From Bacteroidota bacterium (GTDB taxonomy: Bacteria; Bacteroidota; Rhodothermia; Rhodothermales; UBA10348): 64,000 bases of DNA. Made by a program: the position numbers and the translations under genes. Under the pieces are notes generated by a model. The model worked only from the letters and a program-made list of their open reading frames with translations. It searched no databases and was not told the DNA's origin. How positions within the stretch are numbered: position 1 is the first letter of the stretch; every line of letters starts with the position of its first letter. This document shows positions 1 through 64,000 of the stretch, piece after piece. The stretch is taken from assembly GCA_029262855.1 (NCBI GenBank), contig JAJCYP010000106.1, forward strand, positions 34,867 through 98,866, read 5' to 3'.

Positions 1-363
1 GCCTTCGGGCACGGTCTCGGCCACCTCTTCGAGCGAGGTGGATGCTGCGGTGCTCAGAATCTGGATCGTGTTTGCCGCCGCGGCGGCGCGCGCGACCCCG
101 AGTTCGCCGTCCGGATGAGCCAAAAGATTGAACGAGCAGGGAGCGGTCAAAATGGGCATCGAGACGCGCTGACCCAGTAGGCGGGCCGATGTGTCGATAG
201 TAGTGACGTCGCGGAGGGCGCGGGGCACCAGCCCGACTCTGGACCAATCGGACTCATTGGCGCGGAGCGTCTCCTCATCTTCGGATCCGCCCGCATAGTA
301 GTCGGCCACCATGGGGTCCAGATTCTGCTTCGCTTTGTCCCGGTAGTACTTCGTGCTGGGCAT
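1..363 (-). CDS. FMN-dependent alpha-hydroxy-acid oxidizing protein (L-lactate dehydrogenase/glycolate oxidase family), N-terminal part, truncated by window edge
   Basis: Reverse complement from ATG at 363 gives MPSTKYYRDKAKQNLDPMVADYYAGGSEDEETLRANESDWSRVGLVPRALRDVTTIDTSARLLGQRVSMPILTAPCSFNLLAHPDGELGVARAAAAANTIQILSTAASTSLEEVAE; typical N-terminus of the family. Absent from the supplied ORF track because it is open at the edge. Confidence 0.85.
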   Translation of the reverse strand, partial: MPSTKYYRDKAKQNLDPMVADYYAGGSEDEETLRANESDWSRVGLVPRALRDVTTIDTSARLLGQRVSMPILTAPCSFNLLAHPDGELGVARAAAAANTIQILSTAASTSLEEVAETVPEG

Positions 364-550
364 GGGCGCTGGGGTCGTGCGCTGTTGTTATGCATTGGGG
401 TCGCGCCGGCGCGTGCAGACACCGCCAGCGGGGAACGCCAAGGTATGATGTCGCAGGAAGAAACCCCTGTTTCACAACCGGATGTTGCGCGCTTCGGTCT
501 GCAATGGGTAATGTTGGCGAAACCGTTTCCCCCTCAAACACACCGCAATA

Positions 551-967
551 ATGATGGAACCCAACCTTTTGGCCGTCCTCGTCGCCGGTCTCGTACCCAT
601 GGCCGTCGGCTTCCTCTGGTACGGACCAATCTTCGGCAAGAAATGGATGGCCTACGTCGGCAAGACCGAGGAAGAGCTGCAGGCTGAGATGAATCCGATG
701 AAGACCTACGGCGTGACCGTCGTCATGTCGATCCTGACCGCCTACGTCTTTTCACACGTGCTTATCGCCTTCGCCTCGGCCACCGGCGAGACCGGCCTCA
801 TGGCCGGCCTGCAAGGTGGCTTCTGGATGTGGCTCGGATTCGTCTTCACCACCCAGTGGAACAACGTCGGATTCGAGGGAAAGGAAGTTGGCCACTGGCT
901 GCTGGACACGGGCGCGAGCCTGGTGAACCTGCTCATCATGGGCGTGATTCTGTCTCTTTGGGTCTGA
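551..967 (+). CDS. DUF1761-like small membrane protein
   Basis: 138 aa, several TM segments, N-terminal GFLWYGPIFGKKWM motif typical of DUF1761. Confidence 0.75.
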   Translation: MMEPNLLAVLVAGLVPMAVGFLWYGPIFGKKWMAYVGKTEEELQAEMNPMKTYGVTVVMSILTAYVFSHVLIAFASATGETGLMAGLQGGFWMWLGFVFTTQWNNVGFEGKEVGHWLLDTGASLVNLLIMGVILSLWV

Positions 968-989
968 GCGCTCTCTTCCACTGTCGAGC

Positions 990-2321
990 CTAAAACCGTA
1001 ACCTGAAGACCGTCCGCTCGCCCGGCCGGGAGGTGGCGCTGATGGACCCGCCGTGGACCCGCATGATCTCCCGGGAAAGACTCAGGCCGATCCCGGACCC
1101 GTCCTTTTTTGTCGTAAAGAAGGGGACGAAAATCTTGTCGATGGCCTCCTCGACGATTCCGTGGCCGTTGTCCACGACGCGAATCACGGCGTGTGAACGG
1201 GGATCGATGAAGGCCTCCAGTCGAATCTCCGGATCTTCGACGCCCGTGAAAGCCTGAGCGGCATTCTTGAGCAGATTGATCAGGACCTGCTCCACCAATT
1301 GCCGGTCGGCGGTGAGCTGGAGGCTCTTGGGTTCGATGGACTGGACCAGATGGATGCCGCCCGCATCGAGGTCCGGCTCGACCAGCCTTGCCATGTCGGC
1401 GAACAGGGCCTCGACAGGAAAAATTTCGAAGTCGGGAGGCGGGACGCGGGCGAGCCGGCGGTAGTCGTCCACAAACGTCAGCAGCGACTTACTCCGTCGT
1501 GCGATGGTCTGGACGGCCCCGTGGACATCCTCCCGGTTTTCCTCCGAACCTCCCGGCTCGTCAAGCAGGGAGGACACGGTGGACGCCAGGGACGATATCG
1601 GCGCTACCGAGTTCATGATCTCGTGCGTCAGCACACGGGTCAGTTTCCTCCAGGCCTCGACCTCCATTTCGTCAAGTTCACCCTGGATATCCTGGAGCGA
1701 CACCAATTTGAAGAGCACGTCGCGCACCTTGAAGCCGGTAGCATGCACGGAAAGCTGCAGGATGTCGTCTCCGTCGATCACCTTGACCAAGGCCTTCTCG
1801 CCGTACTTCAGGTCGACCAGTGCCTTGACGAGATCAGGACTCAGGTCGGCCAGGTCATTGACGTTCTTGAGCAGCGGCCTACGGAGCAGGCGCTTGGCCG
1901 AGGTGTTGATCAGGTCTACCGATCCGTCCTCGCGAAACGAGAGAAGGCCGATGCCAACGTGCTGCATGACGGTCTCCAGGTAACGGTAGCCCTCTTCCTT
2001 CTCCGCCCGCGCCGTTCGGAAGTCCTCCATGACGGCCCGGAAAGCGCCGCCAAGATCCCGAAACGCCCCGCCGCGACTGAGGGCGCCGAAGCTTTGGGTG
2101 AAGTCCGAGTAGCGAATCGACATGAGCAGCCTAGCCAGGTCCCGAGCCGTCGCCTCCATGTAGCGAACGATCGCGACCCCCTGGTAGAGCGCGAACAACC
2201 CGATCACAAACGCCCCGGCCCACGACCCAGGACCGAGCAGGAGGTACACGAACCCCGCGAGAGTCAGCCCGAGGGCGCTCACGCGAATGACAACCTGAAC
2301 CCTGAATCGGCGAAAAATCAC
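990..2321 (-). CDS. NtrY-like sensor histidine kinase
   Basis: Two N-terminal TM helices, H-box LTHEIMNSVAPISSLA, N-box LINLLKNAAQAF, G-boxes DNGHGI and GSGIGLSLS. Confidence 0.9.
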   Translation of the reverse strand: MIFRRFRVQVVIRVSALGLTLAGFVYLLLGPGSWAGAFVIGLFALYQGVAIVRYMEATARDLARLLMSIRYSDFTQSFGALSRGGAFRDLGGAFRAVMEDFRTARAEKEEGYRYLETVMQHVGIGLLSFREDGSVDLINTSAKRLLRRPLLKNVNDLADLSPDLVKALVDLKYGEKALVKVIDGDDILQLSVHATGFKVRDVLFKLVSLQDIQGELDEMEVEAWRKLTRVLTHEIMNSVAPISSLASTVSSLLDEPGGSEENREDVHGAVQTIARRSKSLLTFVDDYRRLARVPPPDFEIFPVEALFADMARLVEPDLDAGGIHLVQSIEPKSLQLTADRQLVEQVLINLLKNAAQAFTGVEDPEIRLEAFIDPRSHAVIRVVDNGHGIVEEAIDKIFVPFFTTKKDGSGIGLSLSREIMRVHGGSISATSRPGERTVFRLRF

Positions 2322-3709
2322 AGGCCGTACTTGTCCAGGCGCCGGTAGAGCGAGGCGCGTGTGAGTCCCAGTTCCTCCGCCGCCTGGCTGATGTTGCCTC
2401 CCTGCTTCTCGAGGGCGCGACGGATCACCGTCTTTTCTACCGCCGCCAGGTCGTAGGTGTCGAACACAAAGCCGTCATAGGACTCGTCGATCTCATGCTC
2501 GCCGGTAAAGAAGAAGTCCTCGGGCTGGAGCACTGCCGACTCGGTCATGATCATGGCGCGCTCTATCATGTGCTGAAGTTCGCGGACGTTTCCAGGCCAG
2601 CGGTATTTCTCGAGTTTTGCCAGGGCCCCCGAACTGCAACCCCGGATGTTCTTCTGATATTTCTGGCGGTACTGGTCCAGGAAGAAGTCCACCAGGAGCG
2701 GAATGTCCGCAACGCGCTCGCGCAGCGGAGGCAACCGGATTTCGATGGTGTTGATGCGGTACAGGAGATCCTGGCGAAATGTCTTTCCACGCACCATCTC
2801 ATAAATGGGCATGTTGGTGGCGCAGATCAGGCGAACGTCGAACGGAATCGCCTTGTTTGAGCCGACGCGAATGATCTCGCGGCGTTGCAAGGCGGTAAGC
2901 AGCTTGGCCTGAAGGGGGGCCGAGAGGTTGCCGATTTCGTCCAGAAACAGCGAGCCACCAGAGGCCACTTCGAACCGGCCCGCCCTGTGCTCGCGGGCAT
3001 CGGTGAAGGCGCCCTTGGTGTGGCCGAACAGTTCGCTCTCGAACAGAGATTCTGCGATGGCCGCCATGTCGACGGTGACAAAAACCTCGTCCTTTCGCAG
3101 TGAAGCCCGGTGCAGCGCGCGCGCTACCAGTTCCTTTCCGGTCCCGTTCTCACCCAGAATGAGGACGTTCGCATCGGTCTCTGCCACCTTGTCGATGGTC
3201 TCGAAGACCCGCTGCATGGTGGGGGCGGCGCCGCCGATGAACTCCTGGTAGGGATGGTCGAGGTCCCTGGCCAGTTGGCGTCCACGGTTCCTCAGCAGTC
3301 CGATCTCCCGGCGTGATTCGCGCAGTCGACTGGCCGATGACAGGGTTCCCAACAGGCGCTCGTTCTGCCAGGGTTTGACCACGAAATCCGTCGCGCCTTC
3401 CTTGATGGCGCGGACGGCCGTGGCGACGTCTCCATACGCCGTGATCATCACCACCACGGCCGACGGATCATACTCCAGGATTTGGCCGAGCCAGTGAATG
3501 CCCTCGCGGCCGCTGGTGACGTCCTGCTTGAAGTTCATGTCCAGGAGGATCAGGTCGTAGTCCTCATTCCGGACGAGGGACGGGATGCGCTCCGGATTCT
3601 TCTCGGTGTGTATACGGGCGGCGTGCTTCTTCAGCAGGAGCTGGAGTGCGTGCAGGACGTCCGCATCGTCGTCTACGATCAACAGGCTGCCGAGGGTGGT
3701 GCTCATCAC
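2318..3709 (-). CDS. NtrC-family sigma-54-dependent response regulator
   Basis: Receiver domain, AAA+ with GENGTGKE Walker A and ELFGHTKGAFTDA (GAFTGA-type) loop, C-terminal Fis-type HTH (GGNISQAAEELGLTRASLYRRLDKYGL); overlaps the kinase by 4 nt. Confidence 0.95.
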   Translation of the reverse strand: MMSTTLGSLLIVDDDADVLHALQLLLKKHAARIHTEKNPERIPSLVRNEDYDLILLDMNFKQDVTSGREGIHWLGQILEYDPSAVVVMITAYGDVATAVRAIKEGATDFVVKPWQNERLLGTLSSASRLRESRREIGLLRNRGRQLARDLDHPYQEFIGGAAPTMQRVFETIDKVAETDANVLILGENGTGKELVARALHRASLRKDEVFVTVDMAAIAESLFESELFGHTKGAFTDAREHRAGRFEVASGGSLFLDEIGNLSAPLQAKLLTALQRREIIRVGSNKAIPFDVRLICATNMPIYEMVRGKTFRQDLLYRINTIEIRLPPLRERVADIPLLVDFFLDQYRQKYQKNIRGCSSGALAKLEKYRWPGNVRELQHMIERAMIMTESAVLQPEDFFFTGEHEIDESYDGFVFDTYDLAAVEKTVIRRALEKQGGNISQAAEELGLTRASLYRRLDKYGL

Positions 3710-3805
3710 TTCATGCTTGGTTCGTCAGGCCTGACCCAAAATCCGTACCGCCGGGATGGGAGGCGCTCTGGACGCGAGGGCCGCGACCGCCAATGTCGGG
3801 CTTGG

Positions 3806-3821
3806 TGTACGAAATCGTACA
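3806..3821. promoter_or_regulatory. Candidate activator site (UAS1), TGTACGA-AA-TCGTACA
   Basis: 7-bp inverted arms; 13/16 identical to the dyad at 3875-3890; between a divergent NtrC-like gene and the operon it probably controls. Confidence 0.6.
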
Positions 3822-3874
3822 GTTTTCGGGCGAAAAAGGAACGGGCCCGAACCTCGTCGGCCAGGCCCAGCCAC

Positions 3875-3890
3875 TGTCCGATATCGGACA
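3875..3890. promoter_or_regulatory. Candidate activator site (UAS2), TGTCCGATATCGGACA
   Basis: Perfect 16-bp palindrome, upstream of the sigma-54 -24/-12 element. Confidence 0.65.
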
Positions 3891-3953
3891 CCCGATGTAC
3901 ACGGACGCGCACTCCGCGATTCAAAATCACCCTTTTTGGCGGCCTTCGCGAAC

Positions 3954-3969
3954 TGGCATATGCCTTGCA
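3954..3969 (+). promoter_or_regulatory. Sigma-54 (-24/-12) promoter, TGGCAT-ATGCC-TTGCA
   Basis: Matches TGGCAY-N5-TTGCW with correct GG/GC spacing; 50 bp upstream of the HlyD-like ATG. Confidence 0.75.
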
Positions 3970-4018
3970 AAGGGGCGGGCGGCTCATAGCCCTTTACTTC
4001 CAAACCCGCACCCGCCGC

Positions 4019-5380
4019 ATGTCCGAAGACCTTCCAGCCAGCTCCGCCTCGATCCTGACGCGGAAGATCGGAGACGGTCCGTCCGGAGGAGGCGCGCCTC
4101 GGCGCGGAGGCGGCTCAACAGGCGAGGGCGCGGATCGCCGAGTCAAGAAACCCGTGTTCACGCCCGGGCGCATTGGCGCTGTGGTGGTCGGCGTGATCAT
4201 CGTACTCCTGTTGGGCTATGCCTTCCGCTCTTCTGTCGGCGGGCAGCGTCTGCGCGTTCAGGCTGAGCGCCTCACGGTTTCGACCGTGGCAATTGGGCCG
4301 TTTCAGGAATACGCTCAGGTCACGGGAAACGTCATGCCTCGCCGCACGGTGTACCTGGATGCGGTCGAGGGGGGGCGGGTCGAAGAGATCTTCGTGCTCG
4401 AGGGCACGCAGGTCGAGGCCGGTGATCCACTGCTTCGCCTCTCGAACAATGACCTGCAGCTTCGCCTGATCAACGCCGATGCGCAGCGGATGGAGCAGAT
4501 CAATCGCGTCCAGGACACGCAATTCCGGATGGAGCAGAACGCGCTCAATCTCAGGCAGCAGATCGCCCAGATGGATTTCAACATCCAGCGATTCGGGAAG
4601 CTGCATCGTCGAAACGTCGAGATGTTCGAGCAGAAACTGATTTCCCAACAGGAGTACGACACCACCAAGGACGAGTATGACTACTGGCTGGCGACGAAGA
4701 GACTGACTCTGGAAGGGTACAGAGCGGACTCCGTGAGGACCGCCAGTCAGCTCGGCCAGATGCAGGCCTCGGTAAACCGGATGAGCGCCAACTTCAATGT
4801 CATCCAGCGCATCCTCGACAACCTGATCGTCCGAGCGCCAATCGCCGGACAACTAACCGCGCTGAATGTGGAGTTCGGAGAGCTCCACAGCTCTGGCTCC
4901 CGCCTCGGCCAGATCGACGAAATCAGTGGATTTCGCATCCGGGCCGGCGTGGACGAATTCTACATCGCCCGTGTCGCAGCCGGACAGTCTGCAACCACTT
5001 TGCCGGTGGCCGGTGTCGAATACCCCATGACAGTCACGCGTGTATACCCTGAGGTTCTGGATGGACGGTTCGAGGTGGATCTTGAGTTTGTGGGTTCTAC
5101 ACCCCCAGACATCCGCCGAGGGCAGACTATACGATTCAGGCTGGAGATGAGCGATTCGGCTGATGCCCTGTTGCTGCCGCGAGGTGGTTTCTTCGAGACC
5201 ACCGGTGGCAGTTGGGTCTTCGTTTTGACCGACGATGGAGAGGCCGTCCGCCGGGATATCCGCGTGGGACGGCAGAACCCCCAATACCTGGAGGTGATGG
5301 AAGGACTACAGGCCGGCGAGCGCGTGATCACCTCGAGCTACAATTCTTTCGGAGACGCAGACCGATTGATCCTGGAATAA
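4019..5380 (+). CDS. HlyD/MacA-type efflux periplasmic adaptor
   Basis: ATG at 4019 gives MSEDLPASSASILTRKIG..., one TM helix (IGAVVVGVIIVLLLGYAF), lipoyl/barrel-sandwich and coiled-coil region. Track ORF start at 3482 is an over-extension. Confidence 0.9.
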   Translation: MSEDLPASSASILTRKIGDGPSGGGAPRRGGGSTGEGADRRVKKPVFTPGRIGAVVVGVIIVLLLGYAFRSSVGGQRLRVQAERLTVSTVAIGPFQEYAQVTGNVMPRRTVYLDAVEGGRVEEIFVLEGTQVEAGDPLLRLSNNDLQLRLINADAQRMEQINRVQDTQFRMEQNALNLRQQIAQMDFNIQRFGKLHRRNVEMFEQKLISQQEYDTTKDEYDYWLATKRLTLEGYRADSVRTASQLGQMQASVNRMSANFNVIQRILDNLIVRAPIAGQLTALNVEFGELHSSGSRLGQIDEISGFRIRAGVDEFYIARVAAGQSATTLPVAGVEYPMTVTRVYPEVLDGRFEVDLEFVGSTPPDIRRGQTIRFRLEMSDSADALLLPRGGFFETTGGSWVFVLTDDGEAVRRDIRVGRQNPQYLEVMEGLQAGERVITSSYNSFGDADRLILE

Positions 5381-5410
5381 TCCGGCCACGAGCCGACAAC
5401 CTGAAGCAAC

Positions 5411-6103
5411 ATGATCAAGACAGAGTCCCTGTCAAAGGCTTACCGGACCGATGAGGTCGAGACCACCGCGTTAAACGGGGTGTCGATTCACATCACCCCC
5501 GGCGAGTTCGTCTCCGTGATGGGTCCATCGGGCTGCGGAAAGTCCACCATGCTGAACATCCTGGGTTTGCTCGACAGTCCGTCTGACGGCAGTTACGTGT
5601 TCAACGGAACCGAGGTCGCGACACTCTCCGAGAGGCAGCGGGCGCAGTTGCGAAAGGGCAACATTGGATTCGTTTTCCAGTCGTTCAATCTAATCGACGA
5701 GCTGACTGTGTACGAGAATGTGGAATTGCCCCTGCTCTACCTGGGCGTTTCGGCCACGGAGCGTAAGGAGCGTGTCGGTGCGGCCCTCGAGCGCACCCAG
5801 ATCATGCACCGGAAGGACCACTTCCCGCAGCAGTTGTCGGGTGGTCAGCAGCAGCGCGTAGCTGTCGCTCGGGCCGTGGTCGCCAATCCGGCGCTGATCC
5901 TCGCCGATGAGCCCACCGGAAATCTGGACTCCACCAACGGGGAGCAGGTGATGAAGCTGTTGACCGAGCTGAACGAGGCCGGTACCACCATCGTGATGGT
6001 CACGCACTCGCCGGCGGATGCCGAATACAGCCACCGAACCATCCATCTGTTCGACGGCCATGTGGTGACGGAGAACTTCATGTCCAAGACCTACGCCGTC
6101 TAG
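5411..6103 (+). CDS. ABC transporter ATP-binding protein (MacB/LolD type)
   Basis: Walker A GPSGCGKST, signature LSGGQQQRVAVARA, Walker [10 protein letters not shown]. Confidence 0.95.
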   Translation: MIKTESLSKAYRTDEVETTALNGVSIHITPGEFVSVMGPSGCGKSTMLNILGLLDSPSDGSYVFNGTEVATLSERQRAQLRKGNIGFVFQSFNLIDELTVYENVELPLLYLGVSATERKERVGAALERTQIMHRKDHFPQQLSGGQQQRVAVARAVVANPALILADEPTGNLDSTNGEQVMKLLTELNEAGTTIVMVTHSPADAEYSHRTIHLFDGHVVTENFMSKTYAV

Positions 6104-6148
6104 GGTATCGAACCGAGGCTCCGGCTGGGGCCCTGCACAGGAGGAGTC

Positions 6149-8560
6149 ATGTTTTCCCATTACCTGAGGCACGCGGCCAGGCTGCTGGCCAAGCAGCGCC
6201 TGCATACGGGCATCAATGTCCTTGGCCTGGCGACAGCGCTTGGCCTCTGTGCCATCATCGCGGTGTTCATCAAGTATGAGCACAGCTACGATGCATGGCA
6301 CGAAAACCTGGACCGCATCTACCGGGTGGATCGGGTTGATCTCAATCCAGACGGAAGCGTGGATGGCCACAGTCCAGCACATCCGTTCCAATTGGCGGGA
6401 GCCCTGGAGCGGGATCATCCGGATATCCAGGAGACGGTTCGTTTCAACGACACCGATGTCGTGTTTCGCATTGATGGCGCACTCCACCAGGAGGATGTCC
6501 TGTTTGCCGATGCGTCCTTCTTCGATGTGTTCACCTATCAATCGGTCTACGGCGATCTACGGACGTCACTCCAGGACCCGGCCTCCGTCGTCCTCACCGA
6601 GTCCGCGGCCGATCGCCTCCTCGGTCCCGGGAATCCAATCGGTCGCAGCCTCCAGGTCAGGTACACCGACAGCTTTCACGAAGTCGTGGTGACAGCCGTG
6701 ATCGCCGATCCCCTCCCGAATACGAACATCCCGTTCGAGGTGATGATGTCCTTCGAGCGCCTGCCGCTGGTGTACGAATGGGTTGCAGAGCGGGTGGACA
6801 GTTGGCGGCATTCGTCTTTTCCGGTCTATGTGCTCCTTCGTGAGGGGGCCAACCTGGCATCCGCGACGGAGACCATCGAATCGCTGCGGGTTCAGTACTA
6901 TCCCGACATGGCGTCCCGTGGGCGGGAGCAGGGATGGTGGACCGGGGAGGGAGAGCCGGCGACCTACGCACTCATCCCGCTGAGCGACCTCCATCTGAGA
7001 AGCGATGTGCCGGGCGGGTTCGTTGCGACGAGCGATCCATCCTACTCCTGGATTCTCTTTGGCATCGGCCTCCTGATCCTCGTACTCGCGTGCATCAACT
7101 TCACGCTGCTGACGATGGGGAAGAGCGCCGTGCGGGCCGAAGAGATCGGAGTCCGAAAGGCCCTCGGCGCCGGCCGGTGGGAGATCATGACCCAGTTCGG
7201 CGGTGAGTCCTTGCTCATGGCGCTGCTGGGACTCGCCGGAGGGCTCCTTTTGGCCGGTCTGCTCCTGCCCGTGGCCAATTCCATTACGGGTAGCGAGCTC
7301 GACCTGCTGGGCGAACCTGGAGTCTTGGTTGTGATTGCGGCCGTCGCCCTGCTCAGTGGCCTGGCCGCCGGGAGCTATCCCGCGCTGATGATCTCTCGCC
7401 ACAGGCCCACCGAGGCCTTGTCGGGCCGATTCAGCATGGGGTCGTCCAGTGCGATCACCCGCGGCCTCCTGATCACGCAGTTCGCCGCCTCGGTGGCCCT
7501 GATCGCTGGAGCCCTGGTCATGCAGGCACAGATTCGGTTCCTTCAGGAGCAGGACAAAGGGTATGACCCCTCCAACATCATCGTGGTCTCAACCAATGGG
7601 ACCGATGAGTTCCGGCTGATCCGGCACCTTCGCGATCGACTGGGTCCCCAACCCGGGGTTCTCGGCGTTTCCGGGATGTCGCTCTCGCTCAATCGGGGCT
7701 ATTCGTCTTCCGTGTGGATGGCCGGCGATGTTGAGCGGCGTGCCTTCGTCTACAACGTGGCCCCGGACCTGCCGGAATTTCTTGGAATGGACATGCTGTC
7801 CGGCCGGGGTTTCGACTCGGCCCGGGCCACAGACTCGACGAACGCCGTGATCGTCAACGAGGCCTTTGCCCGTGACTGGGGCTGGACACCCGAGGAAGCA
7901 GTGGGCCAGCTCGTAGCCGAATACGGAGACGAACCCGAGATCATCGGCGTAGTCCGCGACATGAACTTTCGGTCGCTGCACGAGGAGGTGGAGCCCATGA
8001 TGCTGACCCAGAGCGAGGGTTGGCTGAGCCATGCGCTCGTCCGTGCCTCATCGGCGGGGACGCCGCAGGTCCTCGCCTCGCTGCAGGAGGCCTGGGGCGA
8101 GTTCACGGCCGACGCACCGCTGCAATACACGTTTCTGGATGACGATGTCGCACTCGCCTACGAGGAGGATCGACGCTGGGCACGCATTATCGGCATCTCG
8201 GCGTCGCTGGCCATCTTGGTTGCCTGCATGGGGCTCTTCGGCCTTGCGGCGCTCACCGTGAGCAGGAGGACCAAAGAAATCGGGATCCGCAAGGTGCTCG
8301 GAGCGAGTGTGCAGAGTGTGATGCTGCTGGTGTCGCGCGAGTTCGCAATTCTGGTAGTTGTCGCCACCCTGATCGGGGCGCCCTTGGCCTATTTCGGCCT
8401 GGGGCGGTGGCTGGACGGTTTCGCTTTCAGGATGGACCTGGCGCCCTGGTGGTTCCTGGCTGCTGGCGCGCTGGTGTTGCTCGTGGCCATGACGACGGTC
8501 GCCTTTCATTCCGTCCGGGCCGCCATTTCCGATCCCGTCAAATCTCTTCGCTACGAGTAG
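6149..8560 (+). CDS. ABC transporter permease (MacB_PCD + two FtsX domains)
   Basis: 803 aa; N-terminal TM + periplasmic core; two FtsX-type segments (EIGVRKALGAGR..., EIGIRKVLGASV...). Confidence 0.9.
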   Translation: MFSHYLRHAARLLAKQRLHTGINVLGLATALGLCAIIAVFIKYEHSYDAWHENLDRIYRVDRVDLNPDGSVDGHSPAHPFQLAGALERDHPDIQETVRFNDTDVVFRIDGALHQEDVLFADASFFDVFTYQSVYGDLRTSLQDPASVVLTESAADRLLGPGNPIGRSLQVRYTDSFHEVVVTAVIADPLPNTNIPFEVMMSFERLPLVYEWVAERVDSWRHSSFPVYVLLREGANLASATETIESLRVQYYPDMASRGREQGWWTGEGEPATYALIPLSDLHLRSDVPGGFVATSDPSYSWILFGIGLLILVLACINFTLLTMGKSAVRAEEIGVRKALGAGRWEIMTQFGGESLLMALLGLAGGLLLAGLLLPVANSITGSELDLLGEPGVLVVIAAVALLSGLAAGSYPALMISRHRPTEALSGRFSMGSSSAITRGLLITQFAASVALIAGALVMQAQIRFLQEQDKGYDPSNIIVVSTNGTDEFRLIRHLRDRLGPQPGVLGVSGMSLSLNRGYSSSVWMAGDVERRAFVYNVAPDLPEFLGMDMLSGRGFDSARATDSTNAVIVNEAFARDWGWTPEEAVGQLVAEYGDEPEIIGVVRDMNFRSLHEEVEPMMLTQSEGWLSHALVRASSAGTPQVLASLQEAWGEFTADAPLQYTFLDDDVALAYEEDRRWARIIGISASLAILVACMGLFGLAALTVSRRTKEIGIRKVLGASVQSVMLLVSREFAILVVVATLIGAPLAYFGLGRWLDGFAFRMDLAPWWFLAAGALVLLVAMTTVAFHSVRAAISDPVKSLRYE

Positions 8561-8563
8561 TCC

Positions 8564-9274
8564 ATGCCCGATTCCATCATCCGCGTACAGAATCTCACCA
8601 AGTCATACGACCATGGGCTGTCGCAGTCCCACGTGGTGCGGCGTGTCAGCCTGGAGGTCCGGCAAGGCGAGTTTCTGTCGATCATGGGCCCGTCCGGTTC
8701 CGGAAAATCGACCCTGCTGCACATTCTGGGCATGCTGGACGAGCCTACCAGCGGGGAGTACTTCTTCCTGGACGAACCGGTGCACCGGCTGAGCAATCGG
8801 CGCAAGACCCAATTGCATCGCGAGAACATCGGATTCGTCTTTCAGGCCTACCATCTGATCGATGACCTGACGGTCTACGAGAATCTGGAGACGCCCCTGC
8901 TCTACCGGAAGATCAAGGGAAGCGAGCGCAAGAGTATCGTGGCCGATGCGCTGGACCGCTTCAACATGGTGGCCAAGAAGGACCTCTTTCCCAGCCAGCT
9001 GTCGGGCGGACAGCAGCAACTGGTGGGCGTAGCGCGCGCCCTCGTCATCCAGCCCAAGATCATTCTCGCCGATGAGCCGACCGGCAATCTGCATTCGTCT
9101 CAGGGCGACCAGATCATGGCAACGCTGAGGCAGCTCAATCAGGAGGACGGCGTGACCATCGTTCAGGTTACGCACAATCAGGACTACGCCAACATCGGCG
9201 ACCGGGTCATCGAACTCCTGGACGGGCGAATTGAACGCGAGTACCGGCCAGAGGCTTCACCAAACATGGACTGA
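8564..9274 (+). CDS. ABC transporter ATP-binding protein (MacB/LolD type), second copy
   Basis: Walker [10 protein letters not shown], signature [14 protein letters not shown], Walker [10 protein letters not shown]. Confidence 0.95.
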
Positions 9275-9277
9275 GTA

Positions 9278-9541
9278 ATGAGCATGATCTGCATCCCCAT
9301 TCCCGATCTGCACAAGCACAAGACCGTCGATCTCGAGATCACGGTAGACGGCGAGAAGCGCGCCCTCACGTACAGGGTGGAATCGTTTCCGTGGCCCGAG
9401 GTCCTCTCGTCCGGTGACAAGGTCGACCTGCTCAGAAGCTACCTGAAGCACGAAACGGGCGAGTGGGAACTGGTGCAGATCGGCCCCCCAGACCGGGAAA
9501 TGGTGCCGATCACATTTCGTAGGGAGGTCGGCCAGTGCTGA
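9278..9541 (+). CDS. 87-aa protein of unknown function inside the ABC operon
   Basis: 3 nt after the upstream stop and overlapping the next permease start by 7 nt; no recognised domain. Confidence 0.7.
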   Translation: MSMICIPIPDLHKHKTVDLEITVDGEKRALTYRVESFPWPEVLSSGDKVDLLRSYLKHETGEWELVQIGPPDREMVPITFRREVGQC

Positions 9542-11982
9542 AGAGCTACCTGAAGGTCGCGCTGCGCCGTTTTCGGCGAGGGGGCACGTATGCAATCGTC
9601 AACGTTGTGGGATTGGCCGTGGGGATGGCCACGTGCACGCTGATTTTCCTGTTGGTGCACCACGAGTGGAGCTTCGATCGCTTTCACGAGGAGGCCGACC
9701 AGATTTATCGCGTCTATCTGTCCTACGACGATCCTGCCGGCGACGCGCAGGCCCAGGCCATGATGCCGCCCGATTTCACCCCGGAGCTCGCGAATGCGTT
9801 TCCGGCCGTCGAAGCCTACACCCGATTCGTGGAGAACGGGCGCGACTTCGCGTCGGGTGACCGCACTTTCCGGTACAGCTTTGCCGAGATCGATCCGGAC
9901 TTCTTCGAGATGTTCACCTTCGATGTCCTGGCGGGCGATGCGGTCCGAGCCATTGAGGATCCCTCCTCGCTCATCGTGACCCGCGAGGTGGCCTCCACCA
10001 TCTTTGGGGCCGATGACAATGACTGGTCCGGGGCGCTGGGTCAGGTGCTGTCCACATCCACCGACGATGCCACCTTCAGCTTTTCTGTAGCTGCAGTCGT
10101 GGAGGACTTTCCGAACAACTCGAGTCTCTCCTTTGAAATCGCCGCATCGTTCGAGAACTACGACAACATCTACGTCGGCGGGAATAACTGGGGCGGGCGG
10201 ACAAGCACCTACGTGATGCTGGCGCCGGGAGCGGATCCGTCCACGCTGGAGGCCTCCTTCCAGCCTTTCACGGACGTCCAGTTTGCCAACTACGTGGACG
10301 GGATGCGCCAGGCCGAACGCATGTCCACCGAAGACGGTGCATACGCGCTCAGGCTGCAGCCGCTGACAGAAGTCCACTCGGATCTGGACGTCTGGGTGCC
10401 CTACGAGGCCGCGCAGCATGACCCGTTGTACTCCTTCATCCTGATGGGCATCGGGGCGTTGATTCTGCTGATCGCCTGCATCAACTTCATGACGCTCTCG
10501 GTGGGCCAGTCCACCATGCGCGCCCGCGAAGTAGGAGTTCGGAAGGTACTCGGTGCCGATCGCCGCCAGATCATGTGGCAGCATTGGGGCGAGTCGCTTG
10601 TCGCGGCCGGGGCATCGCTGGCCATCGGTTTCGGACTGGCTGTGACCCTGTTGCCGGGGTTCAATAACCTCGTCGGCGTTCAGATAAGCCTTTCCAGCGT
10701 GTCTCCGTTCGCCATTCTGGCGGCGCTCGTCTTCTTGATGATCCTGGTCGGGGTCGTGGCCGGTGGCTATCCCGCAGCGGTCCTGTCCAGGTATCGTCCC
10801 GCGACGGTGCTGAAGGGGAGCGTTGCCTCGCCCCGCAACAACAGGCTGACCCAATCGCTGGTCGTGCTCCAGTTCACCATCTCGATCGGGCTGATCGCGG
10901 CCACGGCTATTATGACCGACCAGCTGAGCTACATGCTGGAAAAGGACCTGGGCTTCGAGGACGATTTCGTAGTTGCGATCGGCTCACGAGGCATCGCCAG
11001 GGGAGAGGCGGATGGCGTTCTGTCCGGTCTCAAAGACCGTCTGTTGCCGTTCGACCAGATTACGCACATCGAACGGAGTGGGTACACGTTTACCCGCGGC
11101 TCGGATCGCAATGGCTGGGCGGATGCAGCCGGCAGACCCTGGCAGGCCTACAACTTCGGCGTCGGGTATGGCTATCTCGACCTCCTGCAGATGGAGATGG
11201 CCGAGGGTCGCTTCTTTTCCGAGGAGTACCCGGGCGACCCGACGGGTTCCATCGTCGTTAACGAAGCGTTGGTTCGGGAGATGGAGATAGAAGAACCCAT
11301 CGGCCACGTCCTCACCAACTGGCTAAGTTTCATCTACGACGAGTCTCCGACAATCGTGGGCGTGGTGAAGGACTTCCACATCCAGTCGTTGCGAAACGAG
11401 ATCGAGCCCCTGGTGATGAACATGCATCCCGACTACTACAACTATATGGGAGCGGTATTGGTGCGCATCAAGCCGGATGACGTGCAGGGATCGCTGGCTC
11501 TTCTGGAGAACACCTGGGGCGAGGTCACAGGCGGAAGACCGTTCACCTACTCATTCGTCGATGAGGATCTGGCGGCGCAATACGCTGCTGAATCCAGTTG
11601 GCAGCGCCTGGTGACCTACTCTTCGATTCTGGCCATTATTATCGCCTGTATGGGGCTCTTCGGTTTGGCGATCCTCACGGTCACTCGCAGAACGAAGGAA
11701 ATCGGAATCAGGAAGGTTCTAGGCGCCTCCGTTACAGGCGTGACGAGCCTGCTCTCGAGAGAGTTTGCCGTGTTGGTGGCGATCGCCAGCGTGCTCGCGG
11801 CGCCTCTGGCTTGGTACGCCATGTCCCGGTGGCTCGAGTCGTTCGCTTTTCAGGTGAACATCTCGATATGGACCTTCATCGGTGCTGCCGGGCTGGCGCT
11901 TGCCATAGCAATGGCCACGGTTTCCATGCACGCCGTCCGGGCGGCACGGGCCAACCCGGTGCGGTCCCTGAGATACGAGTGA
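9535..11982 (+). CDS. ABC transporter permease (MacB_PCD + two FtsX domains)
   Basis: 815 aa paralogue of 6149-8560. Confidence 0.9.
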   Translation: MLKSYLKVALRRFRRGGTYAIVNVVGLAVGMATCTLIFLLVHHEWSFDRFHEEADQIYRVYLSYDDPAGDAQAQAMMPPDFTPELANAFPAVEAYTRFVENGRDFASGDRTFRYSFAEIDPDFFEMFTFDVLAGDAVRAIEDPSSLIVTREVASTIFGADDNDWSGALGQVLSTSTDDATFSFSVAAVVEDFPNNSSLSFEIAASFENYDNIYVGGNNWGGRTSTYVMLAPGADPSTLEASFQPFTDVQFANYVDGMRQAERMSTEDGAYALRLQPLTEVHSDLDVWVPYEAAQHDPLYSFILMGIGALILLIACINFMTLSVGQSTMRAREVGVRKVLGADRRQIMWQHWGESLVAAGASLAIGFGLAVTLLPGFNNLVGVQISLSSVSPFAILAALVFLMILVGVVAGGYPAAVLSRYRPATVLKGSVASPRNNRLTQSLVVLQFTISIGLIAATAIMTDQLSYMLEKDLGFEDDFVVAIGSRGIARGEADGVLSGLKDRLLPFDQITHIERSGYTFTRGSDRNGWADAAGRPWQAYNFGVGYGYLDLLQMEMAEGRFFSEEYPGDPTGSIVVNEALVREMEIEEPIGHVLTNWLSFIYDESPTIVGVVKDFHIQSLRNEIEPLVMNMHPDYYNYMGAVLVRIKPDDVQGSLALLENTWGEVTGGRPFTYSFVDEDLAAQYAAESSWQRLVTYSSILAIIIACMGLFGLAILTVTRRTKEIGIRKVLGASVTGVTSLLSREFAVLVAIASVLAAPLAWYAMSRWLESFAFQVNISIWTFIGAAGLALAIAMATVSMHAVRAARANPVRSLRYE

Positions 11983-11994
11983 GTAGAACGCGGC

Positions 11995-12023
11995 CCGGCG
12001 GTCCTGACCGGCGAGGCCGCCGG
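11995..12023. terminator. Possible bidirectional hairpin between convergent genes
   Basis: CCGGCGG/CCGCCGG 7-bp stem with 15-nt loop in the 53-bp convergent gap; no clear T-tract. Confidence 0.3.
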
Positions 12024-12035
12024 AACGCCGAGTGG

Positions 12036-14459
12036 CTATTCGTCCCGCAGGGCGTCAACCGGATTGGCTGTGCTGGCGCGAATGGCCTGGTAGCTGACTG
12101 CGATGAGCATGACGAGAAGTGCGGCAACGCCGGCACCGAGGAACGGGCCCGCTCCGACAGGGGCTCGGTAGGCGAACCCGCCCAGCCAATCGTTCATGCC
12201 GAGCCAGGCCACCGGGGCAGCCACAACAAACGCGATGCCAACCAGGACACTGAATTCGCGCGTGAAGAGGCCGACGATCCCGGCGATGCTGGATCCCAGG
12301 ACCTTTCGGAGTCCAATCTCTTTGCTCCTCCGCGAAACCGACAGTGAAGCGAGCCCAAACAGTCCCAGACCGGCGATCAACACGGACAGGAGTGCTCCCA
12401 GGCTTACCATGCTGGAAAGACGGGCCTCCTGCCGATACTGTTGAGCGATGTTGTCGTCCACGAATGAGTAGGAAAAAGGCATCTCCGGCGCGACCTCAGC
12501 CCAGATGGAGGAGAGCTTGTCGATGGTGCCGGGCACGTCCGATCCCGCAATCCGGAGGGCAATCTCGGGCGCAAATGAACCCTCGTAATCGGCGTCCTGC
12601 GCTCCGGAAAAGGCAACGTTGGAGCTGAGTACGAACAGTGCCGGCTGGATTTCGGTATGCAGCGAGGCAAAGTGGAAGTCCTCCACCACGCCGATGATTT
12701 CGTGTTCGTCGAAATTGGCGCCGGGCAATGTCGAGGCGAGTGGCTCCTCCCAGTTGTGGGTAGCCACGAACGCCTGGTTGACGATGACGGCACGATCCGT
12801 GTCCCCTGGCTGGTCCCGGTCGAAGTCGCGGCCGGACAGGATGCGCAGTTGGAGGGTGCTCACGAAGTCGTGATCGACCACATTGACGAAATGGCGTTTG
12901 TAGGTCCCGTCGGTTGCCGTATACCCGACGCGTGCCCAACCATTCTGGTCAAACAGCATGGCGGCCGAGGTCAACGAAATCACGGCCGGATCGGCTTCAA
13001 GCCTGAACCGAAGTCGGTCGGCGATCTCCTGCCCCTCGGCAATCGAGGCGACCGTCGGAATACTGACAATCGACTCCTTGGCAAAGCCAAGATCCTTGTT
13101 CTCCAGGAAATCCAGTTGCTTGCCGATGATCAAGGTGCTGGCGATGAGAAGAATCGAAAGAGCAAACTGTCCGACGACGAGAATCTTGCGGACCCGGCTC
13201 CTATCGGCGCCCGTCGAAACGGCACCACGGAAGGCATCGATCGGCGAGAAGCGCGAGAGCACAAATGCCGGATACAGACCCGCAAGAAGGCCTACGGCCA
13301 CAAAGATGCCGCCGAGCAGGAAGGCCGTCTGACCGTCCAGTGTCAACGCCAATTCGCGCTGGGCGAGACTGTTGAATCCCGGCAGGGCCAAGCTGGCCAG
13401 CATGAACCCGATAATCATCGAGAGACCCGTAAGCATGAGGGCCTCGCCCCAGTACTGCGCCATCAACTGGCCCCGATCTGCTCCGATCACCTTCCGGACA
13501 CCAATTTCCTTGGCCCGGGTGAGCGAGCGCGAGACCGACAGCGTCACGAAGTTGATACAGGCAATGCTCAGGATCAGCAGGGCCAGGGCCAGCAGGATCC
13601 GGACGTACATCGGATTGACAACCGCGGAGTAGCCCTCCGGGAAGTCGGGATTCATGTGGATGTCGTGCAGCGGCTGCAGGCCCACCTGATACTGGCCCTC
13701 CTCGACCCGGTCGCCGATCACGGACGTGATCATGGGCGGGATCTTGGCACGGACCGCTTCGATGTCTGCACCCTCAGAGAGGAGGACATAGGTCTCCGGA
13801 CTGATGTTGAAGAAGGCCGTCTTGAACCGGTCTGAATAGAACCACTCGTCGACGGCATAAGACAGCAGCAGTTCGAACTGCAGACTCGAGTTTTCCGGCG
13901 GGTCCGCCAGGACGCCTGTCACCTGAAACTGCCTGGGCTCGCCACTGAAGTCAATGCTGAGGATCTCACCCATCGGATCGGCCTGCCCGAAATAGCGCGT
14001 CGCAGCCGTCTCGGTAAGGACGATGTTTTCCTGACTCGCCAGCATGGTGCGCCGATCACCCGCCACCACCGGAAAGTCAAACACCTCAAGGAAGGTGGTT
14101 TCCGCCACGTGGATCTGCTCGTTGTGGCTGGTATCGCCCCGCCTGACCGTGTCATGGAATCGGTCGAAGCGGGCAATGGCCTCTATCTCGGGAATCGCGG
14201 CTTTGAGATCGGGCCCCGTCCGGTAAGGCGTGGTCGTGTTGAAGTGGACCTGGTTGGGACCGTAGTCCTCCAGAACCCAGGCCCGGTAGATTCGGTCGGC
14301 CTTCTGGTGGCCGCTGTCGAACGTGATCTCGTTGCGGACAAACAGCAGGAGCAGCAGCGCGGCCGCGATACCTACCGACAGCCCGACCAGGTTGATGGCA
14401 GAAAAGCTGGCCTGACGCCGAAGGACACGAAAGGTGGTACGGAGGTAGTGTCGGAGCAT
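12036..14459 (-). CDS. ABC transporter permease (MacB_PCD + two FtsX domains), third paralogue
   Basis: 807 aa, same architecture as the two plus-strand permeases. Confidence 0.9.
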   Translation of the reverse strand: MLRHYLRTTFRVLRRQASFSAINLVGLSVGIAAALLLLLFVRNEITFDSGHQKADRIYRAWVLEDYGPNQVHFNTTTPYRTGPDLKAAIPEIEAIARFDRFHDTVRRGDTSHNEQIHVAETTFLEVFDFPVVAGDRRTMLASQENIVLTETAATRYFGQADPMGEILSIDFSGEPRQFQVTGVLADPPENSSLQFELLLSYAVDEWFYSDRFKTAFFNISPETYVLLSEGADIEAVRAKIPPMITSVIGDRVEEGQYQVGLQPLHDIHMNPDFPEGYSAVVNPMYVRILLALALLILSIACINFVTLSVSRSLTRAKEIGVRKVIGADRGQLMAQYWGEALMLTGLSMIIGFMLASLALPGFNSLAQRELALTLDGQTAFLLGGIFVAVGLLAGLYPAFVLSRFSPIDAFRGAVSTGADRSRVRKILVVGQFALSILLIASTLIIGKQLDFLENKDLGFAKESIVSIPTVASIAEGQEIADRLRFRLEADPAVISLTSAAMLFDQNGWARVGYTATDGTYKRHFVNVVDHDFVSTLQLRILSGRDFDRDQPGDTDRAVIVNQAFVATHNWEEPLASTLPGANFDEHEIIGVVEDFHFASLHTEIQPALFVLSSNVAFSGAQDADYEGSFAPEIALRIAGSDVPGTIDKLSSIWAEVAPEMPFSYSFVDDNIAQQYRQEARLSSMVSLGALLSVLIAGLGLFGLASLSVSRRSKEIGLRKVLGSSIAGIVGLFTREFSVLVGIAFVVAAPVAWLGMNDWLGGFAYRAPVGAGPFLGAGVAALLVMLIAVSYQAIRASTANPVDALRDE

Positions 14460-14493
14460 CGGGCGGAAGGGTGGGGTGAGTCGTCTGAACGAC

Positions 14494-14509
14494 TACAACC
14501 CCTGTGCCA
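14494..14509 (-). promoter_or_regulatory. Candidate sigma-54 promoter, TGGCAC-AGGGG-TTGTA
   Basis: Perfect -24 half; -12 half deviates at one core position (TTGT instead of TTGC); 35 bp upstream of the permease ATG. Confidence 0.45.
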
Positions 14510-14581
14510 TTGCCCGGACCGATGAAATTGATCCCTAAAGGCCGCTTCCTCTGTCCGATATGCTCGCATCCGATCACCGGG

Positions 14582-14597
14582 TGTTCGGATGTGGACA
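14582..14597. promoter_or_regulatory. Candidate activator site, TGTTCGGATGTGGACA
   Basis: Fits TGTNC-N6-GNACA shared with 3806-3821 and 3875-3890; about 80 bp upstream of the -24/-12 candidate; a half site TGTCCGATAT also lies at 14552-14561. Confidence 0.4.
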
Positions 14598-14601
14598 CCT
14601 G

Positions 14602-17361
14602 TTAGCGAATCAAGGTCATGCTGCGTGTGAAGCGTTCCTGACCCACGGTCAGAGCGTACAGGTAAAGGCCCGATGGGGCCTCGGCACCCGAAGACACCCT
14701 GCCGACCCATTGCACCTCGTGGCGACCGGCAGGCAGAACGCCCCGTACCAGGGTCTGAACACGCCGGCCGAGCACGTCGAAAACGGTCAGCGTGACGTCG
14801 GTGCGTGCCGACAGTTCGAATGCCAAGGTCGTTACCGGGTTGAAGGGATTCGGGTAGTTCTGGTGCAGGACGAAGCCGCTGGGAAGGTCGGCTGACTCGT
14901 TCGCGATCGAGGAGGCTGACGCCTGGATCAAGATCAGATCGGCCTGCAGGAGCCCGCCGACTTCGGTGACCGCCACCACCTCGATGAAGGAGCCTTCCGG
15001 AATATCCTCGAGGGCAATGCTCTGGTTCGTCCCATCGGAAAAATCAGTGTTGCTGCTGACGCCGATTTCGAGGCCGGCCGTGCGGAATCGGTCAACGAGC
15101 TTCGCGGTGATGACGCCCGCCACTATGATGGTTTCCTGCACGGCTATGTGAGCCGCGATGATTCCCGCGTCGCCGGCGGTACCGGTGACCAGGACGCGCT
15201 GTCCGAGAGCCAGGGCGGCTGCGGAAATAGGGAGTGCGTTTTCATCGACGAGATCGGCGCTCGCAAACTCGACCATCACGCCACTGACGGTAAGGGTGAA
15301 CCCATCGATCGCCTCAATCTTACCTGCGTGGGTCACTTCGTCCGCTGTGCCCGCGTCCGCTGGCCTGATCCTTTCTGCGTAGAGTGAACCATCCGCCAGG
15401 TGACGGAATCGGACCGTCGCGGGATCGCCTATGTCTGGTATTCCGTTGTCAATTCGGGTGTCGGCATCGATGCTAAATCTGGTCCCGGCAACGACGATGG
15501 CATCGCTGGCGATTTCCGTAACGGGTCCGGTCAGTCGGCCAGCAATGGACAAGTCTTGTTTGACCGAAATCTCGGCGGCAACTAGCCCCTGGTCAGATTC
15601 GAATCCTTCAATCTTGACGGTCATGCCGAGGCTCAGCCCCTCATAGAAAAGCTCATCGCCCGATCGATCTCGAATGTCAGTGTCAACGGTAACCTGGAAC
15701 GAGAGATTGCCGACGGTCAGCGTTCGCAGATCAGCGTTGAGTTCGGAGATGTTGCCGGCGATTTCAACGTCGTCGTCCTGATACCGAACCAGGAGTTTGA
15801 TCTTGACTGCGAAGAGCGAGCCATCTGACTTGGCAACAGCGTGCACGCGAACGGTCTCGCCGACCTGGAGGTCAGCCAACGTGAGTTTCGAACCTCGCTC
15901 ACCTTTGATATCGGTGACGTCAGATACTTGCACATCTGTACCGGAAACGAGGAGGCTCGAGTCGGAGATGCCGTCAATAAGCCCCTCCAGTTCCTGCATG
16001 TCGCCCATTCCGCCCTTCACCCGGACTCGGGTGGCAAGCAACGAGCCGCCGTCCTGCACGGTGGCTTCGACCTCGACCTCCACGCCGATGGCGAGGTCGC
16101 CAAAGGTGATGTCGAATGGAAGTTTGCTCTCAAATTCGGTGTCCGAGTTCACCAGAAAGACGACACCATCCACACCGAAAGTCTCAGAGCCCAGGGCGTC
16201 GATGACACCGCGTGCATCGACCTCGTTTCGCCCGTTGTCGTTTTCCTTCTTGATGCGAAGCGCGATGAGCGTGCCAGACTCCTCGACGTACTCTACCTCG
16301 ACCTGATCGCCCGGGACCAGGTCTGCAATGCTGGAGCCACCGGCAAAATGCGTTTGGTCGGTGATAGCAAAGGTGAAGTCTCCGACCACCAGTTCGGTAT
16401 CGGTGACGGTGGTGACTTGTCCCTCAATCTCTTCGCGATCGTCGTCGGAGGCGGAGGTGCGCAGTCGCACGACCACGTGGGTCGCCACCCAGGCGCCATC
16501 GGCCTTGCTGGCGTCGACCGACACCTGCATGCCTTCTTTGAGGTCGGCGGCGGCCAGCGCGTGACCGTCCTCATCCTCGATGACCGTGGTGCTCGTCAAC
16601 TGCAATTCAAGCTTCTTGACGACAATGTGCTCGGCGCCGGTTTGTGTGATCTTTCCCTTGAGGCTTACCGACTGGCGGTCTGATGCGATCAGCTTGATGA
16701 CAACGGCAACCAGTGTCCCGTCAGCCGCCTCGACGGCCTCAATTTCCACGGTCTGATCCAACAAATCGGCCAAAACTGTTCCGTTGGGCGCGACAATCCG
16801 GGTCCGGTCAATCACATGGATCTCCCGTCCGCCAACAGTCAGGGAGGCGGTACCTACGGCCTCGACTTTCCCGCGTAATTCGATGGTCTGATGCCCGTCG
16901 CCATCGTCGCTGTCATCTCCGTCGCCGTCGTCTCCATCGTCTCCATCGTCGCCGTCGTCCGAAGGTCTCTCCACCTCAACGGTCACACCGGCGCGAAATC
17001 GCGAGCGACCCGACGTCAATTCGACCGAGACCTCCCAGTCTCCAGCCTTTCCCTGGAGGGTGGAGACTGGCACAGATGCGCCGTAGAAATTTCTGTCAGC
17101 ATCCAGGTGAAGAGCATCTTGAATCCGATCGCCATTTCCTTTCGGACGAATCTGGAAGGTCGCCGAATCAATCGTGCCCGAGGGCACGGCTACCCGAAAA
17201 TGAATGGTCTCGTGGAGTCCGAATGCCGAGGTTTCGCTCAAGAAACTCCCATCGCTAGAGACCTGAAGGCCAAGTTGCCCCTGTCCCTGGGCGAGGGCCG
17301 GAGCGGCCGCCACGATCAGGACGATGAGTACAGCGGCGAAGCGGCGAAGGAGTGCGGTCAT
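14602..17361 (-). CDS. Secreted DUF5666-repeat protein with T9SS type A-like/FlgD-like C-terminal domain
   Basis: Signal peptide (LLRRFAAVLIVLIVAAAPALAQG), nine ~70-aa repeats, Asp/Gly linker, C-terminus QNYPNPFNPVTTLAFEL...GLYLYALTVGQERFTRSMTLIR. Confidence 0.85.
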   Translation of the reverse strand: MTALLRRFAAVLIVLIVAAAPALAQGQGQLGLQVSSDGSFLSETSAFGLHETIHFRVAVPSGTIDSATFQIRPKGNGDRIQDALHLDADRNFYGASVPVSTLQGKAGDWEVSVELTSGRSRFRAGVTVEVERPSDDGDDGDDGDDGDGDDSDDGDGHQTIELRGKVEAVGTASLTVGGREIHVIDRTRIVAPNGTVLADLLDQTVEIEAVEAADGTLVAVVIKLIASDRQSVSLKGKITQTGAEHIVVKKLELQLTSTTVIEDEDGHALAAADLKEGMQVSVDASKADGAWVATHVVVRLRTSASDDDREEIEGQVTTVTDTELVVGDFTFAITDQTHFAGGSSIADLVPGDQVEVEYVEESGTLIALRIKKENDNGRNEVDARGVIDALGSETFGVDGVVFLVNSDTEFESKLPFDITFGDLAIGVEVEVEATVQDGGSLLATRVRVKGGMGDMQELEGLIDGISDSSLLVSGTDVQVSDVTDIKGERGSKLTLADLQVGETVRVHAVAKSDGSLFAVKIKLLVRYQDDDVEIAGNISELNADLRTLTVGNLSFQVTVDTDIRDRSGDELFYEGLSLGMTVKIEGFESDQGLVAAEISVKQDLSIAGRLTGPVTEIASDAIVVAGTRFSIDADTRIDNGIPDIGDPATVRFRHLADGSLYAERIRPADAGTADEVTHAGKIEAIDGFTLTVSGVMVEFASADLVDENALPISAAALALGQRVLVTGTAGDAGIIAAHIAVQETIIVAGVITAKLVDRFRTAGLEIGVSSNTDFSDGTNQSIALEDIPEGSFIEVVAVTEVGGLLQADLILIQASASSIANESADLPSGFVLHQNYPNPFNPVTTLAFELSARTDVTLTVFDVLGRRVQTLVRGVLPAGRHEVQWVGRVSSGAEAPSGLYLYALTVGQERFTRSMTLIR

Positions 17362-17488
17362 AGGTGCGGGCCTTTTCGTTGAGAACGAATTCCGATCGGC
17401 ACCGAGGGCACCGCTCGGGTATCAGGTCAGGTATCGGCCGCAGAGCTTCCTTTCTGAAGTCCGGCCCTCAACAACCCCCCTGCCTCAG

Positions 17489-20400
17489 CTACATATTCCG
17501 TCGGTACTGTCCGCCGACCTCGAAGAGGGCCGACGTAATTTGCCCTAGAGAACAGACGCGCACGGCATCCATAAGCACCGAAAACACATTCTCACCGGTG
17601 CGCGATGCCTCCTGGAGCCGCTCCAGCATGGCCGGAGCCCGGTCCGTGTTTCGACTCTTGAAGGCTCGAAGCGAGGCAAGCTGATCGTCCTTCTCGGCCG
17701 TCGAGGATCGCATGAGGGCCGGGCCGCCGGAGCCGGCTGTGGGCTGCTCGCCCAGAAACGTGTTCACGCCAATCACCGGGAGTTCGCCCGAGAGCTTCTG
17801 CCGCTCGTAGAACATCGACTCCTCCTGGATCTTGCCGCGCTGGTACATGGTCTCCATCGCGCCAAGCACGCCCCCCCGATCATTGATGCGCTCGAACTCC
17901 GTGAGGACGGCCTGCTCCACCAGGTCCGTCAGCTCGTCGATGATGAACGCGCCCTGCAGCGGGTTCTCGTTCTTTGCCAGCCCCAACTCACGGTTGATGA
18001 TCAGCTGGATCGCCATCGCCCGACGCACGCTCTCCTCTGTCGGCGTCGTGATGGCCTCGTCGTAGGCGTTGGTGTGCAGGCTGTTGCAGTTGTCGTAGAT
18101 GGCCATCAGCGCCTGCAACGTGGTCCGGATGTCGTTGAACTGGATCTCCTGGGCGTGCAGGCTTCGGCCGGACGTCTGGATGTGATACTTGAGCTTCTGG
18201 CTCCGCTCGTTGGCCCCGTAGAGATCGCGCATGGCCACGCTCCAGATCCGGCGGGCCACGCGGCCAATGACGGTGTACTCGGGATCCATCCCGTTGGAAA
18301 AGAAGAACGAGAGGCTTGGGGCGAACGCGTCCACGTCCATCCCGCGGCTCCGGTAATACTCAACCAGGGTGAAGCCATTGGAGAGGGTGAAGGCAACCTG
18401 GCTGATCGGATTGGCACCGGCCTCGGCGATGTGGTACCCCGAGATGGAAACGGAATAGAAATTCCGGACTCCGTGGTCGATGAAGGCCTGCTGGACATCG
18501 CCCATCAGGCGCATCGCAAATTCGGTCGAGAAGATGCAGGTGTTCTGGGCCTGGTCTTCCTTCAGGATATCCGCCTGGACCGTCCCACGGACCCGCGTCA
18601 TGGCTTCGGCCGAGATGCGGTCGCATTCCTCCTGACTCAGGAGGCCCCAATCCACCAGGTCCTGGGAAGTAGCCCCCATAAGGCCCAGCCCAGATCCGTC
18701 GTGGGTCGGGGGGAGGTCTTCTTCCGGGCCGCTGGGTCCGGTTGGCCGATACTTCGGGCGATTCGACCCGAGGCGCGTGTCCAGCTCGGATTCGACGGCG
18801 TCCCACCGTCCGGCCTCACGCAGGTAGCGCTCGACCTGCTGGTCGATGGCCGTGTTCATGAACATGGCCAGGAGCATCGGGGCAGGACCGTTGATGGTCA
18901 TCGAAACGCTCGTGGCCGGATCGCACAGGTCGAAGCCCGAGTACAGCCGCTTCATGTCGTCCAGCGTGCAGATCGAGACTCCGGCGTTTCCCACCTTGCC
19001 GTAGATGTCAGGGCGCTCATCCGGATCGAATCCGTAGAGTGTGACTGAATCAAACGCCGTGGACAGACGCTTGGCCGGCGTACCCTCGCTCACTAGATGG
19101 AACCGGCGGTTGGTCCGTTCGGGGTTGCCTTCACCGGCAAACATCCGCGTCGGATCCTCGCCCTCTCGTTTGAAGGGAAACACGCCGGCCGTGAACGGAA
19201 AGTAGCCCGGCAGATTCTCGAGCAGTGCGAAGCGCAATCGCTCGCCCGGGTCCTCGGTCCGGGGGAGGACCACCCGTGGAATCCGTGTGCCGCTGAGCGA
19301 CTCGCGGTAGAGCGGCACCTCGAACTCCCGGTTCCGGACCCTGTACGTGAAGGTGTCAGCCGTGTAGCGCGCGGCAGTATCGTCCCACCCCTCCAGAATG
19401 CGCTTGGAGTAGACGTCCAGGTGATTCCACCAGTGTTGGGACATCTCGGCAAGGCGGGTTTCGAGTTCCTTGCTGTCCTCTGGAGACCAGTCCTTCAGCT
19501 GGCCCAGGGCACCCTGAGCCTGCCCCCACTTGCGGGCGATGTCCACCTGCTGCTCGGCGTGGTCGCGATAGGACCGGCAGGACTCCGTGATCTCGCCCAG
19601 GTAGCGCTGGCGCCTCGGTGGAATGACGGCAGTTTCAACGGCCGGAAGCTCCGGCAGGTCGTGATCCCGAAACAGGTTGGTCTCACGGTCGAAGGAATAC
19701 TCGTCGTTCAGCTTGTCCAGGATCGCCAGATAGAGTCGGCTCACACCCGAGTCGTTGAACTTCGAGGCCATCGTCGGGAAAACCGGCATGGAGGCCGGGT
19801 CCGAGTGGAAGGCCGCCATGTTGCGCTGCATCTGCTTTCGGATATCCCTCAGGGCATCCTCGCTGCCGCGCTTCTCGAACTTGTTGAGCACCACCATGTC
19901 GGCCGCGTCCAGCATCCCGATTTTCTCGAGCTGTGTCGAGGCCCCGTAGTCCTGCGTCATCACGTAGACCGAAAGATCCACGAGCTCGGTAACCTCCGTA
20001 TCCGACTGCCCAATGCCGGCTGTTTCCAGAATGACGAGGTCGAAGCCTGCGGCCTTGCAGACCGCCAGACTCTCTTTCAGTGCTCCCGACGTGGCCCGAT
20101 GTGCCTGCCTGGTGGCGAACGAGCGCATGTAGACGCGGCCCGCGTGTTCGCCGTAGATGGAATTCATCCGGATCCGATCACCGAGCAGGGCGCCACCCGT
20201 TCGAACGCGTGTGGGGTCGACCGATATCACGGCGATCTCGATGTCCGGGAAATCATTCAGAAAGCGCCGGATGATCTCGTCGGTGAGGGTTGACTTGCCG
20301 GCGCCGCCGGTACCCGTGATCCCGATGGTCGGGACAGGCTTGAGCGTGATCCCGAGCGATCCGTCGCCAGCACCAACCGGGACGGCCCCGGCCGCTTCCA

Positions 20401-20932
20401 CCTTGTGCGCAGCGTCAGCCTCGACGGCAGACAGTTGCCGCGCCATTACCCGGGCGGAGCGCGTGCCGAGCGATGACCCATCCCGCGTACTCTCGAGCGG
20501 AAAATCGCATTCCTCCATCATGATGTTGATCATGCCCTGGAGTCCCATCGCCAGTCCATCCTCCGGCGAAAAAATGCGTGCGATACCGTAGGCGTGCAGC
20601 TCTTCGATCTCCGAAGGCACGATCACGCCGCCGCCGCCACCGTAGATACGAATGTGACCGCATCCCGCCTCCTGGAGGAGGTCATACATGTACTTGAAAT
20701 ACTCCATGTGACCGCCCTGGTAGGACGAGATGGCGATGCCGTTCACGTCCTCCTGAATCGCGGTGTCCACGACTTCCCGCACCGAGCGGTTGTGCCCCAG
20801 GTGTATCACCTCCGCGCCGGTCGCCTGCAGGATCCTCCGCATGATGTTGATCGCGGCATCGTGGCCGTCGAACAGGGAGGCGGCGGTCACGAATCGGACC
20901 GGGTGCTTTGTGGTGTAAACCTCGGCTTGCAT
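17489..20932 (-). CDS. icmF: Fused isobutyryl-CoA mutase (B12-binding domain, MeaB-like GTPase, mutase domain)
   Basis: N-term [24 protein letters not shown]...HLGHNRSV, central P-loop [10 protein letters not shown]-terminal mutase barrel ([25 protein letters not shown]). Start at [15 protein letters not shown] (20932) preferred over 21055. Confidence 0.92.
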
Positions 20933-21047
20933 GGCGTCAGAAGCTGTTGGAACGGTAGCCTGAATTGGACCGATCTCTCCAGCGAAAGTTCGCTGGGCGC
21001 GACGACCCCAAAATGTCCTAAACTGTCGCGAACCGTCAAGAGATCGT

Positions 21048-21407
21048 ATGTCCAAGGTTTCCGTTTCCGAAGCTCAGAAAGTCGCCTATGACCGGCTTTG
21101 TGCCACGCACCCTGAGATAGAGCGTAAAGGCAAGAACCTGCTCTACACGTCGGTGAACGGGCACATGTTTACCGTCTTCTCGACTGAGGGCAAGCTCGGA
21201 ATCCGACTGCCCAAGGCTGAGCGGGCCAAGTTCATCGAAGAGCACGGCTCCAGTATCCTGAGATCCTACGGGCACAACATGCCCGAGTATGTGACGATCT
21301 CGGACGAGATGCTTGAGGACACGGACACGCTCGCGCCCTACCTCACGATGAGCTACGCCTATGTGAGCGCACTCAAGCCGAAGCCCACGACGAAAAAGAA
21401 GAAGTAG
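21048..21407 (+). CDS. TfoX N-terminal-like domain protein
   Basis: 119 aa; [33 protein letters not shown]... resembles TfoX_N; basic C-terminal tail. Confidence 0.5.
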
Positions 21408-21413
21408 AAGGCG

Positions 21414-22415
21414 ATGGCTCTCCTCGAAATCAAGGATCTTCAAACGTGGTTCGAGACGGAGGCGGGAGTCGTTCGGGCCGTGGACGGTGTGAGTCTGGCC
21501 GTCGCCGAAGGGGAGACGGTAGCCCTGGTGGGCGAATCCGGTTCGGGCAAGTCCGTGCTGAGTCTATCTGTGATGGGTCTCGTGCCGCCACCCGGAAGAG
21601 TCGTCTCTGGTAGCGTGTCCTACGCGGGGCGCGACCTCGCAGGCATGTCCGAGCGCGACCGCAGAGGTCTGCGCGGCCGGGAAATGGCGATGATCTTTCA
21701 GGACCCGATGACAAGTCTGAACCCTGTCATTCGGGTTGGCGAGCAGATCGCCGAGCCCCTTCGATTTCACCTTGGACTCTCTCGCCGGGACGCCCGGAAG
21801 CGCGCCGTGGAGCTGCTGGAGGAAGTTGGCCTTCCCGACCCGGCCGAACGCGCCAAGGCCCATCCGCACGCGCTATCGGGGGGGATGCGCCAGCGAGTGA
21901 TGATCGCGATGGCCATCGCCTGTGGCCCCAAGCTCCTGATTGCCGATGAGCCGACCACTGCCCTGGACGTGACGGTTCAGGCCCAGATCCTGGATCTGCT
22001 ACGCGATCTGCAGAAGCGCTCCGGGATGGCGATGCTGTTCGTCACGCACGACCTGGGAGTGGTCGCCGAGATTGCAGACCGCGTTGCCGTTCTTTATGCC
22101 GGAAAGGTTGTGGAAGATGCCTCGGCGGGAGACCTTTTCGATGCGCCGAGGATGCCCTATACCCGCGGCCTGCTGGCGTCGGTGCCGAGCCTGGCTGGTC
22201 CCGTTTCCCGCTTGACGGGCATCGATGGATCGGTGCCCTCGGGCATCGACCGGCCTTCCGGCTGTGCGTTCCATCCGCGGTGCAGCTTCGCGCTGGATCT
22301 CTGTCGGAACGTAGAACCGCGGACGGAGCGGGCTGCGCCCGGACACTTCGTACGCTGTCATCGCCATGAAGAACTGACCCCGGAATCCTCAGAGGTACAC
22401 AGTGGCATTGATTGA
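21414..22415 (+). CDS. Oligopeptide/dipeptide ABC transporter ATP-binding protein (OppD/DppD-like)
   Basis: Walker A GESGSGKS, signature [15 protein letters not shown]-terminal oligo_HPY Cys motif ([16 protein letters not shown]). Confidence 0.92.
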
Positions 22416-23343
22416 AGCCCGAGGGCTGAGAAAGGACTTCGATGCGCCGGGTCGGGGCCGAACGGTTACCGCTGTGGACGGCGTGAACCTCCGGGTCGAG
22501 GCTGGGGAGGTGGTTGGCCTGGTGGGTGAGTCGGGATCGGGAAAGAGCACAGTCGGCCGCCTGCTCTTGAGGCTCCTTGAGCCGACTGCCGGTGAGATCC
22601 TGTTTCGGGGCCAAGACATCACCGCACTGGACGGTGAATCCCTGAGGCCATTTCGGCGCGAGATGCAGATGGTGTTCCAGGATCCGTATGCCAGTCTCAA
22701 CCGCCGGATGCGCGTGAGCGATATTCTGGAAGAACCCCTTCGCGTGCACGGCGTGCCAAAGGGCGATTGGGAGAGCCGCATCGAAGATCTTCTGGTCATG
22801 GTCGGTCTCGGCCCCGATGTGCGCTCGCGCTTTCCTCACGAGTTCTCCGGGGGTCAGAGGCAGCGAATCGGGATTGCCCGTTCGCTTGCGGTGGAGCCTT
22901 CGTTCATCGTGGCCGACGAGCCGGTGTCATCATTGGACGTCAGTGTCCAGGCCCAGGTGCTCAATCTGCTCGCAGACTTGAGGGCGCGCTTGGGACTGGC
23001 GATGCTCTTCGTCGCGCATGACCTGGCGGTTGTTCGACACGTCGCCGACCGGGTGCTCGTGATGTACCTGGGGCGGATCGTCGAAGAGGCAACGGCGGAC
23101 GTGTTGTTCGCCGATCCGGTGCATCCCTACACCGAGGCTCTGCTGTCGGCCGCCCCGGTGCCGGTGGTGGGCGTGCGTCGGGACCGGATTGTTCTCCAGG
23201 GGGACATTCCGAGCCCCATGGCGATTCCCTCTGGGTGCGCGTTTCGGACGCGCTGCCACCTGGCGGAGGCGCGTTGCGCTGAGGAGCGCCCCGAGTTGGA
23301 GGAGACGAGTCCAGGGCACTGGAAGGCTTGTTGGGTCAGGTAG
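22402..23343 (+). CDS. Oligopeptide/dipeptide ABC transporter ATP-binding protein (OppF/DppF-like)
   Basis: Walker [10 protein letters not shown], signature FSGGQRQRIGIARS, C-terminal SGCAFRTRCHLAEARC; overlaps the upstream gene by 14 nt. Confidence 0.92.
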   Translation: MALIEARGLRKDFDAPGRGRTVTAVDGVNLRVEAGEVVGLVGESGSGKSTVGRLLLRLLEPTAGEILFRGQDITALDGESLRPFRREMQMVFQDPYASLNRRMRVSDILEEPLRVHGVPKGDWESRIEDLLVMVGLGPDVRSRFPHEFSGGQRQRIGIARSLAVEPSFIVADEPVSSLDVSVQAQVLNLLADLRARLGLAMLFVAHDLAVVRHVADRVLVMYLGRIVEEATADVLFADPVHPYTEALLSAAPVPVVGVRRDRIVLQGDIPSPMAIPSGCAFRTRCHLAEARCAEERPELEETSPGHWKACWVR

Positions 23344-23359
23344 CGGGCCGAGTGTCACG

Positions 23360-23383
23360 CGCCTCGGGACATATCGTCCTCGT
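23360..23383. repeat. 24-bp direct repeat, copy 1 (CGCCTCGGGACATATCGTCCTCGT)
   Basis: 23/24 identical to 25344-25367. Confidence 0.75.
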
Positions 23384-23479
23384 CGCTCGCAGCAGCGGTT
23401 TTCAAAGTGTGGACGCGAATGTGAATTTCCAGGTGTTAGCCGAATTCAATAGATACTCGATACAGTCAGGTTTGTAAAA

Positions 23480-23523
23480 TCCACCACTTAGTGGTTGATA
23501 TTCCACCACCACGTGGCTGATAT
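23480..23523. repeat. Two adjacent 22-bp direct repeats, each with an internal CCAC/GTGG dyad, upstream of the DUF4143 ATPase gene
   Basis: TCCACCACTTAGTGGTTGATAT + TCCACCACCACGTGGCTGATAT, 18/22 identical, head-to-tail. Confidence 0.8.
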
Positions 23524-23610
23524 TGCACCCGTTCAGCACCCCTTGCCAATGCACCAGGGTTTCGCCGGAGGCCCATTGCGGCCCCCACTACTACTTTAGA
23601 GGAAGAATCG

Positions 23611-24843
23611 GTGCTTCGCAGAAACATCGAGCCTACAATTCGGGCCGCCCTGGCTGATACGCCTGTGGTCTTGTTGACCGGAGCGCGCCAGACCGGAAAA
23701 AGCACACTGGCTCGCAATCTGGCTCTCGACGCGTTTCCGGAAGGGGCCGCAAGAATGGTCACACTGGACGATGCCACAACCCTGGCGGCGGCGGCTTCGG
23801 ACCCGGAAGGCTTTATCGCCGACGCCACCGGACCTCTCATCATTGATGAGGTGCAGCGGGTTCCGAAGCTCTTTCTGGCTATCAAGGCCAGCGTAGACCG
23901 GGATCGACGACCGGGACGGTTCCTGCTCACCGGATCGGCCCATGCGCTCATGATTCCGGCTGCCTCGACCGCTCTTGTTGGGAGAATGGAAGTGCAGACC
24001 CTCTGGCCTTTCTCGCAAGGTGAGTTGGAGGGCCACGAGGAGGCCTTTATTGATGCCCTCTTCCAGGATTCCATCCCCGGCCAGGCGGGGCCTCACCCGT
24101 TTTTATGGAGCCAGTTGACGGCGGGCGGCTATCCAGAAGCTGTGGCTCGGGGGGACTCCTCTCGTCGGGACGCGTGGTTCGGGTCCTACATCACCACCAT
24201 CCTGCAGCGGGATGTCCAGGACCTTGCCCAGATTGAGCGAATCTCGGAACTCCCCACCCTGCTTTCGCTCATTGCGGCACGCACCGCGAATTTACTCAAC
24301 ATGGCTGAGCTTTCCCGATCCTCCGGCCTTCCCGCCACGACCCTGAAGCGCTATCTCAGCCTGTTCTTCGGTACGTTTCTGACAAGAGAGCTCCCGGCCT
24401 GGTCGTCCAATCTTTCCAAGAGACTGGTCAAGTCGCCCAAGCTCTTCGTGCTGGATTCCGGCCTCGCGGCACACCTCGTGGGTTTTTCGAGCGATAGCGC
24501 CGCAACACACGCAACCGCCGGCGGGTTGCTTGAGACCTTCGTGGTTGGGGAGCTTCTAAAGCAAAACACCTGGAGCAGGCAGACCGTCACCCTCCATCAC
24601 TATCGAACCCATGGTGGCCGGGAGGTAGATGTGGTTCTTGAATCGCCCCATGGAGCACTCGTGGGACTGGAAGTGAAAGCCAGCCGCTCGGTCTCCGCCC
24701 GGGACTTCCGCGGCCTGGACAGTCTTCGCGACGAGGCACCGGATCGATTCAAACGAGGCGTAGTCCTCTACCGCGGGGATCAGGTGGTGTCGTTCGGGCG
24801 GGGGCGGTCGGCGGTGCCTTTGAACGCGCTCTGGTCCTGGTAG
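23611..24843 (+). CDS. AAA family ATPase with DUF4143 C-terminal domain
   Basis: GTG start; Walker [12 protein letters not shown], Walker [14 protein letters not shown]4143 region [14 protein letters not shown] and [11 protein letters not shown]. Confidence 0.9.
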
Positions 24844-24870
24844 GGGTGGCATAAACCTAATACCCCTTTT
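24842..24870 (+). terminator. Possible terminator after the DUF4143 gene
   Basis: AGGGGT...ACCCCT inverted repeat followed by TTT. Confidence 0.35.
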
Positions 24871-24871
24871 C

Positions 24872-24896
24872 GCGGGCAGCAGGGACTGCTGCCCGC
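24872..24896. repeat. Perfect 10-bp stem, 5-nt loop inverted repeat
   Basis: GCGGGCAGCA-GGGAC-TGCTGCCCGC. Confidence 0.7.
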
Positions 24897-25003
24897 CAGC
24901 CAGGTGGCCCACCTTGGGGTATTCCCCGGCCCACACCGGGCGTCTGGTGCGGCAGTTGGCCGAAGGCGACGTGGACGCTGTTCTCGACAAGCGTCGTGGC
25001 CAG
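24878..25003 (+). pseudogene. Remnant of an HTH domain from a transposase/integrase-like gene
   Basis: Conceptual [42 protein letters not shown], needing one frame change near 24905; resembles N-terminal HTH of IS transposases. Confidence 0.5.
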
Positions 25004-25004
25004 A

Positions 25005-25283
25005 CGTGGTTTCCATGGGAAACGGGCCCTGGGCCGTCCTCATGCGGAAGAGCTCGCTCGGGGTCCATTCGACGACCTCGTAGGTGTATTCGAGACGTTT
25101 TCCCACAAACTCTGCCACGAAGGCGATCCGCGAGCCCACGGCGAGTGGCCGCGGAGTTCGCCACTCCACCGACTTGATGTTCACGTACCAGGCGGGCACG
25201 TTGTCGGGGTCGGACGCAAACGCGGCCACGACTTCGACGGGTCTGTCGATAACAATCTCCGTCTGGACATCTACGTGCGGCAT
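25005..25283 (-). pseudogene. SRPBCC-family protein, 3'-truncated
   Basis: [93 protein letters not shown] is family-like; what follows in frame is not. Confidence 0.65.
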
Positions 25284-25343
25284 GGGTCAGCCTTTCGCTT
25301 GAGTAAAGTCGTCGGAATGGCGACCGAAGGATAAGATCCAGGC

Positions 25344-25367
25344 CGCCTCGGGACATTTCGTCCTCGT
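25344..25367. repeat. 24-bp direct repeat, copy 2 (CGCCTCGGGACATTTCGTCCTCGT)
   Basis: 23/24 identical to 23360-23383. Confidence 0.75.
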
Positions 25368-25401
25368 GGTCTGTTCTCTCTGTCCACCTGCCTTTCGCCT
25401 C

Positions 25402-26289
25402 ATGTCTCGCCTCCGCTTTCTACCGACTCTTTTTCTCGTGGCGGTCTTGGCACCCACCGCGCTGAAGGCAGCCGGCCCTGACACCACAAGCACGAGGGCC
25501 CGTTTCCAAGAGATCATGGCCTTTGCCGAAGCAGAGGGACTGTCGTCGAGGCCCGTCGGCGAGATCATGGTCCGACTGGGAGAACAGTTTCTCGGCCGCC
25601 CGTATTTGGCTGGTCCGCTCGACGGCTTCGGCAAGGAAGTCGTGGTAGCGCGACTGGATGCGTTCGATTGCTTCACCTACGTCGAGGCGGTGCTGGCAAT
25701 GGCCCGGGGTGTAGCCCGCGGAGATACGACCTACGCCGGCTATCTGGCCCGAACCGAGGAGCAGCGCTACCGCAGTGGCAAGGCCGGCGGGTACTGCAGC
25801 CGACTCCACTACTTCACCGAGTGGGTTCAGGCGAACCAGTCCCGTGGACTGGTGCAGGACATTACGGGCGATGTCGGCGGACGCCCGTTCGAAAAGCGCT
25901 ACGGATTCATGACGGCGCACCGGGACGCCTACCCGGCCCTGGCGTCAGACAGCGAATTTCAGTGCATCGCTGACGTTGAGGCGTCTCTGAACGAAAGCGT
26001 CCGGCTGTTCTTCATTCCCCAGGAAGAGATCGCCAGCAGCTACGACCGGCTGCTCCCGGGTGATCTCGTCGCCACGGTGACGAATATTGCGGGACTTGAT
26101 GTGACCCACACGGGCCTGGTCTACCGAAACGAGGACGGTTCGACGGGCCTATTGCATGCTTCGACATCCGGTGGCGTGAAGGTGTCGCCCGATCTGCAGC
26201 GTTATGTACAGGACGTGCGAGCTCAGGTCGGGATCTTGGTCGCCAGAGCGGACGACTCAGGCCAGGGATCTCAGCTACGGCGACCTTGA
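25402..26289 (+). CDS. DUF1460 (N-acetylmuramoyl-L-alanine amidase-like) secreted protein
   Basis: Signal peptide MSRLRFLPTLFLVAVLAPTALKA; LDAFDCFTYVEAVLAMAR and VTHTGLVYRNEDGSTGLLHAS. Confidence 0.85.
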   Translation: MSRLRFLPTLFLVAVLAPTALKAAGPDTTSTRARFQEIMAFAEAEGLSSRPVGEIMVRLGEQFLGRPYLAGPLDGFGKEVVVARLDAFDCFTYVEAVLAMARGVARGDTTYAGYLARTEEQRYRSGKAGGYCSRLHYFTEWVQANQSRGLVQDITGDVGGRPFEKRYGFMTAHRDAYPALASDSEFQCIADVEASLNESVRLFFIPQEEIASSYDRLLPGDLVATVTNIAGLDVTHTGLVYRNEDGSTGLLHASTSGGVKVSPDLQRYVQDVRAQVGILVARADDSGQGSQLRRP

Positions 26290-26290
26290 G

Positions 26291-28498
26291 TCAGTACGCA
26301 TTCAGCAACGCTTTCTTCTTCGCGACGCTGAACTTGAGCACCTGATCGCCGTCCTCGGTTTCGACGTGAATCAGGTACAAGCCAGATCCGATTGGAAGGT
26401 TGTTGTCGGTCCGCAGATCCCAGGTAAGGAAGCGCTCGGGGCTGTTCTTAATCAGGGTCCGAACGAGTGTGCCGCTGAGTTGGAAGACGCGAACCGTGGC
26501 CTGTTGGGGCATATTGGTGAAGCGCACTTCGTCGGTCAGAGAGCTGACTTCGTAATCGGACGCGCCCTTGTAGGGATTGGGTGTGATCCCCACCTGAAGA
26601 GCCGGCGCGTTTTCCTCTTGCGCATTGGCCGGGACCGCCTCGAACCGTGTGATGGGGCCAAAAAGCACCCTCGGTTCTGAGTTGGCATTGTAGGCGTAGG
26701 CCTGAACCCCAAAGTGATAGGTGCGATAATTCGTCAGGCCCTGAATTCGGAAACTGTGCTGCAGGCCGGAGTCGGTGCCGAAGGCGATGGGTACACGGTA
26801 TGAGTCTCCAGTCGTGACCCGTTTCACGCCGTTGACTACATCGAAGACTGCCAGGAGGCGACCGTCCGAGTCGGAGGGCGATTCAAACTGAAGCACATTG
26901 TATCCCTCCAATCGGTATTCCCGATCCTGAATATCCTCGGGTAGCGTCGTGTTCACGGCCCGGTAGCCGTCCTGATGGTTGTTGCCGTCTCTCGCGTTGG
27001 ACCATTCGACGAGCACCTCTCCGAAGTCCGCGGTGACCGCGACTTGGGGCGCGTCGGGAGGGCGTGGGAAGCTTAGTCCAGAATCATAAAACGTCTGGAC
27101 CGTCCGACTGTCGTCCTTGAGTTGTCGAACCGAGTCGAGGTGGTCTGCCCCGAAGGAGGTAATAATGGCGAACGTGACCTGAGCGCCGGTGCTGTCCATG
27201 TCAAAGGGACCTCCCGCTGAGATGAACCGCCGGTCTGCAGGCGAGGTCGGACCGCCCCGGCCGTCTACGTCGAACTCCGACCAGAACTCGGGTGGATCAC
27301 CGGGAAACATAAAATTGACCGGCAGGCTCGAGTAGTCGCGGCCATTGCCGCCATAGGTGATTCTCTGGCCATCCCTCCAACGGCCCTGCATGTAGTTGTA
27401 CATGTCCGCTCCGTTTCCAGGCACGCCTAGGACACCCGCCCCACCAGGGTAATACACGAAGCTCGTCATCCGTTGTCGTGGCTCACGCTCGGGTGCGGAC
27501 TGCGACAATGGTTCGTTACTCACACCGGGGACCTGGAGAAAATCGAATCCCACTGCCGGTGGAGCCGCTCCGTAGCCTTGCGCACCCTCGTCGTCGTTAT
27601 CCGAGTTGTAGACGAACGCCAGGCCGAGTACCGAATCCGAGCCGACATAGTCATCGACGAAATTCCCCAGGTCAGGGTCAGCAAAGACTGAGAAATAGGT
27701 CTCGGTGAGCGCCGGCTCGCCTCTCAGGAGCAAGCGGTATCGATGAAAGGTGGTATTCCCCAGTACGCCAGTCTGTGCGTATGCAAAAACGGAGGCGTGG
27801 ACCTCGAGGCCCATCGGTACCGCGTCAGTCCTGCTGTGCCTGTTTCCTCGGTCATTCATCACCCACCAAAGCATTTGGTCGCCCTCGATGTCCGGTCGCT
27901 CGCCCGCTTCGAGGTTGACTACTCGGTCCATTCGTTGGGCCAATGGTAGACCCAAAACGTTGATGAGCCGGCCCTCTGAATCCAGGGTCGGTGCTCCGAG
28001 GCCAGTTGGCCAGTCCCTCAGGTCCGGGGACGCCGAGCCCTCTCGGTCATATCGAAGCAGGTCTTCGCGACTCACCGAGTACACCCGGTCGAAGTCACTG
28101 CAACTGGCGGGCGGGAGGCCCTCCTCGCCCAGGGGACCAGCCCAAAACTCAAATGGACCGTATGTCGACCCCGCCAGTCTTAGCTGTCCATCGACCAGAC
28201 CCCCAACCCAGATGCCCGCGCTGAAGAAAGCATTTGTACCTCCGGCCTTCGGCACTTCGTAGACATTGGGCGAGCCGCGCCAGAAGAGATTTCCGTTATT
28301 TGGGATCCTGGCCCTGACGTTGCCGACGTCCAGGTAGGCCTCGCCGATGGATGGCTCGCAGGTCCCTACGGTTTGGGCGGAAACCGGGTGCGCGAGTTGG
28401 GCAACAAGAAGGAGTGCGATGGGGAGGCAGCGCAACGAGAACAGACCTCTGACGGCAGCCGGTTGGTAGCGGGAAGTCACTTGAGCGTAAAGCGCCAC
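26291..28498 (-). CDS. Secreted protein with T9SS-like C-terminal sorting domain
   Basis: 735 aa; signal peptide; C-terminal TPNPYKG...VRVFQLSGTLVRTLI...GSGLYLIHVETEDGDQVLKFSVAKK. Confidence 0.7.
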   Translation of the reverse strand: MALYAQVTSRYQPAAVRGLFSLRCLPIALLLVAQLAHPVSAQTVGTCEPSIGEAYLDVGNVRARIPNNGNLFWRGSPNVYEVPKAGGTNAFFSAGIWVGGLVDGQLRLAGSTYGPFEFWAGPLGEEGLPPASCSDFDRVYSVSREDLLRYDREGSASPDLRDWPTGLGAPTLDSEGRLINVLGLPLAQRMDRVVNLEAGERPDIEGDQMLWWVMNDRGNRHSRTDAVPMGLEVHASVFAYAQTGVLGNTTFHRYRLLLRGEPALTETYFSVFADPDLGNFVDDYVGSDSVLGLAFVYNSDNDDEGAQGYGAAPPAVGFDFLQVPGVSNEPLSQSAPEREPRQRMTSFVYYPGGAGVLGVPGNGADMYNYMQGRWRDGQRITYGGNGRDYSSLPVNFMFPGDPPEFWSEFDVDGRGGPTSPADRRFISAGGPFDMDSTGAQVTFAIITSFGADHLDSVRQLKDDSRTVQTFYDSGLSFPRPPDAPQVAVTADFGEVLVEWSNARDGNNHQDGYRAVNTTLPEDIQDREYRLEGYNVLQFESPSDSDGRLLAVFDVVNGVKRVTTGDSYRVPIAFGTDSGLQHSFRIQGLTNYRTYHFGVQAYAYNANSEPRVLFGPITRFEAVPANAQEENAPALQVGITPNPYKGASDYEVSSLTDEVRFTNMPQQATVRVFQLSGTLVRTLIKNSPERFLTWDLRTDNNLPIGSGLYLIHVETEDGDQVLKFSVAKKKALLNAY

Positions 28499-28558
28499 GG
28501 ATCGTCAGGTTCTATCGAAGAGTTTGAACGATCCGATTCGCAGCCCAAACGACACTCC

Positions 28559-29470
28559 CTAGCCTACAGCCTGCACCCCTTTGATGTCCAAAGACAGCCC
28601 AACCCGCCGAATAATCGCCTCCAATTCAGCTTCGCCGCGGGCATCCAGCAGTCGCCCAGGCGCCCGGATAAACGAAGAGGAAATGATACCTCGACGCCTG
28701 AAGATGAACTTGCGAAACGCCAGGCCAATCTTGGGCTGGAACTCATACCGGATCAACGTCGCGTGGCGGTCGAAGAGGGCTGCCGCGCGCTCGGTGTCGC
28801 CGGCGCGGTAGGCCCTGTAGATGGCCACCAGCACCTCGGGAAACGCGAACCCGGTCATGATGCCGTTTGCTCCGCGCTGGAGTTCTTCCAGGAAGTACTC
28901 GCCTCCAAGGCCACCGAATACCCCGATTTTCCCATCGGCCTTCTCGAGTATCTCCGAAAGCTTGGCCAGCACCGGCTGCTCCTCAAGCTTGACGTACTGG
29001 ACACCCGGTATCTCTCTGGCCATGCGAGCGATGAGCTCGGCAGAAAGGAGGGTGCCAAAGGACTCGGGGAAGTCATGGATGATGACGGGAATCGTGAGCC
29101 GGGATGCCACGTCGGCGTAGTAGTCAAACAGGACGCCATCGTGCTGGATGCTGATGGGGGCGACAAAGACGGCGTCCGCGCCCAATTCCTGGGCCTCCAG
29201 CCCCTGCTCGATGGCGCCCGCCGCACCAAAGGCCCGCACGCCGCACCAGATGGGCACCCGGCCTGACACCTGCTCGACTGCAGTCGACACGACCTCACGG
29301 CGCTCTGAGAACGCAAGCTTATGCGCCTCGCCCATGAAACCGAGAATGGATAGGCCGTGGACGCCGGCCTCGAGTTCGAAGTCGATGAGGCGCCTGAGGC
29401 TGTCCGAGTCGACGAGGCCGTCATCGGAAAAGGGGGTCGGAAGAATGGGCAGTACGCCTTCAAATTGCAT
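28559..29470 (-). CDS. Dihydrodipicolinate synthase/N-acetylneuraminate lyase family protein
   Basis: LPTPFSDDGLVDSDSLRRLIDFELEAGVHGLSILGFMGEAHKL. Confidence 0.9.
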   Translation of the reverse strand: MQFEGVLPILPTPFSDDGLVDSDSLRRLIDFELEAGVHGLSILGFMGEAHKLAFSERREVVSTAVEQVSGRVPIWCGVRAFGAAGAIEQGLEAQELGADAVFVAPISIQHDGVLFDYYADVASRLTIPVIIHDFPESFGTLLSAELIARMAREIPGVQYVKLEEQPVLAKLSEILEKADGKIGVFGGLGGEYFLEELQRGANGIMTGFAFPEVLVAIYRAYRAGDTERAAALFDRHATLIRYEFQPKIGLAFRKFIFRRRGIISSSFIRAPGRLLDARGEAELEAIIRRVGLSLDIKGVQAVG

Positions 29471-29476
29471 GGCTTA

Positions 29477-30826
29477 TCAGCTTGAGGGTCTAACAAAACT
29501 ACCGGATCCCGGGGAGCCGATCACGACCTTCCCGTCGTAAACCTGCCGGCCGGCGACCCAGGTGCCCACGACGCGGCCCTGAACCTGGCGACCCTGGTGG
29601 GCGCTCCATCCGCTCGGACACTGGAGCGCGGATTCCTCCACGACCCACTCAGCGGCGGGATCGAGGAGCGTAAAGTCCGCATCCATCCCTTCGGCAAGGC
29701 GGCCCTTGCCAGCGAGACCGTAGATATCGGCTGGACCCGAGCACACGGCCTCCAGGTATCGATCGAGCGAGAGCCGCCCTCTGGCCACGCCCTCGGAGTA
29801 GAGCAGGACGCCGAGGGTCTCGGCTCCCGACAGCCCGGCCCACGCCTCAAACACGTTCTCCTTGTCCTTGACAGCTGGTGGGTACGGCGAGTGATCAGAT
29901 GTCACGATGTCGATTCGCCCGTCGGCGAGCATCAGCCAGAGTTCCTCGGCGGCCTCGCGGGTTCGGAGCGGCGGATTGCATTTGGCGCGGCTGCCCAACC
30001 TTTCGAATGCCGATTCGTCCAGGAGCAGGTACTGGAGGCAGGTTTCGCCGGTCGCCTTCACGCCAGTTGACCGGTGCCAGTTGAGGAGGTCGAAGGTCCG
30101 CGGCACGGTGCCATGGACAATGTGGAGCCGGGCGCCGGTCGCGTGGGCGAATTCGAGAAGGCGCCCGGTGGCCTCGGTTTCGGCCACCGGCGGTCTGCTC
30201 CTCGCGTGATCCACGGGCACAGGCCGGCGCTCGGCCAGAATGCGGGCGGCGGCCTGATCCACGATGTCCTGATTCTCCTGATGGGCCGCGACGGGAAGTC
30301 CAGTCTCGGCGATGAGTCTGAAGGCCTCCAACAACTGCCCGTCCGGTACCCTGGGGAATCGATCGTCGTCAACGTGGACGGTCGACGCCTTGAATCCCGC
30401 GGCCCCGGCTTCGGCAAGCGCGGCGATTTGCGTGAGGGGACCGGTAGGGGGGAAGGTGGCCCAGAGCGCCACGTTGACGATGGCCTCGCGACTCACGTCC
30501 CCAATCTTGGTCCTCAGGGAGTCGGCCGTCCGGACGGGCCGCGAGGGTCGATCGAAAGGCATGTCTATGATGGTTGTCGTCCCGCCGGCAGCCGCAGACC
30601 GGGTTGCGGTGGTGATGCCCTCATCCGGATTCGACCGGGTGTGCACATGGGCATCCACAAAGCCAGGAAGCACGAGCTGATTGCGCGCGTCGATGTGTCG
30701 GTCTCCACGGAGCGGAGCGTCCCCTATGGCAACGATGCGCCCATTGCGGATTCCCACCCATCCCGCCCGGAGCACGCCTCTTGGAAGCGCCAGGTCTCCT
30801 TGAACTGTGAGATCGAAATCAGGCAT
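29477..30826 (-). CDS. Dihydroorotase/hydantoinase/allantoinase-family amidohydrolase
   Basis: PGFVDAHVHTRS, IVTSDHSPYPPAVK, FTLLDPAAEWVVEE; start at MPDFDLTVQG. Confidence 0.88.
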   Translation of the reverse strand: MPDFDLTVQGDLALPRGVLRAGWVGIRNGRIVAIGDAPLRGDRHIDARNQLVLPGFVDAHVHTRSNPDEGITTATRSAAAGGTTTIIDMPFDRPSRPVRTADSLRTKIGDVSREAIVNVALWATFPPTGPLTQIAALAEAGAAGFKASTVHVDDDRFPRVPDGQLLEAFRLIAETGLPVAAHQENQDIVDQAAARILAERRPVPVDHARSRPPVAETEATGRLLEFAHATGARLHIVHGTVPRTFDLLNWHRSTGVKATGETCLQYLLLDESAFERLGSRAKCNPPLRTREAAEELWLMLADGRIDIVTSDHSPYPPAVKDKENVFEAWAGLSGAETLGVLLYSEGVARGRLSLDRYLEAVCSGPADIYGLAGKGRLAEGMDADFTLLDPAAEWVVEESALQCPSGWSAHQGRQVQGRVVGTWVAGRQVYDGKVVIGSPGSGSFVRPSS

Positions 30827-30999
30827 GGGGCACGGCGAAGGGTGGTGGCAGCGATGTCGCTTCAACGGTCAATATCGAGCAGACGGCCCCAGACATCCAC
30901 CGCTTCCTTTGGATGGGACCGGATTCTCGCTGCGTTCTCGAACCCGCGTGGCCGTCGGGGATTTGGATGGGAAGGAATCGCCCCAAAAACATCCGCTAC

Positions 31000-32898
31000 A
31001 TGAACATTCTCACCGTTGAGGGTCTACACAAGAGCTTCGGCATGAAGCCGCTGCTTGAGTCGGTCACATTTGGACTCGGCGACGACGAGAAGATGGGGCT
31101 CATCGGGGCCAACGGCTCCGGCAAGACCACCCTGATGCGGATCATCTCCGGTCAGGAAACGGCCGACAGTGGAAGGGTCATGATTCCCTCGGCCTCCCGG
31201 GTGGCCTTTCTGCCACAGAATCCCGAGTTCGATCCAGCGCACACGGTTCTGGATGCCGTGTTTGACCAGGGCGACCCCACGCTTCGACTCCTGCATGATT
31301 ACGAGGAGGTCTCGCACAAGCTTGCCGAGGGAGACCAGTCCGTCCTCGATCGCTTCAGCAACCTGAGTCACCAGCTCGATGTCTCTGGCGGCTGGGATCG
31401 CGAGGCAGAGGCCATGGCGATTCTCGACCGATTGGGTCTGAGCGACTTCGATGCGCGTGTGGGGACGCTATCGGGTGGCCAGCGAAAGCGCGTCGCGCTG
31501 GCTCGTGCCCTGTTGCTGCAACCGGACTTGCTGCTCTTGGATGAGCCGACCAACCATCTGGATACCGAGACCATCTCGTGGCTGGAGACGTACTTGGCCC
31601 GCTATCCGGGCGCATTGCTCTTGGTCACCCATGATCGCTACTTCCTCGACCGCGTGACCAATCGCATGCTGGAAGTCCATCCCGGTGGCGTGACCAAATA
31701 CGAAGGCAACTACACCCGGTATCTGGAACTCAAGGAAGAGGCCGAACGCCTGGCGGATGCCACCGAGCGGACTCGCCAGAATCTCGCCCGCCGTGAGCTT
31801 GCGTGGCTGCGACGCGGACCCAAGGCCCGGACGTCGAAGGCCAAGTATCGGGTCGAGCGGGCACAGGCTCTCCAGGAAGGAGGGAAGTCCGGCCCGGATG
31901 CCGCGCTCGCCATGACCGCGGCCTCCACACGGCTGGGCAAGAAGGTGGTCGAGCTGGATCGCGTCTCGAAGTCCTTCGACGGCGTGGAGGTGGTGCCGGA
32001 GTTCTCCCGTCTCTTCACCCGGGATGACCGGATCGGCATCATTGGACCGAACGGATCGGGAAAGACCACGCTGCTTGAGTTGATCGCCGGGAATCTGGCC
32101 CCCGATACCGGTTCGGTGGAACTCGGCCCGACCGTTGCCATCGGATATTTCGATCAGGAAGGTGGGCCGCTGAACGACGCGCTTCGGGTAATCGATACGG
32201 TAACCGAAGTGGCGGAGAGTGTCCGGACGGCGGACGGTTCGCTGATTTCGGCGAGCCAGATGCTGGAGCGATTCCTCTTTGCTCCCGCCGTGCAGTACAC
32301 ACCGGTGGCGAAGCTCTCAGGCGGCGAGCGGCGACGACTGCACCTCTTGCTGGTCCTGATGTCGGCCCCCAACATTTTGCTCCTGGACGAGCCGACGAAC
32401 GATCTGGACATACCGACGCTGGCGGCGCTGGAAGAATACCTGGATTCGTTCGCGGGCGTCCTGATTGCCGTCTCGCATGATCGCTGGTTTCTGGACCGGA
32501 CCGTGGATCACATTCTCTGCTTCGAGGCTGAAGGCGGCATCAGAGAGTACCCGGGAGACTACTCGGCCTATCTCGAGCGGCAGGCCGCGGAAAAGGCAGC
32601 GGCGGAGGCCGCGACGGCAGTGGCAGCGGCAGGCCGGCAATCGGCGCGTCCCGCTCCCAAGGCCGTCACATCAGCCCCACACAAGGCCAAACTCTCCTAC
32701 AAGGAAAAGCTCGAACTGTCGAAGACCGAGACGCGTATCGAAGCGGCCGAGCAGCGAAAGTCCGAGATCGAAGCCGCGCTGGCAGCCAATTCTGACGACT
32801 TCGAGGCCGTGGCTGCCTTGTCGAAGGAGATTGGGCAGCTGACCGATCAGCTGGACCTGGACATGGAGCGGTGGGCCGAACTGTCTGAGCGGGTCTGA
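31000..32898 (+). CDS. uup: ABC-F family ATPase, Uup-like
   Basis: Two ABC cassettes (GANGSGKTTL, GPNGSGKTTL), LSGGQRKRVALARAL, inter-cassette linker, C-terminal coiled coil; ATG at 31000. Confidence 0.88.
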   Translation: MNILTVEGLHKSFGMKPLLESVTFGLGDDEKMGLIGANGSGKTTLMRIISGQETADSGRVMIPSASRVAFLPQNPEFDPAHTVLDAVFDQGDPTLRLLHDYEEVSHKLAEGDQSVLDRFSNLSHQLDVSGGWDREAEAMAILDRLGLSDFDARVGTLSGGQRKRVALARALLLQPDLLLLDEPTNHLDTETISWLETYLARYPGALLLVTHDRYFLDRVTNRMLEVHPGGVTKYEGNYTRYLELKEEAERLADATERTRQNLARRELAWLRRGPKARTSKAKYRVERAQALQEGGKSGPDAALAMTAASTRLGKKVVELDRVSKSFDGVEVVPEFSRLFTRDDRIGIIGPNGSGKTTLLELIAGNLAPDTGSVELGPTVAIGYFDQEGGPLNDALRVIDTVTEVAESVRTADGSLISASQMLERFLFAPAVQYTPVAKLSGGERRRLHLLLVLMSAPNILLLDEPTNDLDIPTLAALEEYLDSFAGVLIAVSHDRWFLDRTVDHILCFEAEGGIREYPGDYSAYLERQAAEKAAAEAATAVAAAGRQSARPAPKAVTSAPHKAKLSYKEKLELSKTETRIEAAEQRKSEIEAALAANSDDFEAVAALSKEIGQLTDQLDLDMERWAELSERV

Positions 32899-32900
32899 CC

Positions 32901-34670
32901 TTACCGACTGGCGGACTCGGCCTCGCGCACAGCCTGGTCGAACCGCTCCTGAATGGCCGTCACGGCCTCGTCCCGTGCCGCGGCCAGATCGGCCTTCGCC
33001 TCTCGTAATTCCGCCGGGGAGATTGAGGCGAGCGGTTCCAGATCCTCAAGACTGGTCATGGCGTCGGCGTACCAATCGATCCAGGCATCGATGATCTGCT
33101 GCTGTATGTCGGCCGATTGTCCGGAAGCCACGACCGTCCGGCTGAGGCGCGACTCGACGTCGATCCGGTCCAGTGCCGCCTTCCGAATCTCCGACAGAAT
33201 CCCTGACGCCGTCTCGTTGGTCGCGGAGACAAGGCCCAATGCGGAGACCAGAGCGGTGCGGCCGACCCGGCTCAACTCGTCGGCCGACACCTTGTCGATC
33301 CGGTCCCCATCGGTGTGATAGAACTGGTCGGTGAAGTGCCAGAACAGGACGCCGGGGATGTCGGCCCGCAGGAAGGGGACGTGATCACTGCCGCCTTCAA
33401 ATGGGTTGGTGCCGACCAGCCAATCGGTGGTGGCGGCGGTTTCCCTCGCCTTGTTCAATACATAGTCGTTGAGGTAGTGCGGCATCATGTCCTCGAGCGT
33501 GAGCGGCCTGCCGCCCCACTCGGAGTACTTGTCGTCACCCCGGGTCCAGATGGCTGAGGGGTCGGGCATTTTTTCGATCAGAAACGTGCCTCCCGTAATC
33601 GCCGTGTTTTCCCCAACCATGTCGAGGGAGAGGCCCCACTTGATCCCGCGGGCCCGCAACGAATCCTGCTCTATGTACCGGGCTGTCGAGCGGATCTCCA
33701 GACCCCACAGGAAGGTGATGGTCCGATCGGCCTCGAACTCCTTCGCCTGGATCATCTGAGCGGCTACACGGGCCATTTCGAGTTGCGCTCCTACGCCCGA
33801 GGCATTGTCATTGGCTCCCGGCTCCTGCACGTGGGCGCTGAAGACGAACCGTTCGTCGGGCGCGCGCTGTCCTCGAACCTCGGCAACCACCGTCAACTCA
33901 TCTGCATTCGGCGTCCAGGTGACCTCCGTCTCCACAATGACGGAAACCGGGCCGGCGTCGAGGGCTGCACGGAGCCGCTCCTGGGCATCGAAGGAAAGTG
34001 AGACGGCCCAGCGTGGATTCTCGGCATACGAAATCGAACTGAACTGGATGGAGTCCCGGTTTTTTTCAGGCTGGAGATAGTCTGGAAGCGAGTAGCCCAG
34101 GACGCCCACCACGTCGCAATCGCCGAGCTGCCTGGTCAGGCTCCTCGCGCTGGAATTCCCGAGGACCATGCGTCCGTTGACCTCTGCACACGCAACCCCT
34201 TCTCGGCTGCCCACGTCGATAAGATCCGCGGTCACGCCGCCCTCCGGTGTGGAGTGGGACATGCGAGCCAGCATGTTGCGATTGGTCTCGAAGTTGAGGA
34301 CCTCATCGCCGCCCACAATCTGAACCCTGGCGGCCAACGGCTCCCAGGCGGGGGCGTCCATCGGATACTTCTCGATTCGGTAGGTCAGCGGCCCTTCGGT
34401 TCCGGACCCATCCTCCCGGACAAATCCAACCGCGGCCAACTCCTCGGCCAGGTGGTAGATGGAGGCATCGAAGCCCCGGTTGCCGGGCCAGCGAACAAAC
34501 TGATCCATGAAGGCAACGGTATCGAAGGCCCGCTCGCCCGAGAACCGATCCGCCACGCGATCCGACAGCTCGTGGGTGAGCGGCGAGAACTCTGTCGGTC
34601 CTCCTGACGGGGTGCAGGAGGAAAGCAACAGCGCCATGGCCAGCGGCCACGCGCGTAAGAAACGGTTCAT
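32901..34670 (-). CDS. M28-family metallopeptidase, lipoprotein
   Basis: Lipobox LLSSC; VFSAHVQEPGANDNASGVGAQLEMARV; GGSDHVPFLRADIPGVLFWHFTDQFYHTDGD. Confidence 0.88.
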   Translation of the reverse strand: MNRFLRAWPLAMALLLSSCTPSGGPTEFSPLTHELSDRVADRFSGERAFDTVAFMDQFVRWPGNRGFDASIYHLAEELAAVGFVREDGSGTEGPLTYRIEKYPMDAPAWEPLAARVQIVGGDEVLNFETNRNMLARMSHSTPEGGVTADLIDVGSREGVACAEVNGRMVLGNSSARSLTRQLGDCDVVGVLGYSLPDYLQPEKNRDSIQFSSISYAENPRWAVSLSFDAQERLRAALDAGPVSVIVETEVTWTPNADELTVVAEVRGQRAPDERFVFSAHVQEPGANDNASGVGAQLEMARVAAQMIQAKEFEADRTITFLWGLEIRSTARYIEQDSLRARGIKWGLSLDMVGENTAITGGTFLIEKMPDPSAIWTRGDDKYSEWGGRPLTLEDMMPHYLNDYVLNKARETAATTDWLVGTNPFEGGSDHVPFLRADIPGVLFWHFTDQFYHTDGDRIDKVSADELSRVGRTALVSALGLVSATNETASGILSEIRKAALDRIDVESRLSRTVVASGQSADIQQQIIDAWIDWYADAMTSLEDLEPLASISPAELREAKADLAAARDEAVTAIQERFDQAVREAESASR

Positions 34671-35314
34671 AGTTGTCCAGGGGAGTCAAGAAGAGAGCGA
34701 AGGACGCCGGCCATCAGGTGTCCCAGGTCGACAACCGGGATGGTCACGGATTCCCGCACCGAATCGAGCGAGGCGGCGGGCAATCCGACGTAGTCGAAAA
34801 CTACGGCCTGCGCCTCGCCCACGTTCTCCGTGACGAACACGGCCAGGTCCTCGGGCTGAGACAGGAAGACCCGAACGTCCACCGAAAAACCGGCCGATTT
34901 CCACTTGAGCTCGGCCGGCCGTCGCTGATCGTCGATAGGTACGAGGACCAAGAGGCGATGCAGACCCAAGGCGTCAAGGGCCGCGACACCGAGTCGAAAT
35001 GGATGAAGGAGGGGGACCCTGGATCGAAGCGATGCGAACGGACCTGCACAGAGCAGGGCGATCACGGAAGCGCCCTCGCGCTCGAGATCGTCAATATGGC
35101 GCTGGAGGAGCGGCGACAGGTGAGGCTCATCCACCACCACGGTGCGTCCATCCGCCAGCCGGGTCCGGAGCGGGAACACCGCATCGGCATCCGAGGGCAG
35201 CGGAAAGGCCCCGGGCAGGTCAAGGGCGCCCCTGACGAATTCCAGCTGTGCCCCGAGGACCGTCTCGAGGTCGGGTCTCGGCGTCTGACCTATGACGAGG
35301 GCCGCGATGCGCAT
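34667..35314 (-). CDS. AroM family protein
   Basis: LVIGQTPRPDLETVL... and VVFDYVGL; typical AroM. Confidence 0.85.
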   Translation of the reverse strand: MRIAALVIGQTPRPDLETVLGAQLEFVRGALDLPGAFPLPSDADAVFPLRTRLADGRTVVVDEPHLSPLLQRHIDDLEREGASVIALLCAGPFASLRSRVPLLHPFRLGVAALDALGLHRLLVLVPIDDQRRPAELKWKSAGFSVDVRVFLSQPEDLAVFVTENVGEAQAVVFDYVGLPAASLDSVRESVTIPVVDLGHLMAGVLRSLLDSPGQL

Positions 35315-36651
35315 CAGTGAAAAATGGCGAGGCCGTCGACGGACGGTTTCCAGCCACTGAACTCGGGTGAGACGGAAAAGACGCGGGAGGGACTGTACAG
35401 GAATACCCAGGGGGCGTCCGAATGAAGAATGTGGAACGCCTGGCGGTACAGTTCGCCCCGCGCAACGGCGTCCGGAGTGGCCCTTGCCTGGTCGACGAGC
35501 GCGTCCAGTTCGGGGTTAATGTATCCCTGCCACCACGGTCCGCGGTGCCCCGAGTGAAACTTCTCCCACAGAATCCGGAAGGTGCTGGACGGGCTGGAAT
35601 CGAAGCAGGCGGCGTCCTGGATGTGTCCGTCGCGGACCCGGAGCGCGTAGGCCGGGCGGTCCCTGTGGACGGTTGTCGAAACGCGAATACCCGCCAGGGC
35701 CCACATCTCGGTCAACCGCGCAGCCAGATGGCGCGACTCATCCGGAAGTCTGGCAGGGACGTCCAGGGTTACTGCGGGCTCCTGTCCGCTGACCTCAAGC
35801 AGGGCGCGGGTCCGCTCGGGATCGAACCCGTATGGAGCGAGCGAGGGATCGAATCCCAGGTGACGCTCGGTCCAGGGTCCGGCGACGGGGACGGCGGCGC
35901 CGCCGACCGCGGACTGGATCAGTGAGGGTACGTCGGTGGCCCAGTTCAATGCCTGCCGGAAGGGTGTCGACGAACAGGCCCCCTGGGCCAGGTTACAGAG
36001 GAAAGTCGTGCACACCGTCGTCGCGGCGCGGACCTCGCCACGCACTCCGGGAGCCAGATCGGTAGCGATTTCCGCGTCCGCTTCGGCGCGCTCTTCGGGG
36101 TCGGGGAAGGCCAGGAACTGGATCTGTCGAGGCAGGTCAGGTTGAACGGACTGCTCCAGAGTCACGCAATCCTCAATAGAGTCGGTCAGGCGATAGGGTC
36201 CGGTACCGATGGGCTGCCCCCCGCCAAACCGCACCACCGGAATGTCGACGAGCAGATCCAGCAGGTCTGCGAAGGGCTCGGCCGTGACGAGGGTCAGTCC
36301 CGACCGCGACGACTCGATCTGGCAGCCCGCCAGGTAGGACTTGAACACGCCGGACGTGCCCAGTTCGCCCTCGATCGCCTCGTCTCGGACTCGCCTCAGG
36401 CTCTCGGCAACGTGCTCGGGCCCGAGAACCACCCCGTCGTGAAAGCGCGCCGGACCGATTTCGAAATCCCAACGCCGGGCATCGGCGGACAAGCGCCACT
36501 TCGTGACCAATCCTGGACTGAACTGTCCGCCTGGCGCCCGGCGGACCAGGGCCTCGTACAGACAGGCATGTATACTCAGACGAGACGGGTCATCGGAGGT
36601 AACATGCGGGTCGCCGTGCCGCACGTGGGGCTGTGCGATGCGAATGTTCAC
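35314..36651 (-). CDS. Family 5 substrate-binding-fold protein without signal peptide
   Basis: SBP_bac_5 features (LVTKWRLSADARRWDFEI, IGTGPYRLTD, FRQALNWATDVPSLI); GTG at 36651 overlaps the upstream stop by 4 nt. Confidence 0.8.
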   Translation of the reverse strand: MNIRIAQPHVRHGDPHVTSDDPSRLSIHACLYEALVRRAPGGQFSPGLVTKWRLSADARRWDFEIGPARFHDGVVLGPEHVAESLRRVRDEAIEGELGTSGVFKSYLAGCQIESSRSGLTLVTAEPFADLLDLLVDIPVVRFGGGQPIGTGPYRLTDSIEDCVTLEQSVQPDLPRQIQFLAFPDPEERAEADAEIATDLAPGVRGEVRAATTVCTTFLCNLAQGACSSTPFRQALNWATDVPSLIQSAVGGAAVPVAGPWTERHLGFDPSLAPYGFDPERTRALLEVSGQEPAVTLDVPARLPDESRHLAARLTEMWALAGIRVSTTVHRDRPAYALRVRDGHIQDAACFDSSPSSTFRILWEKFHSGHRGPWWQGYINPELDALVDQARATPDAVARGELYRQAFHILHSDAPWVFLYSPSRVFSVSPEFSGWKPSVDGLAIFH

Positions 36652-37736
36652 TCGGGGCCGGCGTCCGATGGGTTTTCCGACCACGGCTCCAGGCCGAGCA
36701 GCCGCTCCGGGTTCCTCCGAATCATGGTCGTGATGTCACCGGGCGGGATGCCCAGGTCCAGCATGCAGGCCACAAAATTCCTGAAGCCTTCCACCGGGGT
36801 TGGCAGCGTATAGACGCCGAAGTCTGAGGCCAGTATGCAGTGCTCGGCGCCCAGTTCAAGAATCTGTTCTGAGACCTTCTTGACGCCGCCGTCCGGTGCG
36901 GTGTCCATCCCCTCGTCAATCGACATGTATTTCCGCTCCACGTAGTAGTGCGTCTTTGGAATATGCGTCGTGTGGGTGTAGGCCGCCAGGGTGTACTCGA
37001 TGAAAGCGCCGGCACCGGCCATGGTCCGGAGCTCTTCCAGGGTGGCAATCTTGGTGACCGATGACGCCACGAGAATCCGCTTGATGCCGTACGTCCCGCA
37101 GAGCTCAACCAACTGGAGCGCTTCGGGAACGGAGATGTGGCCGGTGTTCAGGTACACATGGGGATGCTCTGCGATGAGGCGGAGGATCTCGTCGAGCTCG
37201 GGGCTGACGGGCTCGTCGCCCACCGGAATCCGAATGCACCGGTCCAGTTCCTCCTCCTTGAACTTCGGATAGAGCTCAGAGAGTGGGACAAACTTCCCAT
37301 CGACGATCTTGCCTTCGCGGGCGGCCTGGAAGTAGGTGGAGTGTGCCCCGAAGCTGATGTATCTCGCCCCGGTTCCGTAGTAGAGGGCCGTCTTGACCGC
37401 GCGCGGATTCATGCCCCCGTAGACGGTGTTCATGATCAGCCCGCCGAAGGTCTCGAAGTCCTTCACCACGCGGTTCACGATCCACGAGGTGCCGTTCGAG
37501 AGCTCAAACACGTCCATGTAGACGATGGCCCGCATGCCGGCATCCCGCGCCTCAATGGCGGCCTCGACCGGATCCACCCGCCGGGGCGATGAAAAAATGT
37601 GCGGTCCCGCATGCACATGGATGTCGATGGCGCCCCGCAGCAGGTCCTGCGAGAGCTCCAGCGAGCGGCCGGGCGGCAGAAGGTGTTCGTTCATGCGGTC
37701 TCCTCCGGCCATGAGCCATCTAGTTGGCCGATCCAC
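36648..37736 (-). CDS. DUF6282-family amidohydrolase-like protein
   Basis: AIDIHVHAGPHIFSSPRRVDPVEAAIEARDAGMRAIVYMD...; ILASDFGVYTLPTPVEGFRNFVACML. Confidence 0.8.
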   Translation of the reverse strand: MDRPTRWLMAGGDRMNEHLLPPGRSLELSQDLLRGAIDIHVHAGPHIFSSPRRVDPVEAAIEARDAGMRAIVYMDVFELSNGTSWIVNRVVKDFETFGGLIMNTVYGGMNPRAVKTALYYGTGARYISFGAHSTYFQAAREGKIVDGKFVPLSELYPKFKEEELDRCIRIPVGDEPVSPELDEILRLIAEHPHVYLNTGHISVPEALQLVELCGTYGIKRILVASSVTKIATLEELRTMAGAGAFIEYTLAAYTHTTHIPKTHYYVERKYMSIDEGMDTAPDGGVKKVSEQILELGAEHCILASDFGVYTLPTPVEGFRNFVACMLDLGIPPGDITTMIRRNPERLLGLEPWSENPSDAGPE

Positions 37737-38614
37737 ACCAGGAAACCGCTCTTCCTGGCGGGCATCCCGACGTTCAGATTCATGACCCGGGCATCGTCCG
37801 GAGCCTCGACCACCTGGAGCGTATCGCCGAAGTAGTCACGGACGATCCCCAGCCGCTGGCCCTTGACCACGTCATCGCCCACAGCGCAGTCCGGAAACCA
37901 GACGCCGTCCTGGTCGGCGGTAAGCCACCACCGCTCGCCGATCACGATCGGCTCGGGTACGGGATCCGGCTCTTCGTCGAGCAGCTTCAGTTCGCGGAGG
38001 ACGTTCATGATCCCGCCGAACATGATCTCATCGGATCGGTCGACCTCTTCGCCCACTTCGGGCGTGATCTCGGGAATCCCCAGTTCGTTGCAGAGTCCCT
38101 TCTTGGGCCAGAGCCACCACGCTGGCCGGGCGCCCGATGGGTCCGGGGGCGGCTCGCCGCGGTAGCGGGACAGGGACACGATTCCCACTCCGAAGGCCGT
38201 CGCCATCCGTCGGGCCAGCCGGTCGGCCTCGGGATCGGAGATGAACCGGCAGATCACGTACGGATGCATCCCCTCGGAGAACTCACCGCCGTGACAGTTG
38301 ATGATGAAGTCACTGCCTTCGGCGGCCTCGCGCATCATGTCCTGCAGCTCCGGCAGGGTGGGGGCGAATTGTATCCAGTTGACGAAGGAGTGCTCGTTGG
38401 TGACCGGGACCACGACCACGGTGCCGCACAGCACCCCGGCATCCAGCTCGCGATACAGGCGCATGGCGGCCTCGATGCCGGCATACTCCGTCCCGTGCTG
38501 TCCGCCGAATACCGTGATTCGCGGGCCCGGGCGGGTGCCGCTGATGGTCGCCACCGGCATCCGGATTTCGGTACCGTCGGCCGTGGTTCTGGTCAGAAAG
38601 GTTGTGTCTCTCAT
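37691..38614 (-). CDS. Succinylglutamate desuccinylase/aspartoacylase family protein
   Basis: FGGQHGTEYAGIEAAMRLYRELD; INCHGGEFSEGMHPYV; C-terminal lipoyl-like barrel. Confidence 0.85.
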   Translation of the reverse strand: MRDTTFLTRTTADGTEIRMPVATISGTRPGPRITVFGGQHGTEYAGIEAAMRLYRELDAGVLCGTVVVVPVTNEHSFVNWIQFAPTLPELQDMMREAAEGSDFIINCHGGEFSEGMHPYVICRFISDPEADRLARRMATAFGVGIVSLSRYRGEPPPDPSGARPAWWLWPKKGLCNELGIPEITPEVGEEVDRSDEIMFGGIMNVLRELKLLDEEPDPVPEPIVIGERWWLTADQDGVWFPDCAVGDDVVKGQRLGIVRDYFGDTLQVVEAPDDARVMNLNVGMPARKSGFLVWIGQLDGSWPEETA

Positions 38615-39675
38615 TCCACTAGTCGGTTTACGAGTCCCACGAATTCGCGCTGCCCATCGCGGCAGCGATACAGTCCGATCTCCGGATCGACCAGGTCTCC
38701 GTGGTCATTGAATTGAATAAGGCCGATGGCGCCCGCCCACGACTCGATGGTGTGCATGGCCTCGAGTACGGCGCCTCGATCTGGCTTGCCGGCCCGCCTG
38801 AGGGACTCCAGGACCAGGTTGGCACAATCGTACGCCTCCGGTGCGTACTGCGGTGAATCCAGCATCTGCGGAAATCGTCCTGCGAAGGCCACCAGGAAGT
38901 CCCGGGCCGAGGGCTTCTGAAGCATGTCGATGCCGGCCAGGGAGTGATAAGGAGCATGCTTGTCCAGGCTCGGCACCTCAAGAAACGCGTAGGGCTTCAG
39001 CGCATCGGATCCCAGGAAGACGGCCTCCAGCCCGCGGTCCCGCAGCCGATGGGCAATGATGTGCGACTGATTCCAGTAGATGGCGAAGTAGACCAGGTCC
39101 GGCTTGGCGGCTATCGTGGCGTCCACGATGTCGTCGAACTGGAGGGACGAGGCACTGTACTCCATGTGCAGGACAGGCTTTGAGCGGAGCCGCTCACACT
39201 CCGCCGCGAAGATCCGCGAGATCGGGCCGCCCCAGGCAGAGTCCTCATTGAGAATCGCGATTCGTCTTGCGCCCAGATAGGAAGCCGCCACCTGTCCCAG
39301 AGATCGGCCCTGGACCTCGTCATTGGCCACGGTCCGGAAGAAATTCGGATGCCCATCGGCCGTGAGCATGGGAGAGGAGGCCTCCGAGGACAGCTGAAGG
39401 AGCCCTGCTTCCCGATATGTGGCCTGCGTGATGACGGCCATGGCGCTGTTGCCTGGTCCGAGCACAGCAATGGTGTCGTTGCGGTCACAAAAGACTCGGG
39501 CTGCTGCGAGCGCGACCTCCTTATTCTTGCCGTCGACGATGGGCTCCAGCGAAACGGGGCAGGGCAGCCGGCCCGAGGCGTTCGCCTCTTCCACGGCCAA
39601 CGTAGCGGCGCAGTAGCCGCCCACCGTGAATGGATCGGATCCGGAAACCTGGTAACCAATGACGGCCGTCTTCAT
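38611..39675 (-). CDS. Branched-chain amino-acid-type (Peripla_BP_6) binding protein without signal peptide
   Basis: GYCAATLAVEEANASGRLP...VLGPGNSAMAVITQATYREAGLLQLSSEASSPML; in-frame TAG two codons upstream of ATG. Confidence 0.85.
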   Translation of the reverse strand: MKTAVIGYQVSGSDPFTVGGYCAATLAVEEANASGRLPCPVSLEPIVDGKNKEVALAAARVFCDRNDTIAVLGPGNSAMAVITQATYREAGLLQLSSEASSPMLTADGHPNFFRTVANDEVQGRSLGQVAASYLGARRIAILNEDSAWGGPISRIFAAECERLRSKPVLHMEYSASSLQFDDIVDATIAAKPDLVYFAIYWNQSHIIAHRLRDRGLEAVFLGSDALKPYAFLEVPSLDKHAPYHSLAGIDMLQKPSARDFLVAFAGRFPQMLDSPQYAPEAYDCANLVLESLRRAGKPDRGAVLEAMHTIESWAGAIGLIQFNDHGDLVDPEIGLYRCRDGQREFVGLVNRLVE

Positions 39676-39678
39676 AGT

Positions 39679-40524
39679 CTAGTCGATGAGTGTGGGGTCA
39701 AGGTAATCGCGGAGCCAATCGCCCAACACATTGACGGAATAAACCACAAGCATGAGGGCGACACCGGGCAGCGTGGAGACCCACCAGGCCATGCGAATGT
39801 AGTTTCGCCCCTCGCCGAGCATCCCGCCCCAGGTTGGCGTCGTCGGCGGGACACCGACCCCCAGAAAGCTCAGGGATGCCTCGTTGATGATGTTGGTAGC
39901 CAGCGCAAAGCTGGCGATGACGATGAGCGGTCCGATGACATTGGGCACGACGTGGCGGCGGATGATCGACCACGGGCCGGCGCCGATGGCGCGGGCCGCC
40001 GTGATGTAGTCCTCCTGGCAGACCGAAAGCGTCTGGCCACGGGCCACCCTGCAGAAGGGAGCCCACGTCGCGAGGCTCAGGACGAAGATCACGTTCCACA
40101 GCGACGGCCCGAGGATGGCCATGATGGCGACCGCGAGCAGGATGGATGGGAAGGCCAGCTGAATATCCACCAGGCGCATGATGATCGTTTCGACGCGGCC
40201 TCGCCAGAAGCCCGCCAGGATGCCCAGGAATGATCCGAAGAGGCCTCCCACGAGGACCGTCGCGACACCGACAAAGAGCGAGACCCTCGCGCCGTACACG
40301 ATTCGGCTGAGAAGGTCGCGCCCAACCGAGTCCGTCCCCAGAGGATGTCCTTCCGGGCCGCCAAACCATGCAGGCCGGGCCAGTCGATTCCGGATGTCGA
40401 TGGCCTCGGGATCGAAGGGCGCCAGGAGCGGTGCGGCGAGAGCGACCAATACGATGACGCCCAGTACCAGTACCCCTGCCATCGCCAATCGGGACCGTTT
40501 CAGGACCCGCCAGAGGTCACGCAT
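39679..40524 (-). CDS. Dipeptide/oligopeptide ABC permease (DppC-like)
   Basis: HPLGTDSVGRDLLSRIVYGARVSLFVG; inner-membrane EAA region ARAIGAGPWSIIRRHVVPN. Confidence 0.93.
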   Translation of the reverse strand: MRDLWRVLKRSRLAMAGVLVLGVIVLVALAAPLLAPFDPEAIDIRNRLARPAWFGGPEGHPLGTDSVGRDLLSRIVYGARVSLFVGVATVLVGGLFGSFLGILAGFWRGRVETIIMRLVDIQLAFPSILLAVAIMAILGPSLWNVIFVLSLATWAPFCRVARGQTLSVCQEDYITAARAIGAGPWSIIRRHVVPNVIGPLIVIASFALATNIINEASLSFLGVGVPPTTPTWGGMLGEGRNYIRMAWWVSTLPGVALMLVVYSVNVLGDWLRDYLDPTLID

Positions 40525-41434
40525 TGCGAATCCTCGGGTCCAGGTATGAATAGCTCAGATCCACCAGGAGGTTGGCCAGCACGAAGAGCATGGCGCCAAA
40601 GGTGATCACGCCCTGTACCAGGGGCAGATCGCGCGCCTGGATGGCCTGAATGGTCAGCCGGCCAATCCCCGGGTACGAGAACACCGTCTCGGTAACCAGC
40701 GCGCCACCCAGCAAGCTTCCAAACTCGATTCCCAGCAGCGTCACCACCGGGATGAGGGCGTTTCGGAGCGCATGTCCGTAATGCACGCGGCCCGGGCTGA
40801 GGCCCTTGGCGCGTGCGGTGCGGATATAGTCGGCGCTCAGGACATCCAGCATGCTGGCACGGACCAATCGGGCGATGCGAGCCGTGGAAAAGGTGGCCAG
40901 CGTGATGGCCGGAAGGATGAGATTGGCGGCCGAGCCGCGACCCGAAATCGGAAGCCACCGGAGCCAGACGCCGAAAACCAGAATCAGGAGGATGCCGAGC
41001 CAGAACGTCGGCACGGACTGTGCCACAAGCGCGCCGCCCATCGCCAGTCGGTCCGTCAACGAATTGCGGTGCACGGCAGAGATTACCCCGACCGGGATGG
41101 CCACCATCAGGATGATCGAAAGCGCGGCCAGCGTCAGTTGGAGCGTCGCCGGGAATCGCTCGAGAATCAACTGGGTGACCGGGACCTGCTGTCGGACCGA
41201 GACCCCGAAATCGCCCTGGATGATGCGGCCGAGGTACTCCAGGTACTGGACAAACAGTGGTCGATCGAACCCCATGTACTCACGGAACGCGGCCACCTGT
41301 TCGGCCGTCCAGTGCTCGCCGATCATCAGCGTCGCCGGATCGCCGGACAGGAGCGTCAGAAAGAACGCGATCGAAGCGACGGCCCACAGAATGAACACAG
41401 TCTGTAGAATCCGGCCTGCCAGGTAGCGCGCCAC
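40517..41434 (-). CDS. Dipeptide/oligopeptide ABC permease (DppB-like)
   Basis: GRILQTVFILWAVASIAFFLTLLSGDP; RTARAKGLSPGRVHYGHALRNALIPVVT. Confidence 0.93.
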   Translation of the reverse strand: MARYLAGRILQTVFILWAVASIAFFLTLLSGDPATLMIGEHWTAEQVAAFREYMGFDRPLFVQYLEYLGRIIQGDFGVSVRQQVPVTQLILERFPATLQLTLAALSIILMVAIPVGVISAVHRNSLTDRLAMGGALVAQSVPTFWLGILLILVFGVWLRWLPISGRGSAANLILPAITLATFSTARIARLVRASMLDVLSADYIRTARAKGLSPGRVHYGHALRNALIPVVTLLGIEFGSLLGGALVTETVFSYPGIGRLTIQAIQARDLPLVQGVITFGAMLFVLANLLVDLSYSYLDPRIRNA

Positions 41435-41435
41435 G

Positions 41436-42950
41436 TCAGGATGCTCCGTCGGTCCAGTTCACGTCCCAGAGGTGGATCACCTCGTCCATGCGGGGTGACC
41501 AGTCAATCCGGTCGCTCACGCCATACGTATCCACCTGGATGTAGAGGAAAATCCAGGGCGCCTCCTCGAGCACCACCTCCTGCATCTCCAGGCCGATCTC
41601 CCTGCGCCTGTCGGCGTCGAGGGTCTCCTGCAATTCTGACCAGAGCGCCTCGTACTGCGGGTGCTCCCACCCATAAAAATTGCTGGGACTGGTGATGGTC
41701 AGGTCCGCCGCCTCGGTCAAGAGCTCGAACTCGCCGCCGGAGGCCTGCATGAACAGGGCCGGCAGATCGTGATTCAGGAGCTTTGACCGGTAGTTCCCCC
41801 ACTCGTACGTCCGGACACCGTCCCGTAGGGTCACACCGACTTCAGCTAGTTGCGAGGCGATGGTCTGGGCGAGTTCGAAGTCCTGAATCCACTTGCCCAG
41901 TGGTGTGTCCAGGGAGTTCAGTTCGAATCCGTCGGGGTATCCGGCCTCGGCCAGCAGGGCGCGCGCCTTTGCCGGATCGTAGGAATAGGGGGGTAGGTCC
42001 GGGTGACGGAAGGGCGGGTTGAAGACCGCGCCCATGCGCTCGGCGCGCCCGCCGTACAGCCCTTCATTGATGGCGTCGAAGTCGATGGCGTGGTTCAGGG
42101 CCTGTCGAACGCGCTTGTCCCGAAGCGGCCCTTCCTGCGTCGAGATCCCGATCATCACGCGGCGACCGCCGGGAACGCTGGCCACGTGAACACCCGAGGC
42201 GTTCTCCAGCAGTTCGGCCTGATCGTACGGGAGGTCGCCAATGATATGGACAGTCCCGATTTCGAGCTCCGCCAGGCGGCTCGAAATCTCCGGAATCACC
42301 CTGAAAACGATGCGCTCCTGAGCCGGGGGTGCCCCCCAGTAATCCGGGTTTCGGGTGAGGGTGACGTGACTGTCTCGGACCCGATCGGTCAGGGTGTAGG
42401 GCCCCGTACCCACCGGATTCTCGGCGCGGGTGGCGTCGTCGGCCCCGGCATAGTGACCGGGTGCCAGCATGAACATCTGGGACAGATAGAAGGGAAGGAG
42501 TGCCTTCGGGCGCGCCGTCGTGATGTGCAGCGTCAGGGAATCGGCGGCCTCCACGCGGGTGATTTCGGACGATGGGATCGCCACCGAGGCGCCTCCCACC
42601 ATCATGCCTTCCGCGTTCCGTTGCAGGTACCGCCGCAGGCTGAACGCGGCCGCCTCGGCCGAGAAGGGCTCGCCGTTGTGAAAGCGGACGCCTCCACGCA
42701 GGTGGAAGGTCCACGTCGTATCTCCCGGCAGGCGCTCCCACCTAGTCGCCAGCCGTGGGACGATCTCCATGTCCCGGCTGAGGAAGGTCAGACTCTCAAA
42801 AAGATGATCTCCGAGAGAAATCTCGACCCGACTGAACATACCGAAGGGATCCAGCGTGGAGATATCGGTGGAATTACCGACCGTGAGATCGGTCTCGACC
42901 GAGCAGCCCGCGAGGCAGGTGAAGGCAAGGGCGAGGATTAGTGATCTCAT
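41436..42950 (-). CDS. Family 5 substrate-binding lipoprotein
   Basis: Lipobox LAGC; full SBP_bac_5 architecture. Confidence 0.92.
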   Translation of the reverse strand: MRSLILALAFTCLAGCSVETDLTVGNSTDISTLDPFGMFSRVEISLGDHLFESLTFLSRDMEIVPRLATRWERLPGDTTWTFHLRGGVRFHNGEPFSAEAAAFSLRRYLQRNAEGMMVGGASVAIPSSEITRVEAADSLTLHITTARPKALLPFYLSQMFMLAPGHYAGADDATRAENPVGTGPYTLTDRVRDSHVTLTRNPDYWGAPPAQERIVFRVIPEISSRLAELEIGTVHIIGDLPYDQAELLENASGVHVASVPGGRRVMIGISTQEGPLRDKRVRQALNHAIDFDAINEGLYGGRAERMGAVFNPPFRHPDLPPYSYDPAKARALLAEAGYPDGFELNSLDTPLGKWIQDFELAQTIASQLAEVGVTLRDGVRTYEWGNYRSKLLNHDLPALFMQASGGEFELLTEAADLTITSPSNFYGWEHPQYEALWSELQETLDADRRREIGLEMQEVVLEEAPWIFLYIQVDTYGVSDRIDWSPRMDEVIHLWDVNWTDGAS

Positions 42951-42952
42951 CG

Positions 42953-43744
42953 CTACCAGATGGTCTTGGCGCGGCCGCCATCGACCATGATCGTGGCACC
43001 CGTGACGTAGGATGCTACGTCTGAGAGCAGATATGCCGCCATCCTTCCGAACTCCTCCGGGGTGCCGTAGCGGCCCATCGGAATGGCAGCGTGGCGCCTG
43101 GCACGCTGGGCTTCCACCGAAATGTCTGCCTTCTGAGCGGCGAACCCATCGTTGGCCTGCACCCGGTCCGTGTCGATCTGACCGGGAACGATGTTGTTGA
43201 CCCGAATGCCGGTCTTGGCCAGATCTGTTGCCAGACTCTTGGCCAGCGCCACTACTCCGGCCCGATACACGTTCGACAAGAGAAGGAAATCGATGGGCTC
43301 CTTGATGCTCGACGATGTGATGGTCAGAATCGACCCCGAACTCTGCGCCCGCATCGTGGGCAACACGCCCCGGATCATCCGGACGGCGCTCATCAGGGTC
43401 AGATTGAAGGCCGCTGTCCAGGCCTCGTCATCAAACGCGTCGAACTTACCCGCCGGCGGCCCACCTGCGTTCACGACAAGGCCGTCGATGCGACCGAATC
43501 GCTCGAGCGTTGACCTCACCCAGGCGTCGATGCTTTTGGGCTCGGACGCATCGAGCACGAAGCCGGCCGTGTCGTGGCCCGTTTCCTTGCTTAGCCTTCG
43601 GGCCGCGGCCGCGATGTCTTCGGCAGTCCGGCTGCCCATGGAGACGCGAGCGCCCTCGCGGGACAACGCCTGTGCCGTGCCGAAGCCCAGGCCGCGGCTT
43701 GACGCCGCAACCATGATCACTTTTCCATCAAGTCCTAGATCCAT
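42953..43744 (-). CDS. SDR family oxidoreductase
   Basis: ASSRGLGFGTAQALSREGA; VVNAGGPP; YRAGVVALAKSLATDLAKTGIRVNNIVPG. Confidence 0.9.
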   Translation of the reverse strand: MDLGLDGKVIMVAASSRGLGFGTAQALSREGARVSMGSRTAEDIAAAARRLSKETGHDTAGFVLDASEPKSIDAWVRSTLERFGRIDGLVVNAGGPPAGKFDAFDDEAWTAAFNLTLMSAVRMIRGVLPTMRAQSSGSILTITSSSIKEPIDFLLLSNVYRAGVVALAKSLATDLAKTGIRVNNIVPGQIDTDRVQANDGFAAQKADISVEAQRARRHAAIPMGRYGTPEEFGRMAAYLLSDVASYVTGATIMVDGGRAKTIW

Positions 43745-43810
43745 CGGTGTCCTGGTTGGTCTGGCTGCAGTATACCGGGAGGGCGTCAGTCAGTCCACCC
43801 ACGCGGAGGC

Positions 43811-44728
43811 TCAGGTGGACTTGTCCGTCAGGCCGCCCATTGCACCCGTGGCGTGTATGGCGAGGCTCGAGCTGGAGGGCGTCATCGACGCATTGCGGTG
43901 TGTGACCGTAACCATCCAGGCAGCGGCCTTCGGATCGAGTTCCTGCAATCCGGCCACCACCCGCTGCTGCAGCGGACCGTCGATCAGGGGCTGTTGTCCG
44001 GGAAGGACTCGGAGTTCCAGTCGAACGAACTTCCAATCGCCCGCATCCTTGATGCCCATGGATCTGGCGGAGGTCAACACACTTCGGTGCTGGATCCGGA
44101 AGGACTCGACCAGCGCCAGGAACCGTCCCTCAGCCGCGGCGGCAGCGACTGAGGCTGGAATCTGAATATCCAGATAAGCGAAGGTCCCGCCGACCGGAAA
44201 ACGGGTGATCTGGGCGATGTTGCGATTGGGGACGATGAGTTCGCGACCCAGTGCTGTCGATAGGACGGTGAAGCGGAGTCCAACCTTTATCACCCAGCCC
44301 GGCTGGCCGGTGAAGTCAACCATGTCGCCCACATCCAGTGCGTCCGAAAAAATCAGGGTGATTCCCGTGACGACATCCTGAACCAGACCCTGCGACCCAA
44401 ACGCGACCGCGAGTCCGATGATGGAGGCGCTGGCAAAGTAGGCCCGGAGCGAAATACCGAACTCCCGCAGGATGAGTCCGAAGGCGCTGAAGTAGACGGC
44501 GACGGTGATGGCGCTCACCGCAAGCGTCAGGATGGTCACCACCTTCGGGTAGCGGGTGATGAGGGTCACCGGGGCACCACGACGGGGACGCAGCGCGGCC
44601 TCCGCCCAGTTCCGGAATTGCCGAACCAGGAAGTGGGCCAGCCCGGCCAGCACCAGAAATACCAGAATGCGAACAGGAATGGATGCGTTCGCAAGCATCG
44701 TCAGGGCATCGTGGAAGGCTTCCTGCAT
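43811..44728 (-). CDS. Mechanosensitive ion channel MscS family protein
   Basis: SIIGLAVAFGSQGLVQDVVTGITLIFSDALDVGDMV. Confidence 0.9.
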   Translation of the reverse strand: MQEAFHDALTMLANASIPVRILVFLVLAGLAHFLVRQFRNWAEAALRPRRGAPVTLITRYPKVVTILTLAVSAITVAVYFSAFGLILREFGISLRAYFASASIIGLAVAFGSQGLVQDVVTGITLIFSDALDVGDMVDFTGQPGWVIKVGLRFTVLSTALGRELIVPNRNIAQITRFPVGGTFAYLDIQIPASVAAAAAEGRFLALVESFRIQHRSVLTSARSMGIKDAGDWKFVRLELRVLPGQQPLIDGPLQQRVVAGLQELDPKAAAWMVTVTHRNASMTPSSSSLAIHATGAMGGLTDKST

Positions 44729-44880
44729 AGGCTCGTCAGCGCCGGTTGGCGGTGTTCATGTAGACCGGATTCGGGGCCGCGGAGTTCGCAACTGTTCGTC
44801 ACGAAGCTGCGTTGCTGCGCGCTTGCCGGCCATGCCGCGGCAAGACTGGTCACGGCCAGCAGCATCAGTCCAGTTCTCAA
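44701..44880 (-). CDS. Possible 59-aa small secreted protein
   Basis: GGAGG-like RBS then TTG; (M)RTGLMLLAVTSLAAAWPASA-QQRS... strong signal-peptide look; overlaps the mscS start. Confidence 0.35.
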   Translation of the reverse strand: MRTGLMLLAVTSLAAAWPASAQQRSFVTNSCELRGPESGLHEHRQPALTSLCRKPSTMP

Positions 44881-45012
44881 ATAACCCTCCGGTTAGTGTG
44901 ATGCATGATAGCCCCGGTACACGTTGCGTTGCCACCGGGTCTGGGGAGTTGCGATTGCTTAAAATGGCAGCTCGCTCCTCGCCTCTGAGACACACCAGCC
45001 GGCCCTCCCACC

Positions 45013-47907
45013 ATGCGGTTCTTCCCACTCTGCCTTCTTGTGGCCACACTCCCGGGCCAAGTCACAGCCCAGGCCCAGCGCCCGACCGAGACCCAGGCCC
45101 GACCCACAGACCAGGCCCTCTTTGACGCCTTCTCCTGGCGAAACATCGGTCCCGCCAACATGGGCGGGCGGGTCGTCGACATCGAAGCGGTCGAGGCCGA
45201 CTTCGCCCGGGTTTTCGTGGCTTCGGCGTCGGGCGGCGTGTGGAAGTCGGTCAATGCCGGGACCACGTGGCAACCCATCTTCGACCGCTACGGCTCCGCC
45301 TCCATGGGCGACATCGCCATCTTTCAACCCGACCCCGATGTGATCTGGGTGGGGACGGGAGAAGCCAACAACCGGAACAGTGTTTCGTGGGGCGATGGGG
45401 TCTACCGGAGTACCGACGGGGGCGATCACTTTGAGCACGTCGGACTGGAGGACACCCATCAGATCGCGCGAATCCTGACGCATCCGTCGGACCCCGATCA
45501 GGCCCTGGTGTGTGCGATTGGCCATCTTTGGGGCGAAACCGGTGATCGCGGAATCTATGAGACTATGGACGGGGGCCAGACCTGGGCGAAACACGGAGCC
45601 GGGTTGCCGATGGCCACGCGGAGCGGCTGCACCGACCTCGTTCGTCACCCCGAGAATCCGGACATCCTGTATGCTGCCTTCTACGAGCGACTTCGGCAAC
45701 CCTGGACGTTCACAAGCGGCGGCCCGAACGGTGGCATCTTCAAGTCCACAAACGGAGGCAGGAGTTGGGTCGAACTGACAGGCGGCCTGCCCGCTGGCGA
45801 CACCGGTCGAATCGGACTGGCCATCGCCCGGAGCAATCCGGACGTGCTGATGGCTCTGGTTGAGGCCGAGCGGACGAACGACCTGACCAAGCCCGGTACG
45901 GGACTGTACCGATCTGAGGACGGCGGCGATAGCTGGACCTACGTCAACTTGTACAACAATCGCCCCTTCTACTACAGCCAGGTGCGCATCAATCCTCTGG
46001 ATGACCAGCGCGTCTACCTGCTCACGACCCGCTTCATGGTGTCGGAGGATGGCGGGCAAACCCTGCGCAACGGTAGCGAAGACCAAGAGATACACGGGGA
46101 TTTCCATGCCCTGTGGTTGGACCCGTCCAACGCCGACCGGTACTACGTCGGCGCGGACAAAGGCGCGTCGCTGACGCACGATAACGGGACCGCCTTCAGG
46201 CTCTTCGACAACCTGCCCATCGGTCAGTACTACCGAATCGGGATTGACATGCGGGATCCCTACTACGTCTACGGCGGCCATCAGGACAACGGGTCCTATG
46301 CGGTGGCGAGTTTCAGTCGAGATGCCCGCGGCATCCTCAACGACTCGAATTGGAAGCTTCACTGGGGCGATGGGCAGCACATTCAGGTGGACCCGCGTGA
46401 CTGGAGGCGCATCTACACGCAGATGGAGAACGGCCGGAGCTTCCGGTACGATCCGCTGACACATCGGATGGAGGGGATGCGTCCGGTGCCGGCCAACATC
46501 ACCAACTACCAGGCCGCCGTTCCCGAAGAGATGCGGGCCGGTGGGCAGGAGTTTCGCTGGAACTGGACGTCCCCGCTGGTGATGTCGCCGCACAGTCCCG
46601 ACGTGCTGTACCATGGCGCCAACCGCCTGTTCGTGAGTCAGGATCGTGGGCAATCCTGGATCCTCATCAGTCCGGATCTCTCGACCAATAATCCTCAAAA
46701 GACGCTGCGGGGCGCGAGTGGCGGGCTGACGCCCGACAACTCGGGAGCGGAGACGCACGGGGCCATCTCGACCCTTTCCATCTCGCCACTGGATCCCGGT
46801 GTAATCTGGGCGGGGACGGACGACGGGAATATTCAGGTCACGCGTGATGGCGGTCAGACCTGGAGCAACGTCCGGGCGGCGGTACCGGGGGTTCCGGACG
46901 GCATCTGGGTGAGCCGCGTGGAGGCCTCGCACCATCAGGCTGGAACCGTCTACGTCTCCTTCGATGGGCACCGCAGCGACCGATTTGATCCGTGGGTTTT
47001 TTCGACGCAGGACTTTGGCAGAACCTGGAAGTCGTTGTCAGGCGGGTTGCCCGAAGGCCAGGTGGTTCGGGTCGTCCGGGAGGATCTTCGGAATCCGGAT
47101 CTGCTATTCGCGGGGACCGAGTTCGCCGTTTTCGCCTCGCTCGACCGAGGGGCCACGTGGCATCGTCTGATGGGAAAAATGCCGACCGTGTCCACGATGG
47201 ATCTGGTCATACATCCAAGGGACAACGATCTGGTCGCCGGGACACATGGCCGAAGCATCTGGGTGCTGGATGATATCTCGCCGCTCCAAGAGCTGACCCC
47301 CAAGGTGCGCGGCAGCAAGGCTCATCTGTTTACCCAGAAGAGAGCCACATTGTGGGAGAACGTCAGCCGGGGTGGGCAACGTGGACATTTCTGGTGGGCC
47401 GGGGAGAATCCGCCCACCATCGAGAACACCTCCAGCCTTCCGCGGGCCGAGTTCCGGAATACGGCCTTCGTCTCCTACTACATCGGCGGTGACGTGACGG
47501 AGGCTACCCTTGAGATTACGGACGCCACCGGGGGTCGAGGTCATCGCGCCGAGGTCGAGAACGGCCCCGGCATCCATCGGTATCGCTGGAATTTGCAGTT
47601 CGATCCGGCTGAGTTGACGGCCGAACAGGTGGCGGAAGTGGAGCGAGCCTTCGATCAGGTGCTCTCCCGGTTTCCGGTGGCGCAGGTGGAGCGCGCACGA
47701 GACCAGTTCAGGGCCGCGACCAATCCCCGGGAGCAGTTGGGATCTGTCCAGATCCTGCGATCGGGGTTCTTTGAGGCGGGTCTCGGAGCGGAGTACGAAC
47801 TCCCGGTGGCCGGTCCCGGGACGTATACGGTTCGGTTGATCGTAGACGGTGAGGTTCAGACCCGTACGCTGGAGGTGCGGGAGGACCCGCTCGTCACGGA
47901 CGACTGA
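45013..47907 (+). CDS. Secreted VPS10/BNR-repeat (sortilin-like beta-propeller) protein
   Basis: Signal peptide; repeated Asp-box motifs (STDGGDHFEHV, STNGGRSWVEL, SEDGGDSWTYV, TRDGGQTWSNV). Confidence 0.88.
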   Translation: MRFFPLCLLVATLPGQVTAQAQRPTETQARPTDQALFDAFSWRNIGPANMGGRVVDIEAVEADFARVFVASASGGVWKSVNAGTTWQPIFDRYGSASMGDIAIFQPDPDVIWVGTGEANNRNSVSWGDGVYRSTDGGDHFEHVGLEDTHQIARILTHPSDPDQALVCAIGHLWGETGDRGIYETMDGGQTWAKHGAGLPMATRSGCTDLVRHPENPDILYAAFYERLRQPWTFTSGGPNGGIFKSTNGGRSWVELTGGLPAGDTGRIGLAIARSNPDVLMALVEAERTNDLTKPGTGLYRSEDGGDSWTYVNLYNNRPFYYSQVRINPLDDQRVYLLTTRFMVSEDGGQTLRNGSEDQEIHGDFHALWLDPSNADRYYVGADKGASLTHDNGTAFRLFDNLPIGQYYRIGIDMRDPYYVYGGHQDNGSYAVASFSRDARGILNDSNWKLHWGDGQHIQVDPRDWRRIYTQMENGRSFRYDPLTHRMEGMRPVPANITNYQAAVPEEMRAGGQEFRWNWTSPLVMSPHSPDVLYHGANRLFVSQDRGQSWILISPDLSTNNPQKTLRGASGGLTPDNSGAETHGAISTLSISPLDPGVIWAGTDDGNIQVTRDGGQTWSNVRAAVPGVPDGIWVSRVEASHHQAGTVYVSFDGHRSDRFDPWVFSTQDFGRTWKSLSGGLPEGQVVRVVREDLRNPDLLFAGTEFAVFASLDRGATWHRLMGKMPTVSTMDLVIHPRDNDLVAGTHGRSIWVLDDISPLQELTPKVRGSKAHLFTQKRATLWENVSRGGQRGHFWWAGENPPTIENTSSLPRAEFRNTAFVSYYIGGDVTEATLEITDATGGRGHRAEVENGPGIHRYRWNLQFDPAELTAEQVAEVERAFDQVLSRFPVAQVERARDQFRAATNPREQLGSVQILRSGFFEAGLGAEYELPVAGPGTYTVRLIVDGEVQTRTLEVREDPLVTDD

Positions 47908-47967
47908 GGCCCATGGAGTGGCCAGCCGGCTCCGAGGTCGCCGGGGGGGCGCCCGGCGCCGGGGCGC

Positions 47968-48450
47968 TCAGGCGGGACACTCCATGTAGAGGAACCGCCC
48001 CGTTCGGCCCGGCTCAGGATTCTCCGCTGGCACGAAGCCCAGCGATGCGTAGAGCCGAATGGCCGTCTCGTTTCCAGGATGCACGTTCAGCGACATGCAG
48101 CGCGCCCCGCATCGACGCGCCTCGTGCATGAGTCCCTGAACAAGCCGCCGGCCCAGTCCGCGTCCGCGAGTCTCGGGATCTACTATGATCCGCGCCAAGT
48201 GCTTCCTGGCGTCCGGCTTGTCGATGATCTGGCCAAACCCGGCCACGTGATCCCGGTCGATCAGGGTTCTGTTGGCGGCGTGGTCCCAGCCAATGGCCAA
48301 CCGGCATTCTTCGAGGAGGATGGGGAAGCTAACCGGGCCACCGGACCAGATGTCCGTTTCCTCGTCAGAGGTCACCCAACCGGCGACCATGGCCAGATCC
48401 AGGGCCGTTGCGTGCTGAAGGAACGAAGAAAGTTCAGGTGTGCGGCTCAT
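47968..48450 (-). CDS. GNAT family N-acetyltransferase
   Basis: ARIIVDPETRGRGLGRRLVQGLM...LNVHPGNETAIRLYASLGF; start at MSRTPEL. Confidence 0.88.
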   Translation of the reverse strand: MSRTPELSSFLQHATALDLAMVAGWVTSDEETDIWSGGPVSFPILLEECRLAIGWDHAANRTLIDRDHVAGFGQIIDKPDARKHLARIIVDPETRGRGLGRRLVQGLMHEARRCGARCMSLNVHPGNETAIRLYASLGFVPAENPEPGRTGRFLYMECPA

Positions 48451-48473
48451 CGGTGTCGGAGGGCAGGCCGGCG

Positions 48474-48968
48474 TCAGTCTCCCAGGCGTTTGATGGATGA
48501 GACGCCCACCGACTCGGCGTTCCCGGTCAGTATTCGTCGAAGGTACCCGGCCTGCCCAACGTGAAGCGCGGCGTGCGAGCACAGGTGCAGCAGGAACCGG
48601 CGGCCGGGCATCTCGACTCCTCCGACGGTCAGGGTGCGGGACAGGTGGTGCGCGGTGATCTTGGGGAGCACGCGTTCGATGTCCTTGACGGCGTCGGCCA
48701 GTTCGTCGATGACATTCTGGCGAGTCAGCCCCCGGGCTTCAAACTCACGCGAACGATCCCGAACGTAGCCCGTGTCCCCGAACTCCGTCCCGATGAAATG
48801 CCGGAGGTTACCCGCCAGGTGCAACCCGAGTGTGCCGATGGGGTTGGCGATGCCCTTGGGGCACGCCCACAGGGCCTCGTCGTCCGGGAGGGCGTTGATT
48901 TCCGCGACAAGCGTACACAGTTCGCGGACGAGCAGTCGCTCGGCGTCGAGGGCGGTGGGGTCATTCAT
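48474..48968 (-). CDS. DinB-family protein
   Basis: Four-helix DinB-like pattern with LHLAGNLRHFIGTEFG and HLCSHAALHVGQAGYLRRI. Confidence 0.78.
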   Translation of the reverse strand: MNDPTALDAERLLVRELCTLVAEINALPDDEALWACPKGIANPIGTLGLHLAGNLRHFIGTEFGDTGYVRDRSREFEARGLTRQNVIDELADAVKDIERVLPKITAHHLSRTLTVGGVEMPGRRFLLHLCSHAALHVGQAGYLRRILTGNAESVGVSSIKRLGD

Positions 48969-49045
48969 GGTATTGCACAGGCTGGTGCCACCGAAAAGTT
49001 AGTGTCGGCAGGCCTTACTTTTACCTATGTAATCCAGAGCACCCC

Positions 49046-49564
49046 ATGAAACGACTTGCAGGATTCCTGATCCTGGCCTCGATCACAACGACACTGGTCC
49101 AGGCTCAGGAGGACGTCCGAGACGAACTCCTACGGCATTTCAACAGCTCCATCCAAAAAATGGTACGGCTCTCAGAAGCCATGCCTGCCGAACTCTACAC
49201 CTGGGCACCGCAGGAGGGCCTGATGACGGTGGCCGAAGTATACGCCCATATTGCGAGGTACAACTTCATGTATCTCGAAGACAACCTGGGCATTCCGACT
49301 CCCGTCGGAATCGATCTATCGACCATGGAAGCGCAGACCGACAAGGAAGTGGTTCGGACATTGTTGCTGGCATCGGCCGAGCATGTCCGGAAACACGTTC
49401 CCGCCCTGAGCGCCGAGTCACTAAACGCCGAGAGCAATCTGTATGGACGTGACGTTCCCGGCTGGGCTGTACTCACGCAGTTGGTCTCTCACATGAACGA
49501 ACATGTCGGTCAGGCGGTGTCCTACGCCCGGTTCAACGGGGTCGTGCCGCCCTGGTCGAGCTGA
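49046..49564 (+). CDS. DinB-family protein with signal peptide
   Basis: LAGFLILASITTTLVQAQ; TVAEVYAHIARYNF; LVSHMNEHVGQAVSYAR. Confidence 0.8.
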   Translation: MKRLAGFLILASITTTLVQAQEDVRDELLRHFNSSIQKMVRLSEAMPAELYTWAPQEGLMTVAEVYAHIARYNFMYLEDNLGIPTPVGIDLSTMEAQTDKEVVRTLLLASAEHVRKHVPALSAESLNAESNLYGRDVPGWAVLTQLVSHMNEHVGQAVSYARFNGVVPPWSS

Positions 49565-49569
49565 TCAGG

Positions 49570-50325
49570 ATGCGCGTAGGCTGGATTGCGCTCATGCTGT
49601 GGGGGTGTTCGGCATCCGTCTCGGCCGCTCAGGATGTGTATATCCAGGCTGGAACTCAGGCCGAAACCATCGACTGCGATAGCGGTGGCTGGATGCAGAC
49701 CGGTGCCGGCATTGGCCTGGACGGAGACCGATTCGACGCGTTCGTGGGGGCCTCCCGCTCGTCCCGGTGTGGGAGCGCGGAGACGCGTTTGCTGGCCGAC
49801 CTCTACCACACTTTCGGTGGAGGGACGTACGCGAATCTCCGCATCGTTCTCACGCCCAACGCGGAGCGTCATTCCCGATCGGACGTCCTGGCCGAGGTGT
49901 TCCGCGCCATCGGGAAGGGCTACGAGACCTCGGTTCAGGTCAGACAGATGAGGTATCCCGGGACGACCGCGACAATCGTGGCCCCTTCACTGGCCCGGTA
50001 CGTGGGGGATCGCTATGTCCGCGTGCAGGTGTTGGGGGCAAAAACGAGCGAAACACCCTTGAGCGTGGCGGCCACTTTCTCGATCCGGACTTATCGGGAT
50101 GGCCTGAACTACGTTGAGTTTCGCACAGGCGCAGGCAGGGAGGTGATAGATCTGCCGGGCGCCTTGGTGGTGAGCTTGGGCTACTTCGTTGGCCTCAGAG
50201 CCAATCAAAGGATCGGCCGTGTTCGCCTGGCGCCCGCCGTAGGCTGGACCTATGACCAACAGCTCGGCCGGCGCGCGACGATAGGCCTGCAGGTGCGGAC
50301 TGCCGGCGGGGAAGGGCGAGAGTGA
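49570..50325 (+). CDS. YaiO-like outer-membrane beta-barrel protein
   Basis: Signal peptide, alternating beta-strand pattern, 251 aa. Confidence 0.55.
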   Translation: MRVGWIALMLWGCSASVSAAQDVYIQAGTQAETIDCDSGGWMQTGAGIGLDGDRFDAFVGASRSSRCGSAETRLLADLYHTFGGGTYANLRIVLTPNAERHSRSDVLAEVFRAIGKGYETSVQVRQMRYPGTTATIVAPSLARYVGDRYVRVQVLGAKTSETPLSVAATFSIRTYRDGLNYVEFRTGAGREVIDLPGALVVSLGYFVGLRANQRIGRVRLAPAVGWTYDQQLGRRATIGLQVRTAGGEGRE

Positions 50326-51170
50326 CGTCACCACTCGAACTCCGGCTCGCCATTGCCGCTGCCATCGGTGCCGGGGCGATGGTGTTGTATCTGGTGGCAC
50401 TCCTGGTGGCAGCCCGTGTGTATGGCAAATTCAGGCGTCTGAGACGCGCGAATTTTGTGGACGCGTGGCAGGACTATCTCGCGTCCGACAAACCGCCGAT
50501 AACGGCCCGGATCCTGTCGTTGCACCCCGAGGAAGTCCACCACCTGATGAGGGGTTGGAATCTGGCTGTTGAACAGGCCTTCGTGCTACAGCGGGCCGGT
50601 GCCAGGGGGCTAACCGAGCGTGTGGCCAGGCTGCGTGACATAGCCTATGCAACCGAACTGACACACGCGGCACTCGCGCTCGCCTTCCGCGGCCAGACCC
50701 GGGACGAGCGGATTTCTGGCCTCCAGGCGCTCGGGTTGATTGGTCGAAGAGAGGTGGTTGCCCGACTGATTCCTGTGCTCGACAGTCCCGATTCGCTCCT
50801 GGCTCTGGCGGCATTCGAGGCCCTGATTCGCATTGATGAGCAGTCGATTGCCGAGCGAATCGATGGCCTGTTGTGCTCGCGTCCCGAGTGGCCGGAGCAT
50901 GCCGTGTCCAGCGTGATTCTAGAGATGGACGAGACGACCCGATCGGTACTGGTCTCGCAAATTGGCTTCCGGCCTGACGCCTGCGTCGCGCGCGTGATAT
51001 CGACCCTTGAGCGCATTCACCATGCCGGAGCGACGCAGCTTCTTCGATACAAGCTGTCCGGAGACCGCCCGGTGGCCGAGAAGGCCAGTCTGCTGTATGC
51101 CGTGCAGGACGAAGGGCACATTCGTCTGGTTGAGGAAGCCCTCCGCCGCGAACCGGGGGCCTGGCCTTGA
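50322..51170 (+). CDS. Membrane-anchored HEAT-repeat protein
   Basis: N-terminal TM (AIGAGAMVLYLVALLVA) plus HEAT-like helices (ERISGLQALGLIGRREVVARLIPVLDSPDSLLALAAFEALIRI). Confidence 0.7.
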   Translation: MTSPLELRLAIAAAIGAGAMVLYLVALLVAARVYGKFRRLRRANFVDAWQDYLASDKPPITARILSLHPEEVHHLMRGWNLAVEQAFVLQRAGARGLTERVARLRDIAYATELTHAALALAFRGQTRDERISGLQALGLIGRREVVARLIPVLDSPDSLLALAAFEALIRIDEQSIAERIDGLLCSRPEWPEHAVSSVILEMDETTRSVLVSQIGFRPDACVARVISTLERIHHAGATQLLRYKLSGDRPVAEKASLLYAVQDEGHIRLVEEALRREPGAWP

Positions 51171-52537
51171 CATACAGCGACATCGCCACCGCCGTCGAGT
51201 GGTTCTTCCTGGGGTACTTCGGTCTCATGCAGCTGTCGTACTTCGCGCTGGTGATGGTGGCGTTCATCGAGATTTTGGCGAGGCTTCCCCGCAAGGGCCT
51301 GCGACCACTGCCGTCAGTAGCCAGTCGATACGCGCCTTCGGTTTCAATCATCATGCCAGCCTACAACGAGGAGTCGATGATCCTCCGGGCGCTGGAGACC
51401 ATGCTCCTTCAGGAGTACCCGGCGCTCCAGATCGTGATCGTCAACGACGGCTCGAAGGACCGGACTCTGGAGGTGCTGACGGAGGGGCTGAGCCTGGTGC
51501 CTGCCGTTCTTCCCGCGCGCAGCAAGCTGAACTGCGCCCCGACCCGCGGCATCTTTCGTAGCCAGACCGCGCACGACATCGTGGTGGTCGACAAGGAGAA
51601 TGGTGGAAGCAAGGCCGATGCGGTCAATGCGGGAATCAACTACGCCCGGCATGACCTCATCTGCATCATCGATGCCGACACGCTCTTCGAGCGGACCACC
51701 ATTCGCCAGGCCGTGGACGAGTACGTTCGACACCCGGGCACGATCGCGGTCGGGGGCACCATCCTGCCCCTGAACGGCTGCGTCCTGGACGGGGAAGGCT
51801 TTGTCTCGGAGGCACGCGTCCCCAAGAACTTCTGGGCCCGCATCCAGACGCTGGAGTACATCAGAGCCTTTCTGCTTGGCCGGATGGGATGGGTTCCGTT
51901 CAATGCCGTGACGATCATTTCCGGGGCGTTCGGGCTCTTTGACCGCTCCGCCGTCGTGGCAGTCGGAGGATACAGCCTGGACGCGATCGGCGAGGACATG
52001 GATCTGACGTTGAAGCTCCACAAATGGGCGCTGGCCCAGGGCAAGCCCTACCGGATCGGCTTCGTCCCCGAGCCATTGGCCTGGACAGACGTCCCGGAGA
52101 CGCATCACGAGTTGCAGCAGCAGCGCATCCGATGGCATCAAGGTCTTTCCGAGGTGGTGGCCGCCCACAAGGACATCGTTTTCCGGCACGGGGTGCTGGG
52201 CTGGCTGTCCTTCCCGTCCCAGATTGTCTTCGAGTGGCTCAGTGCGATCCTGGAGACGCTCGGGTATATCATCACGATCGTCGCCTGGAGTCAGGGCTGG
52301 ATCTCCGACGAGGCCGTCGTCGCATTCCTGGTACTCTCCCTGGGCCTCGGCATGCTGCTTTCCGTGGCGTCGGTCCTGCTGGAGGAAATCGCATTGAGGG
52401 TCTTCCCGCGGCTTCGGGACGTCGCGCTGATCTGTGCCTACGCGGTGGTGGAAAATCTCGGGTATCGACAGATGCAGGCCGCCTGGCGCATCATTGGGTT
52501 TTTTCGCTGGGCGATGCGCTCTGGGCACTCCTGGTAG
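51167..52537 (+). CDS. Processive family 2 glycosyltransferase (BcsA/PgaC-like)
   Basis: VSIIMPAYNEE, IVNDGSKD, DADTL, EDMDLT, QQQRIRWHQG (QxxRW), C-terminal TM helices. Confidence 0.9.
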   Translation: MTYSDIATAVEWFFLGYFGLMQLSYFALVMVAFIEILARLPRKGLRPLPSVASRYAPSVSIIMPAYNEESMILRALETMLLQEYPALQIVIVNDGSKDRTLEVLTEGLSLVPAVLPARSKLNCAPTRGIFRSQTAHDIVVVDKENGGSKADAVNAGINYARHDLICIIDADTLFERTTIRQAVDEYVRHPGTIAVGGTILPLNGCVLDGEGFVSEARVPKNFWARIQTLEYIRAFLLGRMGWVPFNAVTIISGAFGLFDRSAVVAVGGYSLDAIGEDMDLTLKLHKWALAQGKPYRIGFVPEPLAWTDVPETHHELQQQRIRWHQGLSEVVAAHKDIVFRHGVLGWLSFPSQIVFEWLSAILETLGYIITIVAWSQGWISDEAVVAFLVLSLGLGMLLSVASVLLEEIALRVFPRLRDVALICAYAVVENLGYRQMQAAWRIIGFFRWAMRSGHSW

Positions 52538-52544
52538 GCCCGAT

Positions 52545-53174
52545 TCAATGGGCGCTGGGCCAACTGACGGCCAGCACATGATCGTCCCTGAGCTCAAACC
52601 GCGACTCCCACGACGATCGGCCCGACACGTGTGCTGTACCGGCAGAGAGATCCACAGACAGGCGAAGCGACTTTGGGGAGAGTCTGAGGCCGGTTCGCTT
52701 GGCCTTCAGAACGGATTCCTTCAGGGCCCAAAACAGCACGATCTGATGTTCGGCGGGCAGGTCAACCTGATCCCGAAGCGTCATTTCTTCCGGGTGCAGA
52801 ATGAAGCGAAACAGGGATTCAGGACGACGTCGAATACGTTCCAGATCGAGACCGACCTCAGACGTTGCGATGGCGGCTGCGGCGTAGGGGCCACTGTGCG
52901 AAATCGAGAGTTGCCAGGGCGATCCCGGGACGAGCAGGGACCCGTCCGGCAGTACCTCGAGCGGGACCTGAGAGGGCGGGCAGCCGAGGGATTCGGCCAG
53001 CAGGCCTCGGGCCGCATATCGACCGAGCGCGAATGAGTCCTGCCTCGCGACGCTTCGAAAGGTGGCGCGCCGCTCTGACTCGTCGGGGGTCAGGAGCGAG
53101 ACCGCGTGCCTGACCGACTCCGGCGTGTGGAGGGCTTCTTTGAAGCGTATATGTGGGGGTAGAACGATCCCGCT
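52545..53174 (-). CDS. 4'-phosphopantetheinyl transferase (Sfp type), start uncertain
   Basis: Frame reads ...LTPDESERRATFRSVARQDSFALGRYAARGLLAESLG...LSISHSGPYAAAAIATSEVGLDLERI...FWALKESVLKAKRTGL; no ATG/GTG/TTG found at the 5' end. Confidence 0.8.
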   Translation of the reverse strand, partial: SGIVLPPHIRFKEALHTPESVRHAVSLLTPDESERRATFRSVARQDSFALGRYAARGLLAESLGCPPSQVPLEVLPDGSLLVPGSPWQLSISHSGPYAAAAIATSEVGLDLERIRRRPESLFRFILHPEEMTLRDQVDLPAEHQIVLFWALKESVLKAKRTGLRLSPKSLRLSVDLSAGTAHVSGRSSWESRFELRDDHVLAVSWPSAH

Positions 53175-53176
53175 AG

Positions 53177-53788
<612 letters not shown>

Positions 53789-53870
53789 CGGTGTCGGTGG
53801 GGTCAGTGTGGGTAAAGGCCTTTGTTGGCCGCCCTCACAGAACGTCGAAGGCGTTCTGAGGTTGCGAGAC

Positions 53871-54455
53871 TCAGTCTCCCAGGGCCTTCATCATCCGGTA
53901 CTTGTCGTCCCGCGTCAACGTGCCCGCACGTTGCAGGCGGTCCAGCGCATCTTCCACAGCGTCCCGATCAGTCGCGGCCTCCCGCGATTCGGGCGTGCCC
54001 TGGTCTTCAAGGTCACTTCCGCGGCCGAAGTCCACGCCCTTGAGCATGGCTTCGCTCAGGAAGTGGGCCACGTGAGACGCTGCGTCCGGCTTCGCCGAGA
54101 AGTCGAGGGCGACTTCTGTGGTCGCGCGCCCACGATTCACATCCAGAAGCACGCGGCTTCCACGGAGCAGGCGTTTCTTCAGGTTCACACGAACGATGTC
54201 GTCGTACCGGATCTCCTGAGCATCTTGCAGGTCATTGTTCTGGAACACCAGGCGTTCCTTGCAGAGCACCACGCCATCCTTGGCACTGCCGAGCAGCGTC
54301 CCATCATAGAGGGCCAAAACCTCAGGGATGCGGACATCCTTGGCGTAGTCCTTTATCGCATTGCGAAGCTTGTCCGACGGTATGTCGGGCGCCACGAAGA
54401 GCCCGAGCCTGGGATCGTGGGGGATCAGGTCGATGGCTAGCGCGCGCACCACCAA
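53871..54455 (-). CDS. Bacterial PH-domain-like protein with SHOCT-like C-terminus
   Basis: [23 protein letters not shown]...; C-terminal [23 protein letters not shown]. Confidence 0.55.
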
Positions 54456-54641
54456 GCCCTCTCGTTCACAGTGGCTATCGTTCCATTAATGCTGTGAGCC
54501 AGGCCTTTTATTATCATGGAGGCTGTTGATGCTTGATGCCACTAATATAGCGTAGTACCAGAATCATCAACCCGACACCTCTCAGGTTCGGGTCCGTTTG
54601 AAGACCTGGCGAGCGGCACTTCATCTACAGCAGCATAACGC

Positions 54642-56186
54642 GTGGCAAGAATATTTCAGAAGGAAGGAGGCGGAGAGAGCCATGGCAATCTCCGGCGAAA
54701 CGGTATTGCTGGCGCGACCCAGGCCTTTTTGTCTGGCATCGTCCTTTTTCTGGTCTATCGATTCGTTGTTCAGATTGTGGGCGTCGGAGACCTGGGAGTC
54801 TGGGCACTCGTGGCAGGAGCAGCTACTTCGAGCGGAATTGGCAACCTGGGTCTTGGCGCCGCCTCAGTGAAGTTCTCCGCGCGCTGGCTGGCTTCGCGAA
54901 ACTACCCCCAAGCCGATCAAGCCATAGTCACCGCGTTCTATGCCGCCGGAGTCTCTGTCGGGCTCCTTGCGCTATTGGGGAGTGTGGCACTTCCCCCAAT
55001 CCTCAACGTGATCATTTCCGAGCCGGCTGACTACCAACTCAGCCTGGAACTGCTGCCGTGGGCCTTAGGGGCATTCTGGATCCATGCGGTGGCTGGTATC
55101 CTTGCTGGCGGCCTCGACGGGTGGAACCGGATAGACCTGAGGGCCCTGGTGATAACCCTGGGGCTGGTGGTATTCGGGGTTTCAGCTGGGGCCCTCTTGC
55201 CTGCCTACGGTATTCTTGGCCTGGTGGTAGCTCAGATTGCACAGGGGCTGGTCTTGGTGGTCGGCGCGTGGCTGCTCCTTTGGAGGCTTTCACCAACGCT
55301 CACTGTTGTACCGGTTGCATTCAGCTGGGCATCTCTCAGGGAGATGCTCGGATACGGGGTGCAGTTTCAAGTGATCTCTCTGGCCCAGGTCATGACGGAG
55401 CCGCTGACAAAAGCTCTGCTGACGGCCTTCGGGGGAACGGAAATGACCGGCATTTTCGAGATGGCCAATAAGCTCGTGTTTCAGATTCGAGCGCTCGTGA
55501 GTTCGGGCTATCAGGCGCTGTTTCCCTATATAGCCAACCTCACTGAAACGGACCCTGGGTCTATCTCGGTTCTGTATGGAAAATCACTGCGAGTAGTGAC
55601 CTTCCTGGTCATCTTCCTCTTGCCGGCCACAATCATCGTCCTGCCGGTGGTCTCCCTCCTTTGGTTCGGACGGGTTGACTCCCTGTTTGTCCTGTTTGGA
55701 GGCACGATCGCGCTGGCATGGTATGGCAACCTTTTAACGACCCCATCCTATTTCACAAATGCCGGCACAGGAGCCCTTCGCTGGAATGTGATGGGACACC
55801 TTATTGTGTCAGTTCTGATTCTGGTACTGGGATGGTCTCTGGGGCAAATGATGGATGGATATGGGGTCGTTCTGGCATTCTCCATTGCCCTAATTGCGGG
55901 CAGTAGTGCAACCATGATTCAGTTGCATACCACGCTTGGGCTTCGCTGGACCGACGTATTTACCCGGGCAGACTTTTACTTCATGCTATCTGGAGTGCTG
56001 CTGGCGGCGGGGTATTTCTGGGGAGCGACCAGTGAGACAGGGCTGAATTGGAGCGGGCTGGTCTGGAGTGGCGCTTCAGCTGGAGGCCTGATTGCCTTGC
56101 TACTGTTGGCACGGCTACATCCACAGGCCAAGTGGATTCTGTCTCAAGTGCCCACCGGCTCACTGCGCTTCTGGCGTCCCTCCTAG
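54642..56186 (+). CDS. Polysaccharide flippase (Wzx-like, MOP superfamily)
   Basis: 514 aa, about 12-14 TM helices, N-terminal NGIAGATQAFLSGIVLFLVYRFVV. Confidence 0.8.
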   Translation: MARIFQKEGGGESHGNLRRNGIAGATQAFLSGIVLFLVYRFVVQIVGVGDLGVWALVAGAATSSGIGNLGLGAASVKFSARWLASRNYPQADQAIVTAFYAAGVSVGLLALLGSVALPPILNVIISEPADYQLSLELLPWALGAFWIHAVAGILAGGLDGWNRIDLRALVITLGLVVFGVSAGALLPAYGILGLVVAQIAQGLVLVVGAWLLLWRLSPTLTVVPVAFSWASLREMLGYGVQFQVISLAQVMTEPLTKALLTAFGGTEMTGIFEMANKLVFQIRALVSSGYQALFPYIANLTETDPGSISVLYGKSLRVVTFLVIFLLPATIIVLPVVSLLWFGRVDSLFVLFGGTIALAWYGNLLTTPSYFTNAGTGALRWNVMGHLIVSVLILVLGWSLGQMMDGYGVVLAFSIALIAGSSATMIQLHTTLGLRWTDVFTRADFYFMLSGVLLAAGYFWGATSETGLNWSGLVWSGASAGGLIALLLLARLHPQAKWILSQVPTGSLRFWRPS

Positions 56187-57163
56187 TATTTGGCCAGATC
56201 AGCCAGCCAGGCCTCCAGGCGTGGCATTTCGTCGCGGCCAACGACCTCACGTTCGCAAAGTCCCGAGTACACGTTGTAGAGATTGTCGGCAATGCTCGCG
56301 TCTCCACGTACCTTCTCGACGGCGAGTTCAAACGACGCCTCTCCCTCCAGGTACATGGGCACTTCTGATCTGAAATCAGCCAGGTAATCGTGCAGATTTC
56401 GTTCCTGCCGCACCGTTGCGTCCAGAAAACCAAGTCTCAGGCCGGCTGCCCAGAGAATTGGCTGAGCAATCAGACCCCTCAAGATGTCGGTGAACCGAAA
56501 TGTCACCGTCGAAGGCAGATACAAGAGCGGAAATGCTTCGCGCCTGAAGGCTGTGTTCTGGGAGTTGAACGGTGTAACAGTTCCTTCGGGCAGGACGATG
56601 GGGCCCTGCCGAGCGAACGTACAGGGCGTGTCATCGGTCAATCGGTAAACGGCATCGACATCAGGATCGTCATCGGCCAGGCCCTGCCAGACGCCCACTC
56701 GCACTGGACGAGCCTCACTCTCTGAAATGGTCATGCCATACGACGCGGTGACCAATCGAAGTGGGAAGCCTCTGGGCCAGATATTGGCAGCTGAGTAGCG
56801 GCGGTAGATGTTAACATAGCCTGAGTCCTCAATGTGTCGGTATTCCCCGTCGAACGGGGGGAAGCCCCAATCTGGATAAGGCAAATTGTCATCGTCGGTG
56901 TCCACAATCACGCTTGCTCCCTGCCTGACAGCGTGCAAATAGCCGACAAGCTTCCGGCAATAGTGATTATGGGGAAGCAGGGGCTCCAGTGAGAAACCCA
57001 ATTCGCTCTGGCGATCAACAGAGAGAAACTCCGCACCCGGGCACTCCCATTCGCTTGGACTCTTCAGGTCTCCCGCCACAGTCAAGGAGTAGTCCTGAAG
57101 CCGCGAGAATTCCTCCACTGCTTTGGTCGGTGGAAAAATGCTCGTAATGACGATATGCTTCAC
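56183..57163 (-). CDS. STELLO/DUF288-like glycosyltransferase
   Basis: MKHIVITSIFPPTKAVEEFSRL...; VIVDTDDDNLPY; NSQNTAFRREAFPLLYLPSTVTFRFTDILRG. Confidence 0.75.
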   Translation of the reverse strand: MKHIVITSIFPPTKAVEEFSRLQDYSLTVAGDLKSPSEWECPGAEFLSVDRQSELGFSLEPLLPHNHYCRKLVGYLHAVRQGASVIVDTDDDNLPYPDWGFPPFDGEYRHIEDSGYVNIYRRYSAANIWPRGFPLRLVTASYGMTISESEARPVRVGVWQGLADDDPDVDAVYRLTDDTPCTFARQGPIVLPEGTVTPFNSQNTAFRREAFPLLYLPSTVTFRFTDILRGLIAQPILWAAGLRLGFLDATVRQERNLHDYLADFRSEVPMYLEGEASFELAVEKVRGDASIADNLYNVYSGLCEREVVGRDEMPRLEAWLADLAKY

Positions 57164-58273
57164 TTAATTCCTGGAGTCGATAACTGAGAGAATACGATTT
57201 ACGGTTGCTTCCCAGGTGTACGTGGCGACACAATGAGCCTGGGCGCGCTGGCCCATCTCACGGAGTTGTTCGGGGTTCGAAAGCATGCGGAGCAGAAGGC
57301 TCGCCAGCGCGTCTGGCGTCTCTTGATTGGGAGAGGAACCGAACGTTCCATGCCCGCTGATTTCGGGGAAACTATTCCGGTTCAGGCCTACAATCGGCAT
57401 CCCGCAGGCCATTGCCTCGAGGTAGACCAAGCCCCACGGTTCGTTGCCAGCCGGCAAGAGAAAAAGTGTATGCGTCTCGAACAAGTCCTGAAGTTTCTCG
57501 GCAGACACGAATCCAAGTGCGGTAAGACCAGGCTCGGACTCGAGCTTGAGCCCATCTTCGCAGCCCACAACCGTCATGGACAGCTCTGGGTCTCTGGCGC
57601 GGGCAATCCGAAAGGCCTCTACCGCGAGCAGTCCGCCTTTGTCCTTGAATCGCCCTTTCGCGGTAAAGAGGATCTTCTTTCCTGCGTAATCCTTTGGTCC
57701 TGAGAACGGCCGGATCAGGCCGAGACCCGTGCCCACCGCCGTTACGTCATCGGCCGGAATGCCGTAATGCGAGATCAGGTCCTGTCTGACGTATTCGGCG
57801 ATAGGAAAGAGATGCGTCAGCTGACGGTACGCCCTCAATTCGAGTTTCTCGGCCGATTGGATGAATCTGTCCGAATACCTGTGCTGATCGGTGGCACCCC
57901 TCGTCCATAGATGCCAGGTGGCATCAGAAAACAGGTAGTGATCCTGACCCTTGGGCGGTCGAAGAAACGGTAGCGAAAGGGAGAACACGTGCAGTGTGGC
58001 CGAACTCGCGGCATTGCGTGTCTCCTGAGCCGCTCTGTGAGCCGAATAGTAACGCCTGAGTGGCTGGCGCTGATAGTCGTACGGGCCAAGAGTCACAGCG
58101 CCTACGGCAGCAAATGCCGCCTTCAGATAACGCGGCGCCTCGACATCAAATGCGCTACCTAAGCGATTCTGTTCTTCCAGCGAGGAAGCAATATGATGCG
58201 GGGTACCCGACCAGGTTCCGGGGTCCCGAGGGTCTCCAAGAGAGCAAATGTTCAGACGAGTGGGAGATGACAT
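57164..58273 (-). CDS. Group 1 (GT4) glycosyltransferase
   Basis: KKILFTAKGRFKDKGGLLAVEAF...LLPAGNEPWGLVYLEAMACGMPIVG; start at MSSPTRLNICSLGD (58273). Confidence 0.85.
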   Translation of the reverse strand: MSSPTRLNICSLGDPRDPGTWSGTPHHIASSLEEQNRLGSAFDVEAPRYLKAAFAAVGAVTLGPYDYQRQPLRRYYSAHRAAQETRNAASSATLHVFSLSLPFLRPPKGQDHYLFSDATWHLWTRGATDQHRYSDRFIQSAEKLELRAYRQLTHLFPIAEYVRQDLISHYGIPADDVTAVGTGLGLIRPFSGPKDYAGKKILFTAKGRFKDKGGLLAVEAFRIARARDPELSMTVVGCEDGLKLESEPGLTALGFVSAEKLQDLFETHTLFLLPAGNEPWGLVYLEAMACGMPIVGLNRNSFPEISGHGTFGSSPNQETPDALASLLLRMLSNPEQLREMGQRAQAHCVATYTWEATVNRILSVIDSRN

Positions 58274-58340
58274 TCCGCGTTCTGGTGGCGGTCCTTTGGC
58301 TCGGCCCTGAGCGCGCCCGCGTTGCCGCCTGGGCCTGAGT

Positions 58341-59825
58341 CTAGGGAAGGGCCGCGACCGAGGCCGCGCTGAAGTACGATTCGGTAAGCTCAAGGAGTTG
58401 CGGGTAGACTCCCAGGACCACAAGCGCAGCGGCGCAGACAACCAGTACGGCGGCCGAGGTCATCGGCACGGGGAACGCGCCTGTTGCGACGGGCACCCGG
58501 ACCTCGTCCTCCGTCTTCATGAAGAAGACCACCAGGACTCGCAGGTAGTAGTAGGCTGAGATCGCACTGGCAAGCACACCACAAATCGCCAGCCAGATGA
58601 GCCCCGAATCAATCGCGGGGCCAAAGACCGCCACCTTGCCCATGAAGCCGCCAAACGGCGGGAAGCCGCTCAAGCTGAACATGAAGACAACCATCGTCCA
58701 GCCCAGCAGCGGCTTGCGGTGGCCAATGCCCGCAAGCGAATCGAGTGTCTGCTCCCGGCCTCCCTTTTCATCCCACTCCAGCAGGGCAATCACACCGAAG
58801 GCGCCGATGTTCATCAGCGTGTAGATGAGCATGTAGTACAGCGCCCCGGAGTAGCCCTCCGGTGTGCCAGCGGCGAGCCCAACGAGTACGTAGCCCGCAT
58901 GTGCCACGGACGAGTAGGCCAGCATTCGCTTGACGTTGGTCTGGGCGATGGCCAGAATGTTGCCGAGCACCATGGTGATCAAGGCAACAATCGCCAGTAC
59001 CTGCGTCACGCCGGCGGCAGGAACCGCCGTATACAGGACCAGGATCAGGGAGGCGAAGCCGGCCGTCTTGGAGGCCGTGGACATGAAGCCCGTGATGGTG
59101 GTCGGTGCGCCCTGATACACGTCAGGGGTCCACATGTGGAAGGGCACGGCGCTGACCTTGAAGAAGAAGCCTACCAGGAGCAGGCCGACGCCGGCCCAGA
59201 ACAGGACCGATGTCCCGTTCGCTGCCACCGCCGCGCCGATCTCCATCAGGTCGAATGACCCCGTGGCCCCATAGATGAGAGCGATGCCGTACAGGAAGAA
59301 ACCGGTGGCGAAGGCGCCCAAAAGAAAGTATTTAAGTGCGCTCTCAATGGCTCCCTCGTCGTCACGGACCAGGCCGGTGAGGATATACAGGCTGATGGAC
59401 ATCGTCTCCAGCCCGACGAAAACGGCCACGAGGTTGTTGGCCGTGCCCAGCAGCATCATGCCGACGGTCGCGAAGAGCACGATGGCGTAGACCTCGCCAT
59501 AATTGTGCTTGATTCGGGAGAGATAGGGACCGCAGAGCTCCACCGAGAGTCCGGCCCCCAGCAGAATGATCATGTTCACGAAGGAAGCATAGCCACCCGT
59601 GCGAATCATCCCGTAAAAGGCCGTCCCAGCGGGGTCGGCGATGCGTGTCAACTCCCAGACGAAGGCCAGCCCCAGTCCGATTCCCGCCAGACGGGGGACC
59701 CAGGGAGTGTCATTCGAAAAGCTGTCGATGACGACGGCCACCAGGCCGAGAATGGCAAGCAGAACCATGGGAGCCGACGCCAGAAGGTCAGCCGGTAGGT
59801 TCGCGTATGCGTTGGTCAGGTCCAT
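58341..59825 (-). CDS. nuoN: NADH-quinone oxidoreductase subunit N
   Basis: Multi-TM Mrp-like subunit; MLAYSSVAHAGYVLVGLAAG; FSLSGFPPFGGFMGKVAVF. Confidence 0.93.
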   Translation of the reverse strand: MDLTNAYANLPADLLASAPMVLLAILGLVAVVIDSFSNDTPWVPRLAGIGLGLAFVWELTRIADPAGTAFYGMIRTGGYASFVNMIILLGAGLSVELCGPYLSRIKHNYGEVYAIVLFATVGMMLLGTANNLVAVFVGLETMSISLYILTGLVRDDEGAIESALKYFLLGAFATGFFLYGIALIYGATGSFDLMEIGAAVAANGTSVLFWAGVGLLLVGFFFKVSAVPFHMWTPDVYQGAPTTITGFMSTASKTAGFASLILVLYTAVPAAGVTQVLAIVALITMVLGNILAIAQTNVKRMLAYSSVAHAGYVLVGLAAGTPEGYSGALYYMLIYTLMNIGAFGVIALLEWDEKGGREQTLDSLAGIGHRKPLLGWTMVVFMFSLSGFPPFGGFMGKVAVFGPAIDSGLIWLAICGVLASAISAYYYLRVLVVFFMKTEDEVRVPVATGAFPVPMTSAAVLVVCAAALVVLGVYPQLLELTESYFSAASVAALP

Positions 59826-59844
59826 CGATTAATGCTTGAGTTTC

Positions 59845-60153
59845 TCAGACCCACGCGACGGCATTGATGCGTCGCGCGAGCTCGAGGTCCATGGCGGAAA
59901 CCTTGTTTCCTGCGTCGTGGGTGGTCAGACGAATGCGGACGGTGCCGTACACGTTGTTGATCTCCGGATGGTGATCCAACGATTCGGCCTGGTAGGACAT
60001 CGCAACCAGAAACGTCATCGCTTCCCGGAAGCTGCCGAACTTGAGCGTGCGCTCCAATCGGTCGCTTTCGTAGGTCCATCCCTTCAGACCGGACAAGCCG
60101 GCCTGAATCTTGGGAGGAGTCAATGCTGAGCGTGAGGGACTAGAGCCAGCCAC
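59845..60153 (-). CDS. Pterin-4a-carbinolamine dehydratase
   Basis: FGSFREAMTFLVAMSYQAESLDHHPEINNVYGTVRIRLTTHDAG. Confidence 0.92.
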   Translation of the reverse strand: MAGSSPSRSALTPPKIQAGLSGLKGWTYESDRLERTLKFGSFREAMTFLVAMSYQAESLDHHPEINNVYGTVRIRLTTHDAGNKVSAMDLELARRINAVAWV

Positions 60154-61705
60154 TGTAGAAGACCACGTAAATGATGAAGTAGATCGGCAGCAGGATGGGC
60201 AGCGAGTACCGGATGATGTAGCCCATGAAAGAGGGCGTCTCGACTCCGTTGGACTCGGCGATGGCCTTTACCATGAAGTTCGGCGCATTGCCGATGTAGG
60301 ACATCGCGCCGAAGAACACGGCGGCCACAGAGATGGCCTGCAGATAGACGGCCGATTCCAACCCGTTGGCGAACTCGACGACGGCCGCCGGTGAGTTCAC
60401 GTCCAGACCGAACTTGCCCATGGCCGCTGCCAGGAAGTTCAGGTAGGTCGGAGCGTTGTCCAGAATACCAGAGAGCGCGCCTGTGCCCCAGTAGAACGTG
60501 CCGACGCTCAGCGAGTCCGCGTTCGTGGAGGCGAAGTTGGAAATCAACTGCAGGGCCGGCTGCATCGTGGCAAAGATGCCCAGGAACAGCCAGCCCACTT
60601 CGCGGATGGGCTCGAAGTTGAATTCATTCTTCTCCATCGCGCTCTTGTTGGCCGTCTTGAAGGCCAGGAATGCCACCAGGAACATCCCCATTTCCCGAAT
60701 GCCCACCGGGATGTGGTACATTGTGGAGAGATTGGGGACCCAGTCGAAAACGTTGGGGTCGACGAACACGAGGGCGATGATTGCAGCGACCCACCAGAAC
60801 GACTTGACGCCCTCGAGGGAAATCAGCGGCTTGTTCGGATCCGGGTCAGGTGCCTCCAGCTTGTTGCGGCTGTCCATCACGAAGAACACGATCAGGATCA
60901 GCACCGTGGCAAACAGCCAGATGTGCCACACGTGTGCCATGGTCCAGAAGAAGGGAACGCCGCGCAGGAAGCCCAGGAACAGCGGGGGGTCCCCGATGGG
61001 CGTCAGCGCACCGCCGACGTTGGCCACCAGGAAGATGAAAAAGATGATGTGGTAGGGCTTCAGGCGCCCCTCGTTCAGCCGCATGTAGCATCGGATGAAG
61101 AGCATCGCAGAACCCGTCGTGGCGATCAGATTGGCGATCACCGAGGCCAGGAAGAGCAGAATGACATTGCTCACTGGTCGTCCCTTGGCGTTCACGCTGA
61201 CGTAGATGCCACTGGCCGCAATGAACAGCGAGGCCACCAGCGCTATGAACGAGGAGTATTCCTGGATGGCGTGGATGACCGGCGTCCACGAGTGGAGCAC
61301 AAGCCCGTAGTACAACGACACCACGACGCCAAGCGCCACCGAGTACTTCGGGTAGTGGTGGTGCCAGTGGTGGGGGTAGAACAGCGGCCCGGTCGCGATC
61401 ATCAGCAGGATGGCGACGAACGGGATCACCAGCCAGAGGGGAGGCAAGGGTCCATGGCCCTCGTCCGCGTGCTCCGCATCTTGCCCGGCGTGCTCGGCGT
61501 CCTCGCCGGCACTAGGCTCCGCATCCTGTCCGGCCGGTTGCTCGGCGCCCCCGGCCGCGGCATGCGCAGCATCCCCGGCGGGCTGCTCGGCGTCCTGCGT
61601 CAGGGCCACCAGGGCCACGGGCCCGTCGGCGCTCTGCGCGACCGCAATGGGCGCGCCTACCGCAAGGGCAAGCAACAGGGCGGGCAGCAGACGACGCATT
61701 CTCAT
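60140..61705 (-). CDS. nhaD: NhaD-type Na+/H+ antiporter with His/Asp-rich N-terminal extension
   Basis: ArsB/NhaD fold (NVGGALTPIGDPPLFLGFLRGVPF; GALSGILDNAPTYLNFLAAAMG); signal-like N-terminus. Confidence 0.88.
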   Translation of the reverse strand: MRMRRLLPALLLALAVGAPIAVAQSADGPVALVALTQDAEQPAGDAAHAAAGGAEQPAGQDAEPSAGEDAEHAGQDAEHADEGHGPLPPLWLVIPFVAILLMIATGPLFYPHHWHHHYPKYSVALGVVVSLYYGLVLHSWTPVIHAIQEYSSFIALVASLFIAASGIYVSVNAKGRPVSNVILLFLASVIANLIATTGSAMLFIRCYMRLNEGRLKPYHIIFFIFLVANVGGALTPIGDPPLFLGFLRGVPFFWTMAHVWHIWLFATVLILIVFFVMDSRNKLEAPDPDPNKPLISLEGVKSFWWVAAIIALVFVDPNVFDWVPNLSTMYHIPVGIREMGMFLVAFLAFKTANKSAMEKNEFNFEPIREVGWLFLGIFATMQPALQLISNFASTNADSLSVGTFYWGTGALSGILDNAPTYLNFLAAAMGKFGLDVNSPAAVVEFANGLESAVYLQAISVAAVFFGAMSYIGNAPNFMVKAIAESNGVETPSFMGYIIRYSLPILLPIYFIIYVVFYSGWL

Positions 61706-61729
61706 GAGGGCAACGGAGAGATTTTTGGT

Positions 61730-63325
61730 CTAGCGAAGGGCAATCGGCTCTTCGGCGGCAGCGGGCACAAAATGTGTCCCGTCATAAACCAGCCGAGGGA
61801 CCTCAGCGGGATCGTAAGCCTGCTTGTCTTCGATGATCTGCAGGAGATGCGTCGTGGCGGGTTCACTCAAGTCCAGGAACGGCTTGGGGCCGAAGCCCAT
61901 CCAGACCATGAGAATTACCAGCGGCGCGAGAAGAGCAAGCTCTCGGGCATTAAGGTCGGGCATGAACCGGTTTTCGTCCGACTCGAGTTGGCCCCAGAAC
62001 ATCCGGTGGACCATCCACAGCAGGTAGACGGCGGCCAGAATCACACCGCTGGTGGCGAAGGCAATCAGCAGGGGAGAACCGATGACGGTGCTCTTGAACG
62101 AGCCCATCAGGATCATAAACTCGCCCACAAACCCGTTCAGTCCCGGGAGGCCGGCCGAGGCGAGCACCGTAAAGATCATGAAGAAGGTCAGGACCGGGAC
62201 GCTCTTGGCCAGCCCGCCGTAGTCGCTCATTTCGCGGGTGTGGCGGCGCTCGTAGAGCATGCCGACAATGAGGAACAGCGCGCCCGTTGAGATCCCGTGG
62301 TTGATCATTTGAATGACCGCGCCCTGCAGCGCCTCCGTTGTGAAGGCGAAGATGCCCAGAACCACAAAGCCAAGGTGACTGACCGACGAGTAGGCGACCA
62401 GCTTCTTCGCATCCGTCTGTGCCCGGGAGACGAGGGCTCCGTAGACAATGCCGATCACCGCCAGAACGGCGAACATCATCGCGTATTCCCTGGCGGCGTC
62501 CGGGAAGAAGGGGAGACAGAATTTGACCAGTCCGTACGTGCCCATTTTCAGGAGCACGCCGGCAAGAATCACGGAGCCGCCCGTTGGAGCCTGAACGTGC
62601 GCGTCGGGCAGCCAGGTGTGCAGCGGGAAGAGCGGCACCTTGATGGCGAACGCCAGGGCAAACAGGAGGAAGAGCCAACTCTGCTGCTCCAGCGGCATGT
62701 TGAAGCTGACCAGTTTGTACCAGTCTGTGGTGAACACGCCACCGTTCACCGCGTCGCCCGCCATGTACCCAAGAGCAAGCAGGGCGACCAGCATCAAGAG
62801 TGAACCGACGAGTGTGTAGAGAACGAACTTCACCGCCGCGTAGACCCGGTCCTCGCCGCCCCAGATCCCGATGATGAAGTACATCGGGATCAGCGTGAGC
62901 TCGAAGAAGATGTAGAACAGGAAGATGTCGTAGCTGGCAAACACGCCGGTCACGCCCGTCTGAAGGATCAGCAGCAGGGTGTAGTAGGCCCTGTGGTTCT
63001 TGCCGATGTAGGTCCAGGACGATAGAACGACGATCGGGCCAAGCAGCGTCGTCAACAGAATCAGCAGGATGTTCAGGCCGTCGATTCCCACGAAGTACTT
63101 GATATCCAACCGGTCTCCGAACCAGCCGTCGATCAGGTCGGCCATCTGCGGCGAGGTGGCGGTGGAGACCGCCGGATCAAACCCGTTCAGGATCAGCAGG
63201 GAGGCCAGGAACGTGACGCAGGTCACCACCAGCGCCGTCCACTTGATGGCGTTCCCGCGGCTCAGCATGGTCAGAATCGCCCCCGCCAAAGGGAGGAAAA
63301 TGACGATCGAAGTGATGTTGCTCAT
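61730..63325 (-). CDS. nuoM: NADH-quinone oxidoreductase subunit M
   Basis: LPLHTWLPDAHVQAPTGGSVILAGVLLKMGTYGLVKF; YSSVSHLGFVVLGIFA. Confidence 0.95.
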   Translation of the reverse strand: MSNITSIVIFLPLAGAILTMLSRGNAIKWTALVVTCVTFLASLLILNGFDPAVSTATSPQMADLIDGWFGDRLDIKYFVGIDGLNILLILLTTLLGPIVVLSSWTYIGKNHRAYYTLLLILQTGVTGVFASYDIFLFYIFFELTLIPMYFIIGIWGGEDRVYAAVKFVLYTLVGSLLMLVALLALGYMAGDAVNGGVFTTDWYKLVSFNMPLEQQSWLFLLFALAFAIKVPLFPLHTWLPDAHVQAPTGGSVILAGVLLKMGTYGLVKFCLPFFPDAAREYAMMFAVLAVIGIVYGALVSRAQTDAKKLVAYSSVSHLGFVVLGIFAFTTEALQGAVIQMINHGISTGALFLIVGMLYERRHTREMSDYGGLAKSVPVLTFFMIFTVLASAGLPGLNGFVGEFMILMGSFKSTVIGSPLLIAFATSGVILAAVYLLWMVHRMFWGQLESDENRFMPDLNARELALLAPLVILMVWMGFGPKPFLDLSEPATTHLLQIIEDKQAYDPAEVPRLVYDGTHFVPAAAEEPIALR

Positions 63326-63344
63326 CCGGTTACAAGCGGGAAAC

Positions 63345-63380
63345 CCCGCAGCTTTAGTGCGGGAGGAACGCTCTCAGCGT
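63345..63380. repeat. Two consecutive hairpins in the gap between nuoM and the TnpB-like gene
   Basis: CCCGCA-GCTTTAG-TGCGGG (63345-63363) and ACGCT-CTC-AGCGT (63368-63380); resembles IS200/IS605 end or omega-RNA-type structures. Confidence 0.45.
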
Positions 63381-63423
63381 GATTATGGGAACAGGATCAC
63401 ACATGATGCATATGTATGAGTGA

Positions 63424-64000
63424 GTGGCAACCGCACGATTCAAATACCGCCTGTATCCGAATGCTGACCAGCGCACCTCGCTGGCGCAGACGTTTGGGTG
63501 CGCCCGGTATGCGTACAACTGGGCGCTCGCCTTGAGAAAGGAAGAGCCCATGTCGTACCACGAGTCGAGCAGTCGCCTCACGGCACACAAGAAAGAGGTG
63601 CCGTGGCTGAACGAGGTGTCTGCGTCCCCGTCCAGCAGTCCTTGCGCCACCTGCAGGTAGCCTTCAAGAACATGAAGGAGCGCCGGTCAGGATTCCCGTC
63701 GTTCAAGCGCAAGCATGACAGGCAGTCTGCCGAGTTCACCCGGAGTGCGTTCAGCATCCGGGACGGCAGACTGTTCTTGGGCAAGGTGCCTGGCCTTGTT
63801 AGAGTCCGCTGGTCGAGAGACCTGCCGTCTGAACCCACCACTGTTACGGTGGAGCGGGACACGGCAGGCCGGTACTTCGCCTCGTTCGTCGTTGCGTTCA
63901 ACCCCAAGCCCCTGCCGCTGACAGCCAAGGCGGTAGGGATTGACCTGGGTCTGAATGACATCTTCGTCGCGAGCGACGGATTCAAGAGCGGCAATCCTCG
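63424..64000 (+). pseudogene. TnpB/IS605 OrfB-like gene with frameshift, truncated by window edge
   Basis: First frame MATARFKYRLYPNADQRTSLAQTFGCARYAYNWALALRKEE...; second frame VPVQQSLRHLQVAFKNMKERRSGFPSFKRKHDRQSAEFTRSAFSIRDG...AVGIDLGLNDIFVASDG; change of frame near 63620-63626. Confidence 0.8.

Follow-up and report, generated by a model that had tools for sequence, protein, structure and literature searches.

The intergenic region between a divergent NtrC-family regulator gene and an exporter operon in the window (the whole 64-kb stretch of DNA analysed here) very probably controls a sigma-54 regulon devoted to exporters, for which we propose a mechanism step by step. Sequence comparison indicates that the region holds a real sigma-54 switch conserved across phyla, and predicted copies of the same switch front further exporter genes in this genome and in its relatives, which would together make up a small exporter regulon. 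Sites, geometry, conservation and targets are all read from sequence.

The minus strand of the window carries genes for a sensor histidine kinase (990-2321; Pfam HATPase_c and a weak HisKA match) and an NtrC-family response regulator (2318-3709, with an alternative ATG start at 3706). On the plus strand, domain profile matches identify a HlyD/MacA-like periplasmic adaptor (4019-5380), a LolD/MacB/DarD-like ABC ATPase (5411-6103), a duplicated, ADOP-like FtsX/MacB-type permease (6149-8560), a second ABC ATPase (8564-9274) and a second FtsX/MacB-type permease (9535-11982), giving the operon order HlyD-ABC-FtsX-ABC-FtsX. Identity of this operon with the darobactin exporter DarBCD was considered and rejected, as all three components score below the NCBIfam equivalog cut-offs (adaptor 184 against 450, ATPase 280 against 375, permease 96 against 700).

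The regulator combines a receiver, a sigma-54 AAA+ and a Fis-type HTH domain (PF00072, PF00158 and PF02954, all above cut-off). A GAFTGA-type loop had been attributed to it, but the exact GAFTGA is absent and the sigma-54 contact loop reads KGAFTDA. GAFTDA is a natural loop variant elsewhere (DVU2106) and has been listed among the variants expected to stay active (PMC4641369). Most of the ortholog clade has GAFTDA or GSFTDA; GAFTGA or GSFTGA occurs in the clade whose recognition helix has Lys or Arg (see below) and in the Kryptoniota/Ignavibacteria group. The source genome also encodes rpoN (PF04552, 202.7 bits, G000:C126). The kinase gene adjoins the regulator gene in nearly all ortholog loci, and in both the window kinase and its orthologs hydropathy reveals two transmembrane helices, a joining loop of about 5 residues and no periplasmic sensor domain. 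After this transmembrane part the orthologs have a conserved membrane-proximal stretch like RYVEKTNRDLTRFLxSIRYSDFSQTF.

The preliminary description placed two dyads and a -24/-12 element at 3806-3821, 3875-3890 and 3954-3969, and all three are present there: the dyads UAS1 (TGTACGAAATCGTACA) and UAS2 (TGTCCGATATCGGACA) and, by direct reading of the window, TGGCATATGCCTTGCA. The -24/-12 element itself (TGGCATATGCCTTGC, 3954-3968, plus strand) agrees with 9 of 11 consensus positions at the correct GG-N10-GC spacing and predicts a +1 near 3980; taken alone, such a match is not rare. The start-to-start distance to the -24 element, which lies downstream of both dyads, is 79 bp for UAS2 and 148 bp for UAS1. 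The window contains three copies of the proposed operator, TGTNC-N6-GNACA, where 0.71 would be expected, and a count of three is reached in 2 of 100 shuffles. The dyad is conserved in orthologs, where the consensus had to be tightened to TGTNCG-N4-CGNACA, with TGTGCG-N4-CGCACA in one clade. A genome-wide search, suggested at the outset, returned eight sites for this strict form and six in the reversed control. Because these counts are so close, the dyad without a sigma-54 partner proves nothing, and it was rejected as a regulon finder on its own. Identity with a LexA box was also set aside: compared with LexA sites as generally known, the half-sites stand in the opposite order, and the target genes do not suit such a site.

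Conservation at orthologous loci had been set beforehand as the refutation test, and the dyads proved to be kept in dozens of loci. Relatives of the regulator were found in Rhodothermales (the closest), Bacteroidota, Zixibacteria, Desulfobacterota, Kapaibacteria, Calditrichota, Spirochaetota and others, and the dyad recurs beside orthologous regulators in Rhodothermota, Bacteroidota, Zixibacteria, Desulfobacterota and other phyla. Most loci that have a regulator of at least about 58% identity and retain the HlyD operon carry a dyad with 0 or 1 mismatch upstream of HlyD, and in most of these TGGCAY-N5-TTGN follows downstream of the dyad on the HlyD strand. Where unrelated genes part the regulator from HlyD (L023, L024, L027 and L036), the dyad remains at HlyD. 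In Parapedobacter lycopersici (L073, 5344-6807), tandem dyads can be read between the divergent genes for HlyD and a TolC-like outer-membrane protein, and a sigma-54-like site faces the latter gene.

A joint scan with dyad and sigma-54 matrices over 1.04 Mb of loci gave 62 matches against one in reversed sequence, a contrast that describes rather than tests, since the training loci are counted within the 62. Among 18 ortholog loci fetched later, which include a few near-copies of training loci, 16 had joint matches and the reversed controls none. The same scan of 16 distant-paralog loci gave no match, and more distant regulators (about 50% identity; Parapedobacter and the Kryptoniota/Ignavibacteria group) mostly occur without the TGTNCG-N4-CGNACA dyad. 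Three Bacteroides-labelled MAGs (L049, L050 and L053) have a variant tandem dyad, TGTCCA-N4-TGGACA, with copies 22 bp apart at 101 and 79 bp from the sigma-54 site. It is because of the conserved joint arrangement that dyad and sigma-54 element exceed chance. That the dyads are chance palindromes in intergenic DNA, as single-motif genome counts near background might suggest, has a negligible probability in view of the multi-phylum conservation and the joint enrichment; ortholog conservation, joint scans and the second-target searches described below refute it.

The spacing of the sites follows a rule. In most cases 68-112 bp separate the dyad from the sigma-54 element downstream of it, which points towards the HlyD-ABC-FtsX operon, and the distances cluster near 69, 80, 90 and 101 bp. 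Helical phasing at 10.5 bp gave a Rayleigh R of 0.65 for first targets (n=25) and of 0.80 for second targets found by other means (n=22), with p-values that are optimistic because related loci are treated as independent. Paired dyads 20-22 bp apart are present at many promoters, and most orthologs have a single site or such a pair. In the window the corresponding partner is a degenerate dyad (TGTACACGGACGCGCA, 3896-3911) that begins 21 bp downstream of UAS2. It is positionally conserved in a same-genus relative, as is UAS2, the main predicted activator site.

These data bear on the roles given to the two dyads in the preliminary description, which saw UAS1 and UAS2 jointly as the enhancer of the efflux promoter. 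Two near-perfect dyads do stand within one intergenic region, and the same-genus relative carries extra distal dyads too. UAS2 fits the role, since its 79 bp are in phase with the preferred distances, but UAS1 is 69 bp (6.6 helical turns) from UAS2, which puts it out of phase with the efflux promoter by about half a turn, and it aligns with no site in the relative. Since most orthologs show one dyad or two in tandem at 20-22 bp, phasing and conservation both disfavour a shared UAS1-UAS2 enhancer, which we regard as unlikely. The comparison supports instead a predicted functional array of UAS2 and the degenerate dyad at 3896, which takes the place of UAS1.

UAS1 may serve the regulator's own expression or its local concentration. 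Autoregulation had been raised as a possibility, and a candidate divergent sigma-54 promoter for the regulator-kinase operon (CGGTACGGATTTTGG, 3750-3736, minus strand) stands at an in-phase distance of 71 bp from UAS1. Dyad and sigma-54 arrangements also face the regulator in L017, L025 and L027, at 69, 80 and 68 bp. The window element is nevertheless a poor match, although the best on the regulator side: the sigma-54 matrix gives it no more than 2.2 bits, and it has CGG as its -24 half. Most loci have no sigma-54 site facing the regulator. We give autoregulation through this promoter somewhat less than an even chance.

The predicted regulon extends beyond the operon. It was sought by genome-wide pattern searches blind to gene content, in which a strict joint pattern matched 13 times, in 10 of 114 genomes from the order, with no match in the control. 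All 10 genomes fall among the 32 that carry an ortholog of the regulator. Relaxed patterns gave 39 matches against 11 in the control for these 32 genomes, and 19 against 13 for the 82 genomes without the ortholog; the excess over control comes mainly from the regulator-bearing genomes. Second-target matches supported by a sigma-54 element lie upstream of FtsX, HlyD or ABC genes in 15 of 17 cases, one borderline element counted, and most matches in further search rounds do likewise. One pattern match (G000:C10:11489) had no sigma-54 match and was dropped as chance.

The predicted targets in the window genome are the HlyD operon, a third FtsX/MacB-type permease (12036-14459, minus strand, Pfam) that forms a separate transcription unit in the window, and one permease on each of contigs C59 and C105. 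The promoter region of the third permease, as predicted, consists of a sigma-54 element (TGGCACAGGGGTTGT, 14495-14509, minus strand), an activator dyad 88 bp from the -24 element (TGTCCACATCCGAACA on the minus strand, 14582-14597) and, 21 bp from that dyad, a degenerate tandem dyad with two mismatches (14561-14576). An ortholog of this permease with the same promoter is present in the same genus (L125). The window genome has 41 stretches with a MacB core domain, so the predicted regulon covers only part of its permease set.

Covariation connects regulator and operator. When the residue that follows the conserved TR/SR in the recognition helix is Lys or Arg, the operator has TGTGCG half-sites, and when this residue is Ala, Gly, Ser or Thr, the half-sites are of the form TGT[ACT]CG. 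In the tree the Lys/Arg-TGTGCG pairing maps to one clade, and therefore it counts as a single event. Covariation of this kind is what a direct contact between the protein and its putative operator predicts. A different factor, whether a repressor or an unrelated activator, could in principle bind the dyad and leave the NtrC-type neighbour incidental: the genome has numerous other sigma-54 activators (at least 17 among the matches listed), and that the regulator binds the dyad is something we infer. We consider this very unlikely, given that the joint motif tracks the presence of the regulator ortholog over the 114 genomes, that the dyad holds helical phase with the sigma-54 site and that its half-site covaries with the recognition helix.

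For binding by the neighbouring regulator we propose the following sequence of events. The adjacent kinase would phosphorylate the regulator, which would bind TGTNCG-N4-CGNACA as a dimer at sites and spacings marked out by conservation, often occupying one good dyad together with a tandem dyad about 21 bp, or two helical turns, away. DNA looping would bring it to the promoter, where its AAA+ ring, to judge from the protein family, would contact sigma-54 RNA polymerase at the -24/-12 element, open the promoter and thereby turn on the HlyD-ABC-FtsX-ABC-FtsX exporter. A copy of this module is also predicted to drive the permease at 12036-14459 and the two permeases on other contigs.

The closest known architecture is that of PrsK/PrsR, an NtrC-type regulator and a membrane kinase that activate numerous scattered units of one gene each; there a 17-nt activator motif, in some cases present more than once, is followed by a sigma-54 element after about 63 nt (Haft et al., 2006, PMC1569441). 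Activator motif, sigma-54 element, NtrC-type regulator and membrane kinase are all shared with the system described here. PrsR (TIGR02915) is also the best NCBIfam match of the window regulator, but identity was rejected with a score of 402.4 below the equivalog cut-off of 502.6. Furthermore, the PrsR motif ends in TTTACA, in contrast to TGTNCG-N4-CGNACA, and its targets are PEP-CTERM proteins rather than FtsX/MacB exporters.

A second likeness is to Bce modules (BceRS-BceAB), in which the transporter itself is the sensor (PMC10314905). As in those modules, the kinase has two transmembrane helices and no extracytoplasmic sensor domain and adjoins an FtsX-fold ABC transporter, whose expression it would control. 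Bce-type modules use an OmpR-type response regulator, whereas the regulator here is NtrC-type. Because the kinase has two transmembrane helices with almost no periplasmic loop, Bce-like transporter sensing can be put forward as a hypothesis. The system might then be a Gram-negative sigma-54 counterpart of Bce modules in many phyla, in which a sensor-less kinase reads the working state of the MacB/FtsX exporter and an activator with a GAFTDA loop and its own conserved operator induces a core exporter and dispersed, exchangeable FtsX permeases; this is a speculative reading that we hold to be rather doubtful. The GAFTDA loop itself has a counterpart in NorR, where the substitution G266D turns GAFTGA into GAFTDA and abolishes repression by the GAF domain (PMC2941729). 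The loop is native here and occurs with a receiver domain, whereas NorR has a GAF domain.

A link between sigma-54 and FtsX/MacB-type permeases was not proposed until 2025, and then in terms of gene categories, in a survey whose main-text passages report predicted sigma-54 promoters enriched upstream of COG0577 FtsX-like ABC antimicrobial-peptide permeases in Bacteroidia, Gammaproteobacteria and Opitutia and present this as the first such link (PMC12316311). For these permeases the passages give neither an activator nor an operator, and neither a tandem-site geometry nor a regulon, and Rhodothermota are absent from the main text. The type of circuit is already known, and our search of the open literature found no earlier description of the operator, regulator or regulon, nor any named system of that type. 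For sigma-54 control of FtsX/MacB-type exporters, the present analysis predicts which activator and which operator are involved, how the sites are spaced and which genes are targets. Proteins of the MacB type export antibiotics, peptides and lipoproteins, and how they are induced in Bacteroidota and Rhodothermota is, to our knowledge, poorly understood. The predicted operator allows the regulon to be listed from sequence in any genome, and the switch from Lys/Arg to TGTGCG would provide a direct handle on recognition-helix specificity.

Some further genes were recorded. In two genomes of family f13 (L202 and L197) the operator stands in front of genes for small membrane or secreted proteins, possible extra regulon members, one of about 107 aa in L202 and one cut by the contig end in L197. 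Beside the second target permease, the window encodes a 919-aa protein (14602-17361) that combines DUF5666 repeats, in 8 matched stretches, with a FlgD-type Ig domain, and DUF5666-like genes are present in the L137 locus too. The window also encodes a protein with fused B12-binding, MeaB GTPase and mutase domains (17489-21055), an IcmF-like arrangement.
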